From positions 1 through 64,000 of the forward strand of contig VGCZ01000026.1 of the NCBI GenBank assembly GCA_016869975.1: a DNA stretch of 64,000 nt, written 5' to 3'. Within the stretch, counting starts at the first letter, position 1; the number at the start of each line of letters is the position of its first letter. The translations under genes and the position numbers were made by a program. Origin of the DNA: Alphaproteobacteria bacterium. GTDB lineage: Bacteria > Pseudomonadota > Alphaproteobacteria > Reyranellales > Reyranellaceae. The notes beneath the pieces are model-generated. The model made no database searches. It had not been told where the DNA came from and saw only the letters and a program-made list of their open reading frames with translations. Shown piece after piece: positions 1-64,000 of the stretch.

Positions 1-2
1 GC

Positions 3-242
3 GGGGAGAAGGAAAACCCACCACCCGCCCAACCCAAGGAGGCGCCGATCGTGCTGAAGGGCACGGGGCCGCCCGATCCGCCGAAGCAGATGTCGCAGCC
101 ACCGTCGCAGTCGCCACCGCAGCCGCAACCACTCGTCGCCGGCGCCGGAAACGGCAGGATCTTCTGGAACACCACGCGCCAGCCGCCGTCGGGCCCGACC
201 TGGCACGACATCATTCGCCATTCCAAGTTCCCGGGATGGTGA
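3..242 (+). CDS. Proline/glutamine-rich protein, 3' end only
   Basis: The frame is open from the first complete codon at position 3 to the TGA at 240-242, so this is probably the C-terminal 79 residues of a gene that starts outside the window. The segment is rich in Pro and Gln (stretches such as PPSQSPPQPQP) and ends in a more ordinary sequence containing GNGRIFWNTTRQ and HDIIRHSKFPGW. I recognise no domain. An internal GTG at 51 could be a start, but no ribosome-binding site is visible there. It is convergent with the permease gene that follows. Its reality as a gene rests on the open frame and non-random composition only. Confidence 0.4.
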   Translation, partial: GEKENPPPAQPKEAPIVLKGTGPPDPPKQMSQPPSQSPPQPQPLVAGAGNGRIFWNTTRQPPSGPTWHDIIRHSKFPGW

Positions 243-336
243 GGCTATCGCCGCCGTCTTCACCTTCACCCAAAGGCACGCTCACGCTTGGAGTCGGGCC
301 AGGGCGATCGCATATGGTACTCGGCTCGCGCCCGCC

Positions 337-2016
337 TCACAGCGGCGGTTCGGCGTTGCCGGGGCGGGCGCCGAGGATGGTGCGGGTGAGCACGATCAGC
401 GGCAGCAGGCCGACGGCGACGATGGTCAGCGCCGCCGTGGACGCCTCGGCCAGGCGCTCGTCGCGGGTCAGGTTGTAGGCCTGCACCGCGAGCGTGTCGA
501 AGTTGAAGGGCCGCAGCATCAGGGTCGCCGGTAGCTCCTTCATCGCGTCGACGAAGACGATCAGCCCGGCGGTCGCCAGCGCGCCTTTGAGCATCGGCGC
601 GTGCACGCGGCGCAGCGACTCGCCCGGCGCCGCGCCCAAGGTGCGGGCGGCGCCGTCGAGATTGGGCGTGACCTTGGAAAGGCCGGCCTCGACCGGCTGC
701 AGTGCGGCGGCGAGGAAGCGCACGACCAGGGCATAGACCACGCCGGCGATGGTGCCGGTGATCAAGAGGCCGGTCGAGACGCCGAGATTGGCGCGCAGCC
801 AGGCGTCGAGCGCGTTGTCGAAGGCGGCCACCGGCGCCAGCACGCCGACGGCGATGACGATGCCCGGTACAGCGTAGCCCAGCCCGGCGAGCCGCGCGAC
901 CCAGATGGTCGGGCCGCGGCGCGTGATGCGCGCGGCGTAGGCCAGGGCAAGAGCCACGACCACGGTGACGATGGCCGCCAGTCCCGCCACCGTAACGCTG
1001 TTGAGCGCCAGCCTGACGTAGCGCGCCCCCCATTGGGCGTCGCCCGAGAACAGCGCGAAGCGCAGCAGGACGAGGGCGGGGATCGCGAAGCCGATCGCCA
1101 ACGGAATGGCGCAGGCGAGCGTTGCCGCGAGCGCGCGCCAGCCGGTCAGGCGATGGGCGGGCAGCGGACGATAGCGCGGCGTGGTGTGGTGGAATCGGCG
1201 GTCGGCGCGCGAGCGGCGCTCGAGGACCAGCAGGGCCAGGGCGAAGACCAGCAGCAGGCCCGCGAGCTGGGCCGCGGCCACCTTGTCGTTGTAGGTGAAC
1301 CAGGCGCGGTAGATGCCTGTCGTGAAGGTCTGGACCTCGAAGTATGCGACCGTGCCGAAATCGGCCAGGGTCTCCATCAGGGCCAGCGCGACGCCGGCGG
1401 CGATGGCGGGACGGGCCAGCGGCAGGGCCACACGGGTGAAATTGCGCCACGGCCCGTTGCCCAGGATGCGCCCGGCGTCGAGCGCGCAGACCGACTGCTC
1501 GATGAAGGCGGTGCGGGCCAGCAGGTAGACATAGGGATAGAGGACGAAGACGAACATGGTCGCCGCGCCGCCGACCGAGCGGATCTCGGGGAACCAGTAG
1601 TCGCGCGCGCCCCAGCCGAAGGCCTCGCGCAAAGCCGTCTGCACCGGCCCGGCGAACTGCAGCAGGTCGGTCCAGGTATAGGCCATCACATAGGCCGGCA
1701 CCGCGAGCGGCAGGGCCAGCGCCCATTCGAACAGCTTTCGGCCGGGGAAGCGGCACATCACGACCAGCCAGGCGGTGCCGGTGCCGATGACAGTCGTGCC
1801 GATGGCGACGGAGATCAGCAGCACCGCGGTGTTGAGCAGGAAGCCGGGCAGGACGATGCCGGCGGTGTCGCGCCACTCGGCGCCGCTGGGCTGCAGCAGA
1901 TGCGCCAGCACACCAAGAATCGGGATCGCCACCGCCACGCCGATGACGCAGGCGGCCAGGGTCAGCAGGCTCGGCCGGCGGCGGATCGGGATGGCGACGG
2001 ACCCTTCGACACTCAT
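337..2016 (-). CDS. Iron(III)-type ABC transporter permease (fused two-domain)
   Basis: This 559-residue inner-membrane protein matches the FbpB/SfuB type of ferric-ion ABC permease, in which two homologous permease domains are fused. Each half has about six hydrophobic segments and a BPD_transp_1 coupling loop. The first loop lies near residues 182-205 (GRILGNGPWRNFTRVALPLA) and the second near 445-465 (AARTLGAAPGESLRRVHAP). The signature of Fe3+ permeases (ADFGTVAYF in half one, DAMKELPATLMLRPFNF in half two) is clear. The protein would move Fe3+ or a ferric complex, delivered by a periplasmic binding protein, into the cytoplasm. Neither the binding protein nor the ATPase is in the window, so they may lie to the left. 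The ATG start is followed by a basic segment (RRRPS) and then the first membrane helix. Confidence 0.9.
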   Translation of the reverse strand: MSVEGSVAIPIRRRPSLLTLAACVIGVAVAIPILGVLAHLLQPSGAEWRDTAGIVLPGFLLNTAVLLISVAIGTTVIGTGTAWLVVMCRFPGRKLFEWALALPLAVPAYVMAYTWTDLLQFAGPVQTALREAFGWGARDYWFPEIRSVGGAATMFVFVLYPYVYLLARTAFIEQSVCALDAGRILGNGPWRNFTRVALPLARPAIAAGVALALMETLADFGTVAYFEVQTFTTGIYRAWFTYNDKVAAAQLAGLLLVFALALLVLERRSRADRRFHHTTPRYRPLPAHRLTGWRALAATLACAIPLAIGFAIPALVLLRFALFSGDAQWGARYVRLALNSVTVAGLAAIVTVVVALALAYAARITRRGPTIWVARLAGLGYAVPGIVIAVGVLAPVAAFDNALDAWLRANLGVSTGLLITGTIAGVVYALVVRFLAAALQPVEAGLSKVTPNLDGAARTLGAAPGESLRRVHAPMLKGALATAGLIVFVDAMKELPATLMLRPFNFDTLAVQAYNLTRDERLAEASTAALTIVAVGLLPLIVLTRTILGARPGNAEPPL

Positions 2017-2372
2017 CGGCGTAGTTTGTCACACATCCTTGACCAAACCTTCGCCGCATTGTCGCAGCGTCTCGCCGCGGCGCCGAAATGATTCCTTATT
2101 TCAAGACGTTGTACCTCTTGTCCACAGCCATGGTGGACGGCTATAGAAGCGCCACGCCCGATCGGCGCCGAAGAGGGTCGGCGTCGAGGAAACAGGCGCA
2201 GGGAAGAGCCTCGAAGAGGTCTGGCAGCACGTCGCTGGTGGCAGCGCCCCGGCACCGACGCACCGCCCTGTCGCCGCCCGCTCGCGCACGCGCAGCGGGA
2301 CCGATCGTGGCAGGCGGACGGTTAGCGCAGGCGCGCTTCTTGCACGGATGCCCGATCTGATCGTCGACCAGC
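2017..2372. other. Divergent intergenic region, 356 bases, no gene seen
   Basis: This gap separates two divergently transcribed genes, the iron permease (minus) and the glucan synthase (plus). It is locally AT-richer around 2085-2120 than the coding DNA. Reading frames on both strands here have the arginine/proline-rich composition of shadow frames, and none has a convincing ribosome-binding site. It holds the promoter candidate at 2118-2147 described separately. Confidence 0.5.
2118..2147 (+). promoter_or_regulatory. Candidate sigma-70 promoter with a dyad in the spacer
   Basis: TTGTCC at 2118-2123 and TATAGA at 2142-2147 are separated by 18 bases, a reasonable housekeeping promoter for the glucan synthase gene at 2373. 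The leader would be about 220 bases. An inverted repeat, GTCCAC (2120-2125) and GTGGAC (2133-2138) separated by seven bases, overlaps the -35 box and the spacer, where a repressor could act. This comes from sequence inspection only. Confidence 0.35.
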
Positions 2373-5069
2373 ATGCCGCGTCTCTCCGCACTCCTCACCA
2401 TCGTGCTCACCATCGCCGCCACCTTCGGCGCGTGGAGCCTGTTCACCCGTACCTACGACGCGCCGCCCATGGACGGGCTGCTGCATGGTGTGACCTATAC
2501 GCCGATCGGCAAGGACCAGAGCTCGATCCGCGGCGACAAGCCCAGGGTCGAGCAGATCGAGCGCGACATGCGCACCATGGCCGGCCGCGTGCGCTACATC
2601 CGCACCTACTCGACGCTCGATGCGCATGAGCGGATCCCGGGCATCGCCGAGCAATACGGCATTCGCGTCATCGCCGGCGCCTGGGTGGCGCAGGGCGAGA
2701 CCGAGCGCACGACCAGCGAGATCGCCGGCCTGATCCGCATGGCCAACGCGAGCGCCAACGTCGAGCGCGTCATGGTCGGCAACGAGGCGGTATTCCGCTG
2801 GATCGGCAAGGCGGACGACGTCAGCGCCATGAGCCCGGCGCAGCTGATCCGCCACATCCGACACGTCAAGCGCAACGTCAAGGTACCGGTCTCGACCGCT
2901 GAGCCGTGGTTCGTCTGGCTGCGCTACCCCGAGCTGGCGCGCGAGGTCGACTTCATCGCCATCCATCCGCTGCCGTACTGGGACGAGAAGTCCAACGAGA
3001 GCCATATCGGCTATCTCCAGCGGCAGATCGAGGAGGTGCGCAAGACCTACCCGACCAAGAACATCATCGTCACCGAGGTCGGCTGGCCCTCGAACGGCGC
3101 CTCGCGCATCAGCCGGGGCCGGGACGGCGAACCCGTGGTCAAGCGCGCCAGCCCGGCGCTGCAGGCCAAGAACGTGCGCGACGCCGTCGACTTCCTGCGC
3201 CGCGAGAAGGTCGACCACTTCGTCATCGAGGCCTTCGACCAGCCGTGGAAGAGCCACGACCTCGAAGGCATGGCCGGCGGCTATTGGGGCCTGTGGGACG
3301 CCGACCGCCAGCTCAAGTTCGACTGGACCGGTCCGATCGTCGCCTTTCCCGAGTGGTGGAAGCTGGCGTCGTGGTCGTTGGCGCTGGCGCTGCCGATCAT
3401 CCTCGGTTTCCTCTGGCTGTGGCGCGGGCTGAAGCCGGTGGGCGAGCTGGTCTTCGCCGGGCTCACCGCGGCGATCGCCTCGGGCATGGTCTACGCCGTC
3501 TATGCCGGCTTCGGCATCTACATGACCACCTTGCAGGTGCTGGGGTGGACGTTCCTGCTTGGCTTCCTGCTGCTCAGCCTTGTGATGGTGATGTCGCAGG
3601 CGCTGGAGCTGGTCGAGACCATCTGGACGCGGCGCTGGAAGCGCGAGGTGCCCTTGCCCAAGGCGGCCGCCGACGCCGACCGCGCCTGGCCCAAGGTCTC
3701 GCTGCACGTGGCGATCTGCAACGAGCCGCCGGCGATGGTGATGCAGACGCTGGATTCGCTGGCGGCGCTCGACTATCCGAATTTCGAAGTCATCGTCATC
3801 GACAACAACACGCGCGATCCGGCGGTCTGGCGGCCGGTCCAGGACTATTGCAAGACCCTGGGCGAGCGCTTCCGCTTCTTCCATTTCGACGAGATGAAGG
3901 GCTTCAAGGCCGGCGCGCTGAACTACGTGCTGAGCCAGACCGCGCCCGACGCCGAGGTCGTCGCGGTGATCGACAGCGACTACGTCGTGCGCCAGGACTG
4001 GCTGCGCTCGCTGGTGCCGCAGTTCGACAATCCCAAGATCGGCTTCGTGCAGGCGCCGCAGGACCACCGCGACTGGCGCGACGATCGGTTCAAGGAGATG
4101 CTGAACTGGGAGTATGCCGGCTTCTTCGACATCGGCATGTGCCTGCGCAACGAGTACGACGCCATCATCCAGCACGGCACGATGACGCTCATCCGCCGCA
4201 AGCTGATGGACGAGCTGGGCGGCTGGGCGACCTGGTGCATCTGCGAGGACACCGAGCTTGGCCTGCGCATGATGCAGAAGGGCTACGGCGCCACCTACAG
4301 CCGCGAGCGCTTCGGCCACGGCCTGACGCCCGACCACTTCGCCGGCTACAAGAAGCAGCGCTTCCGCTGGGCCTATGGCGCGATGCAGATCCTCAAGGGC
4401 CACGCGCGCGAGATCCTGTCGAACCGCACCAAGCTGACCTTCTGGCAGAAGTACCATTTCGTCGCCGGCTGGCTGCCGTGGTTCGCCGACGCGCTCAACG
4501 TGATCTTCACCGTCACCGCCATCTTCTGGGCGGCGGGCGTCATGGTGGCGCCGCGCTTCTTCCCGCTGCCGCCCGACTCGTTCCTGATCCCGACCCTGGC
4601 GCTCTTCATCTTCAAGCTGCTGTACTCGTTCGCGCTCTACGCCGACCGGGTCGGCTGCACCTTCAGGCAGAGCGTCGGCGCCTCGCTCGCCGGCCTGTCG
4701 CTGACCTACACGGTGGGTCGCGCCGTGCTCTACGGCCTGTTCACCAGCAAGCTGCCGTTCATGCGCACGCCGAAGATGGATTCGCGCGCCACCATCGGCA
4801 AGGCGCTGGCGATGGCCCGTGGCGAGGCGGCCCTGGCCGGCTTGCTGCTGCTCGCCGCCCTGGGCATCTGGCTCAAGCTCGGCGGCATCGATCCCGACGC
4901 GCGGCTGTGGTCGGCGCTGCTCGTGGTGCAGTCGCTGCCCTACGCCGCCGCCGTCTGGGTCTCGCTGGTCAACGCCATGGAGCAGGTGCGCCAGAGCCGG
5001 CTGCTGGTGGAGCCGGAGCCCGAAGCGCCGTCGCCCGGCGAACGCCCGATCGTCCAGCCGGCGCAGTGA
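2373..5069 (+). CDS. GH17-like / GT2 membrane beta-glucan synthase (NdvB-like)
   Basis: This 898-residue protein has an N-terminal signal anchor (residues 1-25) and then a GH17-type domain (about 35-330). The expected acid/base glutamate is in VGNEAVFR (Glu138) and the nucleophile in TEVGWPS (Glu235). Membrane helices follow at about 330-420, then a processive GT2 domain from about 440 with CNEPP, an IDSDY acceptor/metal motif near 532, CEDTELG near 623 and KKQRFRWAYG near 662. More membrane helices close the protein. This architecture is that of the Bradyrhizobium and Pseudomonas NdvB/NdvC enzymes that make periplasmic or secreted beta-1,3/1,6-glucans from UDP-glucose. The exact linkage cannot be read from sequence. 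It stands alone, with a hairpin just after the stop. Confidence 0.88.
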   Translation: MPRLSALLTIVLTIAATFGAWSLFTRTYDAPPMDGLLHGVTYTPIGKDQSSIRGDKPRVEQIERDMRTMAGRVRYIRTYSTLDAHERIPGIAEQYGIRVIAGAWVAQGETERTTSEIAGLIRMANASANVERVMVGNEAVFRWIGKADDVSAMSPAQLIRHIRHVKRNVKVPVSTAEPWFVWLRYPELAREVDFIAIHPLPYWDEKSNESHIGYLQRQIEEVRKTYPTKNIIVTEVGWPSNGASRISRGRDGEPVVKRASPALQAKNVRDAVDFLRREKVDHFVIEAFDQPWKSHDLEGMAGGYWGLWDADRQLKFDWTGPIVAFPEWWKLASWSLALALPIILGFLWLWRGLKPVGELVFAGLTAAIASGMVYAVYAGFGIYMTTLQVLGWTFLLGFLLLSLVMVMSQALELVETIWTRRWKREVPLPKAAADADRAWPKVSLHVAICNEPPAMVMQTLDSLAALDYPNFEVIVIDNNTRDPAVWRPVQDYCKTLGERFRFFHFDEMKGFKAGALNYVLSQTAPDAEVVAVIDSDYVVRQDWLRSLVPQFDNPKIGFVQAPQDHRDWRDDRFKEMLNWEYAGFFDIGMCLRNEYDAIIQHGTMTLIRRKLMDELGGWATWCICEDTELGLRMMQKGYGATYSRERFGHGLTPDHFAGYKKQRFRWAYGAMQILKGHAREILSNRTKLTFWQKYHFVAGWLPWFADALNVIFTVTAIFWAAGVMVAPRFFPLPPDSFLIPTLALFIFKLLYSFALYADRVGCTFRQSVGASLAGLSLTYTVGRAVLYGLFTSKLPFMRTPKMDSRATIGKALAMARGEAALAGLLLLAALGIWLKLGGIDPDARLWSALLVVQSLPYAAAVWVSLVNAMEQVRQSRLLVEPEPEAPSPGERPIVQPAQ

Positions 5070-5078
5070 TGTCTCCCG

Positions 5079-5096
5079 CTCCCCGCCTGCGGGGAG
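5079..5096. terminator. GC-rich hairpin between convergent genes
   Basis: CTCCCCG (5079-5085) pairs with CGGGGAG (5090-5096) around a CCTG loop, ten bases after the glucan synthase stop and ten before the stop of the convergent gene. There is no T-run, so it may be a weak bidirectional terminator or a degenerate copy of the CTCCCC/GGGGAG dispersed repeat also seen at 59935-59962. Confidence 0.4.
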
Positions 5097-5105
5097 GGGG
5101 AGCGA

Positions 5106-5867
5106 TCAGAACTCCTCGAGCAGCCGCCCGAAGCCCGGCACCTTGTCCTGGATGCCGTTAGCGCGTAGCGCGTGCCAGTAGGTCGCGGTGTTGATCGCGA
5201 TCACCGGCTTGCCCAGCCACAGCTCGGCCGCCGCCGCCAGGCGCACCATCGACAGGTTGGTGCCGACCTGCACCAGCGCCTCGACGTCGTCGCCGTCGAG
5301 CTGGCGCAGCGCCTCGCGGCACTGCGCCGGCGTCACCTCGGCGATGCCGGTCCACGACGTGCAGCGCAGGGCGATGTCGCGCACGACCTCGATGCCGATG
5401 TCGCGGAAGTAGCCGATGACCTCGGCGTTCATCACCGGCCAGTAGGGCGTCAGCACGGCGATGCGCCGGGCGCCGCCATAGGCGCGCAGCGCCGCCGCGG
5501 TGGCATGGCTGCCCACGGTCATCTTCAGTCCCGTGGCGCCCTCGATGCGCGCGACGAAGCTATCGGCGCCCTTCAACCCGCCGAAGAACGACAGCGCCGA
5601 GATGCCCATCACGAGATAGTCGGGCTCCATCGTCATGGCGCTCTTGACCGCGTCCATGACGTTATCGCCGATCACCTGGATGCCGGCCTTGAAGCTGTCG
5701 TTGCCGATCCCCTTGCTGTTGGGCGTGAAGATGCGGCTGTAGTGGTTCGTGACGCCATGCGGACGCATGTCGTCGCAATCGGGTTGCACGATGGTATTGG
5801 TCGACGGCGCCATGATCGCGAATTTGCGGCGCCAGCCCAGCGCGTCGGGCATGAAGTCGTTCTCCAC
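5106..5867 (-). CDS. Maleate isomerase / arylmalonate decarboxylase-like protein
   Basis: This 253-residue protein has the two-lobed fold pattern of the Asp/Glu racemase superfamily in its maleate cis-trans isomerase/AMDase branch (MAPSTNT near the start, then YLVMGISALSFFGG and ALVQVGTNLS). Classical members use two cysteines at those two motifs. Here the positions read Gly-Ile-Ser (88-90) and Gly-Thr-Asn (202-204), so neither catalytic Cys is present. The three cysteines it does have (31, 169, 183) are elsewhere. It may belong to a Cys-less subgroup of unknown reaction. A shorter start at the second Met (MPDALGWRRK, base 5852) is equally possible. It is followed on the same strand, further upstream, by the DJ-1-like gene. 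Confidence 0.8.
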   Translation of the reverse strand: MENDFMPDALGWRRKFAIMAPSTNTIVQPDCDDMRPHGVTNHYSRIFTPNSKGIGNDSFKAGIQVIGDNVMDAVKSAMTMEPDYLVMGISALSFFGGLKGADSFVARIEGATGLKMTVGSHATAAALRAYGGARRIAVLTPYWPVMNAEVIGYFRDIGIEVVRDIALRCTSWTGIAEVTPAQCREALRQLDGDDVEALVQVGTNLSMVRLAAAAELWLGKPVIAINTATYWHALRANGIQDKVPGFGRLLEEF

Positions 5868-5901
5868 CCTATTTGTGTTCGCCGCGAACGGAGGAATGCG
5901 T

Positions 5902-6591
5902 TCAAACCAATCGTGCCGCCGCCCGCTTCACCGCTTCGGCGCGTTGCGTCTGGCGGGCGGCCGCGGCCTGGGTCATGCGCGCCGTGAGCTCCGGCCCGGC
6001 GCCCTGAGGCGAGCCGGCGTTGAACGGCGGATGCGGGTCGTACTCGATGGCGAGCTGGATGCCGCGCGCGACCGCTTCGCCCGCGACCTCAGCCGCGACC
6101 TTCAGGCCGAAATCGATGCCGGCGGTGACGCCGCCGCCGGTGATGGTGTTGCCGTCGACGACGACGCGCTCGTGCACCGGCGTGGCGCCGAATTCCTTGA
6201 GCATGTCCATCGACATCCAGTGCGTCGCCGCGCGCTTGCCCTTGAGCAGCCCGGCGGCGCCCAGGACGAGCGAGCCGGTGCACACCGAGGTGACGTAGCG
6301 CGCGCCCGCCGCCTGACGGCGCAGGAAAGCCAGGGTTTCCTCGTCCTCGAGCAGCGCGTTCATGCCGGCGCCACCGGGCACGCAGACGAGGTCGAGCTGC
6401 GGGCACTCGGCGTAGGTCATGTCGGGCACGATCTTCAAGCCGCCGCCGGCGACCACCGGGTCGCGCGTCTTCCAGATCACGAAGGTCTGCGAGTTCGGCA
6501 GCTTGCTCAGCACCTCCCACGGCCCGGTCATATCGAGCTGGGTGATGTCGGGGAACACCAGGAAGCCGATGCGGAAGGGCGCGGCGGTCAT
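5902..6591 (-). CDS. DJ-1/PfpI family protein, isonitrile hydratase-like
   Basis: The 229-residue product is a cytosolic DJ-1/PfpI (class I glutamine amidotransferase-like) protein. The nucleophile elbow is VTSVCTGSLVLGAAGLL (Cys near residue 106). The N-terminal IGFLVFPDITQLDMTGP and the VPGG loop are typical of the cyclohexyl-isocyanide hydratase (InhA) and AraC-associated branch. InhA-type enzymes hydrate isonitriles to N-formamides, but most homologues are untested. I chose the ATG at 6591 because AGGAG precedes it at the right distance and the family N-terminus begins there. The open frame extends further upstream without family similarity. The C-terminal 30 residues are a charged, Ala-rich helix not needed for the fold. 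Confidence 0.85.
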   Translation of the reverse strand: MTAAPFRIGFLVFPDITQLDMTGPWEVLSKLPNSQTFVIWKTRDPVVAGGGLKIVPDMTYAECPQLDLVCVPGGAGMNALLEDEETLAFLRRQAAGARYVTSVCTGSLVLGAAGLLKGKRAATHWMSMDMLKEFGATPVHERVVVDGNTITGGGVTAGIDFGLKVAAEVAGEAVARGIQLAIEYDPHPPFNAGSPQGAGPELTARMTQAAAARQTQRAEAVKRAAARLV

Positions 6592-6614
6592 GTCGATCTC
6601 CTGTGGGGCGATGT

Positions 6615-7052
6615 CTATCTTTCGGCGCGCACGCCGGTGGTCTCGTCCGCGACCTTGAGCGATGGGCCGCTGCGCGCTTCCATGCGGGCGGCGAGGTCGG
6701 CGGCGGGATTGGGAGCGGCTGGCGTCGCGGCCTTGGCGGCGGCGCGGCGGCGGAAGGGCAGGCCGATCAGCCACCACAGCGCCTTGCCGAGCAGCCAGAC
6801 CGCGACGCTGATCTCGGCGAAGAGCAGCATCTTCTCGGCCGCGAAGGCGCGCAAGGCGGCCTCCACCTTGCCGCTGCCGTCGAGCGCGTTGCCCAGCGAT
6901 TTGATCAGCGACAGATTGGCGTCGAAGCCGCGGTTCATCAGGCGCGCGTCGAACCACCACAGCGCGACCAGGGCGGCCAACGTCAGGACGTATCGCGACG
7001 CGCCGAGCAGCGGTACCAGCCCGGCGTTCAGGATCGGGTTCTGGAGTTTCAC
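6615..7052 (-). CDS. Small membrane protein of unknown function
   Basis: The predicted 145-residue protein has two clear hydrophobic helices, YVLTLAALVALWWF and LLFAEISVAVWLLGKALWWL. They are separated by an amphipathic segment with GNALDGSGKVEAALRAFA. The C-terminus is basic and Ala/Pro-rich, likely cytoplasmic. I recognise no family. The start is uncertain: GTG at 7052 gives a compact protein beginning VKLQNPIL, while GTG at 7106 would add 18 residues and almost reach the divergent monooxygenase start at 7121. It lies upstream of the DJ-1-like gene on the same strand with a 23-base gap, so the two may be cotranscribed. Confidence 0.6.
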   Translation of the reverse strand: MKLQNPILNAGLVPLLGASRYVLTLAALVALWWFDARLMNRGFDANLSLIKSLGNALDGSGKVEAALRAFAAEKMLLFAEISVAVWLLGKALWWLIGLPFRRRAAAKAATPAAPNPAADLAARMEARSGPSLKVADETTGVRAER

Positions 7053-7120
7053 GGCTGCCAGTCTAGCCGAGCGAGCAACCACGCTGCTAGGGTCGCCGCC
7101 GATCACGGAGTGTCATCGAT

Positions 7121-8383
7121 ATGAAATTCGGCATCTTCTACGAGCATCAGCTGCCCAAGCCCTGGGCGGAGGGCGACGAGGCGCGCCTGTTCCACGAGGC
7201 GCTGGAGCAGGTCGAACTCGCCGACCGCCTGGGCATCGATTACGCCTGGGAGGTCGAGCATCACTTCCTCGAGGAGTATTCGCACTCCTCCGCGCCCGAG
7301 GTGTTCCTCGCCGCCGCCTCGCAGCGCACCCGGAACATTCGCTTGGGTCACGGCATCTGCCTCTCGCCGCCGCAGTACAATCACCCGGCGCGGGTCGCCG
7401 AGCGGCTGGCGACACTCGACATCGTCTCGAAAGGTCGCGTCGATTGGGGCACCGGCGAATCCTCGTCGCTGATGGAGCTGGGCGGCTTCCGCGTGCCGGT
7501 GGCGGAGAAGCGCGAGATGTGGCGCGAGACCGTCGAGCAGACCGCCGACATGATGGTGATGAACCCCTATCCCGGCTTCGAGGGCCGCTACTTCTCGATG
7601 CCCTGCCGCAACGTGGTGCCCAAGCCGGTGCAGAAGCCGCATCCGCCGATCTGGGTGGCGTGCTCCAAGCGCGAGACCATCCATCTCGCGGCGCGCTGCG
7701 GCATCGGCGCGCTGACCTTCGCTTTCGTCGACGCGGCCGAGGCCAGGCAGTGGGTCGACGACTACTACCGCATCCTCAAGACCGAATGCGTGCCGATCGG
7801 CCACGCGATCAATCCCAACATCTGCATGGTGAGTGGCTTCTCGGTGCATGCCGATCGCGAGGAGGCGCGCCGCCGCGGGCTCGACGGCTTCATGTTCTTC
7901 GGCTTCGCGCTGGGCCATTTCTACGTCTTTGGCGAGCACAAGCCCGGCCGCACTGACGTGTGGAGCCGCTACGAGAAGGCGCGCACGCATCTGCCGCCCA
8001 ACCCGGCGCGCGGCATCGGCTCGCCGGAAGAGGTGCGCCAGCATCTGCGCAACTTCGCCGAGGCCGGCGTCGACCAAGTCTGCTTCGTGCAGCAGGGCGG
8101 GCGCAACCGGCACGACCATATCTGCGAGTCGCTGGAGCTGTTCGCGCGCGACATCCAGCCGGAGTTCAAGGAAAAGGCCGCCGAGCGCGAGGCGCGCAAG
8201 ATGGAAGAGCTGGCGCCCTATCTCGAGCAGGCGATGGCGCGCAAGGTCAGGCGGGCGGAAATGAGCGACGCCGAGGTGCCGAGCTACGCCGCGCTGGGCC
8301 GCCAGGTCGTCGCCGGCTCGCCGCCCTCGGCCAGCCCGACCTTGGGCAGCCAGGTCGCCGACTACGGCAAGGCGGCGGAGTAG
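7121..8383 (+). CDS. LLM-class flavin-dependent oxidoreductase (luciferase-like)
   Basis: This 420-residue protein is a bacterial-luciferase-like monooxygenase using reduced FMN (or F420) and O2. Family marks are MKFGIFYEHQLP at the N-terminus, WEVEHHFLEEYSHSSAPEVFL (near residues 43-63), RLGHGICLSPP, RVDWGTGES and PPIWVACSK. The (beta/alpha)8 barrel ends near residue 350. The last 60 residues form a charged helical tail (KEKAAEREARKMEELAP) and a low-complexity end. The substrate is unknown. The gene stands alone on the plus strand between divergent and convergent neighbours. Confidence 0.88.
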   Translation: MKFGIFYEHQLPKPWAEGDEARLFHEALEQVELADRLGIDYAWEVEHHFLEEYSHSSAPEVFLAAASQRTRNIRLGHGICLSPPQYNHPARVAERLATLDIVSKGRVDWGTGESSSLMELGGFRVPVAEKREMWRETVEQTADMMVMNPYPGFEGRYFSMPCRNVVPKPVQKPHPPIWVACSKRETIHLAARCGIGALTFAFVDAAEARQWVDDYYRILKTECVPIGHAINPNICMVSGFSVHADREEARRRGLDGFMFFGFALGHFYVFGEHKPGRTDVWSRYEKARTHLPPNPARGIGSPEEVRQHLRNFAEAGVDQVCFVQQGGRNRHDHICESLELFARDIQPEFKEKAAEREARKMEELAPYLEQAMARKVRRAEMSDAEVPSYAALGRQVVAGSPPSASPTLGSQVADYGKAAE

Positions 8384-8407
8384 AGCGGGAGCGCTGACGG
8401 TTCCGAA

Positions 8408-8889
8408 CTACTCGAACACCAGATCGGCGGGCGAAATCAGCACGCCGAACTGGGCGCGCCAGATCACCACGCTGGGACAGGTCTTGAGATCGACGCCGTC
8501 GGAGATGGCGTATTTCTGGCTGCCCTTGAACGAGCACAGCCTGCCGAGGTCGATGAACATGGTGTGGCGCACGTCGGCGGTCTGGCGGATCTTCGCTGGC
8601 GGCACGAGATAGACGTGGAAGGCCGAGCCGGGGCCGACCTTGAAACTGGTGTCCAGATGCACGATCCGGCGATAAACCGTGACATCGCCCTTGCCGTAGT
8701 GGATCGGGTCGGCGGGATTGGCGTGGATGAAACGGCCTCTTGCGGTCAGGCCGACGCGGTCCTGATCGGTCAGCGTGGCCATCGCGGCGGGCGGCGGGAA
8801 GACGTAGGGGTAGACGAAAAACCGACCGCGACGCCGAAGGCCGTGTCCAGGATACCGCCGATCAGGAAGATCGCGATGTCGCGCCACAT
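8408..8889 (-). pseudogene. DM13-domain membrane-anchored protein, frameshifted
   Basis: Two frames must be joined to rebuild a sensible protein. The N-terminus (start 8889, MWRDIAIFLIGGILDTAFGVAVG) is one frame. The continuation FVYPYVFPPPAA and the DM13-like core lie in another. The junction is a run of five A on the plus strand at 8817-8821 (five T in the coding direction); one extra base restores a protein of about 160 residues. The core shows the DM13 pattern GKGDVTVYRR, GSAFHVYLVPP, LGRLCSFKGSQKYAISD and VVIWRAQFGVLISPADL. The usual Cys after IW is Arg here. DM13 domains are thought to act in electron transfer outside the membrane. The break is either a real homopolymer slip or a sequencing error. 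Confidence 0.7.
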
Positions 8890-9067
8890 GGTTGCCGCTC
8901 CGAAGTGAGCCAAGCCCAGGCAGCCTATCGCCCGCCCTGGTTTGCTTGGCATCACGTGTGATTGTGAAGGCGACGGCCGGCCCTTGTTCGGCGCGCGACG
9001 AGTGATACTGTTCGCCCATCGTGGCCCCCGGGACCGGAAGGTGGGGCCGCTTACCGAGGAGTTGGGG

Positions 9068-10654
9068 ATGGTGAAACATTGGAAAGCGCTGCTCGCCTCC
9101 GTGGCGATGGCCGGCGCGATGTCGCTGGCGGCACCGCCGGTGGCGCAGGCGCAGACGGTGCGCGTGGTCATGCATTCGGATCTGAAGATCCTCGATCCGA
9201 TCTGGACCACGGCCTACATCGTGCGCAATCACGGCTATCTCGTCTGGGACACGCTGTTCGCGATGGACGAGAAGTTCGAGGTCAAGCCGCAGATGGTCGA
9301 CACGTGGAAGGTCAGCGACGACAAGCTGACCTATACGTTCACCCTGCGCGACGGCCTGGAGTGGCATGACGGCAAGCCGGTGACGGCCGAGGACTGCATC
9401 GCATCGATCAAGCGCTGGGGCGCCAAGGATTCGATGGGCCAGAAGCTGATGGGAGTCACCGCCGAGATGAAGGCGGTCGACGCCAAGACCTTTACGCTGA
9501 CGCTCAAGGAGCCCTATGGCCTGGTGCTGCAGTCGCTGGGCAAGCCGTCATCGAACGTGCCGTTCATGATGCCGGCGAGCGTGGCGGCGACCGATCCCAA
9601 CACGCAGATCAAGCCGACCGACGTGATCGGCTCGGGCCCGTTCATCTTCCGTCCCGCCGAGTGGAAGCCGGGCGAGAAGGTGGTCTACGTCAAGAACCCG
9701 AAATACAAGCCGCGTAACGAGCCGCCCTCGGGCCTCGCGGGCGGCAAGGTGGTCAAGGTCGATCGCGTCGAGTGGATCTGGATCGCCGACGTGCAGACGT
9801 CGACCAACGCGCTGATCGCCGGCGAGATCGACATGATCGAATCGCCCGGTCACGACCTGCTGCCGGTCCTGGCCAAGGAGAAGAGCGTCCGGCTGTTCAA
9901 CGCCAACCCGACCGGCAACCAGTTCACGTTCCGCTTCAACGTGCTGCACAAGCCGTTCGATAATCCCAAGATCCGCCACGCCGCGACGGTGGCGATGAGC
10001 CAGGAGCCGTTCCTGCAGGCGGTGGTCGGCGACGCCCAGTGGTACAAGACCTGTAAGGCTATGTTCATCTGCGGCACGCCGCTGGAGAGCATGGCCGGCA
10101 TGGACGGCGTACTCAACGGCGACTCGGCCAAGGCGGCGGCGCTGCTCAAGGAGGCCGGCTACGACGGCACGCCCATCGTGCTGATGCAGTCGACCGACCT
10201 GCAGGTGCTGACCAACCTCGCGCCGGTCGCCAAGGCTCAGCTCGAGAAGGCCGGCTTCAAGGTCGATATGCAGTCGATGGACTGGCAGACCCTGGTGTCG
10301 CGCCGGACCAAGAAGGATCCGCTGAACTCGGGCGGCTGGAGCGCCTTCCTGACCTCGTGGGTGGCGGCCGATATCCTCAACCCTGTCATGGCCGGCTTCT
10401 TCAACTCGGCCTGCGACAAGGCGATGTTCGGCTGGCCGTGCGACGAGCAGATCGAGAAGCTGCGCGACCAGTTCGCCAAGGAGAGCGATCCGGCCAAGCA
10501 CAAGGCGATCGTCGAGGCGATCCAGAAGCGCTGGGCGGAGTACCCGACCCACGTCCATCTTGGCCAGTGGTACGCTCCCTTTGCGCTCAGCACCAAGCTC
10601 GAGGGCAACCTGGTGGCGCCGGTCACCGTGTTCTGGAACGTGACCAAGAAGTAA
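9068..10654 (+). CDS. Peptide ABC transporter substrate-binding protein (paralogue 1)
   Basis: The 528-residue protein is a periplasmic SBP_bac_5 (DppA/OppA family) receptor. It has a Sec signal peptide (MVKHWKALLASVAMAG...APPVAQAQ, cleavage after AQA). The family motif around residues 75-110 reads YTFTLRDGLEWHDGKPVTAED. GAGGAG lies just upstream of the ATG at 9068, which fixes the start; the frame upstream lacks signal-peptide features. It is closely similar to the next gene (same LRDGLEWHDG, LKEPYGLVL and SLGKPSSN segments), so the two arose by tandem duplication. A strong hairpin with a UUCG loop follows, so this gene may be transcribed separately from the permease operon. The ligand is probably a peptide or similar amide compound. 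Confidence 0.9.
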   Translation: MVKHWKALLASVAMAGAMSLAAPPVAQAQTVRVVMHSDLKILDPIWTTAYIVRNHGYLVWDTLFAMDEKFEVKPQMVDTWKVSDDKLTYTFTLRDGLEWHDGKPVTAEDCIASIKRWGAKDSMGQKLMGVTAEMKAVDAKTFTLTLKEPYGLVLQSLGKPSSNVPFMMPASVAATDPNTQIKPTDVIGSGPFIFRPAEWKPGEKVVYVKNPKYKPRNEPPSGLAGGKVVKVDRVEWIWIADVQTSTNALIAGEIDMIESPGHDLLPVLAKEKSVRLFNANPTGNQFTFRFNVLHKPFDNPKIRHAATVAMSQEPFLQAVVGDAQWYKTCKAMFICGTPLESMAGMDGVLNGDSAKAAALLKEAGYDGTPIVLMQSTDLQVLTNLAPVAKAQLEKAGFKVDMQSMDWQTLVSRRTKKDPLNSGGWSAFLTSWVAADILNPVMAGFFNSACDKAMFGWPCDEQIEKLRDQFAKESDPAKHKAIVEAIQKRWAEYPTHVHLGQWYAPFALSTKLEGNLVAPVTVFWNVTKK

Positions 10655-10679
10655 CCGACGCCTCGCGCGCAACGACCGG

Positions 10680-10709
10680 ACGGCGGCCTTCGGGCCGCCG
10701 TTCTCGTTT
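10680..10709 (+). terminator. Rho-independent terminator with UUCG tetraloop
   Basis: CGGCGGCC (10681-10688) pairs perfectly with GGCCGCCG (10693-10700), closed by a TTCG tetraloop, with A10680-T10701 extending the stem. A T-rich tail (TTCTCGTTT) follows. It lies 25 bases after the stop of the first binding-protein gene and would separate it from the second. Confidence 0.75.
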
Positions 10710-10904
10710 GCGGCGGGCGCGGCTGCTCATTCCTTCGGCATTTCCCTTGTGCTGGGTGACCGCGATGGTAGGGTCTGGGCAACCAAGAAGCGGAGAGATC
10801 AGCCGGCGGTCAGGCCTGCGTGACGGGGCACCGTAGGCACGATTGTTGCTCGGTCCGCTTCGGATAGACGACGCCGCTGAGCCGCGCACAGGGAGGGGCT
10901 GCCT

Positions 10905-12497
10905 ATGACGATGAAATCGACCCGCAGGGCTGCAGTCTTCGGTGCGGCGCTGGTCGCCGGCTCGCTGGCGTTCGGCGCCGCGGCCCAGGCGCAGAGCACG
11001 CTGCGCGTCGTGCAGCACGGCAACCTCACCATTCTCGATCCGATCCAGACGACGGCGTACGTCACACGCAACCACGGCTACCTGATCTACGACACGCTGT
11101 TCGCGGCCGACGAGAAGTTCGAGATCAAGCCGCAGATGGTCGACAAGTACGAGGTTAGCGCCGACAAGCTGACCTGGACCTTCACCCTGCGCGACGGGCT
11201 GGAGTGGCATGACGGCCAGCCGGTCAAGGCCGAGGACTGCGCCGCCTCGCTGACGCGATGGTCCAAGCGCGACGCGATGGGCCAGAAGCTCTTCGACTTC
11301 GTCAAGGAATTGAAAGTCGTCAACGACAAGACCTTCCAGCTCATCCTCAAGGAACCCTACGGCCTGGTGCTCGACTCGCTCGGCAAGCCGTCGTCCAACA
11401 CGCCCTTCATGATGCCCAAGCGCATCGCCGAGACCGACGCTTTCCAGCAGATCAAGGAGTATGTCGGCTCGGGCCCGTTCATCTATCAGACGGCGCAGTC
11501 CAAGCCGGGCGACAAGCACGTCTACCTGAAGAATCCCAAGTACAAGCCGCGCTCCGAGCCGGCCTCGGCCCTGGCCGGCGGCAAGGTGGTCAAGGTCGAC
11601 CGGCTAGAGCTGATCGAGATGCCCGACACGCAAACCCAGGCCAACGCCCTGCTGGCCGGCGAGATCGACATCGTCGAGGCGCCGCCGCACGACCTGTTGC
11701 CGGTGCTGAGCAAGGACAGGAACATCGTGCTCGACGACTGGAACCCGCTGGGTCACGTCTTCGTCATCCGCTTCAACCACGCGGTCAAGCCGTTCGACAA
11801 CCCCAAGGTCCGCCTGGCCGCGCTCTACGCCATCAACCAGGAGGACTACCTCAAGGCCACCGTCGGCGACGCCAAGTATTACAAGGTATGCGGCGCGGCC
11901 TTCATCTGCGGCACGCCCAACGGCACCGAGAAAGGCAGCGAGATCCTGATCAAGTCCAACTTCGAGAAGTCGAAGGAGTTGCTTAAGGAGGCCGGCTACG
12001 ACGGCACGCCGATCGTGCTCATGCAGTCGACCACGCTCGCGATCCTGACCAACACCGCGCCGGTGACCAAGGCGCTGCTCGAGAAGGGCGGCTTCAAGGT
12101 CGAGATGCAGTCGATGGACTGGCAAACCCTGGTAACGCGTCGCACCAAGAAGGATCCGGCCGACAAGGGCGGCTGGAACGTCTTCCACACCTACTCGGTG
12201 TCGGCCGACGCGATCAACCCGATCTCCAACGCCTACTTCGTCGCTGCCGACGGCAAGCAGTGGTTCGGCTGGCCGATCGACCCTGAAATGGAGAAGCTGC
12301 GCGACTCCTATGCGCGCGAGACCGATCCGGTTAAGCAGAAGGACCTCGCCGAGAAGGTGCAGTTGCGCGCGCTGGAGACGGGGCAGTTCGGCTGGATCGG
12401 CCAGTGGTACGGCCCGGGCGCGCGCCGCGCCAACATCACCGGCTGGCTCAAGGCGCCGGTCCCCGTGTTCTGGAACATCGAGAAGTCCGGCAAGTAG
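10905..12497 (+). CDS. Peptide ABC transporter substrate-binding protein (paralogue 2)
   Basis: This 530-residue SBP_bac_5 receptor has a Sec signal peptide (MTMKSTRRAAVFGAALVAGSL...AAAQAQ). The mature protein is collinear with the preceding gene throughout, for example RNHGYLIYDTLFAADEKFE, LRDGLEWHDG and TKKDPADKGGWNVF. It is 32 bases upstream of the permease pair and the ATPase, so this copy is the likely dedicated receptor of the transporter. AGGGAGGGG precedes the start. Either ATG 10905 or ATG 10911 could be used. The two receptors probably bind related but different peptides, sharing the same membrane components. Confidence 0.9.
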   Translation: MTMKSTRRAAVFGAALVAGSLAFGAAAQAQSTLRVVQHGNLTILDPIQTTAYVTRNHGYLIYDTLFAADEKFEIKPQMVDKYEVSADKLTWTFTLRDGLEWHDGQPVKAEDCAASLTRWSKRDAMGQKLFDFVKELKVVNDKTFQLILKEPYGLVLDSLGKPSSNTPFMMPKRIAETDAFQQIKEYVGSGPFIYQTAQSKPGDKHVYLKNPKYKPRSEPASALAGGKVVKVDRLELIEMPDTQTQANALLAGEIDIVEAPPHDLLPVLSKDRNIVLDDWNPLGHVFVIRFNHAVKPFDNPKVRLAALYAINQEDYLKATVGDAKYYKVCGAAFICGTPNGTEKGSEILIKSNFEKSKELLKEAGYDGTPIVLMQSTTLAILTNTAPVTKALLEKGGFKVEMQSMDWQTLVTRRTKKDPADKGGWNVFHTYSVSADAINPISNAYFVAADGKQWFGWPIDPEMEKLRDSYARETDPVKQKDLAEKVQLRALETGQFGWIGQWYGPGARRANITGWLKAPVPVFWNIEKSGK

Positions 12498-12528
12498 CTG
12501 GTCTTCGCATACATCGGTCCGGTCCGAC

Positions 12529-13470
12529 ATGTTCGCGTTCATCGCCAGGCGCCTGGTCGCCACGATCCCCGTGCTGCTGTTCGTGGCGATCTTCGTCTTC
12601 ATGCTGCTGCGGCTGACGCCGGGCGACCCAGCGGCGGTCATCGCCGGCGACAATGCGACCTCCGACCAGGTCGCCGCCATCCGCGCCAAGCTCGGCCTCG
12701 ACGAGCCGCTGCATACCCAGTTCTTCATCTGGTCGGGCAAGGCGCTGGCGGGCGATTTCGGCGAGTCGTTCTTCTTCAAGAAGACGGTGGCCGAGCTGAT
12801 CGTCCAGCGCATCGAGCCCACGGCGATGCTGGCGCTGTGCACGCTCATCCTGGCGGTATCGATCGCCGTACCGCTGGGCGTGCTTGCGGCGGCCAGGCAG
12901 GGCGGCTGGGTCGACCGCGCCATCATGGGCTTCTCGGTGCTGGGTTTCTCGGTGCCGGTGTTCGTCGTCGGCTACCTGCTGATCTATCTCTTCGCTATCC
13001 AATGGGGTCTGTTGCCCGTGCAGGGTTACCGGCGCATCGCCGAGGGATTCGGCGATTTCATCATCCGGCTGATCCTGCCCAGCGTCACGCTGGCGGTGAT
13101 CTACATCGCGCTGATTTCGCGAATCACCCGCGCCAGCGTCATCGAGACCTTGGGCGAGGACTACATCCGTACCGCGCGCGCCAAGGGCCTGCCCGGCCGC
13201 ACCGTGCTGCTGCGCCATGCGCTGCGCAACGCCGCTGTGCCGATCATCACCGTGATCGGCATCGGCATCGCGCTCTTGATCGGCGGCGTGGTGGTGACCG
13301 AGAGCGTCTACAACATCCCCGGCGTTGGCCGGCTCACCGTCGACGCCGTGCTGGCGCGCGACTTCCCGGTGATCCAGGTCGTGATCCTGATGTTCAGCTT
13401 CGTCTACGTGCTGATCAACCTGGTGATCGACATCGCCTACAGCTTCTTCGATCCGAGGATCCGCTATTGA
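12529..13470 (+). CDS. Peptide ABC transporter permease, DppB type
   Basis: The 313-residue inner-membrane protein is a DppB/OppB-family permease. It has an N-terminal helix (FIARRLVATIPVLLFVAIFVFML), then LRLTPGDPA, the typical short periplasmic segment and five more helices. The coupling loop contains EDYIRTARAKGLPGRTVLLRH. It ends with the family motif FFDPRIRY. With the next gene it forms the heterodimeric channel. I start it at ATG 12529, where the first helix begins; the open frame upstream overlaps the receptor gene and has no family similarity. The stop overlaps the next start. Confidence 0.92.
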   Translation: MFAFIARRLVATIPVLLFVAIFVFMLLRLTPGDPAAVIAGDNATSDQVAAIRAKLGLDEPLHTQFFIWSGKALAGDFGESFFFKKTVAELIVQRIEPTAMLALCTLILAVSIAVPLGVLAAARQGGWVDRAIMGFSVLGFSVPVFVVGYLLIYLFAIQWGLLPVQGYRRIAEGFGDFIIRLILPSVTLAVIYIALISRITRASVIETLGEDYIRTARAKGLPGRTVLLRHALRNAAVPIITVIGIGIALLIGGVVVTESVYNIPGVGRLTVDAVLARDFPVIQVVILMFSFVYVLINLVIDIAYSFFDPRIRY

Positions 13471-14402
13471 CCATCGCGCTCGAAAACGAAGTCGATGCGG
13501 CAGCCGCGCGCGCCGCCGCCGTCGCCCGCCCCAGCGTCTGGAAGCGCCTCTCCCAGAACATGAGCGTCCGCATCGGCGGCGCCATGGTGCTGGTCATGGT
13601 GCTGATCGGGCTCGCCGCGCCGCTGCTCGGCACCATCGATCCGGCGCGCATCGATCCGACCACGCGCAACCGCAAGCCGGGCGTCGAGGTCACGGTGCGC
13701 AACGACGACGGCACGCGCACGACGCGCACGGTGCATATGGGCACCGACAGCCTGGGTCGCGACATCTACAGCCGCGTGCTCTACGGCGCGCGAGTCTCGC
13801 TCATCGTCGGCATTTCGGTGGCTTCGCTCAGCATCGTCATCGGCGTCTTCATCGGCCTGGTGTCGGGCTATATCCGCTGGCTCGACGGCATCGTCATGCG
13901 CATCATGGACGGGTTGATGGCGATCCCCGGCATCCTGCTGGCGATCGGCCTGGTGTCGTTGTTCCGCGCCGGGCTGGGTACCGTGATCTTCGCCATCGTC
14001 GTGCCCGAGATCCCACGCGTCGTGCGCCTGGTGCGCTCGGTCGTGCTGTCGGTGCGCGAGGAGCCCTATGTCGAGGCGGCGATCTCCGTCGGCACGCCGC
14101 TGCCCAAGATCCTGTGGCGCCACATCCTGCCCAACACCATCGCGCCGGTGATCGTGCAGGGCACCTTCATCTGCGGCGCGGCGATCCTCGCCGAGGCGAC
14201 CCTGAGCTTCCTCGGCATCGGCATCCCCACCGATACGCCGACCTGGGGCAACATCATGGCCGAAGGACGCCAGTTCTTCCGCGTTCATCCGCACAACATC
14301 CTGTACCCGGCGATCTTCCTCGCCATCACGGTGCTGGCGGTCAACATGCTGGGCGACGGTCTGCGCGACACGCTCGATCCCAAGATGAGCAAGCGGGTCT
14401 GA
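13467..14402 (+). CDS. Peptide ABC transporter permease, DppC type
   Basis: This 311-residue DppC/OppC-family permease has an N-terminal cytoplasmic stretch, a first helix (IGGAMVLVMVLIGLAAPLL), the family motif MGTDSLGRDIYSRVLYGARVS and a coupling loop (EEPYVEAAISVGTPLPKILW). It ends in GDGLRDTLDPKM. The start is an unusual TTG at 13467 that overlaps the TGA of the upstream permease (TTGA), so the two are translationally coupled. Compared with many DppC proteins, the loop after the first helix is longer (RKPGVEVTVRNDDGTRTTRT), a charged periplasmic insert. It partners DppB and the double ATPase that follows three bases later. Confidence 0.92.
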   Translation: MTIALENEVDAAAARAAAVARPSVWKRLSQNMSVRIGGAMVLVMVLIGLAAPLLGTIDPARIDPTTRNRKPGVEVTVRNDDGTRTTRTVHMGTDSLGRDIYSRVLYGARVSLIVGISVASLSIVIGVFIGLVSGYIRWLDGIVMRIMDGLMAIPGILLAIGLVSLFRAGLGTVIFAIVVPEIPRVVRLVRSVVLSVREEPYVEAAISVGTPLPKILWRHILPNTIAPVIVQGTFICGAAILAEATLSFLGIGIPTDTPTWGNIMAEGRQFFRVHPHNILYPAIFLAITVLAVNMLGDGLRDTLDPKMSKRV

Positions 14403-14405
14403 GCA

Positions 14406-16049
<1,644 letters not shown>

Positions 16050-16055
16050 CTCCTC

Positions 16056-16120
16056 TGTCATCCCGAGCGCAGCGAGGGATCTAGGAACTGTCCGGATCCC
16101 TCGCTGCGCTCGGGATGACA
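16056..16120. repeat. Dispersed inverted repeat (HPERSEGS-type), copy 1
   Basis: A 26-base arm (16056-16081, beginning TGTCATCCCGAGCGCAGCGA) is followed by its perfect reverse complement at 16095-16120, with a 13-base loop. Read on the minus strand it encodes the familiar CHPERSEGSG artefact, a repetitive palindrome dispersed in many bacterial genomes. A diverged copy is at 31367-31432. The stem could also stop transcription after the transporter operon. Confidence 0.85.
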
Positions 16121-16135
16121 GGTAAGGAACGAGGC

Positions 16136-17605
16136 ATGACGCGCAAGATCTTCACCGCCACGCTCGGCACCGAGACCAACACCTTCTCCTCCCTGCCAAC
16201 CGGACTCCGCCTGTTCGAGGAGACCTGCCTCTTCCGCAAGGCCAGCTACGGCGATCGGGTGCCGATGTTCGGCCTGCCGCTCGCGGTGTGGCGCAAGCGC
16301 GCCGAGGCACGCGGCTGGACCATCGTCGAGAGCCTGTGCGCCTTCGCCCAGCCCGCCGGCAAGACGGTGAAGAAGGTCTATGAGTCCTTCCGCGACGAGA
16401 TCATCGCCGACCTGAAGGCGGCGCTGCCGGTCGACGCCGTGTTGCTGTCGCTGCATGGCGCGATGGTGGCGGAGGGCTACGACGACGCCGAGGGAGACCT
16501 GCTGGCGCATGTCAGGCGCGTCGTCGGTCCCGACACGCCGATCGGCGTCGAGCTCGACCTGCATGGCAATGTCGGCCCGCTCAAGCTCGACAACGCGAGC
16601 TGGATCGTGCTGTTCAAGGAGTATCCCCACATCGACGTAAAGGAGCGCGCCGAGGAGGTCTTCACCATCCTCGAGGCGGTGTTCGATCGCGGCGCCAGGC
16701 CGGTGATGGGCTGGTACGACTGCCGTACCGTCGGCCTGTTCCACACCACGCGCCAGCCGATGCGGGGTTTCGTCGACAAGTGTGCGGCGCTCGAGGGCAA
16801 GGATGGCGTGCTGTCGGTCTCGGTGATCCACGGCTTTCCGTGGGCCGATGTCCCCGACATGGGCAGCAAGCTGCTGGTCGTGGCGGATGGCGACCGGGCC
16901 AAGGCCGAACGGTTGGCGACCGAGCTGGGCCGGGAGTTCTACGCCATGCGCGCCGAGACCCAGCCGCCTTACGCTACGCTCGACCAAGCCATGGCGCGCG
17001 CCGCCTCGCACAACCTGCCCAAGCCGCTGGTGATCGCCGACGTTTCCGACAACGCCGGCGGCGGCGGCGCCAGCGACTCGACTTTCATTCTCCAGGCGAT
17101 GCGCGAGCGCGGCATCAAGGACGGCGCCATCGCCACGTTCTGGGATCCCATGGCGGTACGCATCGCCTTCGAGGTCGGCGAGGGCGCCGAGGTCGACGTG
17201 CGCATCGGCGGCAAGCTGGGTGTGATGTCGGGACCGGCGCTCGACCTGCGTGCCAAGGTGATCGGCCTGAAGCGCGACGCCACCACGCATGGCTTCGGCG
17301 GCTCGCGCGTGCCGATGGGTGACATGGCGGCCTTCGAGGTCGACGGCATTGCCGTCGTCTGCAGCACGCTGCGCGCGCAATGCAAGAGCGTCGACGCTTT
17401 CACCAATGTCGGCGTCGACCCATCGATGCGCAAAGTCGTGGTGGTGAAGTCGATGCAGCACTTCCACGCGGAGTACGCGCCGGTGGCATCGGAGATTCTC
17501 TACGTGGCGGTGCCCGGCGCCGTGGCGCCGGACTTCCGCTCCATGACCTACACGAAGGCGCCCAGGAAACAGTGGCCCTTCGTGCCGGACCCGTTCGCCG
17601 CCTAG
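16136..17605 (+). CDS. M81 family metallopeptidase (MlrC-like), copy 1
   Basis: The 489-residue protein belongs to the M81/DUF1485 (microcystinase C, MlrC) family. The N-terminal motif is GTETNTFS, the metal-binding LDLHGN supplies Asp141 and His143, and KEYPHIDV supplies His165. Downstream are the family NAGGGGASDSTF loop and the MlrC C-terminal domain (about 310-480). MlrC itself cleaves linearised microcystin, but most family members have unknown small-peptide or amide substrates. I use ATG 16136; an upstream ATG at 16115 lies inside the inverted repeat. It follows the peptide transporter on the same strand and may handle what the transporter imports. Its stop codon overlaps the stop of the convergent DUF805 gene. 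Confidence 0.88.
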   Translation: MTRKIFTATLGTETNTFSSLPTGLRLFEETCLFRKASYGDRVPMFGLPLAVWRKRAEARGWTIVESLCAFAQPAGKTVKKVYESFRDEIIADLKAALPVDAVLLSLHGAMVAEGYDDAEGDLLAHVRRVVGPDTPIGVELDLHGNVGPLKLDNASWIVLFKEYPHIDVKERAEEVFTILEAVFDRGARPVMGWYDCRTVGLFHTTRQPMRGFVDKCAALEGKDGVLSVSVIHGFPWADVPDMGSKLLVVADGDRAKAERLATELGREFYAMRAETQPPYATLDQAMARAASHNLPKPLVIADVSDNAGGGGASDSTFILQAMRERGIKDGAIATFWDPMAVRIAFEVGEGAEVDVRIGGKLGVMSGPALDLRAKVIGLKRDATTHGFGGSRVPMGDMAAFEVDGIAVVCSTLRAQCKSVDAFTNVGVDPSMRKVVVVKSMQHFHAEYAPVASEILYVAVPGAVAPDFRSMTYTKAPRKQWPFVPDPFAA

Positions 17606-17958
17606 GCGGTCGCCAGCGGGTCGGGGCCGAACTTGTTCGGGCCCTTGGTGCCTTCGAGGAAGCCGCACTCGATCAGGTACCAGAGACCGCCGATGAACGG
17701 TACGAGGGCGATCAGCACCCACCAGCCCGACTTGTCGCGGTCGTGGAAGCGTTTCACGCCGATCGCCACGGATGGCCAGATCATCGCGATGTAGATGATC
17801 AGGATCACGATGCCGATGACGCCCATGCTGCCATCCTTGCTCATCGTCGCGGCGCTGATGCCGGCGAGGATCATGTAGCCCACGAACAGGCCGAGGGTAC
17901 CGAGCCAGAACTTGGCGCGGTTGATCCGGCCTTCGAAGCTGAAGAACAGGTCTTTCAT
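17602..17958 (-). CDS. DUF805 family small membrane protein
   Basis: This 118-residue protein is a DUF805 member. It starts with the family signature FSFEGRINRAKFW, has three or four membrane helices (LGTLGLFVGYMILAGI, IVILIIYIAMIWPSVAIG, WWVLIALVPFIGGLWYLI) and contains the conserved VKRFHDRDKSGWW loop. The C-terminus GTKGPNKFGPDP is also typical. Function is unknown; it acts in the inner membrane. Its stop overlaps that of the M81 gene head to head (CTAG at 17602-17605). Confidence 0.9.
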   Translation of the reverse strand: MKDLFFSFEGRINRAKFWLGTLGLFVGYMILAGISAATMSKDGSMGVIGIVILIIYIAMIWPSVAIGVKRFHDRDKSGWWVLIALVPFIGGLWYLIECGFLEGTKGPNKFGPDPLATA

Positions 17959-18020
17959 TGGGTCTTCTCCCCCCCGCGAGGGTACACTCCGGTCCCACGG
18001 CGAGACCGGAAGCGGACGAG

Positions 18021-18026
18021 ACTATA
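18021..18026 (-). promoter_or_regulatory. Possible -10 element for the DUF805 gene
   Basis: ACTATA on the plus strand reads TATAGT on the minus strand, in an AT-rich patch (18000-18090) upstream of the DUF805 start at 17958. No convincing -35 box is visible, so this is weak. Confidence 0.25.
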
Positions 18027-18096
18027 TCAAGATTCCACGATAACTAGTAGGCCCGATTTTCCGACCCACCGGGAATAGTTGGTCAACCGCCAATGC

Positions 18097-18444
18097 CTAT
18101 TTGATCTCGCTGCACCGATAGCTGCCGAAATCCGTTGCGTATCGGGGCGCGATCGCGCCTTCGCGGGGCATGGGCGCACGGCAGACCCGGGCAGAGCTGT
18201 CCTTCTGAATGAAGATTAACGGATTGGCCTCGACCGTCTGCACGGCGGTCCGGATCTGGTAGCCGGCGCGCAGGCTGGCGGCGAGCGTCGGCGCATCGGG
18301 GTCGTCGGCGCGCTGCGGTTCGATCGGCCGGGCCGCCGGCGTCTGCGCCTGCACCGGCGTAGGGGTTCGCTGGGCCAGGGACGGGGCCGCGCACAAGAGA
18401 AGCGATAGGGCCAGGGCCGCGCGCATCAGAGGGTTGGTTCGCAT
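18097..18444 (-). CDS. Secreted hypothetical protein
   Basis: The 115-residue product has a Sec signal peptide (MRTNPLMRAALALSLLLCAAPSLAQ, cleavage after LAQ). A Pro/Ala-rich linker and a small C-terminal domain follow, with two cysteines (in RVCRAPMP and SYRCSEIK) that could form a disulfide in the periplasm. I recognise no family. GGAGG lies upstream and the ATG overlaps the TGA of the D-aminoacylase gene by one base (TGATG), so it is translated as the downstream member of that operon. Confidence 0.65.
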   Translation of the reverse strand: MRTNPLMRAALALSLLLCAAPSLAQRTPTPVQAQTPAARPIEPQRADDPDAPTLAASLRAGYQIRTAVQTVEANPLIFIQKDSSARVCRAPMPREGAIAPRYATDFGSYRCSEIK

Positions 18445-19904
18445 CAGGCCGCCTCCTTCTTCAGGTCCTTGAGGCGCAGGACCCGGCCGCCGCCACCCAG
18501 CGCCGGATGCCCGCCCTGCCACGCCACGACGCCGTTGCACAGGGTGAGCACGATGCCCCGCGCCGGCTTGATCGGTTCCTCGAACGTCGCCGTGTCGATC
18601 ACCGTCGTCGGATCGAAGACGCAGATATCCGCGTAGTGACCCTCGCGCACCAGGCCACGCTTCGCCAGGCCGAAGGTCTTGGCCGACAGCGACGTCATGC
18701 GTCGTACCGCGTCCTCGAGCGGGAACAGGCCGAGATCGCGGCTATAGTGGCCGAGCACGCGCGGGAAGGTTCCCCACAGCCGCGGGTGCGGATGCTGGTC
18801 GAGCGGCAGGCCATCGCTGCCGATCATCGCCTGGGGATGCGACAACGCCTTGCGGACATCGTCCTCGCTCATTTGCCAGTAGATCGCGCCGGCTGGCTGC
18901 AGGCGGTCGGCCGCATCGTAGATCGAACACCCCAACTCGGCGGCGATATCCTTCAGGTCGCGACCGCCCGCCGAAGGCATCGCCTCCGACCAGGTGACCA
19001 TCACCTTGTCGGCGCGATCGAGCATCTCCTTGCGCAGGATGGTCGAGCCCGCGACGTAGGGATAGACGTCGAATGCGATCGGCCAGTCTTTCATCGCCTG
19101 GTCGAACTTCGGCAATGTTTCGCGCATGCGGCCGAAATTCTGCCGGCTGGCGCATTTGTGGTGCGACACCACCACCTGAGCGCCGGCGCGCCGGCCGATC
19201 TCGAAGGTCTCATCCATCGCCGCCAGGATGTCGTTGCCCTCGTCGCGCATGTGCGCGGTGTAGACCGCGCCGTGTCGGCCCAGCGGGGCGGCGACCTCGG
19301 CCACCTCGTCAGTCGTGGCGTGCGCCGCCGGCGGATAGAACAGCCCACTCGACATGCCGACCGCGCCGTCGCCCAGCGCGTTGTCGAGCATGTCGCGCAT
19401 GCGCGCCGTCTCGGCGGCGGTGGCCGCGCGGTCGAGGTCGCTGCCCAGCACGCTGTAGCGCAAGGTAGCGTGGCCGATCAGGAAGGCGCCGTTGATCGAG
19501 GGGCGCGCCGCTTCGACCAGCTCGGCGAAGGCGGCGAAGCTCTGCGTCAGGAAACGCTCCTGCTTGACGATCAGCGACAGATTGTGCGGCGCCGGCTTGG
19601 GGCCGCTGTACGGCGCCGGGCTGAAGCCGCAATTGCCGCAGACCACCGTCGTCACGCCCTGGCTGGCCTTCATCGCCATCGAGGGATTCTCGATCAGCGC
19701 CGTGTCGTCGTGCGTGTGCACGTCGATGAAGCCCGGCGCCACCACCTTGCCCGATACGTCGACCTCGTTGTCGCCCCTGAGCGAGCCGGGCAGGCCGACC
19801 GCGACGATGCGGTCGCCCTTGACGGCGACATCGGCGCCACGGCGCGGCGCGCCGCTGCCGTCGATCAGCGTGCCATTGCGAAGAACAAGGTCATAGGCGG
19901 TCAT
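18444..19904 (-). CDS. N-acyl-D-amino-acid deacylase family amidohydrolase
   Basis: This 486-residue protein belongs to the amidohydrolase superfamily, D-aminoacylase branch. The N-terminal beta-sandwich begins YDLVLRNGTLIDGSGAPR. The first metal motif is FIDVHTHDD, the CGNCGFSPAP loop (which includes a metal-bridging Cys in D-aminoacylase) follows, then VVSHHKCA and the late IGSDGLP with the catalytic Asp. Family members hydrolyse N-acyl-D-amino acids to the D-amino acid and a carboxylate. It sits between two M81 peptidases, suggesting processing of D-residue or acylated peptides. Downstream, a small secreted protein is coupled to it. Confidence 0.88.
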   Translation of the reverse strand: MTAYDLVLRNGTLIDGSGAPRRGADVAVKGDRIVAVGLPGSLRGDNEVDVSGKVVAPGFIDVHTHDDTALIENPSMAMKASQGVTTVVCGNCGFSPAPYSGPKPAPHNLSLIVKQERFLTQSFAAFAELVEAARPSINGAFLIGHATLRYSVLGSDLDRAATAAETARMRDMLDNALGDGAVGMSSGLFYPPAAHATTDEVAEVAAPLGRHGAVYTAHMRDEGNDILAAMDETFEIGRRAGAQVVVSHHKCASRQNFGRMRETLPKFDQAMKDWPIAFDVYPYVAGSTILRKEMLDRADKVMVTWSEAMPSAGGRDLKDIAAELGCSIYDAADRLQPAGAIYWQMSEDDVRKALSHPQAMIGSDGLPLDQHPHPRLWGTFPRVLGHYSRDLGLFPLEDAVRRMTSLSAKTFGLAKRGLVREGHYADICVFDPTTVIDTATFEEPIKPARGIVLTLCNGVVAWQGGHPALGGGGRVLRLKDLKKEAA

Positions 19905-19938
19905 CGGCTGTCAGGCTCCGGGCGAAGTCGGTTGGATG

Positions 19939-20334
19939 TCAGGATCGGCGCAGTAGCGCGGTGCGTGGCGTGGCGCACGACGCGCTTTGACCGTTCTGGG
20001 TCAGTTCCAGGCGATCGCCGGCGATGCGGCCGGTCCAGCGGATGCGCTGGAGGCGAGCGTCGTCGACGTTCTCGCGGTGCGTGGTCTCGAGGTTGATCGA
20101 CTGGCCGTCGCGCCGGCCGGAAACGGTCCAATGGATCTGACGGCGACCGGGCGAGGTCGCCGAGCCGCCAATGGTGGCGCCGTCGATCGTCAGGTCGAAT
20201 GATACGGTGACGCAGGTGCCGGCACTGGCGTCCTGCCCCGTGGAGGTGCCGACCCAGCGTTCCGCCGCCCACGCCGGCCCGCCGGCGAGCGCGAGCCCGA
20301 CAATCGCGATCGACACCAAAGCCGTTCTGAGCAT
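19939..20334 (-). CDS. Secreted hypothetical protein
   Basis: The 131-residue protein has a Sec signal peptide (LRTALVSIAIVGLALAGGPAWA, cleavage after AWA). The mature part is beta-rich, running ERWVGTSTGQ, CVTVSFDLTIDG, IHWTVSGRR and RLELTQNGQ, a pattern of alternating strands like a small lipocalin-type or DUF barrel. Two cysteines (in GTCVTV and SASCATP) may pair. I recognise no named family. The start at 20334 is chosen because the signal peptide begins there and ACGGAGAA precedes it; the frame is open further upstream inside the neighbouring gene. It lies between the second M81 gene and the D-aminoacylase gene on the same strand, gaps 35 and 34 bases, so an operon of four is likely. Confidence 0.6.
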   Translation of the reverse strand: MLRTALVSIAIVGLALAGGPAWAAERWVGTSTGQDASAGTCVTVSFDLTIDGATIGGSATSPGRRQIHWTVSGRRDGQSINLETTHRENVDDARLQRIRWTGRIAGDRLELTQNGQSASCATPRTALLRRS

Positions 20335-20369
20335 CCGTGTTCTCCGTCGCTGGCTTGGGGAAGAGTACA

Positions 20370-21869
20370 TCACGCCTCGTTGCGGCCAAGCTGTAGATCG
20401 GGCTCGAAGGGGTACATCGGCTTGCGCCGGTTGACGTAGGTGAACAGCGCGAGGTCGGAGCTGGTGCAGCCATCGCCGTCGCACATCACGATGTGCTTGG
20501 CGATCGGCTCGAAGCCTGCGCGGAAGTGCTGGCGCGACTTGATGATGACGTACTTCTTGCGGCGTGGGTCGATGCCGCAATGGGTGAAGACGCCCAGATC
20601 GTAGGGTTCGCTGCGCTTCTCCGAGACGACGATCTGCATCGTGCCGGTGTCGAGCACGGCGGTACGGCCCATACGCACCTTGGTGCCGGTGGCCATCGGC
20701 CCGGTGACGACGAACTCGCCGTCGGTGACGCATTTGACCTTGCCGCTGACCTTCAGCGGCTTGCCTCTGAGGTTGAGCTGCGGCATGTCGACCTTGCCGC
20801 CGAGCTCGAGACTTACCGTCGCGCCGATGCCGGCCTCGATCATCTTGGCCACCGCGGCGGGATCCCAGATCGGCCCGGCGCAGACGTCTCGCAGGCCTTG
20901 CTTCATCGCCTCTTCGACCACGCTCATGACGTCCTGCGTGCCGCCCGAGGCGGTGTTGTCGCCATGGTCGGCGAGGATGATCGGCCCGCCATCGAGCGTC
21001 TTGGCGCCAGCGACCTGTTGGGCGAGCGGCGCGCCCTTATAGAGAAAGGCCTCGCGCCGGTCCCAGGCCATGTCGAGCAGGCGGTTCAGCAGGATCTCGC
21101 CCTCGGCCGTGCGCTTGTCGCAGACGATCACGGCGGAGCAGGAGAGGTGCGGGATATCTGCTTGCGGGAAACCGCCGAACACCGAGGCGTTGAGCACCTG
21201 GCCGGAATCCTCGGCCAGGTTGGCCATGTCCATGATGTCCTTCATGGGCTGGCGCGAGGGCGTATGGACCAGCGAGCTGGTCAGCATCGGCCGCACGCCC
21301 CAGACCATCTTCGGCGCGACCTCGCCGTCGAGCATGCGAACCAGCGTATTGCCGGCGCGCTCGCCGGTGTGGCCCATGTCGATATGCGGGTAGGTACGAT
21401 AGCCGGCGATGACGTCGCAGTTCTCGACCATGTCAGCCGTGAGCTGGGTATGGAAATCCAGCCCGACTGCGATCGGCAGCGCGGGCGCCATCGCGCGGAT
21501 GCGGCGCAACAGTTCACCCTCGCCGTCGTCGAGATGCTCGGCGACCATGGCGCCATGCAGGGCGAGGAACACCGCGTCGCAGCCCTTGCCGATCCCCTCC
21601 AAGATCGCCGCGCTCATCCGCTCGTAGGCGTCCTTGTCGACATAGCCAGAGGGATGGGCGCTGGCCGACATCGGGACGGCGATCTCCGCGCCAATCCGCC
21701 GCGCCACGTTGATGAAGCCGCCGATCGTGGTGTTGGTGCCTTCGGCCTCGGCGATCGCCGCCGTGCCCACCAGTGGCCCATTTGGTCCGAACGAGCCGAG
21801 CGGCGTCGGCACCGGCGAGAAGGTGTTGGTCTCGTGCATCATCATGGCGATGACGATCTTGCGGGCCAT
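20370..21869 (-). CDS. M81 family metallopeptidase (MlrC-like), copy 2
   Basis: The 499-residue protein has the complete M81 pattern: MMMHETNTFSPVPTPL at the N-terminus, the LHGAMVAEHLDDGEG segment, metal motif LDFHTQ (Asp138, His140) and YRTYPHIDMGHTGERAG (His162). The NTASGGTQDVM loop and MlrC C-terminal domain follow. It is only distantly similar to the M81 protein at 16136, so it is not a recent duplicate. It heads a minus-strand run with a secreted protein, D-aminoacylase and another secreted protein. Expected location is the cytoplasm, since no signal peptide is seen. Substrate is unknown; amide or peptide bonds next to modified residues are the family precedent. Confidence 0.9.
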   Translation of the reverse strand: MARKIVIAMMMHETNTFSPVPTPLGSFGPNGPLVGTAAIAEAEGTNTTIGGFINVARRIGAEIAVPMSASAHPSGYVDKDAYERMSAAILEGIGKGCDAVFLALHGAMVAEHLDDGEGELLRRIRAMAPALPIAVGLDFHTQLTADMVENCDVIAGYRTYPHIDMGHTGERAGNTLVRMLDGEVAPKMVWGVRPMLTSSLVHTPSRQPMKDIMDMANLAEDSGQVLNASVFGGFPQADIPHLSCSAVIVCDKRTAEGEILLNRLLDMAWDRREAFLYKGAPLAQQVAGAKTLDGGPIILADHGDNTASGGTQDVMSVVEEAMKQGLRDVCAGPIWDPAAVAKMIEAGIGATVSLELGGKVDMPQLNLRGKPLKVSGKVKCVTDGEFVVTGPMATGTKVRMGRTAVLDTGTMQIVVSEKRSEPYDLGVFTHCGIDPRRKKYVIIKSRQHFRAGFEPIAKHIVMCDGDGCTSSDLALFTYVNRRKPMYPFEPDLQLGRNEA

Positions 21870-22104
21870 CCGCGAACTCCTTGATTAGTCGACGAAATCC
21901 CGACCAATCGTGCCCGTGCCGGCGGTCAACGAACAGCCTCACCCTGGCATGGGTCGTATGGAGATGCGCAGGGCTCGCACGAGAATTCCTGCTGCGTTGC
22001 AAAAATAAAACACAGAGTCTGCACGGTAAACAGGCGTTTATATCCTGAAACTACAGCGTTATTTTCCTCTTGCCACGCCTTCGCAGACGCACCATATTTG
22101 TGTC
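21870..22104. other. Intergenic region upstream of the sRNA candidate
   Basis: No convincing gene is visible. The stretch 21990-22075 is markedly AT-rich for this genome (AAAAATAAAA at 22001-22010, TTTATATCC around 22037-22045) and probably holds promoters for the M81 gene (minus) and for the small RNA (plus). TATATC at 22039-22044 is a possible -10 on the plus strand, but I cannot pair it with a good -35. Confidence 0.4.
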
Positions 22105-22205
22105 ACGGCAAACGTCGTTTCGACGACTTCTTTGTTTGCCGTAATGCCCGTCTTGGGCGTTTCCTCCCTAAAACTCGGGCGGTGTCTTTGACACCGCCTT
22201 TTTTT
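22105..22205 (+). ncRNA. Candidate trans-acting sRNA, alpha-r8 (MmgR)-like
   Basis: No reading frame fits here, yet the plus strand holds a chain of structures ending in a textbook terminator. ACGGCAAAC (22105-22113) pairs with GTTTGCCGT (22134-22142). GCCC/GGGC forms a small hairpin at 22146-22158. An unpaired TTTCCTCCCT lies at 22160-22169. GGCGGTGTC-TTT-GACACCGCC plus seven T ends it at 22205. The ten-base UUUCCUCCCU single-stranded between a hairpin and a terminator is, as I recall the literature, the hallmark of the alphaproteobacterial alpha-r8 family (S. meliloti MmgR, about 77 nt, linked to polyhydroxybutyrate control). The motif resembles an anti-Shine-Dalgarno sequence and would suit Hfq-assisted repression. 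The 5' end is uncertain and may lie nearer 22135. Confidence 0.72.
22178..22205 (+). terminator. Strong rho-independent terminator of the sRNA
   Basis: A perfect nine-base stem (22178-22186 with 22190-22198) and TTT loop are followed by seven T (22199-22205). No plus-strand protein gene lies upstream, which is what points to an RNA gene. In the other direction the stem is followed by CGAGTTTTA, so it could also end the minus-strand amidohydrolase transcript. Confidence 0.85.
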
Positions 22206-22219
22206 CGTCCTCGAGACGC

Positions 22220-23107
22220 CTATTCGGCGGCGAAGGCGGAGTGACCCAGGGTGGCGTGGCCGACATCCTCGACGAACTCGGCGAGGTGGCGCGACAGGGC
22301 GGCGAAGCCGGCATGCGGGCGCATCGCTGCCTCGTCCATATAGAGCGCCCTGTTGATCTCGACCTGCAGGACATGGACGCTGCGGCCGGGTGCGCCGTAG
22401 TGCTGGGTGGTGAAGCCGCCGGCATAGGGCTGGTTTCGCACGGCCCGGTACCCGCGGACCCGCAACCAGCCCTCGGCCAGGCCGATCAGCGCCGGCGCGC
22501 AGGCGGCGCCATGGTTGTCGCCGAGGACGAAGTCGACCCTGCCGCCCTTGCCGCCCAGCCCGACCGGCGAGTTGGACGGCATCGAATGGCAATCGACCAG
22601 GACGCAATGGCCGAAGCGCTCCAAGGTTTCGTCGATCAGCCTGCGCAAGGCGGCGTGGTAGGGCCGGTAGTACCAGGCCAGGCGGCGCTCAAGCTCGGCC
22701 ACCGGCAGACGGCGGCGGTAGAGTGGCTGGCCGTCGAAGGCGACACGCGGCAGGCAGCCCAGGCCGGCGGCGACGCGTGGCGAGCGCGTGTTGGCGTGGC
22801 CGGGCAGGGCGCCGTCGAACATCGCGGGGTCGACTTCGTAGGCCTCGCGGTTGGCGTCGACGAAGGACCGCGGATAGAGCGCCTTGAGCATCGGCACGCC
22901 GGACTTCGCCGCGAGCGCGAACAGGTCGTCGACATAGGCGTCCTCGGCGCGTCGCAGCACGGCCATCTCGAGATGGGTCTGGCTCAGGAAATCGGTGGGA
23001 TAGGCGCGGCCGCTATGCGGCGAGGCCAACACCACCGGCAGCGTCTGGGCCACCGGACGGTCGATCTCGATCGGCGGCGATGGCTGCGCGGCGGGACTCG
23101 ATTCCAT
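22220..23107 (-). CDS. N-formylglutamate amidohydrolase family protein
   Basis: The 295-residue protein is an FGase (N-formylglutamate deformylase, HutG-like) family member. Diagnostic segments are VVLASPHSGRAYP, RRAEDAYVDDLF, RSFVDANREAYEVDP, the metal-binding VLVDCHSMPS and a late NQPYAGGFTTQHYG with VEINRALYMDE. The reaction of characterised members is hydrolysis of N-formyl-L-glutamate to glutamate and formate, the last step of one histidine pathway; no hut genes are nearby. Here it more likely serves general salvage of N-formylated or acylated amino acids, like its M81 and D-aminoacylase neighbours. It has no signal peptide. Confidence 0.9.
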   Translation of the reverse strand: MESSPAAQPSPPIEIDRPVAQTLPVVLASPHSGRAYPTDFLSQTHLEMAVLRRAEDAYVDDLFALAAKSGVPMLKALYPRSFVDANREAYEVDPAMFDGALPGHANTRSPRVAAGLGCLPRVAFDGQPLYRRRLPVAELERRLAWYYRPYHAALRRLIDETLERFGHCVLVDCHSMPSNSPVGLGGKGGRVDFVLGDNHGAACAPALIGLAEGWLRVRGYRAVRNQPYAGGFTTQHYGAPGRSVHVLQVEINRALYMDEAAMRPHAGFAALSRHLAEFVEDVGHATLGHSAFAAE

Positions 23108-23166
23108 GCGACCTGATTAGACCGAATCGATGACGCCGTCATCCGCGGCGACCGCCGGGGCGCGAC

Positions 23167-23194
23167 TTGCCAACCCGGAAGCGATGCGTTACAG
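23167..23194 (+). promoter_or_regulatory. Candidate promoter of tRNA-Val
   Basis: TTGCCA at 23167-23172 and TTACAG at 23189-23194, 16 bases apart, lie 44 bases before the tRNA. They resemble a sigma-70 promoter with a moderate -10. This is inferred from spacing and match only. Confidence 0.35.
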
Positions 23195-23237
23195 CACCGC
23201 CCGCTTCGGTCCGGCGCGGTGGAGCATGCCCCTTTGG

Positions 23238-23312
23238 GGGCGCGTAGCTCAGCGGGAGAGCACACCCTTGACATGGGTGGGGTCGCAGGTTCAATCCCTG
23301 CCGCGCCCACCA
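23238..23312 (+). tRNA. tRNA-Val (anticodon GAC)
   Basis: A full cloverleaf is visible. The acceptor stem GGGCGCG (23238-23244) pairs with CGCGCCC (23302-23308). The D arm is GCTC...GAGC. The anticodon stem CACCC/GGGTG holds loop TTGACAT, giving anticodon GAC. The T arm GCAGG/CCTGC holds loop TTCAATC. The CCA end is encoded (A at 23309, CCA at 23310-23312). It reads valine GUC/GUU codons, GUC being heavily used in the surrounding genes. I see no integrase or duplicated 3' end nearby, so it does not mark an integrated element in this window. Confidence 0.95.
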
Positions 23313-23421
23313 TCGCTCCGCCGCCGGGCCGAAGCACTCCAGCGAATTTTCAATCCAGGTGCGCAGCGATGCCGACGACGGCGCGCGACGTGACGGATCG
23401 TCTCGTGCAGTATCTGGCTCG

Positions 23422-24351
23422 ATGACCAGACCCAAGCTTCTCATCGACTGCGATCCCGGCCACGACGACGCCGTGGCGCTGCTCTTCGGCGCGCGGCATT
23501 TCGATCTCGTGGGCGTCACGACCACGCACGGCAACAGCTCGCTGGCCAACAGCACGCGCAACGCGCTCGCCCTGCTCGAGCTGGGCGGCATCGACGTGCC
23601 GCTCGCCGAGGGTTTCGCCCAACCGCTGGTAGGGGCCACGGTCGACGCGGCGCATGTCCACGGCAAGAGCGGGCTCGACGGCCACGACCTGCCGCCGCCG
23701 ACGCGCAAGCCGATCGACGCGCATGCCGTCGACTTCATCATCGAGAGCGCGCGTCGCCACCAGGGCGAGCTGATCCTCGCGGTGATCGGCCCGCAGACCA
23801 ATGTCGCGGTCGCGCTCAAGCGCGAACCGAAGCTCAGGACGTGGTTGCGCGAGATCACCGTGATGGGCGGCTCGGCCGCCGGCGGCAACGTCACGCCCGC
23901 GGCGGAGTTCAACATTTACTGCGACCCCGAAGCGGCGGCTGTGGTGTTCGGCTGCGGCGTGCCGATCCGCATGGTCGGCCTCGACGTCACGCGCCGCACC
24001 GGCTTCGACGATGCCGACATCGCGCGGCTGCGGGCCAGCGGCCGGCGCGTCGCGGGCGTGATCGCTGATCTGGTGTCGTTCTATTTGGCGCGGCAGCGCG
24101 CCGTCTTCGCGCGCGCCGTGGCCTCGATGCACGATGTCTGCGCGCTGGTACCCTATGTCGACGAGGCTTTGCTCGAGACCGATGGCGCCATCGTCCGGGT
24201 CGAGTGCGCCGGCATCCATACCAGGGGCGCCACGGTCTGCGACGTGCGCGGGGCGCGCCATTTGACCGTGCCGCCGGTGCGGCTGGCGGTGCGATCGGAC
24301 GCGCGCAGGCTGATCGACCAGGTCATTGACACGCTGCTGAACTATCCCTGA
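23422..24351 (+). CDS. Nucleoside hydrolase (IunH family)
   Basis: The 309-residue cytosolic enzyme belongs to the inosine/uridine-preferring nucleoside hydrolase family, which cleaves ribonucleosides to base and ribose with a bound Ca2+. The metal-binding N-terminus LLIDCDPGHDDAVAL is intact. Other family segments are TTTHGNSSLANSTRN, IIESARR...LAVIGPQTNVA, VMGGSAAGGNVTPAAEFNIYCDPEAA and a C-terminal SMHDVCAL with the catalytic-region His. ATG 23422 places the conserved motif at residue 6-20 as usual. Released uracil could feed the uracil phosphoribosyltransferase cluster at 49.5-52.7 kb, but the genes are far apart. It is the first gene after tRNA-Val. Confidence 0.92.
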   Translation: MTRPKLLIDCDPGHDDAVALLFGARHFDLVGVTTTHGNSSLANSTRNALALLELGGIDVPLAEGFAQPLVGATVDAAHVHGKSGLDGHDLPPPTRKPIDAHAVDFIIESARRHQGELILAVIGPQTNVAVALKREPKLRTWLREITVMGGSAAGGNVTPAAEFNIYCDPEAAAVVFGCGVPIRMVGLDVTRRTGFDDADIARLRASGRRVAGVIADLVSFYLARQRAVFARAVASMHDVCALVPYVDEALLETDGAIVRVECAGIHTRGATVCDVRGARHLTVPPVRLAVRSDARRLIDQVIDTLLNYP

Positions 24352-24415
24352 CCGACCCGTGCGCTCCGCCCGGGATTCTGGTAAAATAAAGCTCCGTTAG
24401 ATGCTAGGAGGAGCC

Positions 24416-24946
24416 ATGCGCCAACTCTTCGCGCTCGCCGTGTCGCTGCTACTTGTCACGGTGTCGGGCGCGCTCGCACAAGGCAGCGCCAAGCCGCCGC
24501 CATCATCGCCGAGCTCGTCGGACATTGTCGACAAGCTGACCCCGCCGCCGCCCGGCGGCACGCCGCGCTCGCTGACCCGCGGTCGCGTCACCATCGAGGC
24601 GCCGCCGACCATCGATATGCGCATCCAGTTCGAGATCGATTCGGCGAAGCTCGACGCCGTCGGCATCGCCCTGGTCGACAAGCTGGGTACCGCGCTGACC
24701 GACCCCAAGCTCGCCGCCTATCGCTTCGAGATCGCCGGCCATTCCGACGCCACCGGCGACGGCGAATACAACCTTCGTCTGTCGACACAGCGCGCCAATG
24801 CCGTGCGCGACTACCTGATCGCCAAGCACAGCATCGCGCCTGAACGGTTGAGCGCCATGGGTTACGGCAGCAGCAAGCCGCTCAACGCCGGCAGCCCCAG
24901 CGACCCGCTCAATCGCCGGGTGCAGATCACCAATCTCGGACGGTGA
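24416..24946 (+). CDS. OmpA family protein (peptidoglycan-binding C-terminal domain)
   Basis: The 176-residue protein has a Sec signal peptide (MRQLFALAVSLLLVTVSGALAQ). A Pro-rich linker follows (about 25-55), then an OmpA C-terminal domain from about 70 to 176, with IQFEIDSAKLD, EIAGHSDATGDGEYNLRLSTQRANAV and the Arg-containing PLNRRVQI. It would anchor to peptidoglycan in the periplasm; there is no beta-barrel. The signal lacks a lipobox Cys, so it is a soluble periplasmic form. AGGAGGAG just upstream of ATG 24416 fixes the start. A TAAAAT at 24382-24387 may be its -10 box. Confidence 0.88.
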   Translation: MRQLFALAVSLLLVTVSGALAQGSAKPPPSSPSSSDIVDKLTPPPPGGTPRSLTRGRVTIEAPPTIDMRIQFEIDSAKLDAVGIALVDKLGTALTDPKLAAYRFEIAGHSDATGDGEYNLRLSTQRANAVRDYLIAKHSIAPERLSAMGYGSSKPLNAGSPSDPLNRRVQITNLGR

Positions 24947-24949
24947 GCG

Positions 24950-25531
24950 CTACTGCTGGCGCACCCAGCGGATCGGGCCGCTGACGTCCTGGGTGATGAA
25001 GTGGTTGGCGCTGACCCACTGAACGCGCAGCGAGTAGGTCTGGCCCATCGGCTCGGTTGGCGGGAGAGTCCTGGGCGCGTAGTCCCGAGCCTGGCTGTGC
25101 AGGATCGAGTTCTGCGCGTCTTACTGCCAGACGCCGAAGACGTCGGTCTGACCAGCCGGCACCAGCATGCGTCGGTGGTAGCGGCCGTCGGGTGAGAACT
25201 GAAGAAAGATCGAGGCAATGGCGCGGCCCTGCGTGTCATAGAGGGTCGTGCTTCACACGCCGACCAGCGAGACCTGTCCGTGCGTTGGATAGGGCTGCTG
25301 CGGGTAGTAGGGTTGCTGCGGGTAGGGCCGCTGCGGGTAGGGCTGCTGCGGGTAGGGCTGCGTTTGCGGCGACGGACCGAACGGCCCGGTATTGCGGCTG
25401 CCCGGCTGCTGTGGATAGGGCTGCTGAGGATAGGGCTGCGTTTGCGGCGACGGGCCGAACTGGGCCAATGCGGCGCTGGCCGCCGCGAGAAGCAGCGCCA
25501 GCGCGATCAGCGGCCGAATTGCGCGAACCAT
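24950..25531 (-). pseudogene. Secreted Pro/Gln/Tyr-rich repeat protein with two in-frame stops
   Basis: The reading frame from ATG 25531 encodes a signal peptide (MVRAIRPLIALALLLAAASAALAQ) and then two copies of FGPSPQTQPYPQQPYPQ with extra PQQPY units. It then meets TGA at 25253-25255 (where GVW-STTLYD suggests a lost TGG). It continues in frame through a plausible globular domain (LYDTQGRAIASIFLQFSPDG, MLVPAGQTDVFGVWQ) to TAA at 25121-25123. It then runs in frame again (SLRVQWVSANHFITQDV, GPIRWVRQQ) to TAG at 24950-24952. Joined, it is about 193 codons. Each stop is one base change from a sensible codon. Either the gene is decaying or the bases are wrong. The domain after the repeats resembles nothing I can name. 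Confidence 0.7.
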
Positions 25532-25644
25532 GCGGACCTCCCGCTTCGATCTGACGAGGATGACGCGCCGAGCCGCGCTCGACAAGCGCGCGATATGTCC
25601 GCGGTCCGGCGTGCTAGCCTGAGACCACGAATAGGGAGGGCGGC

Positions 25645-26409
25645 ATGGCCGGCGGCGCGATCTATCCCGATCTGGAAGGACGCACGGTGCTGATCACCGG
25701 CGGTGGCAGCGGCATCGGGGCCGCGATCGTGCGCGCCTTCGCTCGACAGAAATCGAAGGTCGGCTTCATCGACATCGCCGACGCGCCGTCGCGCTCTCTC
25801 GCCGACGAGCTGTCCAGAGGCGGCGCGACGGTGAAGTATGTGCGTGCCGACGTCACCGATACGGCGGCGCTACGCGCCGGTATCGGCGAAATCCGCGACG
25901 CCTTCGGGCCGATCACGGTGCTGGTCAACAACGCCGCGCACGACGACCGCCACGCCACCGAGGAGGTGACGCCTGAATACTTCGATCAGCGCATCGCGGT
26001 GAACCTCAAGCATCAGTTCTTCGCCGCCCAGGCGGTGCTGCCCGACATGAAGGCGGCCGGCGGCGGGGCGATCGTCAACTACTCCTCGGTCTCGTGGATG
26101 AGCGGCATGGGCGGCATGGCGATCTACACGGCGGCGAAGTCCGCTGTGATCGGCCTGACGCGTTCGCTGGCGCGCGACTACGGCCAATTCAATATCCGCG
26201 CCAATTCGATCGCGCCGGGCTGGGTGCGCACCGAGCGCCAGGAGAGGCTCTGGATCAAGCCCGAGTCCGAGGCGCGGCAGATGGAAATCCAGTGCCTCAA
26301 GCGCTGGCTGGTGCCCGACGATCTGGCGAAGGTCACCGTCTTTCTCGCCAGCGAGGAGGCGGCGGCCTGTACCAGCCAGCTCTACGTCGTCGACGCCGGC
26401 AGGGTGTGA
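25645..26409 (+). CDS. SDR family oxidoreductase
   Basis: This 254-residue short-chain dehydrogenase/reductase has the cofactor motif TGGGSGIG (residues 19-26), the structural LVNNAAH, catalytic Ser in NYSSVSWM and YTAAK with the Tyr-Lys pair. The PG motif (IAPGWVRTERQERLWI) follows. The C-terminus CTSQLYVVDAGRV is the classical SDR ending. Substrate is unknown; the form with IAPGWVRTE is common among sugar or polyol dehydrogenases. The TGA overlaps the ATG of the next gene, so both are made together. Confidence 0.9.
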   Translation: MAGGAIYPDLEGRTVLITGGGSGIGAAIVRAFARQKSKVGFIDIADAPSRSLADELSRGGATVKYVRADVTDTAALRAGIGEIRDAFGPITVLVNNAAHDDRHATEEVTPEYFDQRIAVNLKHQFFAAQAVLPDMKAAGGGAIVNYSSVSWMSGMGGMAIYTAAKSAVIGLTRSLARDYGQFNIRANSIAPGWVRTERQERLWIKPESEARQMEIQCLKRWLVPDDLAKVTVFLASEEAAACTSQLYVVDAGRV

Positions 26410-27539
26410 TGGTCCGCGATGAGCCGTGGGAGGTCGCCTTCGAGCGCGAGCTCGCCACGGCGCGCGCGGCCGGCGATATCGAAAGCGCGCAGCGCGCGGT
26501 GATGATGCAGTGGTGGCGTATCGTCGGCGCGCTCGACCGCGTCGACCGCCGCTGGGCCAACGTACGGCATCTGCCCGGCGCCGAGGAGACGCGCCAGGCC
26601 GAACGGGATGTCGTGCGCGCCGAGATGCGACAGATCCTCGAGCGGGTCGCCCAGTGGCCCGAGGCGGCGATCAGCCTGCTCGACCACCGTGACCTGAAGC
26701 AGTGGCGGCCCTTGCTGATCGGTCGGCTGGCGGCGCACCCCGACTATCGGCAGGCGATGATCGAGCGCGCTTTCAAGGTACGCAAGGTGCGGCGCGGCCG
26801 CTTCGAGATCGCCCAGGAGTTCATCGCCATCGCCTGCGCCGACCGAGACATCGGCCTGCTCGAGGCGACGGAGCTGCTCCTGCGCGACCTGCCCGACGGA
26901 GTCGGGCCGGTCATCGAGTCGCTGATCGCGGGCTATGCCGTGCTGGGCCGGACCGAGCGGATGATGGCGCTGATGCTGGAGGCCATCGCGGCGGGCAATG
27001 CCTGGCCCTTCTTCGAGCTGCTGCGCGCCGGCCACATCGAGTCGGTACCGCCGGCTATCGTCGAGGCGCTGGCCGATCGCAAGGTGGATATCGAGCCGGT
27101 CAAGATGATCGCCGATCTTCGCGAGGCGGGCTACGTGGCCGCGGCCGCCGCGTTGGCCGAGCGCCTAAGCGCGCCGATCGACCGGCTCCGTAGCGAGCTC
27201 GATCGCGCCGGGCGGCTGGTGCATTCGGATGTGCTGAAGGCGATCGAGATCGCCGACGCCGCGGTGCATCGCCTGCTCGACAGCGGCCGCCTGCCGCCGC
27301 GCTTCGACCATGAGCTGGCTGGTTTCCTGCGCCTGGTGCCGCTGAGCTCCGCCACGATTGGGCGCGTGCTCGACCTTGCCGGCCTGATCGTCGCACGCCC
27401 GCTACGCGAGGAGATCGCGGCCAACGTGGCGTGCGGCCTGGTGCTCGCCGGCGATCCGGCGCGGGCGCGGCGCCTGCTGGCCTCGATGATCAACGAGACG
27501 CAGCGGCGGCGCGTGCTGACGCTGTTGGGCGACATTTGA
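26409..27539 (+). CDS. Alpha-helical protein of unknown function
   Basis: I do not recognise this 376-residue protein. It appears entirely helical and soluble, with regularly spaced Leu/Ala/Arg-rich segments of about 30-35 residues (for example IAQEFIAIACADRDIGLLEAT, GYAVLGRTERMMALMLEAIA and VIVARPLREEIAANVA-like stretches). This suggests a TPR- or PPR-like solenoid, but I cannot define the repeat by eye. No signal peptide or membrane helix is seen. The start ATG overlaps the SDR stop (TGATG), which is the only clue to a shared role. The open frame upstream of 26409 lies inside the SDR gene and is not used. Confidence 0.7.
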   Translation: MVRDEPWEVAFERELATARAAGDIESAQRAVMMQWWRIVGALDRVDRRWANVRHLPGAEETRQAERDVVRAEMRQILERVAQWPEAAISLLDHRDLKQWRPLLIGRLAAHPDYRQAMIERAFKVRKVRRGRFEIAQEFIAIACADRDIGLLEATELLLRDLPDGVGPVIESLIAGYAVLGRTERMMALMLEAIAAGNAWPFFELLRAGHIESVPPAIVEALADRKVDIEPVKMIADLREAGYVAAAAALAERLSAPIDRLRSELDRAGRLVHSDVLKAIEIADAAVHRLLDSGRLPPRFDHELAGFLRLVPLSSATIGRVLDLAGLIVARPLREEIAANVACGLVLAGDPARARRLLASMINETQRRRVLTLLGDI

Positions 27540-27558
27540 AAGCGGCGTGTCCTATAAT
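27529..27558 (+). promoter_or_regulatory. Candidate promoter with perfect -10 TATAAT
   Basis: TATAAT at 27553-27558 is a perfect -10 box in otherwise GC-rich DNA, 31 bases before the aldehyde dehydrogenase start. A -35 box with the GACA half matched (GCGACA, 27529-27534) lies 18 bases upstream, inside the end of the previous gene. It likely drives the 27.6-31.4 kb run. Confidence 0.55.
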
Positions 27559-27588
27559 GCGCCGCGACGCCAAACACGGAGGGACGCC

Positions 27589-29079
27589 ATGCCCGACACC
27601 TTGACCAAGACCGATGGCGGATTGCGCGCGCGGCTGAAGGACGCGGATCTGTTCCGCGAGCAGGCCTATGTTGCCGGCAAATGGGTCGACGCCGATGACG
27701 GGCGCACGCATGCGGTGCGCAATCCTGCGACCGGCGCGCCCTTGGGCACTGTACCCCGCATGGGCTCGGCCGAGACGCGCCGCGCCATCGCCGCCGCCGA
27801 GACCGCGATGAAGAGCTGGGCGGCGATGACCGGCAAGGAGCGCGCGGTGATCCTGCGGCGCTGGAACGATTTGATGATGGCCAATGTCGAGGACCTCGGC
27901 GTGATCATGACCAGCGAGCAGGGCAAGCCGCTGGCCGAGGCCAAGGGCGAGGTCGCCTACGCCGCCTCGTTCATCGAGTGGTTCGCCGAGCAGGCCAAGC
28001 GCGTCGACGGCGACGTGCTGCAGAGCCCGGCGCGCGACCGGCGGCTGGTGGTACTCAAGCAGCCGGTGGGCGTCTGTGCGGCGATCACGCCGTGGAACTT
28101 CCCGGCGGCGATGATCACGCGCAAGGCCGGTCCGGCGCTCGCGGCGGGCTGCGGGATGGTGGTGAAGCCGGCCAAGCTCACGCCGTTCTCGGCGCTGGCC
28201 ATGGCGGTGCTGGCGGAGCGCGCCGGCGTGCCGGCGGGGCTGCTGTCGGTCGTCACCGGCGATGCCGGTGAGATCGGCAACGAGATGACGTCGAACCCCA
28301 CGGTGCGCAAGCTGACCTTCACCGGCTCGACCGAGATCGGCAAGAAACTGATGGCGGCCTGCGCCGGCACGGTGAAGAAGATTTCGCTTGAGCTGGGCGG
28401 CAACGCGCCGTTCATCGTCTTCGACGACGCCGATCTCGACGCCGCGGTCGAGGGCTCGATCCTCTCGAAGTACCGCAATACCGGCCAGACCTGTGTCTGC
28501 GCCAACCGCTTCTTCGTGCAGGCGGGCGTCTACGACGCCTTCGCCGAGAAGCTCGCCGTGGCGGTGCGCAAGCTCAAGGTCGGCGACGGGCTGGAGGCCG
28601 GCGTCAACCAGGGCCCGCTGATCGACGATGCCGCCGTCGCCAAGGTCGAGCAGCATGTCGCCGACGCGCTGGGCAAGGGCGCCAAGGTCGTGGTCGGCGG
28701 CCATCGCCACGGCAATGGCGGCACGTTCTTCGAGCCGACCCTGATGACCAACGTCTCGGAGTCGATGCTGATCATGCGCGAGGAAACCTTCGGCCCGGTG
28801 GCGCCACTGGTGAAGTTCCAGACCGAGGCCGACGCCGTGCGGCTGGCCAACGCCACGGAGTTCGGCCTGGCGGCGTATTTCTACAGCCGCGACATCGGCC
28901 GCGTCTGGCGCGTCGCCGAGGCGATCGAAAGCGGCATGGTCGGCATCAACACCGGCATCATCTCCAACGAGGTCGGCCCGTTCGGCGGCGTCAAGGAGTC
29001 CGGTCTGGGCCGCGAGGGCTCGAAGTACGGCATCGACGAGTATCTCGAGTCGAAGTACCTCTGCATCGGTGGGATGTGA
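27589..29079 (+). CDS. NAD(P)-dependent succinate-semialdehyde dehydrogenase-like
   Basis: The 496-residue aldehyde dehydrogenase is of the GabD class. It has an N-terminal YVAGKWVDADDG and TPWNFPAAMITRK in the cofactor site. The general base Glu is in SLELGGN (about residue 267) and the nucleophile in GQTCVCANR (Cys about 302). The C-terminal GLGREGSKYGIDEYLE(S)KYLCIGG is a strong GabD signature. It oxidises an omega-semialdehyde acid to the dicarboxylate with NAD(P)+. It is followed by a class III aminotransferase, the classical GABA/omega-amino-acid pair, although the order and the rhodanese and DUF3237 genes after them suggest a broader catabolic unit. GGAGGGA precedes ATG 27589. Confidence 0.92.
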   Translation: MPDTLTKTDGGLRARLKDADLFREQAYVAGKWVDADDGRTHAVRNPATGAPLGTVPRMGSAETRRAIAAAETAMKSWAAMTGKERAVILRRWNDLMMANVEDLGVIMTSEQGKPLAEAKGEVAYAASFIEWFAEQAKRVDGDVLQSPARDRRLVVLKQPVGVCAAITPWNFPAAMITRKAGPALAAGCGMVVKPAKLTPFSALAMAVLAERAGVPAGLLSVVTGDAGEIGNEMTSNPTVRKLTFTGSTEIGKKLMAACAGTVKKISLELGGNAPFIVFDDADLDAAVEGSILSKYRNTGQTCVCANRFFVQAGVYDAFAEKLAVAVRKLKVGDGLEAGVNQGPLIDDAAVAKVEQHVADALGKGAKVVVGGHRHGNGGTFFEPTLMTNVSESMLIMREETFGPVAPLVKFQTEADAVRLANATEFGLAAYFYSRDIGRVWRVAEAIESGMVGINTGIISNEVGPFGGVKESGLGREGSKYGIDEYLESKYLCIGGM

Positions 29080-29133
29080 TGATCAACTTCCACTACCTTC
29101 GCCCGGTGGCGGGGGAAGGCAAGAGGCCGAGTC

Positions 29134-30444
29134 ATGCCTGATACCAAGCCCGCTTGGCCGTTCACCCCCTGGCCGATGGCGGTGGAGATCGTCGGCGCCG
29201 AAGGCTGTCATCTGATCACGTCGGACGGTCGGCGCATCCTCGATGCTGGCGGCGGGGCGATGCTGGTCAATATCGGTCATGGTCGGCCCGAGCCGGGCGC
29301 GGCGATGGCCAAGGCGTCGTCGGCGCTGGCCTACGCGATCCCGCCCTTCGTGACGCCGGAGCGCGCGAAGCTGGTCGAGCGGCTGAAGCGCGACTGGCTG
29401 CCGAAGAACCTCACGCGAATCTTCCTCGCCAGCGGCGGGTCGGAAGCGGTCGAGGCGGCGGTGAAGTTGGCGCGGCAGTATCACGTGGCCAAGGGTAATA
29501 CCGCGCGCTGGAAGGTGATCGGCCGCAGCTTCTCGTATCATGGCGCGACGATCGCCACCTTGGAGATCGGCGGCCATACGGCGCGGCGCGCGGCGATCAA
29601 GGGCATGGCGCGCGAGACGCCCAAGGCGCCGGCGCATTACTGCCTGCGCTGTCCGTTGGGCAAGACCTATCCGACCTGCGACATCGCCTGCGTCGACGAG
29701 ATCGAGGCCATCGTCCAGCGCGAAGGCGCCGACACGATCGCCGGCATCATCGCCGAGCCGGTGGTCGGCAGCAGCGGCGGCGCGCTGGTGCCGCCCCAGG
29801 GCTACTGGAAGCGCCTGCGCGAAATCTGCAATCGCCACGACATCGTGCTGATCGCCGACGAGGTGATCTCGGGCTTCGGCCGCACCGGCCCGCGCTTCGC
29901 GCACGAGGCCGAGGGTATCGAGATCGACGTCATGGTCTCGGCCAAGGGCATGAGCGGCGGCTACGCGCCGATCGGCGGTCTGTTCGCCGCAGACCGTATC
30001 GCCGAGCCGCTGGCGCGCATCGGCGACGCGCCGATGTTCTACACCTACAGCGCCCATCCCGCCGCCTGCGCCGCCGCCGACGCGGTGCTCAAGATCATGA
30101 GCGACGAGGACATGCTGGCGAAGGCCAGGGCCGCTGGCGAGAAGCTGGAGCGGCGCCTGCAGCGGCTGAAGCAGCATCCCAACGTCGCGGAGGTGCGCGG
30201 TCGCGGCATGCTGTGGGGCGTCGAGGTGGTGAAGGATCGCGAGACGCTGGAGCCCTTCGCGGCGCCCGGCACCGTGACCAACAAGGCGATGAAGTACGCG
30301 CTCGACAACAACGTGTGGGTCTATCCCGGCGGTATCGGTGTGACCGACCTCTTGATGCTGGGCCCGCCGTTCATATCGGGCGACGACGAGATCGAGACGA
30401 TGTGCGCCGTGCTGGAGCGGGCCATCGACCAGGCCGTGGCGTAA
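29134..30444 (+). CDS. Class III aminotransferase (omega-amino acid type)
   Basis: This 436-residue PLP enzyme is a fold-type I, class III aminotransferase. It has ASGGSEAVEAAVKLARQY (phosphate site), SYHGAT, ADEVISGFGRTG with the PLP-stacking Asp, and the Schiff-base Lys in VSAKGMSGGYAPIGG (about residue 271). The LRCPLGKTYPTCDIACV insert with four cysteines near residues 170-187 is unusual and found in a subgroup of these enzymes. Candidate substrates are GABA, beta-alanine or polyamine derivatives. With the dehydrogenase 54 bases upstream it would turn an omega-amino acid into a dicarboxylate. Confidence 0.9.
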   Translation: MPDTKPAWPFTPWPMAVEIVGAEGCHLITSDGRRILDAGGGAMLVNIGHGRPEPGAAMAKASSALAYAIPPFVTPERAKLVERLKRDWLPKNLTRIFLASGGSEAVEAAVKLARQYHVAKGNTARWKVIGRSFSYHGATIATLEIGGHTARRAAIKGMARETPKAPAHYCLRCPLGKTYPTCDIACVDEIEAIVQREGADTIAGIIAEPVVGSSGGALVPPQGYWKRLREICNRHDIVLIADEVISGFGRTGPRFAHEAEGIEIDVMVSAKGMSGGYAPIGGLFAADRIAEPLARIGDAPMFYTYSAHPAACAAADAVLKIMSDEDMLAKARAAGEKLERRLQRLKQHPNVAEVRGRGMLWGVEVVKDRETLEPFAAPGTVTNKAMKYALDNNVWVYPGGIGVTDLLMLGPPFISGDDEIETMCAVLERAIDQAVA

Positions 30445-30454
30445 GGAGAGACGA

Positions 30455-30880
30455 ATGCCGCTGGAAATCAAACGCAGCGTGAAGCAGATGTTCGACGAAT
30501 CGATGAAGGAGGTCGAGACGCTGAACGTCGATCAGGCCAAGGCGCTGCACGGCCAGAAGGGCGTGACCTTCATCGACCTGCGCGATCCGCGCGAGATCTG
30601 GCGCGACGGCGGCGTGCCGGGCGCGATCAACGTCACGCGCGGCATGCTGGAGTTTTGGATCGATCCTGGCAGCCCATACCACAAACCGTTCTTTGCCAGC
30701 GGCGACAAGTTCGTCCTGTTCTGCGCCGGCGGCGTGCGCTCGGCCCTGGCCGCCAAGACGGCGCAGGATATGGGTCTCACTCCCGTGGCGCACATCGAGG
30801 GCGGCTTCGGCGCCTGGAAGAAGGCCGGCGCGCCGGTTGAGACGGTGGAGCCGAAGCTCGCCGGCGGATCGAAGAGCTAG
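30455..30880 (+). CDS. Rhodanese-like domain protein
   Basis: This 141-residue single rhodanese domain protein has FIDLRDPREIWRDGGVPGAINV, the active-site loop FCAGGVRSALAAK (Cys about residue 90) and the final IEGGFGAWKKAG. The six-residue active-site loop (CAGGVR) fits sulfurtransferases acting on sulfane sulfur. There is no signal peptide, so it is cytosolic. It is ten bases after the aminotransferase stop with GGAGAG before the ATG, so it is in the same operon; its link to amino acid breakdown is unclear. Confidence 0.9.
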   Translation: MPLEIKRSVKQMFDESMKEVETLNVDQAKALHGQKGVTFIDLRDPREIWRDGGVPGAINVTRGMLEFWIDPGSPYHKPFFASGDKFVLFCAGGVRSALAAKTAQDMGLTPVAHIEGGFGAWKKAGAPVETVEPKLAGGSKS

Positions 30881-30894
30881 GAAAGAAACCGACA

Positions 30895-31362
30895 ATGTCC
30901 GAACCGACACTCAATAGCGCCCGTCTCTTCACCATCAAGCTGGCGGTTGGCACCATGGAGGACATGGGTGTCACGCCCTATGGCCATCGCCGAATCGCCA
31001 CGGTCGCCGGTGGCACCTTCGAGGGCGACGAACTCAAGGGCACGGTGCTGCCGACGCCCGCTGGCGACTGGATCACCGTGCGTTCCGACGGCGTGTGGGA
31101 ACTCGACGTGCGGTTGACGCTCAAGACGCACGACGGCCACGCGATCTACATGAGCTACCGGGGCCTGCGGCACGGCCCGCAATGGGTGCTGGATCGCCTC
31201 GCCAAGGGCGAAAAGGTCGATCCCTCGGAGTACTATTTCCGTATCGCGCCGCGCTTCGAGACGGCGTCGGAGAAGTACTCGTTCCTCAACCGCATCATCG
31301 CGGTCGGCGTCGGTCGCCGCGAGGCGACCGGGCCGATCTACGAGGTCTTTCAGATTCTGTAG
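30895..31362 (+). CDS. DUF3237 family protein
   Basis: The 155-residue protein matches DUF3237, small beta-barrel proteins of unknown activity often found in aromatic or organic-acid catabolic clusters. Typical features are ARLFTIKLAVG, the VAGGTFEG motif, PAGDWITVRSDG with WELDVRLTLKTHDG, YMSYRG and the late YYFRIAPRFETAS plus YSFLNRIIAVGVG. It lies 14 bases after the rhodanese gene, with AGGAAAG near its ATG, and is the last gene before an inverted repeat at 31367. Confidence 0.88.
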   Translation: MSEPTLNSARLFTIKLAVGTMEDMGVTPYGHRRIATVAGGTFEGDELKGTVLPTPAGDWITVRSDGVWELDVRLTLKTHDGHAIYMSYRGLRHGPQWVLDRLAKGEKVDPSEYYFRIAPRFETASEKYSFLNRIIAVGVGRREATGPIYEVFQIL

Positions 31363-31366
31363 TTGC

Positions 31367-31432
31367 TGTCATTCCGAGCGTAGCGAGGAATCTCCCTATT
31401 CCGGGAGATCCCTCGACTCACTCGGGATGACA
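31367..31432. repeat. Dispersed inverted repeat, copy 2 (diverged)
   Basis: The left arm begins TGTCATTCCGAGCGTAGCGA (31367) and the right arm ends ACTCGGGATGACA (31432), an imperfect version of the repeat at 16056-16120. The internal hairpin TCTCCC...GGGAGA is well paired. It fills almost the entire gap between two convergent genes and may act as a bidirectional terminator. Confidence 0.75.
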
Positions 31433-31439
31433 AACGCAT

Positions 31440-31862
31440 CTAAATCGCCTCGGAGGCGTGCATCACGCCTTCCTTGCGCGGCTTGGCGACGACCGGCTCG
31501 TCCCAGAAATTCATCTCGATCATCACGCCGTCGGGATCGCGGATGAACACCTGCTGCAGCGGCCGCGCCGGAACCTGGCGCAGCTCGTGCGCGACCTTGT
31601 CCTTCTTCAGCAGGGCAAGCGTGTCCTTCAGCCCGTGGCAGCGGAAGGCGATATGGTCGATCGCGCCGCTGCCGTGGTCCTTGCGGCCGCTCTCGGAGAC
31701 GATGTGCACCACCGCCTGCTCACCGGCATAGAGCCAGGCGCCGGGGAATGGAAAGGGCGGGCGATCGCCGTCGCGCAGGCCGACGTACTTCTCGTAGAAT
31801 TTGACGGTCGCGCCGAGGTCTTTGCAGAAGATGTTGTAGTGCTCGAGCAGACTGGCGGCCAT
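31440..31862 (-). CDS. VOC family protein (glyoxalase/dioxygenase fold)
   Basis: This 140-residue vicinal-oxygen-chelate protein has HYNIFCKDLGATVKFYEKYVGL at the start, GAIDHIAFRCHGL in the middle and a C-terminal VFIRDPDGVMIEMNFWDEP. His in HYNIF, His in IDHIAF and Glu in IEMN are the usual metal ligands of the family. It could be a glyoxalase, a ring-cleavage or resistance enzyme; sequence alone does not say. It is transcribed away from the DUF3237 operon. Confidence 0.87.
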   Translation of the reverse strand: MAASLLEHYNIFCKDLGATVKFYEKYVGLRDGDRPPFPFPGAWLYAGEQAVVHIVSESGRKDHGSGAIDHIAFRCHGLKDTLALLKKDKVAHELRQVPARPLQQVFIRDPDGVMIEMNFWDEPVVAKPRKEGVMHASEAI

Positions 31863-31933
31863 GGGGTTCCTCCATTGGAGAGCAGCCGTGCGACCGGGAG
31901 CCTAGGCGCCCCGCCGGCCGCTTGTCAAAAGAC

Positions 31934-33505
31934 TCAGGCTGGCCTGGCGCGCGCCGCCTCGGCGATCCGCCGCACCGCGATATGGGCCGACTGGACCGAG
32001 CCTTCCTGCCAGCCGTTGATATGGCTCATATGCTCGCCCGCGAACTGCACTTGACCTTCGCCCGCGACCAGCACCGGGTAGTGGTCCCGCCGCGCCGCCT
32101 TGTCGTCGTCCCACTCCGCCCAGCCACCCATGGAGAAGGGCACGTTGGACCAGGCCACGGTCAGCCCCTTGCCGACCATCTTGGAGAAGCCGGGATGCAC
32201 CGCTTCCGCATCGGCCGCCGCCGCCGCGATACGCTGCGCCGGGGTCATCGCCGAATACTTGGAGCCCGCCTTATGGTCCCAGATATAGGCGCCGACGATC
32301 GCGCCGGTGCGGGCGTGGAAGGAGCTCGACGGGTACCAGATCTGCGTGATCTCCCGGCTGGTCCAGCTGATGCCACCGTAGATGTGATGGTCGAGCTCCC
32401 ACCAGCGGCGTTCGGCCTCGTAGGCGACCTTAACCGCGGGGATGTAGACGCCGCTGCCGGCCGCGATCGCGCGGCGCACCGGATCGCCGAAATCGGTGTC
32501 GATGCCTTTCAGCACGGTGAGCGGGATGGTGCAGATCACGTGATCCGCCTCGATGGTGCGGACCGTGCCGCTGCGCCGGTCGCGCACCGCGACCTGCACG
32601 CGGCCGCCGGTGCGCGCGATGCGCACGACCTCGCTGTCGTAGCTGATCATGCGGCCGACCGAGCGCACGAAGCCGTCGACGATGCGATCCATGCCGCCCA
32701 CCGGCTGCATCATCGTCGGCGCCTGTTCCCAGCCATCGGGGAAATGCATGCCGGTCTCGGTATTGTCGTCGGCCAGCAGGCGCGCGATGTCCTCGATCGG
32801 CAGCGGCTTGAGCAGGATCGCGGACTGACCGCCGGCGCCGGGCGCGCGCTCGAAACCGGCGCGCGATGAGCCGACATAGCGCATCGCCGCGTCGAGATCG
32901 CCGAAGCCGCGCAGCAAGCGACGCATCGCCGAGGCGCCTGGCGGCAGGCTGCGCGCGGCCAGCGCCGCGATGGCGCCGCGCATGTCGGCCTGAATCCGGC
33001 GGCGCGACTGCGGGCGGCCGCCGAAGGCCGCGTCGTTGTGGATCAGCCCGCCGCGGTTGTCGTTGACGAAGGGTTCCAGCGCCACGCCGAACTCGCGGCA
33101 ATAGCCGAGGATGCCCTGGTGGTGGTGCGGCAGTCGCGCGGCGCCGGCGTTGAAATAGGTGTCGCGATCGGCGCGCCATTCGACGCGCTGGCTGGAGCCG
33201 ACCTCGTCGAGGCGATCGCCGGCGCGCAGGGTCCATATCCGGCCGCCGGGGCGCGAGCGCGCCTCGAGGATGCGCACGTCATAGCCGGCCTTCGCCAGCT
33301 CGTGCGCCGCGACCATGCCGGCGATGCCGGCGCCCAGTATCACGACGCGTACGCCGCTACCGGAGCCTTGCGCCAACCGCACGTCGGAGCAGGCGGTTGC
33401 CGGCGCCAGCAGGCCCATGGCGCCCAGCGTATTGCGCACGGCGATGGCGCCACCGGCGCGACCGACCAGTCGCACGAGGCCGCGACGCGAGATGTCTGTT
33501 GTCAT
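31934..33505 (-). CDS. Flavin monoamine oxidase family protein
   Basis: The 523-residue protein is an FAD-dependent amine or L-amino-acid oxidase. It has a possible Tat-type N-terminus (SRRGLVRLVGRAGG, with a hydrophobic stretch and ATAC near 39 that could even be a lipobox). The dinucleotide-binding motif is VVILGAGIAGMVAAHELAKAG (about 52-72), then the ARSRPGGRIWT FAD loop. The C-terminal FAD contact is VQFAGEHMSHINGWQEGS. Substrates of relatives are L-amino acids, indole-pyruvate precursors or polyamines, giving imine and H2O2. A globin gene lies 25 bases upstream on the same strand, which could supply or scavenge O2. Confidence 0.88.
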   Translation of the reverse strand: MTTDISRRGLVRLVGRAGGAIAVRNTLGAMGLLAPATACSDVRLAQGSGSGVRVVILGAGIAGMVAAHELAKAGYDVRILEARSRPGGRIWTLRAGDRLDEVGSSQRVEWRADRDTYFNAGAARLPHHHQGILGYCREFGVALEPFVNDNRGGLIHNDAAFGGRPQSRRRIQADMRGAIAALAARSLPPGASAMRRLLRGFGDLDAAMRYVGSSRAGFERAPGAGGQSAILLKPLPIEDIARLLADDNTETGMHFPDGWEQAPTMMQPVGGMDRIVDGFVRSVGRMISYDSEVVRIARTGGRVQVAVRDRRSGTVRTIEADHVICTIPLTVLKGIDTDFGDPVRRAIAAGSGVYIPAVKVAYEAERRWWELDHHIYGGISWTSREITQIWYPSSSFHARTGAIVGAYIWDHKAGSKYSAMTPAQRIAAAAADAEAVHPGFSKMVGKGLTVAWSNVPFSMGGWAEWDDDKAARRDHYPVLVAGEGQVQFAGEHMSHINGWQEGSVQSAHIAVRRIAEAARARPA

Positions 33506-33529
33506 GGGGGGCCCCGATGGTCGGACAGG

Positions 33530-33937
33530 CTAGGCGGCGGCGGTGTCGATCATGGCGCCGGCCAGAACGCCGTAGGCTGCGATCCATGCCGCCCTTACGT
33601 CCGCGGTGAACGCTGCGCCGAGGCTTCGCTCCAGCGTCCAGAGCAGGGCGCTGGCGACGGTGTCGTAGTGCGCGGCCGCGACGCCGTAGCCGATATTGCG
33701 TTGGCCCAGCGCCCGCAGCGCGGGATCGAGGCTCTCTCGATTGTCGAGTCCGCCGACAGCGGTGCCGATCATCGCCATCAGCTTGATGCCCTGTTCCTTC
33801 ATGTCGCCCTTGAACAGCGGTCGCAGCGATGGATCGAGCTCGAACAGCCGGCCGTAGAAGAGCTCAGCCACCGGTTCGCGGATCGGCACCACCTGCGCGA
33901 AGCTCGTTCGCACCAGCCCGATTTGTTCCGGAGTCAT
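33530..33937 (-). CDS. Single-domain globin
   Basis: The 135-residue protein is a globin-family haem protein of the flavohaemoglobin/single-domain type. It has VRTSFAQVVP at helix A, FYGRLFELDPSLRPLF (B/C region with Tyr and the CD-corner Phe), a distal-region Gln in MKEQGIKLM (about 49) and the proximal His in GVAAAHYDTVASALLWTLE (His90). It lacks the reductase domain. It probably binds O2 or NO in the cytoplasm. GGGGG precedes ATG 33937, which gives the family-length N-terminus. It is upstream of the flavin amine oxidase in a two-gene operon. Confidence 0.88.
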   Translation of the reverse strand: MTPEQIGLVRTSFAQVVPIREPVAELFYGRLFELDPSLRPLFKGDMKEQGIKLMAMIGTAVGGLDNRESLDPALRALGQRNIGYGVAAAHYDTVASALLWTLERSLGAAFTADVRAAWIAAYGVLAGAMIDTAAA

Positions 33938-34013
33938 GTGATCCCCCGATACCCCCTGCAACTTCTTGCCCAAGCCTATAGAATGTGGCGGCCCACGAAG
34001 GAAGAGCAAGCGC

Positions 34014-35042
34014 ATGGCGTTGCCGTTGATTCCCACGACCCTGGTCGGCAGCTACCCGCAGCCGGACTGGCTGGTCGACAAGGCCGAGCTGCTCGCGCAT
34101 GGTCCGCCGCGCACGCGCATGGAGAGCGTCTGGCGTCAGCCACATGACCTACGCGGTCAGGCGCAGGACGACGCCGTGCTGCTGGCGATTCGTGACCAGG
34201 AGCGCGCCGGCCTCGACATCCTCACCGACGGCGAGGTGCGACGCGAGAGCTACTTCAACCATTTCGCCAATGCGCTCGAGGGCATCGACCTCGACAAGCC
34301 GGGCGTCGTGCTGGGCCGTACCGGCAAGCCGACCGAGGTGCCGCGCGTCGTCGGCCCGATCAGGCGGCGCGCGCCGGTCGAGGTCGAGGCCGCGCGCTTC
34401 CTGCGCGCCAATACCGAGCGCGCGACCAAGATCACGGTGCCCGGTCCGTTCACCATGACCATGCTGGCCAAGGACGAGCATTACGGCGACGACCGCAAGC
34501 TGGCGATGGCCTATGCCGACGCGGTCAACGCCGAGCTCAAGGACCTCAAGGCCGCCGGCATCGACGTGCTGCAGATCGACGAGCCGTATCTGTCGCCCAA
34601 CGCCGAGAAGGCGCGCGGCTTCGCGCTCGAGGCCATCGAGCGCGCGTTGCACGGCGTCGAAGGACCCACCGCGATCCATCTCTGCATGGGCTACGCCTAT
34701 GTCGTGAAGACCAAGGCCAAGGAGTATGCCTTCCTGCGGGAACTCAACAGCACCAGCGCGGCCCAGATCTCGATCGAGGCGGCCGAGCCGGATCTCGACC
34801 TCGCCGTGCTCAAGGACCTGCCAAGCAAGAGCGTGATGGTAGGCGTGCTGAACCTCGGCGATCCCGCCATCGAGACGCCGGAACTGATCGAGAAGCGGCT
34901 GGCAGCGGCGCTGCGGCACATCGCGCCGGAACACCTGATCGCCGCTCCCGATTGCGGCATGAAGTATCTGCCGCGAGCGACTGCCTACGGCAAGATGGCG
35001 GCGATGGTGGAGGGCGCGCGGCGCGTGCGCGCGAGACTATGA
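34014..35042 (+). CDS. MetE C-terminal-like methyltransferase (copy 1)
   Basis: This 342-residue protein matches the C-terminal, zinc-binding barrel of cobalamin-independent methionine synthase (MetE/UROD-like fold), without the N-terminal MetE domain. It has TTLVGSYPQPDWL, LTDGEVRRESYFNHF, LQIDEPYLSPN, the zinc ligands His-x-Cys in IHLCMGY and a late Cys in PDCGMKYLP. Stand-alone forms are thought to methylate homocysteine or transfer methyl or related groups from small donors rather than polyglutamylated folate. A second, distant paralogue lies convergently at 35210-36316. The next small membrane-protein gene overlaps its stop. Confidence 0.87.
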   Translation: MALPLIPTTLVGSYPQPDWLVDKAELLAHGPPRTRMESVWRQPHDLRGQAQDDAVLLAIRDQERAGLDILTDGEVRRESYFNHFANALEGIDLDKPGVVLGRTGKPTEVPRVVGPIRRRAPVEVEAARFLRANTERATKITVPGPFTMTMLAKDEHYGDDRKLAMAYADAVNAELKDLKAAGIDVLQIDEPYLSPNAEKARGFALEAIERALHGVEGPTAIHLCMGYAYVVKTKAKEYAFLRELNSTSAAQISIEAAEPDLDLAVLKDLPSKSVMVGVLNLGDPAIETPELIEKRLAAALRHIAPEHLIAAPDCGMKYLPRATAYGKMAAMVEGARRVRARL

Positions 35043-35206
35043 GCCAGAACCAGATCTTCGCGCTGATCGGCTCGCTGCTGGTGTTGGGCGCCGTGCTGGC
35101 GATGTGGCTGCGCGGCAGCCAGCCCAAGGGATGGCGGACGATCGCCGGCGGCGTGGTGGTGGCCGTCGTGCTGGTGCTGATCGCGGTGGCGTTCGAGAAG
35201 GCGTAG
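35039..35206 (+). CDS. Small two-helix membrane protein
   Basis: The 55-residue protein has two hydrophobic segments (IFALIGSLLVLGAVLAMWL and IAGGVVVAVVLVLIAVAF) separated by a basic turn (RGSQPKGWR), with a short KA tail. I recognise no named family. The ATG overlaps the MetE-like gene stop (ATGA), so it is translated with it. Its role is unknown. Confidence 0.65.
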   Translation: MSQNQIFALIGSLLVLGAVLAMWLRGSQPKGWRTIAGGVVVAVVLVLIAVAFEKA

Positions 35207-35209
35207 CGC

Positions 35210-36316
35210 TCAGGCTTCGCCCCAGACCTCGTGCGCGACCTCGACGATGTGCGCCAGCTTGCGCTTCTGCTCGTCGATGGTGAGGTTGTTGCCGTGATGC
35301 GTGCTGGAGAAGCCGCATTGCGGGCTGAGGCAGAGCTGCTCGATCGGAGCATATTTCGCCGCCTCGTCGATTCGCCGCTTCAGCGCGTCCTTGCTCTCCA
35401 ACGCCGGCCGCTTCGACGTCACGATGCCCAGCACCGCCATCTTGCCTTTGGGCAGGAATCGCAGCGGCGCGAAATCGCCGGAGCGCTCGTCGTCGTATTC
35501 CATGAAGAAGCCGTCGACCGCGACCTGCGAGAGCAGCTTCTCGGCGATCGCCTCGTAGCCGCCCTTGGCGACGAACTCGCTGCGGAAATTGCCGCGACAC
35601 ATATGGGTGGTGCACACCATGTCGGCGGGCCGGCCGGCGGCGGCGGCGTTGAGCGCGCCGATGTAGCGGTCGAGCACGCGGTCGGGATCCTCGCCCTGCT
35701 GCTTGATGCGGGCGCGCATGTCGGAATCGCACAGCACGCAGGAATTGACGTCGTCGAGCTGGATGTAGCGCGCGCCCATCGAGGCGAAATCGAGGATCGC
35801 GTCGTTGTAGGCCCTGCCGAGATCGGCCCAGAAGGCGTCGGCGCTGGCGTAGACCTGCTCGTTGATCACCTTGGTGCCGGAGCGGTGACGGAACATGGTG
35901 GGCGCCGGCATGGTGAACTTGGCGGTGCGCTTCGTCACCGACTTCAGGAACCGGAAATGCTCGCGCATGATGCCGCCGGCCGGGTAGCGCACCTTGCCCG
36001 TGGCGCGCGCGGCCGGGGCGATAAATTCCTTGCCGCCGGAGAACGGCACGACGAATTCCTCCTCGCTGGGCTCGACGCCGTCGAAGCCCCACATGAAATC
36101 GAGGTGCCAGTAGTCGCGACGGAACTCGCCATCGGTGATGCTGCGCAGGCCGACGCTTTCCTGCAGCGCCACGACCTCGCGCACCGCCTCGTCCTCGATC
36201 GCGCGCAGTGCCTCGGCGGTGATCTCGCCGCGCTTCCATTTCTGCCGTGCCTCGGCGAGGCGCGCGGGACGTAGCAGGGAGCCGACATGGTCGGCGCGGA
36301 AGGGCGGGCGGGTCAT
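35210..36316 (-). CDS. MetE C-terminal-like methyltransferase (copy 2)
   Basis: The 368-residue protein is another stand-alone MetE C-terminal-type enzyme. It has an N-terminal RADHVGSLLRPARL, ITDGEFRRDYWHLDFMWGFDGV, YIQLDDVNSCVL, zinc ligands in TTHMCRGNF (His-x-Cys) and SPQCGFSS near the C-terminus. This HVGSLLRP/TDGEFRR subgroup is widely annotated as 5-methyltetrahydropteroyltriglutamate-homocysteine methyltransferase, but its true substrate is not established. Its ATG overlaps the stop of the upstream 115-residue protein (ATGA), so the two form an operon. Confidence 0.87.
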   Translation of the reverse strand: MTRPPFRADHVGSLLRPARLAEARQKWKRGEITAEALRAIEDEAVREVVALQESVGLRSITDGEFRRDYWHLDFMWGFDGVEPSEEEFVVPFSGGKEFIAPAARATGKVRYPAGGIMREHFRFLKSVTKRTAKFTMPAPTMFRHRSGTKVINEQVYASADAFWADLGRAYNDAILDFASMGARYIQLDDVNSCVLCDSDMRARIKQQGEDPDRVLDRYIGALNAAAAGRPADMVCTTHMCRGNFRSEFVAKGGYEAIAEKLLSQVAVDGFFMEYDDERSGDFAPLRFLPKGKMAVLGIVTSKRPALESKDALKRRIDEAAKYAPIEQLCLSPQCGFSSTHHGNNLTIDEQKRKLAHIVEVAHEVWGEA

Positions 36317-36660
36317 CGGCGGGCGAACTCCTTGCGCGTGGTGCGATAGCAGCGTGTGGTCGAGCGCACCTTGTCGGCGAAATGCGCCCAGCCGCGCATC
36401 GCCTGGAACTCCTTCGTTTCCAGCACATGCGGACCGTCGATCTCGTAGATCGTGATATAGGCGCGGCCGTTGTCGCCGGGCCGCGAGTCCATGCCGCGCA
36501 CGCGCGCTGGCCGCTCGTCGACCAGCCGCACGCAATTGCGCACGCCAGGACAGGCCAGCGCGTCGGGCGCGTGCACCGTATCGTACCAGGTGTTCCAGTC
36601 GGCCTCGACGTCGGCGTCGACATCGACCGTGACGACGAGCAGCCACTCCGATCCAATCAT
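36313..36660 (-). CDS. Small EthD/DUF4286-like protein
   Basis: This 115-residue protein looks like a dimeric alpha/beta-barrel (ferredoxin-like) domain. It has WLLVVTVDVDADVEADWNTW at the start, VHAPDALACPGV as the helix/loop typical of EthD-like proteins, AYITIYEIDGPHVLETKEF and a final charged tail. The assignment is by pattern, not by a firm motif. GGGAGGAAG lies upstream of ATG 36660. It is coupled to the MetE-like gene by a four-base overlap, so it may support that methyl-transfer or degradative step. Confidence 0.65.
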   Translation of the reverse strand: MIGSEWLLVVTVDVDADVEADWNTWYDTVHAPDALACPGVRNCVRLVDERPARVRGMDSRPGDNGRAYITIYEIDGPHVLETKEFQAMRGWAHFADKVRSTTRCYRTTRKEFARR

Positions 36661-36793
36661 CGCTTCCTCCCGTTTGCGCCCTTGTACCGTGCGAGAGGCG
36701 GGGCGCGCCAGCCGGCGAGGATGAGATACGCGCCGCTGGCATCGTCGAGGAGAGGCGGGCATTGTACGCGCGGGCAGCTCTGGGGAGGCGACG

Positions 36794-37396
36794 ATGGGTG
36801 GTACAGCGCGCGTGACGCCGTTGCCGGCGGACGCGATGGGCGAGACACAGGACATCGCGGACCGCGTCGCAGCGATGGGCGGCTATGTTCCGACCAGCTA
36901 TCGCATCATGGCGCGCAAGCCCGCGCTGCTGCGTGCTTTTGCGGCGCTCGCCGCCGAGGTGTTGCGTGGCGAAGGCGAAGTACCGCCGGCGACGCGCTGG
37001 CTCGTCGCCCACGCGGTGAGCTCGGCGGCGGGTTGCCGCTACTGCCAGGCCCACACCGCCGCGAATGGCTACAAGAGCGGTGTGCCGGCCGACAAGGTCG
37101 AGCGGTTCATGAGCTACGACAGCGATCCGGCTTTCACGCCCGCCGAGCGCGCGGCGATCACGCTGGGCTTCGCCGCCGGGCAAACGCCCAACGAGACGTC
37201 CGAGGCGCATTTCGCCGAGCTGCGGCGGCACTTCTCCGACACGGCGATCGTCGAGATCGTCGCCGTGATCTCGCTGTTCGGCTGGCTCAATCGCTGGAAC
37301 GATACCATGGCCAGCGATCTCGAGCCTGCGCCGCTGGCCTTCGCGGGCGCACATCTCGTGGCGCGCGGCTGGTCGGCGGGCAAGCACGTGCCCTAA
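36794..37396 (+). CDS. Carboxymuconolactone decarboxylase/AhpD-like protein
   Basis: The 200-residue helical protein carries the AhpD redox motif GCRYCQAHT (Cys81, Cys84, His87) within the all-helical CMD fold. WLVAHAVSSAAG precedes it and TPAERAAITLGFA follows. Such proteins act as peroxidase or reductase partners using the CxxC pair. FSDTAIVEIVAVISLFGWLNRWND is the family's conserved second helix pair. It is 29 bases upstream of an SDR gene on the same strand. Confidence 0.88.
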   Translation: MGGTARVTPLPADAMGETQDIADRVAAMGGYVPTSYRIMARKPALLRAFAALAAEVLRGEGEVPPATRWLVAHAVSSAAGCRYCQAHTAANGYKSGVPADKVERFMSYDSDPAFTPAERAAITLGFAAGQTPNETSEAHFAELRRHFSDTAIVEIVAVISLFGWLNRWNDTMASDLEPAPLAFAGAHLVARGWSAGKHVP

Positions 37397-37425
37397 GCAG
37401 GCCGTACTCGTTCAGGGAGGAATAC

Positions 37426-38193
37426 GTGGCAGGACTTCTCGAGGGACACATCGCGGCGGTCACCGGCGGCGGTTCGGGCATCGGCCAGGGCATCTGCCTC
37501 GCTTATGCCCGCGAAGGCGCGCGCGTGATCGTGCTCGATATCAATCCGGCGAATGCCAAGGAGACCGTCGATCTCGTGATGGCGGCCGGCGGCAAGGCGG
37601 CGGCGATGACGCTTGACGTCACCGACCGCGCCGCGTGCCGGGCGGCGGCGGCCGAGATCGCGAAGTCCGGCAAGATCTCGATCCTGGTCAACAACGCTGG
37701 CATCAACCGGCGCAACCACATCACCGGCGACGCGGCGGCCGTGACCAAGGACTGGGACGACATCCTGTCGATCAATCTCGACGGCGTCTTCAACGTCACG
37801 CACGCCTTCCTCGACCAGCTGCGCGCGACGAAGGGCCGGATCGTCAACATCGGCTCGATCCAGTCCTTCGTGCATGTGAACTGGCCGAACTCGGCGGCCT
37901 ACACGACGTCCAAGCACGGCGTATTGGGCTTCACCCGCGCGCTTGCGGCCGAGCTCGGCAAGGACGGCGTACGCGTCAACGCCATCGGGCCGGGCTTGAT
38001 CGAGACGAAGATCAACGCTGAGGCGCGCGCCAAGAACCCCGACATGGTGGCCATGGTCATGCGCCACACGCCGCTGAACCGGGCCGGCAAGCCCGAGGAC
38101 ATCGCCGGCCCGGCGGTGTTCCTGGCCTCCGATATGTCGGCCTACATCACGGGCTGCATCATCATGGCCGATGGTGGCTTCCGGACCGTCTGA
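37426..38193 (+). CDS. SDR family oxidoreductase
   Basis: The 255-residue classical SDR has TGGGSGIGQG (cofactor site), LDVTDRAA, LVNNAGINRRN, catalytic Ser in NIGSIQSF, the YTTSK Tyr/Lys pair and the C-terminal ADGGFRTV. The start is GTG at 37426, supported by GGGAGG five bases upstream. Similar proteins act as gluconate, 3-oxoacyl or polyol dehydrogenases; the substrate here is not evident. Its 3' end is two bases from the stop of the convergent DUF6295 gene. Confidence 0.9.
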   Translation: MAGLLEGHIAAVTGGGSGIGQGICLAYAREGARVIVLDINPANAKETVDLVMAAGGKAAAMTLDVTDRAACRAAAAEIAKSGKISILVNNAGINRRNHITGDAAAVTKDWDDILSINLDGVFNVTHAFLDQLRATKGRIVNIGSIQSFVHVNWPNSAAYTTSKHGVLGFTRALAAELGKDGVRVNAIGPGLIETKINAEARAKNPDMVAMVMRHTPLNRAGKPEDIAGPAVFLASDMSAYITGCIIMADGGFRTV

Positions 38194-38195
38194 TC

Positions 38196-38501
38196 TCAGG
38201 CGGCCCGGACAAGCTGAGGCATCGCGCCCTTGCCGCGCACTTCCGCCTCCTCATACTCGGCCGCGGCGATGGCGCGGTCGAGCGCCGCGCGCAGCTCCTT
38301 GGCGCTTTCCAACGTCAGCTCGACGGCGGCGCGCGCGCCGGCGTCGAGGCTGGTGTTGAAGAAGTCCAGCGTGATCACGTCGCCCAGTGGCGCATGGCGA
38401 GCGTGGTCGTAGGCGACTACGCTTTGCGTCAACGGGAACCATTCGTCGCCACGCTTGGCCATGCCCTCGGCGGGGGCGATCTCGATGATCGAGGTGCACA
38501 T
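38196..38501 (-). CDS. DUF6295-like small protein
   Basis: The 101-residue protein begins MCTSIIEIAPAEGMAKRGDEWFP, then VVAYDHARHAPLGDVITLDFFN, which fits a small family I know as DUF6295 (MCT start, VxYDHP, DF.N). The C-terminal half is a single charged helix rich in Ala and Glu. Function is unknown. It is 10 bases downstream of the dienelactone hydrolase gene and probably cotranscribed with it. Confidence 0.7.
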   Translation of the reverse strand: MCTSIIEIAPAEGMAKRGDEWFPLTQSVVAYDHARHAPLGDVITLDFFNTSLDAGARAAVELTLESAKELRAALDRAIAAAEYEEAEVRGKGAMPQLVRAA

Positions 38502-38511
38502 GGTGTGCCTC

Positions 38512-39270
38512 CTACTTGGCGAGGTGCTTGCCGAAGAAGGCGAACACCTTACTCCAGCCGTCCGCTGCCTGTTCTGGCCGGTAGAGCGGGCGGTGCCAGT
38601 AGAAGAAGCCGTGGCCGGCGCCGTCGTAGCGGTGGAACTCGTAATTCTTGCCGAGCCGCTTGAGTTCGGCCTCGTGCTGGTTGACCTCCTCGGGGCTGGG
38701 TGCGCGGTCGTCATTGCCGAACAGGCCGAGCAGCGGGCAGGACAGGTCCTTGGTCATGTCGATCGGCGCGGTCGGCGTCTTGGCGTTGAGCGATTCCTTG
38801 GGCATCACCACGCGGCCGCCCCATAGATCGACGCAGGCATCGACGTCCTTCTTTTGGCAGGCGTAGATGAAGGCGTGCCGGCCGCCGGAGCAGGAGCCGA
38901 ACAGGCCGACCTTGCCGTTGTTGCTGGACTGCGCGCGCATCCACTGCACCGCCGCCGCCGTGTCGCCGACCATCTGCGAATCGGCGATGCCGCCATCGGC
39001 GCGCACCTTGGCGGCGACATCGTCCGGGTTGCCGTCGCTGCCACCGCCCTCACGCTGGTAGAGATTGGCGCAGATCGCCATGTAGCCGTGATGGGCGAAG
39101 CGGCGCGTCGATTCGATGTAGAGCTCGCTCCAGCCCGGCAGGTGATGGATCAGAACGACGCCGGGGAATGGGCCCTTGCCCTCGGGCCGCGCGACATAGG
39201 CGGTGATCGGCGTTCCCTTGTCGCCGTTGATGGTCACGTTCTCGCAGGTCATGCCTCGGTAGAATGACAT
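38512..39270 (-). CDS. Dienelactone hydrolase family protein
   Basis: This 252-residue alpha/beta hydrolase is of the dienelactone hydrolase type. It has the core VVLIHHLPGWSELYIE, the nucleophile elbow GSCSGG (Cys nucleophile, as in DLH GxCxGG), the acid residue in FGNDDRAPSP and His in GAGHGFFYWHRP. DLH opens lactones from aromatic ring-cleavage pathways. A phenol-hydroxylase-type monooxygenase is divergently encoded 134 bases away, so a shared aromatic substrate is plausible. ATG 39270 is chosen where the family N-terminus begins. Confidence 0.88.
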   Translation of the reverse strand: MSFYRGMTCENVTINGDKGTPITAYVARPEGKGPFPGVVLIHHLPGWSELYIESTRRFAHHGYMAICANLYQREGGGSDGNPDDVAAKVRADGGIADSQMVGDTAAAVQWMRAQSSNNGKVGLFGSCSGGRHAFIYACQKKDVDACVDLWGGRVVMPKESLNAKTPTAPIDMTKDLSCPLLGLFGNDDRAPSPEEVNQHEAELKRLGKNYEFHRYDGAGHGFFYWHRPLYRPEQAADGWSKVFAFFGKHLAK

Positions 39271-39404
39271 CGCTCGATCCTCCCATGAGCAGCGCGGGCA
39301 GTATTCGACGGAACCCGCGCCGCGCGCAACAATTGCGCGCACCGACCGTCTGGTGCGACAACGGCTGACGACAGCGTTACGGCATGCTTCGGAGACGGAC
39401 GTCG

Positions 39405-41312
39405 ATGCAGTTCCATCTCAACGGATTCGAGCCGGGCGATCCGCGCATCGCCGATCCGGCGGAACGCGTCGGACCGTCCGGTGAGCGCGGCCCGGTTCCG
39501 AAAGATGTCGATGTCCTGATCGTCGGCTGCGGGCCGGCGGGTCTCAATCTCGCCGCCCAGCTCTCGGCCTTCGGCGACATCAAGACCTGCATCGTCGAGC
39601 AGAAGCCCGACCGGTTGCTGCTCGGTCAGGCCGACGGCGTCGCCTGTCGCACGATGGAGATGTTCAACGCCTACGGATTCGCCGATCGCGTCATGGAGGA
39701 GGCCTGCTGGATCAGCGAGACGACGTTCTGGAAACCCGATCCGCTGAAGCCCGAGACCATCGTGCGCAGCGGCCGGGTACAGGACGTCGAGGACGGGCTC
39801 TCGGAGTTTCCGCACGTCGTGCTGAACCAGGCGCGCGTGCACGACTTCTTCCTCGACGTCATGCGGCGATCGCCGGCCAAGATCGAGCCCTACTACGCCC
39901 GGCGCATGCTCGATCTGAGCGTCGAGGAGTCGGGTGTGAGCGTACGCCTGGAGCGGCTCGATCCGGCACACGAAGGGCAGATCGAGACCGTCAAGGCACG
40001 CTACGTCGTGGGCTGCGACGGCGCGCGCAGCGCGGTACGCAAGGCGATCGGCCATGAGCTGCGCGGCGATTCGGCCAATCACGCCTGGGGCGTGATGGAT
40101 GTTCTGGCCGTGACCGACTTCCCCGATATCCGGTTCAAGTCGCTGATTCAGTCCGCCGCCGAAGGCAGCGTGCTCGTTATCCCGCGCGAGGGCGGATACC
40201 TGGTGCGCATCTATGTCGAGCTCACATCGCTCGAGGCGGGCGAGCGGGTCGCGAGCCGTGGCATCACGGTGGACGACGTGATCGCCAAGACGCGACGCGT
40301 GCTGAAACCCTATACGCTGGAGGTCAAGGAGATCCCCTGGTGGTCGGTCTACGAGATCGGCCAGCGGCTCGCCGACAGATTCGACGATGTGCCGGAGGCC
40401 GAGAGCGAGACGCGCCTGCCGCGCGTATTCATCGCCGGCGACGCCTGCCATACGCACAGCCCGAAGGCGGGGCAGGGCATGAACGTCTCCATGCAGGACA
40501 CCTTCAATCTCGGCTGGAAGCTCGCCGCCGTGCTGCGCGGGCGTGCCGCGCCGCACCTGCTGCGGACCTACTCGGCGGAGCGCCAGACGGTCGCCAAGGA
40601 GCTGATCGACTTCGACCGCGAATGGGCGGCGCTCTTCGCCTCGGCGACCCGCGACGGCGGGACGCTCGATCCCGCCCGGACGCAGGACTACTTCGTCCGC
40701 CACGGGCGCTACACCGCCGGCACTGCGACGCGCTATCGGCCATCGCTGCTCACGGGCGAGGCGAGCCATCAGCATCTCGCGACGGGATTCCCGATCGGCA
40801 TGCGCTTTCCGTCGGCGCCGGTGGTCCGCCTGGGCGATGCCAAACCGATCCACCTTGGTCACGTCGTCAAGGCGGATGGGCGCTTCCGGCTCTTCGTCTT
40901 CGGCCGCGCTGAGGATCCCGTGGCGGCCGGCTCGGCGCTGCGCGCCTTGTGCGGGTTTCTATCCGGCGCACCTCGATCGCCGATCCGGAAATACACCCCG
41001 AAGGACGCGGACATCGACTCGGTGATCGACGTCCGCGCCGTTTTCCAGCAGCCGCATCGCGATCTGGCGCTCGAGGCGATGCCGCCGCTGTTGTTGCCGC
41101 GAAAGGGGAAGTACGGGCTGCGCGACTACGAGAAGATGTTCTGCCCGGACCTGAAGTCAGGTCACGACATCTTCTCCCTGCGCGGCATCGACCGGGCGGC
41201 GGGCTGCGTGGTGGTCGTGCGGCCGGACCAGTATGTCGCGCAAATCCTGCCGCTCGATGCCCACGAAGAGCTCGCCGCGTTCTTCGATCGCTTCATGGTG
41301 CCGGCGGGCTGA
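39405..41312 (+). CDS. FAD-dependent aromatic monooxygenase (phenol 2-monooxygenase type)
   Basis: This 635-residue class A flavoprotein hydroxylase has the GxGxxG motif (VLIVGCGPAGLNLAAQL), the DG motif (VVGCDGARSAVRKAIG) and the GD motif (FIAGDACHTHSPKAGQGMN). A C-terminal thioredoxin-like domain (about 450-630, with PLDAHEELAAFFDRF at the end) is typical of phenol hydroxylase and 3-hydroxybenzoate 4-monooxygenase (MobA). It uses NAD(P)H and O2 to hydroxylate a phenolic ring. No ring-cleavage dioxygenase gene is adjacent, though the dienelactone hydrolase is divergent. Confidence 0.9.
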   Translation: MQFHLNGFEPGDPRIADPAERVGPSGERGPVPKDVDVLIVGCGPAGLNLAAQLSAFGDIKTCIVEQKPDRLLLGQADGVACRTMEMFNAYGFADRVMEEACWISETTFWKPDPLKPETIVRSGRVQDVEDGLSEFPHVVLNQARVHDFFLDVMRRSPAKIEPYYARRMLDLSVEESGVSVRLERLDPAHEGQIETVKARYVVGCDGARSAVRKAIGHELRGDSANHAWGVMDVLAVTDFPDIRFKSLIQSAAEGSVLVIPREGGYLVRIYVELTSLEAGERVASRGITVDDVIAKTRRVLKPYTLEVKEIPWWSVYEIGQRLADRFDDVPEAESETRLPRVFIAGDACHTHSPKAGQGMNVSMQDTFNLGWKLAAVLRGRAAPHLLRTYSAERQTVAKELIDFDREWAALFASATRDGGTLDPARTQDYFVRHGRYTAGTATRYRPSLLTGEASHQHLATGFPIGMRFPSAPVVRLGDAKPIHLGHVVKADGRFRLFVFGRAEDPVAAGSALRALCGFLSGAPRSPIRKYTPKDADIDSVIDVRAVFQQPHRDLALEAMPPLLLPRKGKYGLRDYEKMFCPDLKSGHDIFSLRGIDRAAGCVVVVRPDQYVAQILPLDAHEELAAFFDRFMVPAG

Positions 41313-41314
41313 GG

Positions 41315-41788
41315 TCAGCCGCGCCGGGCCGCCTCGATCGCGGCGACATCGATCTTGGTCATGTGCATCATCGCGTCGAAGGCGCGCTTCGCCTCGACGC
41401 CGCCGGCCGTCAGCGCCTCGGTCAGCACACGCGGCGTGATCTGCCAATTGAGGCCCCATCTGTCCTTGCACCAGCCGCAGGCGCTCTCCTGGCCGCCATT
41501 GCCGACGATGGCGTTCCAATAGCGGTCGGTCTCCGCCTGATCCTCGGTGGCGACCTGGAAGGAGAAAGCCTCGCTATGCTTGAACACAGGCCCGCCATTG
41601 ATGCCCAGGCAGGCGACGCCGAGGACTGTGAACTCGACCGTCAGCACGTCGCCCTGCTTGCCTGAGGGGTAATCGCTGGGCGCGCGGTGAATGGCACCGA
41701 CAGCGCTATCGGGAAACGTCCTGGCGTAGAAACGGGCCGCCGATTCAGCATCCTTATCGTACCACAGACAGATCGTGTTCTTGGCCAT
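41315..41788 (-). CDS. VOC family protein, PhnB-like
   Basis: The 157-residue protein is of the PhnB/3-demethylubiquinone methyltransferase-like VOC group. It has NTICLWYDKDAESAARFYARTFP, VLTVEFTVLGVACLGINGGP, ESACGWCKDRWGLNWQITPR and a C-terminal AFDAMMHMTKIDVAAIEAA. Despite the methyltransferase label, this group is not known to methylate. It is convergent with the FAD monooxygenase (two bases between stops). Confidence 0.88.
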   Translation of the reverse strand: MAKNTICLWYDKDAESAARFYARTFPDSAVGAIHRAPSDYPSGKQGDVLTVEFTVLGVACLGINGGPVFKHSEAFSFQVATEDQAETDRYWNAIVGNGGQESACGWCKDRWGLNWQITPRVLTEALTAGGVEAKRAFDAMMHMTKIDVAAIEAARRG

Positions 41789-41813
41789 GGTCTGTCCCTT
41801 CGCGTCGCGCCGC

Positions 41814-42608
41814 CTACCGATCGACCCGGTAGAGGCGCCACCGCTTCGGCACGCCTCTGAGCTGGTGAACGCCGCGATCCTCGAACAGGAATTCCGACCG
41901 CGCCATCTGGTCCTTGACCGGGCGCGAGGCCAGGATTTCGCTGGGGCGCGCTTTCGCGGCGACTCGCGTGCCGATATGGAAGGCGAGGCCGATTACGTCG
42001 GGTCCACTTGCCTCGTATTCGCCGACATGCAGCCCCGCCCGGATCTCCAGCCCCAGGGTGCGCACGGAGTCACGGATCGCAGCGGCGCACTGGATTGCCG
42101 ATGCCGGCGCTTCGAACGTCGCGAGCAGGCCGTCCCCTGTCGTCACCACTTCCTTTCCGCGCGATGTCTTCAGCTCTTTGCGGGCAGCGGCGTAATAGTG
42201 CTTCATCACCTGTGTCCAACGCGCGGCGCCGAGCCGCGCGGCCTTTTCCGTGGACCGGACGATGTCGACGACCAGAATCGTGGCCAGCACCTGCTCGAGT
42301 TCGGTGCCGCGATTGGCGGGCCGGCGCTTGATGGCGATGCTTCCCGCCAGCGGCACGTAGCGATGGCTGCGCCGCCGCGCGATTGCGCTTCTTTCGTAAT
42401 CCTGCGCGGCTTGCGCCGAGCGGCAACGAACTGTCTTCTCGCGCGGTGGAACGGTCCAGTAGACCTTTCGCCCATCGTCGACGCCATGAACCTCGACAGC
42501 GCCCCACTTCAGGAACACTGTCGAGCCGACTCGGCGAATCCACCATGCCTTCGACGTGTAGCCGGACACGTTCGACTGATGGACTCCGATGCGAAGAAAC
42601 TTGGGCAT
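41814..42608 (-). CDS. Class III adenylate/guanylate cyclase with N-terminal WGR-like segment
   Basis: This 264-residue protein has a class III cyclase domain from about 105 to 262. The first metal Asp is in ILVVDIVRST (Asp115), a Lys in GKEVV, and the second metal Asp in TTGDGLLATF (Asp159). AGLHVGEYE and GLAFHIGTRVAAKA follow, with Arg kept and His where many cyclases have Asn, a common bacterial variant. Residues 1-88 resemble a WGR domain, with FLKWGAVEVHG, EKTVRCRSAQAAQDYERS and the final HRYVPL. WGR domains usually bind nucleic acid next to PARP or MolR proteins, so this pairing is unusual. It would make cAMP or a related signal. Confidence 0.75.
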   Translation of the reverse strand: MPKFLRIGVHQSNVSGYTSKAWWIRRVGSTVFLKWGAVEVHGVDDGRKVYWTVPPREKTVRCRSAQAAQDYERSAIARRRSHRYVPLAGSIAIKRRPANRGTELEQVLATILVVDIVRSTEKAARLGAARWTQVMKHYYAAARKELKTSRGKEVVTTGDGLLATFEAPASAIQCAAAIRDSVRTLGLEIRAGLHVGEYEASGPDVIGLAFHIGTRVAAKARPSEILASRPVKDQMARSEFLFEDRGVHQLRGVPKRWRLYRVDR

Positions 42609-42667
42609 GCGCGGGAAGTGTGTTCGCGCACTTCCGTCTTGGCAACGACCTTCAAGAATATGCGGAT

Positions 42668-43672
42668 CTAGAGCAACCCCAGGCTCTTGAAGCTCGCATG
42701 CGCCTTGCGGCCGATCACCAGGTGATCGTGCAGCTCGATGCCGACCGCCTTGAGCGCCACCTTCACCTCCTTCGTCATTTCGATATCCGCACGTGACGGC
42801 GTCGGATCGCCGGAGGGGTGGTTATGCACCATGATGATCGCCGAGGCGTCGAGCTGCAGGGCGCGCTTGGCGACCTCGCGCGGATAGACCGGCGTGTGAT
42901 CGACGGTGCCTTTCTGCTGTGTCTCGTCGGCGATCAGCACGTTCTTGCGGTCGAGGAAGAGGATGTTGAAGCGCTCGGTCTTCTCGTGCGCCAGCGTGGC
43001 GTGGCAGTAGTCGAGCAGCTTCTGCCAGGACGCGATCACCGGCCGCTCGACCACCTCGCGCCGAGCCAGCCGCGCGCTACTTTCACGCAGCGCGCGCAGC
43101 AGCACCAGGGTGCGCTGGTCGATGTCGAACTCCTTCAGCAGCTCGGCGTCGGCGGCGAAGACGTCGCCCAGGGTGCCGAAGCGCGCCAGCAGCTTCTTGG
43201 CGAGCGGCTTGGTGTCGATGCGCTCGATACCGTAGAACAGCAGCAGCTCGAGCAGCTCGTAATCCTGGAAGCCCTCGAGTCCCGAGCCGAGCGCGCGATC
43301 GCGAACGCGCTGACGGTGGCCGTGATAGTGCGGCTTCTCGGCGTCGGTCTTCGAGTTGTGGCCGACGGGCGCCGGCTTGGCCGCCAGCGCGCGGGCGACC
43401 GCGGTGGTCGGGTCGTCGCCGGCGAACTCCCAGACCTGCTCGAGCCGATTCCAGGTGCCGCCCGCCTCGCGCAGGGTCTCGCGATGCGCCAGCGTATTGC
43501 CGCCGATGCGCCAGACCTCGGCGCCGTCGCGGCTCTTGCCCTGCCGCAGATGCAGGCCGACGGCGATCAGCGAGAGAAGATCGTCGTCGCCGACCGCTGC
43601 GAGGGCAGAAGGCGACGCTGGCGTTCCGTCGAGTTCCTGAACGGCCACCGCCGCTCTTCGCCGTTGCACCAT
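42668..43672 (-). CDS. radC: RadC/JAB-domain protein with N-terminal extension
   Basis: The 334-residue protein carries the RadC pattern from about residue 115. It has HGHRQRVRDRALGSGLEGFQDYELLELLL (HhH-like region) and the C-terminal JAMM domain with EKTERFNILFLD, VYPREVAKRAL and MVHNHPSGDPTPSRADIEMT (His283, His285, Asp296). It ends HLVIGRKAHASFKSLGLL. The first 110 residues are not part of normal RadC (about 220 aa). They include GGNTLAHRETLREAGGTWNRLEQVWEF, resembling the DUF5710-type pattern (GGxWnxxxxxWxf) found in DNA-processing proteins. The function of RadC is uncertain. Confidence 0.88.
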   Translation of the reverse strand: MVQRRRAAVAVQELDGTPASPSALAAVGDDDLLSLIAVGLHLRQGKSRDGAEVWRIGGNTLAHRETLREAGGTWNRLEQVWEFAGDDPTTAVARALAAKPAPVGHNSKTDAEKPHYHGHRQRVRDRALGSGLEGFQDYELLELLLFYGIERIDTKPLAKKLLARFGTLGDVFAADAELLKEFDIDQRTLVLLRALRESSARLARREVVERPVIASWQKLLDYCHATLAHEKTERFNILFLDRKNVLIADETQQKGTVDHTPVYPREVAKRALQLDASAIIMVHNHPSGDPTPSRADIEMTKEVKVALKAVGIELHDHLVIGRKAHASFKSLGLL

Positions 43673-43911
43673 ACCGGGCCCCCCAAGTCGCACCGACCAC
43701 TCTATGCACCTATGCGGCGAGAAAAGGGCGGCTGCGCGCCTCGGGCAGCATCCTCGCACCCGGCCTTGCCAACGGTCATTATCAGGCTTGGCCCGGCATC
43801 TCGGCGCAGCACCTGGTTACGGATTCGCATCGTCAGATGCTGGCGCAGGTCGTGGCCAACGCGACACAGCACCCGCCGATCTGATCCGGACCTCGCGGCC
43901 GCGACGACAGG

Positions 43912-44718
43912 TCAGCCGTAGGGCGGCTTGTGCAGGTCCTTGGGCGAGAGCGTGAAGATCTCGACACCGGTTTCGGTGACGCCGCAGGAATGCTCGAACT
44001 GGGCCGAGAGTGAGCGGTCCTTGGTCACCGCCGTCCAGCCGTCGCCCAGGATCTTCACCTCGTAACGGCCGGCGTTGATCATCGGCTCGATGGTGAAGAA
44101 CATGCCGGGCTTCAGCGTCGGGCCGGTACCGGCGACGCCGTAGTGCAGGATGTTGGGCGCGTCGTGGAAGACGCGGCCCAGGCCATGTCCGCAGAAGTCG
44201 CGCACCACGGAGAAGCGGTTGGATTCGGCGAATGCCTGGATGGCGTGGCCGATATCGCCCAGCCGTGCGCCGGGCTTCACGGCGGCGATACCGCGCATCA
44301 TCGCCTCGTGCGTCGTCTCGCACAGACGGCGCGCCAGAAGCTTGGGCTCGCCCACGTAGAACATGCGGCTGGTATCGCCGTACCAGCCGTCGAGGATCAC
44401 CGTGATGTCGATGTTCAGCACGTCGCCGTCGATCAGCACCCGGTCGCCCGGGATGCCATGGCAGACGACGTGATTGATCGAGGTGCAGATCGACTTGGGA
44501 AAGCCGCGATAGCCCAGCGGCGCTGGCACGGCGCCGTGGCCGACGATGAAATCGTGGCAGATCTTGTCGAGGTGCTCGGTCGTGACCCCGGCCACGACCA
44601 GCGGCACGAGCATGTCCAAGGTCTCGGCCGCGAGCCGGCCAGCCTTGCGCATGCCCTCGAAATCCTCGGGCGCATGGAGCTTGATCTGGCGCTCGTCCTG
44701 CCGCCAGTAATCCTCCAT
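43912..44718 (-). CDS. map: Methionine aminopeptidase, type I
   Basis: The 268-residue enzyme removes the initiator Met from new proteins. It has the pita-bread fold metal ligands Asp in NIDITVILDGWYGDTS (two Asp), His in CGHGLGRVFHDAP, Glu in TIEPMINAG and Glu in FEHSCGVTETGVEIFT, all present. The substrate-binding His is in VCHGIPGD. I use ATG 44718 because GGAGAAGG precedes it and homologues begin with an EDYW-like sequence; ATG 44745 would add nine residues. The N-terminal 20 residues lack the SH3-binding extension of eukaryotic type I enzymes. It is the only essential-type gene in this stretch. Confidence 0.95.
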   Translation of the reverse strand: MEDYWRQDERQIKLHAPEDFEGMRKAGRLAAETLDMLVPLVVAGVTTEHLDKICHDFIVGHGAVPAPLGYRGFPKSICTSINHVVCHGIPGDRVLIDGDVLNIDITVILDGWYGDTSRMFYVGEPKLLARRLCETTHEAMMRGIAAVKPGARLGDIGHAIQAFAESNRFSVVRDFCGHGLGRVFHDAPNILHYGVAGTGPTLKPGMFFTIEPMINAGRYEVKILGDGWTAVTKDRSLSAQFEHSCGVTETGVEIFTLSPKDLHKPPYG

Positions 44719-44858
44719 CGCCGCCTTCTCCGCCCGGAACATCATGTGGCTCTATTTGGCACCGCCGCCTTCGGCAGGCAAGGGGTGGGGGCTGCCTTGT
44801 CCGTCCACCTTGGCTATGGTGGGCCAATCGCCCGCACGAGCCCCCCTTCGAGTCCCCG

Positions 44859-45614
44859 ATGTCCGAGAAGATCGTCACCGCCTGCATCCTGGTCATCGGC
44901 AACGAGATTCTTTCCGGCCGCACCAAGGACGCCAATATCGCCTTCCTCGCCACAGAGCTGGGCAAGATCGGGGTGCGGGTCATGGAATGCCGCGTGATCC
45001 CGGACATCGAGGCGCGCATCGTCGAGACGGTCAACGAAGTGCGCCGCAAGTTCGACTACGTCTTCACCACCGGCGGCATAGGGCCGACGCACGACGACAT
45101 CACCGCCGATTGCATCGCCAAGGCCTTCGGCGTGGGCATCTCCGAGCACCCGGAGGCGATCGACCGCATGACCCGCTACTACGGCGACGCTGCGCTGTTC
45201 ACCGCGGCGCGCCGGCGCATGGCGCGCGTGCCGCATGGCGGCGCACTGGTCGACAACCCGGTGTCGGTGGCGCCCGGCTTCCAGATGGAGAACGTGTTCA
45301 CCTTCGCCGGCATCCCGCGCATCGTCGAGGGCATGTTCGACGCCATGAAGCACCGCCTGGTCGGCGGCAAGCCGATGCTCAGCCGCACCGTGCGCACCAA
45401 CCAGCCCGAGGGCCTGATCGCCGAGAAGCTGGGCGCGCTGCAGCAGCGCTACGAGGACATCGATATCGGCTCTTATCCCGGCTTCCGCAACGGCAGGCCC
45501 AGCGTGCAACTTGTGCTGCGCAGCACGGACGATCAGCGGCTGGCCAGCGCCTCGGGCGAGCTGCAGGCGTTCCTGCTGGAGATGGGCGGCGAGGCCGAGG
45601 AGTTCGTTCAATAG
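44859..45614 (+). CDS. Molybdopterin-binding protein, CinA N-terminal-like
   Basis: The 251-residue protein is a MoCF_biosynth-fold protein like the N-terminal half of CinA. It has ACILVIGNEILSGRTKDANIAFLA, VFTTGGIGPTHDDITADCIAKAFG and a PGFQMENVFTFAGIPRI loop. It lacks the C-terminal amidase domain of full CinA. Related stand-alone proteins are annotated as competence/damage-inducible protein A, with an ADP-ribose pyrophosphatase activity reported for some. The glycosyltransferase-like gene begins 12 bases after it. Confidence 0.88.
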   Translation: MSEKIVTACILVIGNEILSGRTKDANIAFLATELGKIGVRVMECRVIPDIEARIVETVNEVRRKFDYVFTTGGIGPTHDDITADCIAKAFGVGISEHPEAIDRMTRYYGDAALFTAARRRMARVPHGGALVDNPVSVAPGFQMENVFTFAGIPRIVEGMFDAMKHRLVGGKPMLSRTVRTNQPEGLIAEKLGALQQRYEDIDIGSYPGFRNGRPSVQLVLRSTDDQRLASASGELQAFLLEMGGEAEEFVQ

Positions 45615-45625
45615 GCGCCGTGCCC

Positions 45626-47110
45626 ATGCCCCTGTGGCGGCGTTTTCTGGAGGGCGTGACATACGTCTGCCTGCCCATGGCCGCGATCGCCACACTGGCG
45701 TGGATCGTGGCGCACCAGCTGCCCTATGGGGCCGAGTTACACGGCTTCGAGGCGGCGCTGCTCGATCACGCGCGACGCTGGCACGACGGTGCGCCGGTCT
45801 ATGGTCCACCCGACATCCTGTTCACCCCGCTGCTCTACGCGCCAGGTTTCTGGTGGGCGACGGCGGCGGCGGGCGCCGTCGTCGGCCTCGACCTGACGGC
45901 GGCGCGCATCGTCTCGGCGCTGGCGCTGGTCGGCGCGATGGCTTGCCTGTTCGATCTCACGCGGCGACTCACCGGCGATTGGCGACACGGCTTGCTGGCC
46001 GCCGGTTTCTACGCCATGACATTCAACGTGGCGCAGGGCCGCGCCGCGCTCGGCCTGTCGGATGGCTTGGCCACGGCGCTGGCGCTGGGCGCGGGCGTGG
46101 CGCTGTCGCGCATGCGAACATGGCGGGGCGCCACCATCGCCGGCCTGCTGCTGGTCGCGGCGGTCTTTACCAAGCAGACCATGCTTCTGGTCGTGCTGGC
46201 CGGCGGGGTCTGGGCGCTGGCCCACCGCCGTCAGCTGCTTGTGCCGCTGGTCGCCGTGACGTCGGTCGTGGGGCTGGGCCTCGCCGGGTGGCTGACGTTG
46301 TCGACCGACGGCTGGTTCGCGACGTACGTGGTGCACATCCCGCTCTCGGTACCGTGGCGGTGGTCGGCGGTCACCGGATTCCCGTTCGCCGACTTGCGTC
46401 CCGTGCACGTCGCGCTGCTGATGACCTTGCTCGTAATGGTGCTGCCGCGGCGGCCATTGGAACGGCCGACGGCGGATGAGACGCTGGCGGTCCTGGTCGT
46501 CGCGACGCTTGTCACCGCGTCGTGGCTCGGCCGTCTGCATCAGGGCGGCCATGTCAACGCGCTGATTCCAGCATTGGCGGCGGCCTCGCTTGGACTGGCG
46601 GTCTCCGTCCATCGCCTGGCGCTGCGCATCGCCGCTGTACTGAAATCGCGGCTCAGTCCTTTCTACGTGCCGGTGATTGTGATCGTGCAGTTCTGGATGC
46701 TCGCCTATGACCCGCGCGACTTCCTGCCGCCGGCGACCGGGGCCGCCGATGTCGCGGCCATCCGTGCCGAGCTGCGCGCGCTGCCGCGGCCGCTGTTCCT
46801 GCCGGGCGATGGCTATTGGGTCGACGCGGTGACGGGCGCCGAGCCCTTCGCCACCAACGATCTCGGCTATCTCAAGGACAGGCCGTGGCTCGCCGAGTTG
46901 ATCGCCGCGTCCGACAAGGCGGTGCGCGAAGGCGCCTATGCCGCCGTCGTGCTGCCCAGCTTCCTGGTCGACGCCTATCGCGACGAGCTCGCGCCGCGCT
47001 ACCGCTTCGATCGCTGGGTCGGGCCGGCCGATCGGCCTGTCGGCGTGCGCCACAGCGATCTCGTCGGCTGGCGTACGTATCCCTATGCGGTGTTCCTGCG
47101 CGTGCCTTAG
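45626..47110 (+). CDS. Polytopic membrane protein, GT-C glycosyltransferase-like
   Basis: This 494-residue protein has about ten membrane helices and a soluble C-terminal part (about 375-490). After the first helix, the loop HGFEAALLDHARRWHDGAPVYGPP resembles the acidic first periplasmic loop of GT-C (ArnT/PMT-type) glycosyltransferases that use polyprenyl-phosphate sugars. The C-terminal segment (FLPGDGYWVDAVTGAEPF, YRDELAPRYRFDRWVG) matches the pattern of DUF2029/PMT-like proteins. Donor and acceptor are unknown. A GTG at 45620 is an alternative start two codons upstream. It precedes the amidase gene by nine bases. Confidence 0.72.
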   Translation: MPLWRRFLEGVTYVCLPMAAIATLAWIVAHQLPYGAELHGFEAALLDHARRWHDGAPVYGPPDILFTPLLYAPGFWWATAAAGAVVGLDLTAARIVSALALVGAMACLFDLTRRLTGDWRHGLLAAGFYAMTFNVAQGRAALGLSDGLATALALGAGVALSRMRTWRGATIAGLLLVAAVFTKQTMLLVVLAGGVWALAHRRQLLVPLVAVTSVVGLGLAGWLTLSTDGWFATYVVHIPLSVPWRWSAVTGFPFADLRPVHVALLMTLLVMVLPRRPLERPTADETLAVLVVATLVTASWLGRLHQGGHVNALIPALAAASLGLAVSVHRLALRIAAVLKSRLSPFYVPVIVIVQFWMLAYDPRDFLPPATGAADVAAIRAELRALPRPLFLPGDGYWVDAVTGAEPFATNDLGYLKDRPWLAELIAASDKAVREGAYAAVVLPSFLVDAYRDELAPRYRFDRWVGPADRPVGVRHSDLVGWRTYPYAVFLRVP

Positions 47111-47119
47111 GATGACGCG

Positions 47120-48505
47120 ATGACCACGTCGCCCGACCTGACCGCCCTCGAGCTGCGCGACGCCTACAAGGCTCGCACGCTTTCGCCCGTTGACATGACC
47201 GACGCGGTCATCGCGCGCATCGAGGCGCGCGAACCGGCGCTGAGGGCGATGTACGCCTTCGATCCCGACGGCGCGCGGGCGCAGGCGCGAGCCTCCGAGG
47301 CGCGCTGGAAAGCAGGCACGCCGCAGGGCGCGCTCGACGGCGTGCCGGTCACCATCAAGGAGAACATCGCCACCAAAGGCGTGCCGGTGCCGCTGGGCAC
47401 GGCGGCGAGCGATCTGACGCCTGCCACCGAGGATGCGCCGGCGGCGGCGCGGGTGCGCGAGTCGGGCGCGGTGATCCTCGGCAAAACCACCATGCCGGAC
47501 TTCGGCATGCTGTCCTCGGGCCTGTCCAGCTTCCATCCCCTGACGCGCAATCCCTGGAACCTGGCGAAGAACCCTGGCGGCTCGAGCGCCGGCGCGGGTG
47601 CGGCGGCGGCGGCGGGGTACGGCCCGCTGCATCTGGGCACCGATATCGGCGGCTCGGTGCGCCTGCCGGCGAGCTGGAACGGCATCTTCACGCTCAAGCC
47701 CAGCCTCGGTCGCGTGCCGGTCGACCCGCCCTATCTGGGTCGCGTCGTCGGCCCGATGACGCGCACGGTCGGCGACAGCGCTGTGCTCATGAGCGTGCTG
47801 TCGCGGCCCGACGCGCGCGACCACATGAGCCTGCCGCCCGCCGACATTGCCTGGATGGACCTCGATCGCGACGTCAGGGGGCTGAAGCTCGGCCTGCAGC
47901 TCGACGCCGGCTTCGGCCTGCCGGTCGTATCAGAGGTCACGGCGGCCATCGAGGCGGCGGCGCGGCTGTTCGAGAGCGCCGGCGCCATCATCGTGCCGGT
48001 GCGCGGCTTCATCACCCGCGAGATCTTCGACGGCCTGGACAATTTCTGGCGCGCGCGTTCCTGGGCCGACATCGTCAAGCTCACGCCCGAGAAGCGCGCC
48101 ACGATTCTGCCGTTCATCGGCGCCTGGGCGCGCAAGGCGGTCGGCCTGTCGTCGGTCGACGTCATCCGCGGGCTCGGCTGTCTGATGGAGATGCGCCGGC
48201 TGGCGACAGCGGCGACGCAGCCGGTCGACTACATCCTCTCGCCCACGGCACCGATCCCGGCCTATGCCGCCGAGCTGCCGTGCCCGACCAACGACTCATC
48301 GAGGCCGCTGGAGCACATCGGCTTCACCGTGCCGTGGAACATGGGCGAGCAGCCGGCCTCGTCGATCAACGCCGGCTATACGACCGACGGGCTGCCTATC
48401 GGCCTGCAGATCGTCGGCAAGCGCTTCGACGACATCGGCGTGCTGCGGCTGTCGCGCTGGTACGAACGCCACCGCCCGGCGCAACGGCCATGGCCGATGG
48501 GTTGA
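47120..48505 (+). CDS. Amidase signature family protein
   Basis: The 461-residue enzyme has the amidase signature: catalytic Lys in VPVTIKENIATKG, the cis-Ser in NPGGSSAGAGAAAAAG and the nucleophile Ser in DIGGSVRLPASWNG. Amidase homologues include aryl-acylamidases, fatty acid amide hydrolases and GatA; this lacks the GatA-specific GatCAB context. Substrate is unknown. It closes the plus-strand run that starts with the CinA-like gene. A 210-base gap without a visible gene follows. Confidence 0.9.
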   Translation: MTTSPDLTALELRDAYKARTLSPVDMTDAVIARIEAREPALRAMYAFDPDGARAQARASEARWKAGTPQGALDGVPVTIKENIATKGVPVPLGTAASDLTPATEDAPAAARVRESGAVILGKTTMPDFGMLSSGLSSFHPLTRNPWNLAKNPGGSSAGAGAAAAAGYGPLHLGTDIGGSVRLPASWNGIFTLKPSLGRVPVDPPYLGRVVGPMTRTVGDSAVLMSVLSRPDARDHMSLPPADIAWMDLDRDVRGLKLGLQLDAGFGLPVVSEVTAAIEAAARLFESAGAIIVPVRGFITREIFDGLDNFWRARSWADIVKLTPEKRATILPFIGAWARKAVGLSSVDVIRGLGCLMEMRRLATAATQPVDYILSPTAPIPAYAAELPCPTNDSSRPLEHIGFTVPWNMGEQPASSINAGYTTDGLPIGLQIVGKRFDDIGVLRLSRWYERHRPAQRPWPMG

Positions 48506-48715
48506 TGGCGCAGAAGCGATCTCATCGACCGCTGGGTTAATGCAACACTCCAAGTATCCGGCGGGTGGCGGCGCCTGGGATTTTGTCGTACACGAGACAC
48601 CTTGGAGCGCGCGGCGCGCAAGGCGCCTTAACTTCGCCGCAGTTGGGCGACCCTTTGCGCCCAAGGGTTTTCTCGCCATTGCGGCGCGACCGACGCAGAC
48701 AACGAAGGGGGCCGC

Positions 48716-49405
48716 ATGGCAGCCGATCGCCCGCTGGGCATCCTGATGCTTGATACGCGCTTCCCGCGGATCGTGGGCGATATCGGCAATGCGCAGACGT
48801 TCCCGTTTCCGGTGATCTACCAGAAGCTCGAAGGCCTCGGCCCCGGCGACGCGGTCTCCGCGTCGCCCGATCGGCCGCGCATCCGCGCCGTGCTGGCGGC
48901 CAACGCCAAGGCGCTGGCGGAGAAGGGCGCGATCGGCATCTCGACCAGCTGCGGCTTTCTCGCGCTGTTTCAACAGGCGCTGTCGATGGTCTCGCCGGTG
49001 CCGGTGGCGACCTCGGCGCTGATGCTGGTGCCGTTGATTGCGCGCACCCTGCCGGGCGGCCGCCGCGTCGGCGTGATCACCGCCAGCCGTGAGAACCTCA
49101 CCGCCGCCCATCTCGCCGCCGTCGACGCCTCGCGCGACACGCCGGTCGAAGGCATGCCGCCCAACGGCTCGTTCGCCCGCACCTTCCTCGCCAACGGCAC
49201 CGAGCTGGACCGCGACGAGGTCGAGCGCGAGACCCTGCTGGCCGGCCGCCGCCTGATGGCGCGCCACCCCGATGTCGGCGCCGTGGTGCTGGAATGCACC
49301 AACCTGCCGCCTTACGCGCCAGCGCTGCGACGCGACCTTGGCCTGCCGGTCTACGACGTCACCGACCTCCTGCGCCTGTTCCATGCCGGCCTGAAACGCG
49401 ACTGA
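48716..49405 (+). CDS. Aspartate/glutamate racemase family protein
   Basis: This 229-residue protein belongs to the Asp/Glu racemase superfamily and keeps both catalytic-type cysteines, in GISTSCGFLAL (Cys79) and VLECTNLPPY (Cys194). It contrasts with the Cys-less relative at 5106. Similar proteins are annotated as hydantoin racemases or AMDase relatives, or are uncharacterised. AAGGGGG precedes the ATG. It is 98 bases upstream of the URC1-like gene with a hairpin in between, so its link to uracil breakdown is suggestive only. Confidence 0.85.
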   Translation: MAADRPLGILMLDTRFPRIVGDIGNAQTFPFPVIYQKLEGLGPGDAVSASPDRPRIRAVLAANAKALAEKGAIGISTSCGFLALFQQALSMVSPVPVATSALMLVPLIARTLPGGRRVGVITASRENLTAAHLAAVDASRDTPVEGMPPNGSFARTFLANGTELDRDEVERETLLAGRRLMARHPDVGAVVLECTNLPPYAPALRRDLGLPVYDVTDLLRLFHAGLKRD

Positions 49406-49426
49406 CGGCGTCATGGCGCCGTCAGT
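49401..49426 (+). terminator. Perfect hairpin overlapping the racemase stop
   Basis: ACTGACGGCG (49401-49410) pairs with CGCCGTCAGT (49417-49426), a ten-base perfect stem that includes the TGA stop (49403-49405). No T-run follows, so it is a terminator-like or RNA-stabilising hairpin. Confidence 0.45.
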
Positions 49427-49503
49427 CGTGTGCCTTCAAAGTTTATCCACAGGGTGCTATGCTCCATCGCTTTCCCGGCCGGAGCCGATACGGAAAGCCA
49501 AGA

Positions 49504-50778
49504 ATGTCTTTGTCCGATACGCCACCCAAAGCGCCCGGTAGCCGCCGCCATATCCGCCTGACCTCGCATCCGCAGGCCGGCGCGGCTCAGCTTGTACCAC
49601 TGAAATGGGGCGCTGCGACCGCCGCCGAGCGCGGGCCGGTTATCGCCACGCTCACCCATCCCGCCCGTCGCAACGCCATCGGCGTGCATTCCGGCGCCTA
49701 CGGCATCTACCGCGCGCTGGCGATCGCCGCGCAGGCGCTCGATCCCAACCATCGCGCCGACCTCACCAACACCGCGCCGGCCGCGCCGCTCGGCCCATTC
49801 CCGCAATGGGGCGATCCGGCGAAGATCGTGTCCTTCGATCCCTGGGGTCATCTCGTCGCCGAGGTTTTCGCCGACCGTTTGGCCGAGGGGCTCGACATCC
49901 GCCCGACCATCGCCGTGACCAAGGCGCATGTCGGCATGCCGGAGATCAAGGACGCGATCGAGGCCGGCCGACTGAAGCCCGACGGCGAGGTGCTGCTGGC
50001 GTCGGGCGACGTGCGCGTCACCAAGGCGGCGATCGAGCCGGTGTGGTGGTTGCCCGGCGTCGCCAAGCGCTTCGGCATCGCCGAGACCGATCTGCGCCGC
50101 GCGCTCTTCGAGCAGACCGCCGGCATGTATCCCGAGCTGGTGACGCGCTCCGACATCAAGGTCTTCCTGCCGCCGATCGGCGGCATGACGCTGTACTTCT
50201 TCGGCGACGTCACCAAGCTCGGTCGACCCGAGACGAAGATAGCCTGCCGCGTCCATGACGAGTGCAACGGCTCCGACGTCTTCGGCTCCGACATCTGCAC
50301 CTGCCGGCCCTACCTGGCGCACGGTATGGAACTCTGCGTCGAGCAGGCGCAGCAGGGCGGCGTCGGTCTCGTGGTCTACAATCGCAAGGAAGGCCGCGCG
50401 CTGGGCGAGGTCACCAAGTTCCTGGTCTACAACGCGCGCAAGCGGCAGGTCGGCGGCGACAGCGCGGCGCAGTATTTCGCGCGTACCGAATGCGTCGCCG
50501 GCGTGCAGGACATGCGCTTCCAGCAGCTGATGCCCGACGTGTTTCACTGGCTGGGCATCACGCGCATCGACCGCTTCGCCTCGATGAGCAACATGAAGTC
50601 CGGCGCGCTGCGCGAGATGGGCATCGAGATCGGCGAGCAGGTCGAGATTCCGCCGGATTTGATTCCGCCCGACGCGCAGGTCGAGATGGATGCCAAGAAG
50701 GCCGCCGGGTACTTCACCGTCGCCAAGCCCGACGAGACCGAGCTCGCCAAGCCGAAGGGCAGGGGACTGGCGGAGTGA
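49504..50778 (+). CDS. GTP cyclohydrolase II-like protein, URC1 type
   Basis: The 424-residue protein has a C-terminal GTP-cyclohydrolase-II domain with the zinc cysteines in HDECNGSDVFGSDICTC (Cys254, Cys265, Cys267). The RibA motif QEGRGIGL reads KEGRALGE here, and about 200 additional residues precede the domain. This architecture is that of URC1, which in the URC route of uracil catabolism acts on a uracil-derived nucleotide rather than GTP. The following DUF1688 gene (URC4) and uracil phosphoribosyltransferase gene support this over a role in riboflavin synthesis. The stop overlaps the next start (GTGA). Confidence 0.88.
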   Translation: MSLSDTPPKAPGSRRHIRLTSHPQAGAAQLVPLKWGAATAAERGPVIATLTHPARRNAIGVHSGAYGIYRALAIAAQALDPNHRADLTNTAPAAPLGPFPQWGDPAKIVSFDPWGHLVAEVFADRLAEGLDIRPTIAVTKAHVGMPEIKDAIEAGRLKPDGEVLLASGDVRVTKAAIEPVWWLPGVAKRFGIAETDLRRALFEQTAGMYPELVTRSDIKVFLPPIGGMTLYFFGDVTKLGRPETKIACRVHDECNGSDVFGSDICTCRPYLAHGMELCVEQAQQGGVGLVVYNRKEGRALGEVTKFLVYNARKRQVGGDSAAQYFARTECVAGVQDMRFQQLMPDVFHWLGITRIDRFASMSNMKSGALREMGIEIGEQVEIPPDLIPPDAQVEMDAKKAAGYFTVAKPDETELAKPKGRGLAE

Positions 50779-52019
50779 ATCAGGACATCTCGCCGCTGGC
50801 GGCGTCGGCAATCGCCCGCCTGCGCGATCCGGCGACGATCCGCGAGCGCGCCGAGATGGTGCTGCGCCATGTCGAGGACGGGCAGTCACCGCATTTTTCG
50901 GTCAACCCAAACGGGCTCGAGAACGCCGTCCGCCTGACGCTCGCGGCGATCCACGAGCGCTTTCCCGATGCGCGCCGCGTGCCGTTCCATGCGCGCTGGC
51001 GTCATTTCGAGGTCGGTGGTCGCGACCGCTGGGCGGCGCTGGCGCGAACGCTCAAGGTCGACGCCGCCGAGCGCGCGCGCATCCGCGTCGAGCTGGCGAT
51101 CACGTCGGTGCTGCTGGACGCCGGCGCCGGGCCGGACTGGGGCTATCGCGAGCCCGACAGCAGCGAGCGCTACACGCGCTCGGAAGGGCTGGCGGTCGCG
51201 AGCTTCGATCTCTATCGCCGTGGCGGTTTCTCCAATGATCCGGCCAAGCCTCTGCGCGCCGACGCTGCGGCGCTGACGCGCTTTGGCGCACCCGCGCTCG
51301 CCATGGCGTTCCAGGTCTTCCCGCACAATCCGCTGGTCGGCCTCGTTGGCCGCGCCGAGTTGATCGCGTCGGTCGGTGGAGTGGTCGCCGCGCGACCCGA
51401 CCTGTTCGGCGCGGAGGCGCGGCTCGGCAATCTCTCTGACCATCTCGCGCGGCAGGCGAAGGACGGCGCGCTGCCGGCGGCGTCGATCCTCGCGGCGCTG
51501 CTCGACGCTTTCTCGCCGATCTGGCCATCGCGGCTCGACATCGAGGGCGTGGCGCTGGGCGACGTCTGGCAGCATCCCGCGGCGCGCGCCAAGGACCGTA
51601 CCGACGGGCTGGTGCCGTTCCACAAGCTCTCGCAATGGCTGGCTTACTCGCTGGTCGAGCCGCTCGAGGAAGCGGGCATCAAGGTCGTCGACCTCGACGC
51701 GTTGACCGGCCTGCCGGAGTATCGCAACGGCGGCCTGCTCATCGACAGCGGCGCGCTGCGGGTGAAGCGCCGCGAGATCATCGAACGCGCCTGGGCGCCG
51801 GGCGACGAGGTGATCGTCGAGTGGCGCGCGCTCACCGTGGCGCTGCTCGACCGTATCGGCGCGCATGTGCGGCTGCATCTCGGGCTCGACGCCGAGACAC
51901 TGCCGCTGGTCAAGGTGCTGGAGGGCGGCACCTGGCTGGCGGGACGCAGGATCGCGGCGGAACGGCGGCCGGGCGGCGCGCCGCCCATCGCCATCGACAG
52001 CGACGGCACGGTATTCTGA
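50775..52019 (+). CDS. DUF1688 family protein, URC4 type
   Basis: This 414-residue protein is a DUF1688 member, the family of fungal URC4/Urg3 and its bacterial relatives. The marks are [57 protein letters not shown] and [23 protein letters not shown], then [16 protein letters not shown]4 is essential for growth on uracil as sole nitrogen source by the URC pathway in Lachancea kluyveri; the chemistry it performs is not settled. Translation is coupled through GTG 50775 overlapping the URC1 stop. No signal peptide; cytosolic. Confidence 0.9.
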
Positions 52020-52041
52020 GCCGAGCGCTCGGGGAGCATTC

Positions 52042-52680
52042 ATGGCCAACAACAGCAGCGTCACCGTCGTCGATCATCCGCTGGTGCGGCATAAGCTCAG
52101 CATCATGCGCAACAAGGAGACCTCGACGACGAACTTCCGCCGCCTGCTGCGCGAGATCGCGCTGCTGCTGGGTTACGAGGTGACGCGCGACCTGCCGATC
52201 GCGACGCAGCGCATCGAGACTCCGCTGGAGGCGATGGACGCGCCGTTCATCGACGGCAAGAAGCTCGTCGTGGTGCCGATCCTGCGCGCCGGTCTGGGCC
52301 TCGCCGACGGTATCCTCGATCTCGTGCCCGGCGCGCGCGTCGGCCATATCGGGCTGTATCGCGATCCCGAGACCAAGGCCGCCGTCGAGTACTATTTCAA
52401 GATGCCCGAGGCTCTGGGCGAGCGGCTGGTGCTGGTCTGCGATCCGATGCTGGCGACCGCCAATTCCGCCATCGCCGCCGTCGATCTGCTCAAGGGCGCC
52501 GGCGCGCGCTGGATCAAGATGCTGAGCGTGCTGGCCGCGCCGGAGGGCGTGAAGGCCTTCGTCGAGGCGCATCCCGACGTGCCGCTGACCGTCGCGGCGA
52601 TCGACCGCGAGCTCAACGACCACGCCTACATCATGCCGGGCCTCGGCGACGCCGGCGACCGGCTGTTCGGGACCAAGTAG
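52042..52680 (+). CDS. upp: Uracil phosphoribosyltransferase
   Basis: The 212-residue enzyme converts uracil and PRPP to UMP. It has [22 protein letters not shown], the [10 protein letters not shown] segment, the PRPP-binding loop [16 protein letters not shown] and the C-terminal [25 protein letters not shown] uracil-binding flap. In most bacteria Upp is a salvage enzyme; here it directly follows URC1 and URC4 (22 bases), so it probably serves as the first, UMP-forming step of uracil degradation, equivalent to fungal URC6/FUR1. GGGGAGC precedes the ATG. Confidence 0.94.
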
Positions 52681-52682
52681 CC

Positions 52683-53819
52683 ATGCCGAGCATCGCCAAG
52701 CTGAGCTTCATCGGTCTCGAGCACGTGCTGCCGCCCGAGAAGGCCTTCGGCATGGCCCGCGGCATGGGCCATCGACGGCCCGGCGGCATCGTCGAGATCG
52801 AGACCAGCGACGGCGTCACAGGCATCGGCGAGGTGTTCGGCAATCCCTTCGTGAGCCGCGAATACTTCCGCATGGTCGAGCCGTTCTTCGCCGGCAAGAG
52901 CGTCTACGACTTCGATCACATCGAGGCTGAGATCCGCAATCGGCTGTATCACCTGGGTGTGCAGAACCAGCTCACCGCCTGCCTCGCCGGCATCAACGTG
53001 GCGCTGTTCGACGCCATCGGCCGCGCCACCAACACGCGGGTCTGCGACCTGATCGGCGGCTGCCGCTCGACGCGCCTGCCGGTCTACGCCTCGACCGGCT
53101 TCTTCTCCCGCGATGTCGATCGCCAGCTCGAGCACATGCTGGCCGAGGTCAAGGCGCATCCCTATCTCGGCATCAAGATCAAGATCGGCCGCGGCGCCAA
53201 GGACGACGTGGCGCGCGTCAAGCGCACGCGCGAGGTACTGGGCGACGACATCCTCGTCATCGTCGACATCAACGGCAACTACACCGTCGACCTGGCGCTG
53301 GAATCGATGCGCGTCATCGAACCCTACAACATCCACTGGGTCGAGGAGCCGCTGCCACCGTCGGATCTGCGCGGCTACGCCGAGCTGCGCGCGCGGGCGC
53401 CGATTCCCATCGCGGCCGGCGAAGCGCACTACGCGGTGCGCGATTTCAAGCAGCTGATCGACGGACGCTGCCTCGATATCGTGCAGCCGTCGATCCCCAC
53501 GGTGGGCGGCCTGACCGAGGCTAAGCGCATCGCCTTTCTGGCGCAGTCGAGCAACCTGCGCGTCTCGCCGCATGTCTGGGGCGGCGCGTTGGGCCTGACG
53601 GCCGCGTGCCACTTCGTGGCCGCGCTGCCGTCTTCGCCGCACACCGACAACCTGCCGTACCCGACCCTCATCGAGTACGACATGAGCGCCAACGCCCTGC
53701 GCACCGACCTGCTGGCGACCCCGATCAAGCTCGACGCCGGCCACCTGATCCTGCCCGATGGCCCCGGGCTGGGCGTCACGCTCGACCGTGGGCAGGTCGA
53801 GCGTTATCGGGTGTGTTGA
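52683..53819 (+). CDS. Enolase-superfamily (mandelate racemase/muconate lactonizing) enzyme
   Basis: The 378-residue enzyme has the MR/MLE pattern: an N-terminal capping domain, then the barrel with KIKIG (Lys165/Lys167), metal ligands DINGN (Asp195), VEEPLP (Glu221) and AAGEAHY (Glu247), and SPHVWGG (His297). Lys at the second strand with His at the seventh suggests acid-sugar dehydration or racemisation chemistry. The reaction cannot be told from sequence. It begins only three bases after upp, so it belongs to the same transcript; a link to the products of uracil breakdown is possible but unproven. Confidence 0.88.
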   Translation: MPSIAKLSFIGLEHVLPPEKAFGMARGMGHRRPGGIVEIETSDGVTGIGEVFGNPFVSREYFRMVEPFFAGKSVYDFDHIEAEIRNRLYHLGVQNQLTACLAGINVALFDAIGRATNTRVCDLIGGCRSTRLPVYASTGFFSRDVDRQLEHMLAEVKAHPYLGIKIKIGRGAKDDVARVKRTREVLGDDILVIVDINGNYTVDLALESMRVIEPYNIHWVEEPLPPSDLRGYAELRARAPIPIAAGEAHYAVRDFKQLIDGRCLDIVQPSIPTVGGLTEAKRIAFLAQSSNLRVSPHVWGGALGLTAACHFVAALPSSPHTDNLPYPTLIEYDMSANALRTDLLATPIKLDAGHLILPDGPGLGVTLDRGQVERYRVC

Positions 53820-53826
53820 GCCAGCC

Positions 53827-54858
53827 TCAGTTCCCCGGCCCGCGCTCCATCGAGTACGGCTGCCAGCGGATCAGGCCGCTCTTCTCCAGCACCGAGGGAT
53901 TGACGCAGGCGCGCGGCCAGCGGCCGCTCAACACGGAGGCGAGCTCGTGGCCGACGCGACGGCGGCGCGCCGGATCGAAGCGCGACGAGGCCGAGGCGAC
54001 GTGCGCGGTGACGATCACGTTGTCCATCTTGAGGATGGGGTTGTCGAGCTTGGGCGGCTCGACCTCCAGCACGTCGAGGCCGGCGCCGGCGATCCAGCCC
54101 TCGTTCAGGGCGCGGATCATGGCCGCCTCGTCGACCGTAGCGCCGCGGCCGGTGTTGATGAACAGCGCCGTCTTCTTCATGGCGCGGAACTGCTTCTCGC
54201 CGAACATCTTGCGCGCATCCGTGGTCGACGGCGCGTGCATCGAGACGATGTCGGATTGCGCCAGCACCTCCTCGTAGCTGCACGGCTCGACGCCGTACTG
54301 GCTCATCACCAGCTCCTCGACATAGGGATCGTAGGCCAGCATGCGGAAGCCGAAGGCGCGGGCGCGCGTTGCCACCGCGCGCGCGACGTGGCCGAAGGCG
54401 ATGAAGCCCAGGGTCTGGCCCATCAGGCGCGGGAACTGGTAGAGCATCGGCCGGCCCTTGGACCAGTTGCCGTCGCGCGCCAGGCGGTCCTGCACCACCA
54501 GCCGCCGCCAGGTCGCCAGCATCATGGTCATGGTGTGATCGGCCACCTCCTCGATGAAGGTGTCGGGCACGTTGGTCACCGGGATGTTGCGTGCCGTCGC
54601 CGCGGCCACGTCGACCGTGTCGACGCCGACGCTGCCCAGCGAGATCACCTTGCAGCGCTCCAGTGAGTCGATCACCTGCTTGGTCAGCCGGGTCTTGGAA
54701 TAGATCGCGTCGGCGTCATGCGCAGCGGCGATGAACGCGTTTTCGCTGGTGGCGGAGACCTCGATGATCTCCGCGCCGATCGAGGCGAGCGCCTCCATCT
54801 CGTAGGAATGGTCCACCGGCGCGGCCAGCGCCTGCGTGACGATCTTGAACTTGGCCAT
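53827..54858 (-). CDS. D-2-hydroxyacid dehydrogenase (glyoxylate reductase-like)
   Basis: The 343-residue NAD(P)-dependent enzyme has an N-terminal substrate-binding half and the cofactor half with LGFIAFGHVARAVATRARAFG (GxGxxA-type variant). The catalytic residues are Arg in INTGRGATVDE, Glu in LEVEPP and His in VTAHVASASS. It interconverts 2-hydroxy and 2-keto acids. The start at 54858 gives a normal N-terminus (KFKIVTQALA); an upstream open frame lies in the neighbouring gene. The Bug receptor gene is 11 bases upstream on the same strand, which suggests uptake and metabolism of the same organic acid. Confidence 0.88.
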   Translation of the reverse strand: MAKFKIVTQALAAPVDHSYEMEALASIGAEIIEVSATSENAFIAAAHDADAIYSKTRLTKQVIDSLERCKVISLGSVGVDTVDVAAATARNIPVTNVPDTFIEEVADHTMTMMLATWRRLVVQDRLARDGNWSKGRPMLYQFPRLMGQTLGFIAFGHVARAVATRARAFGFRMLAYDPYVEELVMSQYGVEPCSYEEVLAQSDIVSMHAPSTTDARKMFGEKQFRAMKKTALFINTGRGATVDEAAMIRALNEGWIAGAGLDVLEVEPPKLDNPILKMDNVIVTAHVASASSRFDPARRRRVGHELASVLSGRWPRACVNPSVLEKSGLIRWQPYSMERGPGN

Positions 54859-54869
54859 GAGCGTTTCCC

Positions 54870-55844
54870 CTACTGTGAATGCTTGATGCCGGCGGCTTCG
54901 ATGACCGGCGCCCAGAGTTTCTCCTCGGCGACCATCGCGGCGGCCAGGGTCGCGGGCGCGCCGCCGACCACATTGGCGCCCAGCTCGCTGAGCTTGGTGA
55001 TCACCGCTTCGTGGCGCAAAGCCGCCTCGAAGTCCCGCGCCGCCTTGGCGAGGATGGCATCGGGCGTCTTGGCCACGGCGTAGAAGGCGAACCACGACAG
55101 TGCGACGTAGCCGGGCACCACGCTGCCGATCGGCGGCGCGTCGGGCAGGGTGGGGATCGGCGTCGCCGAGGTGACGCCCAGCGCGCGCGTCGTGCCGGCG
55201 CGCAGATGCGGCGTCGAGACGGTGATGGTGTCGAAGATTACGTCGAGGCGGCCGCCGATCAGATCGTTCATCGCCGGCGCGGCGCCGCGATAGGGCACGT
55301 GGGTGATGTCGACCTTGGCGAGGTGCTTGAACAGCTCGCCCGACAGATGGATCGAGGAGCCGATGCCGGCCGAGCCGAAATTGAGCTTGCCCGGGTTGAC
55401 CTTGGCGCGGGCGATGAAGTCCTGGATCGACTTGTCGGGCGAGGCGGCCGGCACGACCATCACGTTGGGGATCGACACCGCCATGGTCACCGGCGCGAGG
55501 TCGGTGAACGGATTGTAGGCCATGGTCTTGTAGAGCAGCTTGCTCACCGCCGCCGAGCTCGAGGTGATCAGGAAATTCGCGCCGTCGGGCGGCGTGCGCG
55601 ACACCTCGAGGCCGGCGACGTTGCCGCCGGCGCCGGGCTTGTTGTCGACCACGACCTGGACCTTCCAGATCTCTGTCAATCGCGTCGCGGCGAGGCGCGC
55701 GACGATGTCGGCGGCGCCGCCCGGCGGGAAGCCGACGACGATACGCACCTGACCGCTCGGCCAGGCCTGCGCGCGCCCAATCGATGGGGCGGCGAGCAGC
55801 GCGGTGGTCGCGGCCAGAAGGCCTCTGCGGTTGATCCGGCTCAT
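54870..55844 (-). CDS. Bug family tripartite tricarboxylate receptor
   Basis: This 324-residue periplasmic protein is a TctC/Bug-type receptor. It has a Tat-like signal peptide (MSRINRRGLLAATTALLAAPSIGRAQA) followed by VRIVVGFPPGGAADIVARLAA and the diagnostic VVVDNKPGAGGNVAG. HVPYRGAAPAMNDLIGGRLDVIFD follows further on. Bug proteins bind carboxylic acids and related small molecules; no TctA/TctB membrane genes are nearby, as is common for orphan Bug genes. It is cotranscribed with the 2-hydroxyacid dehydrogenase. Confidence 0.9.
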   Translation of the reverse strand: MSRINRRGLLAATTALLAAPSIGRAQAWPSGQVRIVVGFPPGGAADIVARLAATRLTEIWKVQVVVDNKPGAGGNVAGLEVSRTPPDGANFLITSSSAAVSKLLYKTMAYNPFTDLAPVTMAVSIPNVMVVPAASPDKSIQDFIARAKVNPGKLNFGSAGIGSSIHLSGELFKHLAKVDITHVPYRGAAPAMNDLIGGRLDVIFDTITVSTPHLRAGTTRALGVTSATPIPTLPDAPPIGSVVPGYVALSWFAFYAVAKTPDAILAKAARDFEAALRHEAVITKLSELGANVVGGAPATLAAAMVAEEKLWAPVIEAAGIKHSQ

Positions 55845-55883
55845 GACGTTCCCTCTATCTTCACCGCCGATCATGCCGCCGCT

Positions 55884-56741
55884 TCACTCCAACCGAAAGG
55901 GCGGTGGCTGCCGGCCGTCGGTGTCGGTGAAGGCGTAGTCGCGGGCGAGATCGCCGACGGTGAACAGCCGACCGCTGCGCTCCATGACGTCGGGATCGGC
56001 GGCCAGCGCCACCACGGCGCGACCGGCGTAGTCGGGCGACTCGAGCTTGGCCAAGGTGTCGGGGTCGTCGGCCAGGGCGCGGGCGACACGCTCGGTGCGC
56101 ACGAAGCCCGGCGCCAGAGCGACGCAGGCGATCTCGGCGCCGCTCAGCTCGCGCGCTAGGCCGTAGACCATGCGGATCGCGGCCGCCTTGGCGACGTCGT
56201 AGTAGAGATTGCCGAGATACTCGTCGTAGGCCCAGGCCACGGTGTTGACGATCAGCCTGGGACGGTCGGCGGTCTTCGGACCGGTCATCAGCGGCAGCGC
56301 GTGGCGCGTGGTCAGGAACGTCGCCTTCAGCCCGCCGTCGAACATCCGCGTCCAGTTGTCGGACGGCTGGCGCAGGAAGGGCGCCGCGAAGGCCGCGCCG
56401 GGATGGTGCTCGTAGCCACCCCAGGCGTTGTTGACGAGGATATCGATGCGGCCGCTCTCGCGCGCGATCGCGGCCATTAGCGCCTGGACCTGCGCCTCGT
56501 CACGATGATCGCATGGTTTGCTATGGCCGCTGCCGCCACCCGCCGCCGCGCCAGCGGCGCTGACCGCCGCCGCCGCCGCCTCGACCGTGCCGGGCAGGTT
56601 CTCGGTCGTGGCGCCCGCCCGGCTGCGGCCGGTGACATGCACGACGCAGCCGGCCTCGCCCAGCGCTTTGGCGATGCCTAGTCCCAGGCCGCGCGTGGCA
56701 CCACTGACCAGCGCTACCGGACGCTCTTGCCCGTCACTCAT
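55884..56741 (-). CDS. SDR family oxidoreductase, DHRS1-like
   Basis: The 285-residue protein has the SDR cofactor motif (VALVSGATRGLGLGIAKALG), a VTGRS basic residue typical of NADP binding and DILVNNAWGGYE. It has YYDVAKAA with the catalytic Tyr/Lys. The catalytic Ser position reads NTVAWAYDEY, so the usual Ser is missing. After the first Rossmann half there is an Ala/Gly-rich insert (AAAAAVSAAGAAAGGG) that looks like a flexible loop. It resembles DHRS1-type SDRs, but activity is doubtful without the Ser. It is transcribed with, or just upstream of, the Bug receptor gene. Confidence 0.82.
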   Translation of the reverse strand: MSDGQERPVALVSGATRGLGLGIAKALGEAGCVVHVTGRSRAGATTENLPGTVEAAAAAVSAAGAAAGGGSGHSKPCDHRDEAQVQALMAAIARESGRIDILVNNAWGGYEHHPGAAFAAPFLRQPSDNWTRMFDGGLKATFLTTRHALPLMTGPKTADRPRLIVNTVAWAYDEYLGNLYYDVAKAAAIRMVYGLARELSGAEIACVALAPGFVRTERVARALADDPDTLAKLESPDYAGRAVVALAADPDVMERSGRLFTVGDLARDYAFTDTDGRQPPPFRLE

Positions 56742-56812
56742 CTCGACCGTCCTCGCCTGACCGTTGCCCGCGGCGCAAGGCTATCGCATCCGCGCGCGAA
56801 GCGGGATGGGGA

Positions 56813-59800
56813 CTACTCCGCCGCCTGACGCGCCGCCGGCTTGGCGCGGCGGTCGCGGAACCAGGCGCCGAGATCCTCGAAGGCAAGATAGACCGTGGGC
56901 GTGATGAAGAGCGTCAGCAGCTGCGACACCGCCAGACCGCCGACCACCGCGATGCCCAGCGGCTGGCGCAATTCGGCGCCGGCGCCCAGCGCCATAGCGA
57001 TCGGCAGCGCGCCCAGGATGGCGCAGAGCGTGGTCATCATGATCGGCCGGAAACGCATTACGGCGGCCTCGATCATCGCCTCCTTTGCCTCGACGCCGTG
57101 GGCGCGGCGCTCGATGGCAAAGTCGACCATCATGATGGCGTTCTTCTTGACGATGCCGATCAGCATCACCACGCCGATCATGGCGATCACCGACAGATCC
57201 ATGCCGGCCAGCTCCAGCATGATCAGCGCGCCGATGCCGGCCGAGGGCAGGCCCGAGAGGATGGTCAGCGGGTGGATGAAGCTCTCGTAGAGCACGCCCA
57301 GCACGATGTAGATCACCAGCACGGCGGCGAAGAGCAGCAGGCCCTGGTTGGCCACGGCCTGCTGGAAGACCTGGGCGCTGCCCTGGAAGCTGGTGGTGAT
57401 GGTCGCCGGCATGCCGATCTCGCGCGCAGCCGCCTGCACGGCCGCGACCGCCTGGCCCAGCGAGTTGCCCGGCAAAAGGTTGAATGACACCGTCACCGAA
57501 GGCAGCTGCGCCAGGTGCGACACGGTGAGCGCGGTGGGTCGCTCGGACAGGCGCGCCACGGTGTCGAGCGGCACCACGCCGCCTGACGGCGTGCGCACGG
57601 TCAGCCGGCGCAGCATCTCCGAGGTGTCGGCGTATTTCGGATCGGCCTCGAGGATCACCTGGTAGGTGTCCTGCGAGGTGTAGATGGTCGAGATCTGCCG
57701 CGTGCCGAAGGCCGAGTACACGACGTTGCGGATCTGGTCGACGGTGAGGTTCAGCCGCGCTGCGGCGTCGCGGTCGATGTCGATGACGGCGGCGCGCGCG
57801 CGCATCTGCAGGTCGGAGTTCACGTCGACGATGCCCGGGATGGACCGCATGCGGCCCTCGATCCGGGGCGCCCAGGCCTGCAAGGTCGCGAGATCGGGCG
57901 ACTGCATGGTGAACTGATACAGCGCGCGCGACTGCGTCGTGCCGATGATGATCGACTGCACCGGCTGGTAGAACACCGCAATGCCGGGCACCTGCCCGGT
58001 GGACCGGCGCAGGCGGGCGATAACCTCGCCGGCGCCCGCCTTGCGCGCGGGCTTGTCGCGCAGCGTGATGAACAGGCGGCCGGAGTTCTGCGTCGCGGCG
58101 GCATTGCCGCCACCCACCGTCGACATCACAGAGACCACGTCGGGATCGGCCTTGACGACCTCGGCGACGCGCGCCTGGCGCTCGACCATGGCGGCGAACG
58201 AGGCGTCGTCGGGCCCGACGGTCGAGGCCGTCAGCAGGCCGATATCTTCCTGCGGGAAGAAGCCCTTGGGGATGGTCTGAAAGAGCACGACGGTCAGCAC
58301 GAAGGTGCCGAGGGTCGCGGCCAGCATCAGCTTGCCGTGCGATATCGTCCAGCGCACCGCTTGGCCATAGACGCGGGTCAGCCAGCTGAAGCCGGCCTCG
58401 AACAGGCGCAGCGGCAGGGGCTGACGCGCCTGATGGTCGATCGGCTTGAGCATGCGCGCGCACAGCATCGGCGTCAGCGTCAGCGAGACGACGCCGGAGA
58501 TCAGGATGGCGATCGAGATCACCATGCCGAACTCGGCGAACATGCGGCCGACCACGCCACCCATGAACAACACGGGAATGAACACCGCCACCAGGGATAT
58601 GGTCATCGACACGATGGTGAAGCCGACCTCCTTGGAGCCGACGAAGGCGGCCTCCTTGGGATCCATGCCCTGCTCGATATGGCGCATGATGTTCTCGAGC
58701 ATGACGATGGCGTCGTCGACGACGAAGCCGACCGCCAAGGTCAGCGCCAGCAGCGAGATGTTGTTGATCGAGTAGCCCAGCAGGTGCATGCCGCCGAAGG
58801 TGCCGATGAGCGAGATCGGCAGCGCCAGAGCGGGGATCAGCGTGGCGCGGAAGTTGCGCAGGAAGAAGTAGATCACGATCACGACCAGCACGACGGCGAT
58901 CGCCAGCGTCTCCTGCACGTCGTGGATCGAGTCGCGGATCGAGCGCGAGCGGTCGTTGAGCACCCTGATCTCGATGTCGCGTGGCAGCTCGGCCTGGATC
59001 AGCGGCAGCATGGCGCGCACGCGATCGACGACCTCGACGGTGTTGGCGTCGGGCTGACGATAGATGCCCAGCACGATAGCGCGCTCGCCGTCGAGCCAGC
59101 TGGCGACGCGCGTGTTCTCGACGCTGTCGATGGCGGTGGCGACGTCGGCGATACGCACCGGCGCGCCGTTCTGCCAGGCCACGATGATCGGCATGTATTG
59201 CGCGGCGCGCGACACCGGGCCGGTGGCGTCGAGGATGGCGTTGCGGCCGCCCTGTGGCACGGTGCCCAATGGCCGGTTGGAATTCGCGGTGGCCAGGGCG
59301 GTCTGCAGGTCGGACAGGCTGAGCCCGCGCGCGGCCAGCTGGTCGAGGTCGGCGCGCACGCGCACGGCGTATTTCTGGCTGCCGAACACCAGCACCTGGG
59401 CCACGCCTGGCAGCGTCGAGATGCGCGGCAGGATGCTCGACTGGGCGAAGGCGTCGATGTCGGAGAGCCGCGCGTTGGGCGAGCGCAGCGCCAGGAAGAC
59501 GATGGCGAAGTCGGCGGGGTTGACCTTGCGGAAGCTGGGCGGCGTCGTCATGTCCGCCGGCAATCGCCGCAGGGCCGATCCAATGGCCGTCTGCACGTCG
59601 AGCGCGGCGCCGTCGATGTTGCGGTTGAGGTCGAACTGAAGGGTGATCGAGGTGTTGTCCAGCGTCGACACCGACGTCATCGTCGTGACGCCGGCGATGG
59701 TCGAGAACTGCCGCTCGAGGATGCCGGCGACAGACGAGGCCATCGTCTCGGGGCTGGCGCCAGGCAAGGTCGCCTGGACCTGGATGGTCGGGAAGTCGAC

Positions 59801-59914
59801 GCGCGGAATCGCGGCCACCGGCAGCTGACCGTATCCGAACATGCCGGCGGCAAGGAACGAGACCATCATCAGAATGGTCATCACCGGTCGCCGGATACAG
59901 ACATGCGAGATCAT
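56813..59914 (-). CDS. RND efflux transporter, HAE1 (MdtB/AcrB-like) permease
   Basis: The 1033-residue inner-membrane pump has an N-terminal [22 protein letters not shown], the two large periplasmic loops and twelve membrane helices. The proton-relay Asp pair is in [15 protein letters not shown], with a second RND motif [22 protein letters not shown]. It exports drugs or other amphiphiles as a trimer with the adaptor encoded upstream and an outer-membrane channel not in the window. I prefer ATG 59914 (MISHVC) over the TTG six bases upstream because GGGAA sits at a better distance. It is the last gene of the TetR-MFP-RND operon. Confidence 0.93.
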
Positions 59915-59934
59915 GTCCAACGTTCCCTTGTCTT

Positions 59935-59962
59935 CCTTCTCCCCACGAAGGCGGGGAGAAGG
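59935..59962. repeat. Inverted repeat between adaptor and RND genes
   Basis: CCTTCTCCCC (59935-59944) pairs perfectly with GGGGAGAAGG (59953-59962) around an eight-base loop. Related but shorter versions of CTCCCC/GGGGAG occur at 5079-5096, and the window's first bases read GCGGGGAGAAGG, so it looks like a dispersed repeat. In the mRNA it could lower the amount of pump relative to adaptor. Confidence 0.65.
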
Positions 59963-59963
59963 G

Positions 59964-61181
59964 CTAGTTTTTCGCCTCGGCCGGCGGCTTGCCGGCGGCG
60001 GGCTTGCCGGCGCCCGGTGGGCGTGGCGCGCTGATCGACACCGGCACGCCGTCGGCGAGGCGCAGCTGGCCGCTGGTGACGACCTGCTCGCCGCCGTTCA
60101 GGCCGGAGGCAACGACGACTTCCTCGCCGATGGTGCGCGCCACCTTGATCGGCACGACGACGGCGCGGCCCTCGCGCACGACGAAGACGAACGGCCCGGC
60201 CTGGCCGATCTGCAGCGCCGAAGCCGGCATGGTCACGGCGTTGGCGTCGACGCCCAGCACGATGCGCGCCGGCACGAAGGCGCCCGGCCAGAGCCGCTCG
60301 GCGGCGTTGGTCATGCGCGCCTTGGCGGTCACCGTGCCGGTGGCGAGGTCCATGGTGTTCTCGATGAAGGCGATCTCGCCCACCGACATGTTGGGCCCCG
60401 TGCCGGCCTCGACCCGCACCGCGCCGCGCTCGATCACCGCGCGCACCTCGACGAGCGCCGGAGCCGGCACCGAGAAGGCGATGTAGATCGGGTCCATCTG
60501 GTTGACGACGGCAAGACTCTGAGTGTCGGCCATCCGCACCACGGCGCCCGGCTTGGCCGCGATCGAGCCGATGCGCCCGCTTACCGGCGCGCGGATCTCG
60601 GTGTAGGTGAGCTGCGCCTCGACGCTGGACAGCGCCGCCCGGTCGAAGGCGAGCTGCGCCTCAAGTGCCTTCAGCGCCGTCGCCGCCGTGTCGCGCTGCA
60701 CCGTGCTGGTGACGCCCTTGCCCGACAGGTCCTCGGCGCGCGCGAGATCGCGCCGCGCCTGCTCGATCTGCGCCATGTCCTTGGCGATCTGCGCCGTGAT
60801 CTGCTCGCGCTGGGCGCGCAGCTGACGCGAGTCGAGGGTGAACAGCAGGTCACCCTCCGTGACGCGCGAACCCTCGGCGACATGGACCTGCACCACCTGG
60901 CTGTCGAGGCGCGCCTTGATGGCGATGGAAGCGATCGGCTGGACCGTGCCGACGGCGTCGATCAGTTGCGGCATGGCCTTGCGCACCACCGGCGCGACCT
61001 CGACCGCCACGGCCTGGCCGCCGCGCGGCTGGGCGCCGCCCGTCGGCTTGCCTGGAGCGGCCTTGCCCTGCGCGGCTTGGCCTGGCGCCATGCCGATCCA
61101 ACCCGGCTTGAAAAACCACACGCCGGTGCCGGCGGCGATGACCGCTGCAGCCGAGAGCGTGACAACGACGGCGCGGTTCAT
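59964..61181 (-). CDS. RND efflux periplasmic adaptor (HlyD/MFP family)
   Basis: This 405-residue adaptor has a single N-terminal membrane anchor ([20 protein letters not shown]) and a Gly/Pro/Ala linker. A lipoyl half-motif ([18 protein letters not shown]) is followed by a coiled-coil hairpin (about 135-205). The second half-motif is [14 protein letters not shown] and the beta-barrel domain has [10 protein letters not shown]. It links the RND pump to the outer membrane. The C-terminal 30 residues are low-complexity Pro/Ala/Lys. The ATG overlaps the stop of the TetR gene (ATGA), so all three genes are cotranscribed. Confidence 0.92.
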
Positions 61182-61831
61182 CTGGCGGCTCCCCCAGCGC
61201 CAGCGGCGTCGTTGATCGTTGGCACGCGGACAAGCGGTCGCGGGCGCGCATCGGCTTTGCCCGTCTCGATGAACAACGCGGCCACGGCGCGCGCCACGTC
61301 CTCGTCGTCGTACTCGGCGCTGGCGGTGCCGCTCCACACCATGCCGATGATCAGCCGCGCCGCGAATTTCGGATCGGCGATGCGCAGCGCGCCGGCGGCG
61401 CTGGCGCGCGCGAGGACATCGGCGATCCGCACCTCGATGTGGCCACGGCGCTGACGCAGGATGCGCCGGCGCGAGCGGTCGGCGCCGCTGGCGGCGTCAC
61501 TCAGCGCGCGCAGCGAGGCGACATGCTCGCGGAACATCGCGGCGATCGGGCGCAGCATCGCCAGCAGCCTCTCGGCGTGACCGCTGGTGGTCGCCTCGGC
61601 GACATCGAGCCTGGCCTCCAGCGTATCGAGGGCGTCGATGAATACCGACTCGAACAGCGCGTCCTTGCCGGCGAAGTATCGGTACAGGGTGGGCTTGCCG
61701 GCGCCGGCCTCGCGCGCGATGTCATCCATCGACGCCGCCTCGAAGCCGCGCGCGGCGAACACCCTGGCCGCCGCGTCGATCAACCGCCGCCGGCGCACGC
61801 CGCGCCAGCGTTCCTCGGATCCTGTCGCCAT
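61178..61831 (-). CDS. TetR/AcrR family transcriptional regulator
   Basis: The 217-residue repressor has a TetR N-terminal helix-turn-helix (RLIDAAARVFAARGFEAASM, then REAGAGKPTLYRYFAGKDALFE) and a helical ligand-binding C-terminal domain with a TetR_C_33-like pattern (RFAARLIIGMVWSG-type segment). As first gene of the efflux operon it most likely represses its own operon and responds to pump substrates. ATG 61831 gives a normal ten-residue arm before the HTH. Two dyads upstream (61849-61873 and 61915-61929) are candidate operators. Confidence 0.9.
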   Translation of the reverse strand: MATGSEERWRGVRRRRLIDAAARVFAARGFEAASMDDIAREAGAGKPTLYRYFAGKDALFESVFIDALDTLEARLDVAEATTSGHAERLLAMLRPIAAMFREHVASLRALSDAASGADRSRRRILRQRRGHIEVRIADVLARASAAGALRIADPKFAARLIIGMVWSGTASAEYDDEDVARAVAALFIETGKADARPRPLVRVPTINDAAGAGGAAR

Positions 61832-61848
61832 CGTCGTCCCAAGCAAAA

Positions 61849-61873
61849 CCAGAACTCCCCGGTTCTGTTTGCT
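61849..61873. promoter_or_regulatory. Imperfect palindrome upstream of tetR
   Basis: CAGAAC (61850-61855) and GTTCTG (61862-61867) form a dyad that continues outward into AGCAAAA and TTTGCT with a two-base offset. It lies 18 bases upstream of the tetR start, where an autoregulatory operator would be expected. Confidence 0.45.
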
Positions 61874-61914
61874 ACGCGCCGGTTTCATTGACAAGGGCCG
61901 GGCAGGGGCCTTGC

Positions 61915-61929
61915 GTAACACTGTGTTAC
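61915..61929. promoter_or_regulatory. Perfect palindrome GTAACACTGTGTTAC
   Basis: Seven-base arms GTAACAC and GTGTTAC surround a single T. The site is 15 bases upstream of the aldo/keto reductase start and 84 bases from tetR; GTAAC/GTTAC half-sites are typical of TetR-family operators. A third GTAAC half-site follows at 61939. TTGACA at 61888-61893 could be a -35 box on the plus strand. Confidence 0.5.
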
Positions 61930-61944
61930 ACAACGGGCGTAACC

Positions 61945-62766
61945 ATGCTGACACGACCCATCCCTGCCACTGGCGAGGTCCTGCCGGTGATCGGCCTCGG
62001 CACCTGGCGCGGCTTCGACGTCGGCACGGACGCGGCCTCCCGGGCCCCGTTGGAGCGGGTACTCGACGCGTTGTTCGAGGCCGGCGGCTCGGTGGTCGAC
62101 TCCTCGCCGATGTATGGCCGCGCCGAAGCGGTCACTGGCGACCTCCTGGCGGCGCGGGGTTGGCGGCCCAGGACATTCATCGCCACCAAGGTCTGGACGC
62201 GCGGCCGCGAGGCCGGGATCGAGGAGATGCGCCGGTCGATGGACCTGATGAAGAGCGGCCCGGTCATCGACCTGATCCAGGTTCACAACCTCGTCGATTG
62301 GCGCACGCAGCTGGAGACGCTGCGGGGCTGGAAGGCCGAGCGGCGCGTGCGCTATCTCGGCATCACGCATTACACGCCTTCGGCGCATGACGAGCTCGAG
62401 GCGGTGATGCGCGCGGCGAAGCCAGATTTCGTCCAGCTCGACTATGCGCTCGATGACCGCGCCGCCGAGCGCCGGCTGTTGCCGCTGGCCGCGGAGCTGG
62501 GTATCGCCGTGCTGGTCAACCGGCCGTTGGGTGGCGGTGGCCTGGCCCGTCGCCTCCAGGGTCGCGCGCTGCCGGATTGGGCGGCGACGATCGGCTGCAC
62601 GAGCTGGTCGCAGATCCTGCTGAAGTTCGTGCTCGCGCATCCGGCGGTGACCTGCGCCATCCCCGGAACTGCCAATCCGGGGCACATGCGCGACAACGCG
62701 CTGGCCGGCGACGGCGCGCTGCCCGATGCGGCGTTGATCAAACGCATGATCGAGGCGATCGCATGA
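61945..62766 (+). CDS. Aldo/keto reductase
   Basis: This 273-residue TIM-barrel oxidoreductase carries the AKR tetrad: Asp and Tyr in VVDSSPMYGRAE, Lys in IATKVWTRG and His in LIQVHNLVDW. The C-terminal PGTANPGHMRDNALA fits the NADPH-binding loop. It reduces aldehydes or ketones in the cytoplasm. A short hydrophilic N-terminus (MLTRPIPATGEVLPVIGLGTW) is normal. The ATG of the next gene overlaps its stop (ATGA), and the palindrome just upstream may place both under TetR control. Confidence 0.9.
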   Translation: MLTRPIPATGEVLPVIGLGTWRGFDVGTDAASRAPLERVLDALFEAGGSVVDSSPMYGRAEAVTGDLLAARGWRPRTFIATKVWTRGREAGIEEMRRSMDLMKSGPVIDLIQVHNLVDWRTQLETLRGWKAERRVRYLGITHYTPSAHDELEAVMRAAKPDFVQLDYALDDRAAERRLLPLAAELGIAVLVNRPLGGGGLARRLQGRALPDWAATIGCTSWSQILLKFVLAHPAVTCAIPGTANPGHMRDNALAGDGALPDAALIKRMIEAIA

Positions 62767-63569
62767 GCGTGCTGAAGCGGCCGGAAGGCGATCTCTACTA
62801 CGACGTCTGCGACATCGTCCCGCCGTGGGTTGCGCCGAAGGAGACGATCCTCTTTCTCAACGGCCTGGCGATCGATTCCGACATCTGGGTGACCTGGCTG
62901 CCGGTGCTGGCCGACCGCTATCGCATCGTCAGGACCGATCTGCGCGGCTTCGGCCGTTCCTTCGTGCCGGCGAAGGGCGCGACGTGGTCGATCGAGTTGA
63001 TCGCCCGGGACGTGCTCGACGTGATGAGCGCGGTGGGCGTCGATCGTGTGCATTTCGTCGGCGAGTCGACGGGCGGCACGGTGGGCATCCACATGGCGGC
63101 TCACCTCGCCGAGAAGCTGGCCAGCGTCACGACCGTTTCCGCTGCCCATCGCGGCGGCGCGATCCAGCGCTCGAAGGCGCTGCGCGACGACGTCGGGCGT
63201 CTGGGTATGGAGACATGGTCGGAGACGCTGATGAAGCTGCGTTTCCATCCCGGCGGCGTGTCGGATCGGATGTGGCGGTGGTTCCACGACGTGCAGCGCA
63301 ACTCGGCGCCGCACGCCTGCGCCGACCTGGTCGACATGCTGGTCGGCGCCGACCTGACCGCGGCGCTGCCCTCGATTCGCGTGCCGATGCTGATTCTGGC
63401 GCCCGACGACAGTCCGTTCGTCACAGTCGAGCAACAGGTCGAGCGGCTGCGCGCTGTGCCCGGCAGCGAACTGCAGGTAATCGCCGGCGCGCGTCACGGG
63501 TTGGCACACTCGCACGGCCCGCGCTGCGCCCGGGTGCTACGCGATTTCCTCGAACGGCGCGCGCGGTAG
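62763..63569 (+). CDS. Alpha/beta hydrolase
   Basis: The 268-residue protein has the alpha/beta-hydrolase fold with ETILFLNGLAIDSDIW (oxyanion region), TDLRGFGRS and nucleophile elbow VGESTGGTVG. The acid residue is in LAPDDSPF and the His in AGARHGLAHSH. It probably hydrolyses an ester, lactone or enol-lactone; LNGLAIDSD differs from the usual HG in place of the HGxP. It is translationally coupled to the aldo/keto reductase. Confidence 0.88.
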   Translation: MSVLKRPEGDLYYDVCDIVPPWVAPKETILFLNGLAIDSDIWVTWLPVLADRYRIVRTDLRGFGRSFVPAKGATWSIELIARDVLDVMSAVGVDRVHFVGESTGGTVGIHMAAHLAEKLASVTTVSAAHRGGAIQRSKALRDDVGRLGMETWSETLMKLRFHPGGVSDRMWRWFHDVQRNSAPHACADLVDMLVGADLTAALPSIRVPMLILAPDDSPFVTVEQQVERLRAVPGSELQVIAGARHGLAHSHGPRCARVLRDFLERRAR

Positions 63570-63583
63570 CGTTTCCTTGCCGC

Positions 63584-64000
63584 TCAATGCTTGAGGCGTT
63601 GGGCGTCGGTGTCCGCTGTGCCCGTCCGGGCAAGGGAATGTGTCGCGAGCCGGGCCGATACGGCGTGCAGGCCGGGCGGCGGGGCGCCATCGGCGGCGAC
63701 ACGGCATACCGCGTCGATCGCGGGCAGCACGTCGCGTTCCAGCGCATGGCCTTCGACCAGCCATTGCGCCACCCAGCGTTCGGTATCGGCGGGCGGCCCG
63801 CCCGGCCAGACCTTGCGCAGTCGCCGCTTGATCGCCTTGCGCCAGTACGGCGGCACCCTGAGGGCCTCGGCCACGACGGGGCCGTCAGGCTGTGGCGTGA
63901 CCGCGACCGGTTCGACCGGCACGGGCTTGGCAGGATCGGCCGGATAGCGATGCCGCGCCCGGCGGCTGACCCGCTGGACCTGCTCCCAGTGGATCACCGA
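63584..64000 (-). CDS. Hypothetical protein, 5' end cut by window edge
   Basis: The frame is open from the window edge to a stop at 63584 and encodes at least 137 residues from a GTG at 63997, or more if the gene continues upstream. It is a basic, Pro-rich protein (PADPAKPVPVEPVAVTPQPDG) with a helical middle (PPYWRKAIKRRLRKVWPGG) and an Ala/Leu-rich C-terminal half. I recognise no family. It is convergent with the alpha/beta hydrolase, 14 bases apart. Confidence 0.5.
   Translation of the reverse strand, partial: SVIHWEQVQRVSRRARHRYPADPAKPVPVEPVAVTPQPDGPVVAEALRVPPYWRKAIKRRLRKVWPGGPPADTERWVAQWLVEGHALERDVLPAIDAVCRVAADGAPPPGLHAVSARLATHSLARTGTADTDAQRLKH

Follow-up and report, generated by a model that had tools for sequence, protein, structure and literature searches.

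A Predicted Alpha-r8 (MmgR/SisA-Type) Small RNA Gene in a Reyranellaceae Bacterium

The Locus and Its Predicted RNA

The Reyranellaceae are a little-studied lineage of soil and water. In the window, by which we mean the whole 64-kb stretch of DNA analyzed from one genome of this family, a small-RNA gene occupies the 350-bp gap between a convergent gene for N-formylglutamate amidohydrolase (FGase) and a divergent gene for an M81/MlrC metallopeptidase (Table 1). An earlier note on this DNA had described both flanking genes as amidohydrolase-type; PF05013 identifies one as the FGase, PF07364 and PF07171 identify the other as the metallopeptidase, and the true amidohydrolase-family gene lies one gene further out (18444–19904). 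The absence of a plus-strand coding frame claimed in the same note agrees with our search, in which no plus-strand ORF of at least 80 aa was found at the small-RNA locus.

Table 1. Features of the small-RNA locus and its neighbors (positions in the window).
Feature	Position	Strand	Basis
Predicted alpha-r8/MmgR small RNA, ~101 nt	22105..22205	+	Promoter-inferred start, fold, terminator, Rfam RF00519
5′ hairpin, 9 + 5 pairs	22105..22142	+	Fold, relatives; outside the Rfam model
GCCC/GGGC hairpin of the Rfam model	22146..22158	+	RF00519 alignment, fold
Seed UUUCCUCCCU, essentially unpaired	22160..22169	+	Sequence, fold, aligned to RF00519 consensus
Rho-independent terminator, 10-pair stem + 7 U	22177..22205	+	Fold, sequence
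Sigma-70-type promoter, TTGCCA -17 bp- CATATT	22070..22098	+	Consensus scan; conserved in relatives
Dyad CGCAGACGCA (CGCRNNYGCA), between −35 and −10	22082..22091		PhaR/AniA-operator-like, one extra spacer base
FGase gene, convergent	22220..23107	−	PF05013, 247.5 bits
Metallopeptidase M81/MlrC gene, divergent	20370..21869	−	PF07364 + PF07171

The TTGCCA-17-CATATT promoter was the only match of the consensus scan in 1.3 kb (0.1 expected), and its position puts the start of the RNA near 22105 and its length at ~101 nt. Sequence and folding both recover the nine-pair outer stem of the 5′ hairpin where it had been described, with ACGGCAAAC (22105–22113) opposite GUUUGCCGU (22134–22142), and folding adds an inner five-pair stem that had gone unmentioned. 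The GCCC/GGGC hairpin is likewise present (22146–22149 with 22155–22158), and the seed that follows, reported as an unpaired ten-base motif, is free in the minimum-energy fold, with only its first two U drawn into an extension of the GCCC hairpin. A single-stranded 10-mer of this sequence 3′ of a weak hairpin is a mark of the alpha-r8 family. The terminator does have the strong stem and the seven U (22199–22205, following the stem) attributed to it; the stem (22177–22199) has 10 pairs, of which nine are Watson-Crick and one is G-U. The minimum free energy is −44.7 kcal/mol, compared with −25.8 ± 3.1 in shuffles (z = −6.07), and 0 of 200 shuffles were equally stable. A strong terminator with no gene upstream had been read as the mark of an RNA gene; promoter, fold, terminator and Rfam match together bear out an intergenic small-RNA gene.

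Assignment to the Alpha-r8 Family

The alpha-r8/MmgR RNAs are tied to carbon-storage control. The element was first described in 2005 under the name suhB (PMC1273637), and the family is known from Sinorhizobium meliloti (MmgR, 77 nt), Caulobacter (SisA-D) and others (PMC12559287, PMC7143759). When the whole window was scanned against all 4227 Rfam families, two matches exceeded their cut-offs, a tRNA at 23238 and RF00519 (suhB, synonymous with mmgR and alpha-r8) at 22139–22213. The latter, obtained with Infernal as the earlier note had recommended, scores 58.6 bits against a gathering cut-off of 41 (E = 1.7e-9 for the whole 64-kb window) and covers model positions 1–77 of 77, which supports the alpha-r8 (MmgR)-like identity first proposed from the motif. 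The model begins within the 3′ strand of the 5′ hairpin. It is very probable, in our view, that this Reyranellaceae bacterium encodes at the locus a trans-acting small RNA of the alpha-r8 (MmgR/SisA) type, with an expression and mode of action that we infer.

Like MmgR of S. meliloti, the window RNA combines the seed UUUCCUCCCU, the GCCC/GGGC hairpin and the terminator, all within the RF00519 model, and both genes have a dyad between −35 and −10; unlike the 77-nt MmgR, it is predicted to reach ~101 nt and to carry a 14-pair 5′ hairpin. With SisA-D of Caulobacter crescentus it shares family and seed, and sisA too lies downstream of an FGase gene (PMC12559287). Caulobacter, however, has four copies and the sponge CrfA, whereas this genome has one copy above the RF00519 cut-off, and the CrfA-binding residues of SisA extend over the seed at 33–45, while the window seed falls at about residues 56–65.

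Conservation and Neighborhood

A match was found in 25 of 25 Reyranellaceae genomes searched, and the locus is therefore an added member of a known family, expected in this lineage, and not a new system. Among relatives, 35 of 41 score above the RF00519 cut-off; in a sample of the class, 87 of 144 genomes have a match under stricter filters that drop weak matches. An exact 28-mer core recurs in 67 stretches, largely from Reyranella, Enhydrobacter, Vineibacter and related MAGs. Loss of the motif or the hairpins in relatives, which would have spoken against the earlier proposal, was looked for and not encountered: core, terminator and 5′ hairpin are kept. The suggestion that the family would be extended to this lineage holds as to presence in Reyranellaceae, but carries modest weight, as PMC12559287 already cites a phylogenetic study reporting alpha-r8 throughout Alphaproteobacteria except Rickettsiales.

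That paper describes alpha-r8 as mostly single-copy and located beside a putative N-formylglutamate amidohydrolase gene (PMC12559287), and the adjacency to FGase seen in the window is common. A convergent downstream FGase gene is present at 84 Reyranellales loci and missing at 8, five of which lack room for it, and it recurs at 24 of 31 loci elsewhere in the class, with some genomes entered under two locus ids in these counts. The M81/MlrC neighbor is also present at most Reyranellaceae loci.

Compensatory changes speak for the 14-pair 5′ hairpin that lies beyond the Rfam model. Across 66 distinct Reyranellales sequences, 99.1% of its cells are paired, against a mean of 92.0% and a maximum of 93.4% in a partner-shuffled control, and nine of the pairs are changed on both sides. 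RNAalifold, applied to the family alignment, paired the invariant 3′ half wrongly in its consensus, and only the 5′ stem of that consensus was used. A class-wide 5′ hairpin was considered and dropped, since the fold test (43 of 65 versus a shuffle mean of 31.6 and maximum of 41) told real from shuffled sequences poorly; the claim is therefore restricted to Reyranellales, where covariation supports it. At one locus (L082) the hairpin lacks its inner part and is reduced to a shorter outer stem. The 66 sequences thus supply the family with a 5′ domain missing from the Rfam model.

Copy number varies elsewhere: two genomes of one genus (G053 and G162; loci L309, L310, L326, L329 and L330) have three tandem alpha-r8 copies within ~600 bp. 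In this genome a second match (C35:55387, 31.3 bits) was not counted as alpha-r8, because it is below the cut-off, its relative L366 is weakly BjrC1505-like, and other sub-cut-off loci fit SorX better. This weaker CCUCCCU-type element (C35:55387–55465, equal to L002 1501–1579) has a counterpart in another genome of the genus (L366 280–359); both match suhB at 31–36 bits, below the cut-off, and the latter also matches BjrC1505 weakly. It probably represents a separate anti-SD sRNA gene. Two other Reyranellaceae genomes have SorX-like matches (39.8 bits, cut-off 46.6), at L368 139–207 and L371 135–203 (minus strand).

Alternative Explanations

Because SorX/SorY (RF02784/RF02651) and BjrC1505 (RF02356) RNAs share with alpha-r8 the order of CCUCCCU seed, ACU and terminator, the locus might be a different anti-SD sRNA that resembles alpha-r8 through these common parts, and SorY does score 22.6 bits on the small-RNA stretch. 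That score falls far short of the 111 bits set for SorY, in contrast to RF00519, which clears its cut-off comfortably with 58.6 bits against 41, and the Rfam matches on this stretch include neither SorX nor BjrC1505. The full UUUCCUCCCU, the GCCC/GGGC hairpin and the FGase neighbor all fit alpha-r8, and the match in this genome that is nearer to the SorX/SorY/BjrC1505 group is the weak C35 element, so that an identity of this kind for the window RNA seems very unlikely.

Alternatively, the stretch could mainly serve the convergent FGase mRNA as its 3′ end or terminator, with the plus-strand structure a by-product; the FGase stop codon is ~15 nt from the terminator, and an inverted repeat can be read on either strand. 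Yet the U run, the promoter and the seed are all on the plus strand, the CGAGTTTTAGGG that follows the minus-strand hairpin makes a poor U tract, and the compensatory changes fall in the 5′ hairpin, at a good distance from FGase; we consider this reading extremely improbable. Equally improbable is a silent relic, conserved by recent common descent and not transcribed, given that several genera with diverged flanks show compensatory changes and have kept the promoter dyad invariant, which indicates selection. An alpha-r8 small RNA gene is the reading retained below.

Promoter and Operator Spacing

In S. meliloti, AniA/PhaR represses mmgR via a dyad between −35 and −10 (PMC8401924). The mmgR site, with TGCACCGCA in it, conforms to YGCRNYGCR, and purified PhaR binds it efficiently (PMC12542648); the PhaR consensus of B. 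diazoefficiens has equal spacing (PMC6201568). The canonical operator TGCRNYGCA, a feature of the S. meliloti mmgR promoter that does not define the RNA family, was not found between −35 and −10 in the window. The dyad there, CGCAGACGCA, is one base longer (YGC-N4-GCR, as opposed to TGC-N3-GCA in the mmgR site CAATTGTGCACCGCAGCATTA; PMC12542648).

The promoter is kept in sequence and position in 70 Reyranellales promoters, and all 70 have the longer dyad, as CGCRNNYGCA (~2 expected by shuffling for YGCRN2YGCR), against only one with the canonical YGCRNYGCR form. In other families of the class, YGCRNYGCR occurs in 46 of 65 distinct alpha-r8-type promoters (100 bp examined; ~3 expected, maximum 7 in 200 shuffles) and the one-base-longer dyad in 10 of 65 (2.5 expected, maximum 7). 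The alpha-r8 riboregulator, its FGase neighbor and a TGC/GCA-type operator are thus shared by lineages well beyond rhizobia and Caulobacter. Phasin upstream regions of Reyranellaceae hold 32 canonical versus 2 longer dyads in 14 regions, and the phasin genes of this genome carry canonical sites.

PhaR, phaB and phasin genes are present in this genome, but control of the Reyranellaceae small RNA by PhaR is uncertain because the spacing of the promoter dyad is non-canonical. As a tentative and rather doubtful proposal, the Reyranellales alpha-r8 genes may have left the canonical PhaR operator for the longer dyad, the phasin genes keeping the canonical one, and the 5′ hairpin may be a lineage-specific addition. 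If so, control of the small RNA would be uncoupled from the phasin circuit, through a different regulator or through PhaR with altered affinity. A change of spacing fixed in one order, and not in its phasin genes, would be a case of possible rewiring between PHB sensing and the small RNA. Apart from the 5′ hairpin and the operator spacing, which are its lineage-specific features, the locus is a mostly ordinary alpha-r8.

Three alpha-r8-type promoters from other families of the class (L321, L363 and L365) contain two longer dyads each, CGCAGCTGCG and CGCAATTGCG in the case of L321, and phasin upstream regions in the same genomes have canonical sites. Because of these paired copies, the longer dyad may have arisen more than once. 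A partly conserved block, GTAAA...TGTGAA-like and followed by TTTTT, was also seen 5′ of the −35 element in Reyranellaceae (window 22020–22065 and equivalents).

Candidate Targets and Proposed Mode of Action

MmgR has an effect on PHB accumulation, and in S. meliloti it affects the phasin protein level. Targets were sought here by pattern searches and in short stretches of this and related genomes. Phasins were set aside as direct targets, being mostly without a good seed match at their start codons, some of which are ambiguous. The sequence AGGGAGGAAA before ATG was found at many substrate-binding-protein genes and, in five Reyranella genomes, at phaB, a gene identified from its sequence. The enrichment of substrate-binding-protein genes was discarded as target evidence, since a control SD, AAGGAGGAAA, is also largely found before such genes (~10 of 30 loci). 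This genome has 49 GGGAGGAA starts compared with 80 HGGAGGAA starts, no strong excess, and target evidence of this sort is weak because the complement of the seed is itself a Shine-Dalgarno sequence.

For phaB, the RBS in this genome is CGGGAGGAAGATCATG, and seed-complementary GGGAGG is present at the phaB RBS in all eleven readable genomes of the family, this one included, with varying flanking bases. We take phaB as a predicted target, a lead and not proof, because GGGAGG also makes a good Shine-Dalgarno motif and these genomes are relatives of one another. For MmgR, a direct target in the PHB pathway is missing, and phaB would be a concrete candidate for it; no transcript has been identified in S. 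meliloti as a direct base-pairing target of MmgR (PMC12559287, PMC7143759).

Transcription from the promoter at 22070–22098 would yield the ~101-nt RNA, ending at 22205. With Hfq, whose gene is present in this genome, the unpaired seed would be expected to pair with GGGAGGA-type ribosome-binding sites, and such pairing would block translation or destabilize the mRNA; in Caulobacter, SisA has been shown to repress by way of this seed (PMC12559287). The level of the small RNA would probably be set by a repressor at the −35/−10 dyad, the PHB-sensing PhaR/AniA in the S. meliloti system, and storage and uptake genes would thereby track the carbon state. On the opposite strand, the FGase transcript meets no good terminator ahead of the small RNA (window 22139–22219), and in the conserved convergent layout FGase mRNA could titrate the small RNA by antisense run-in.
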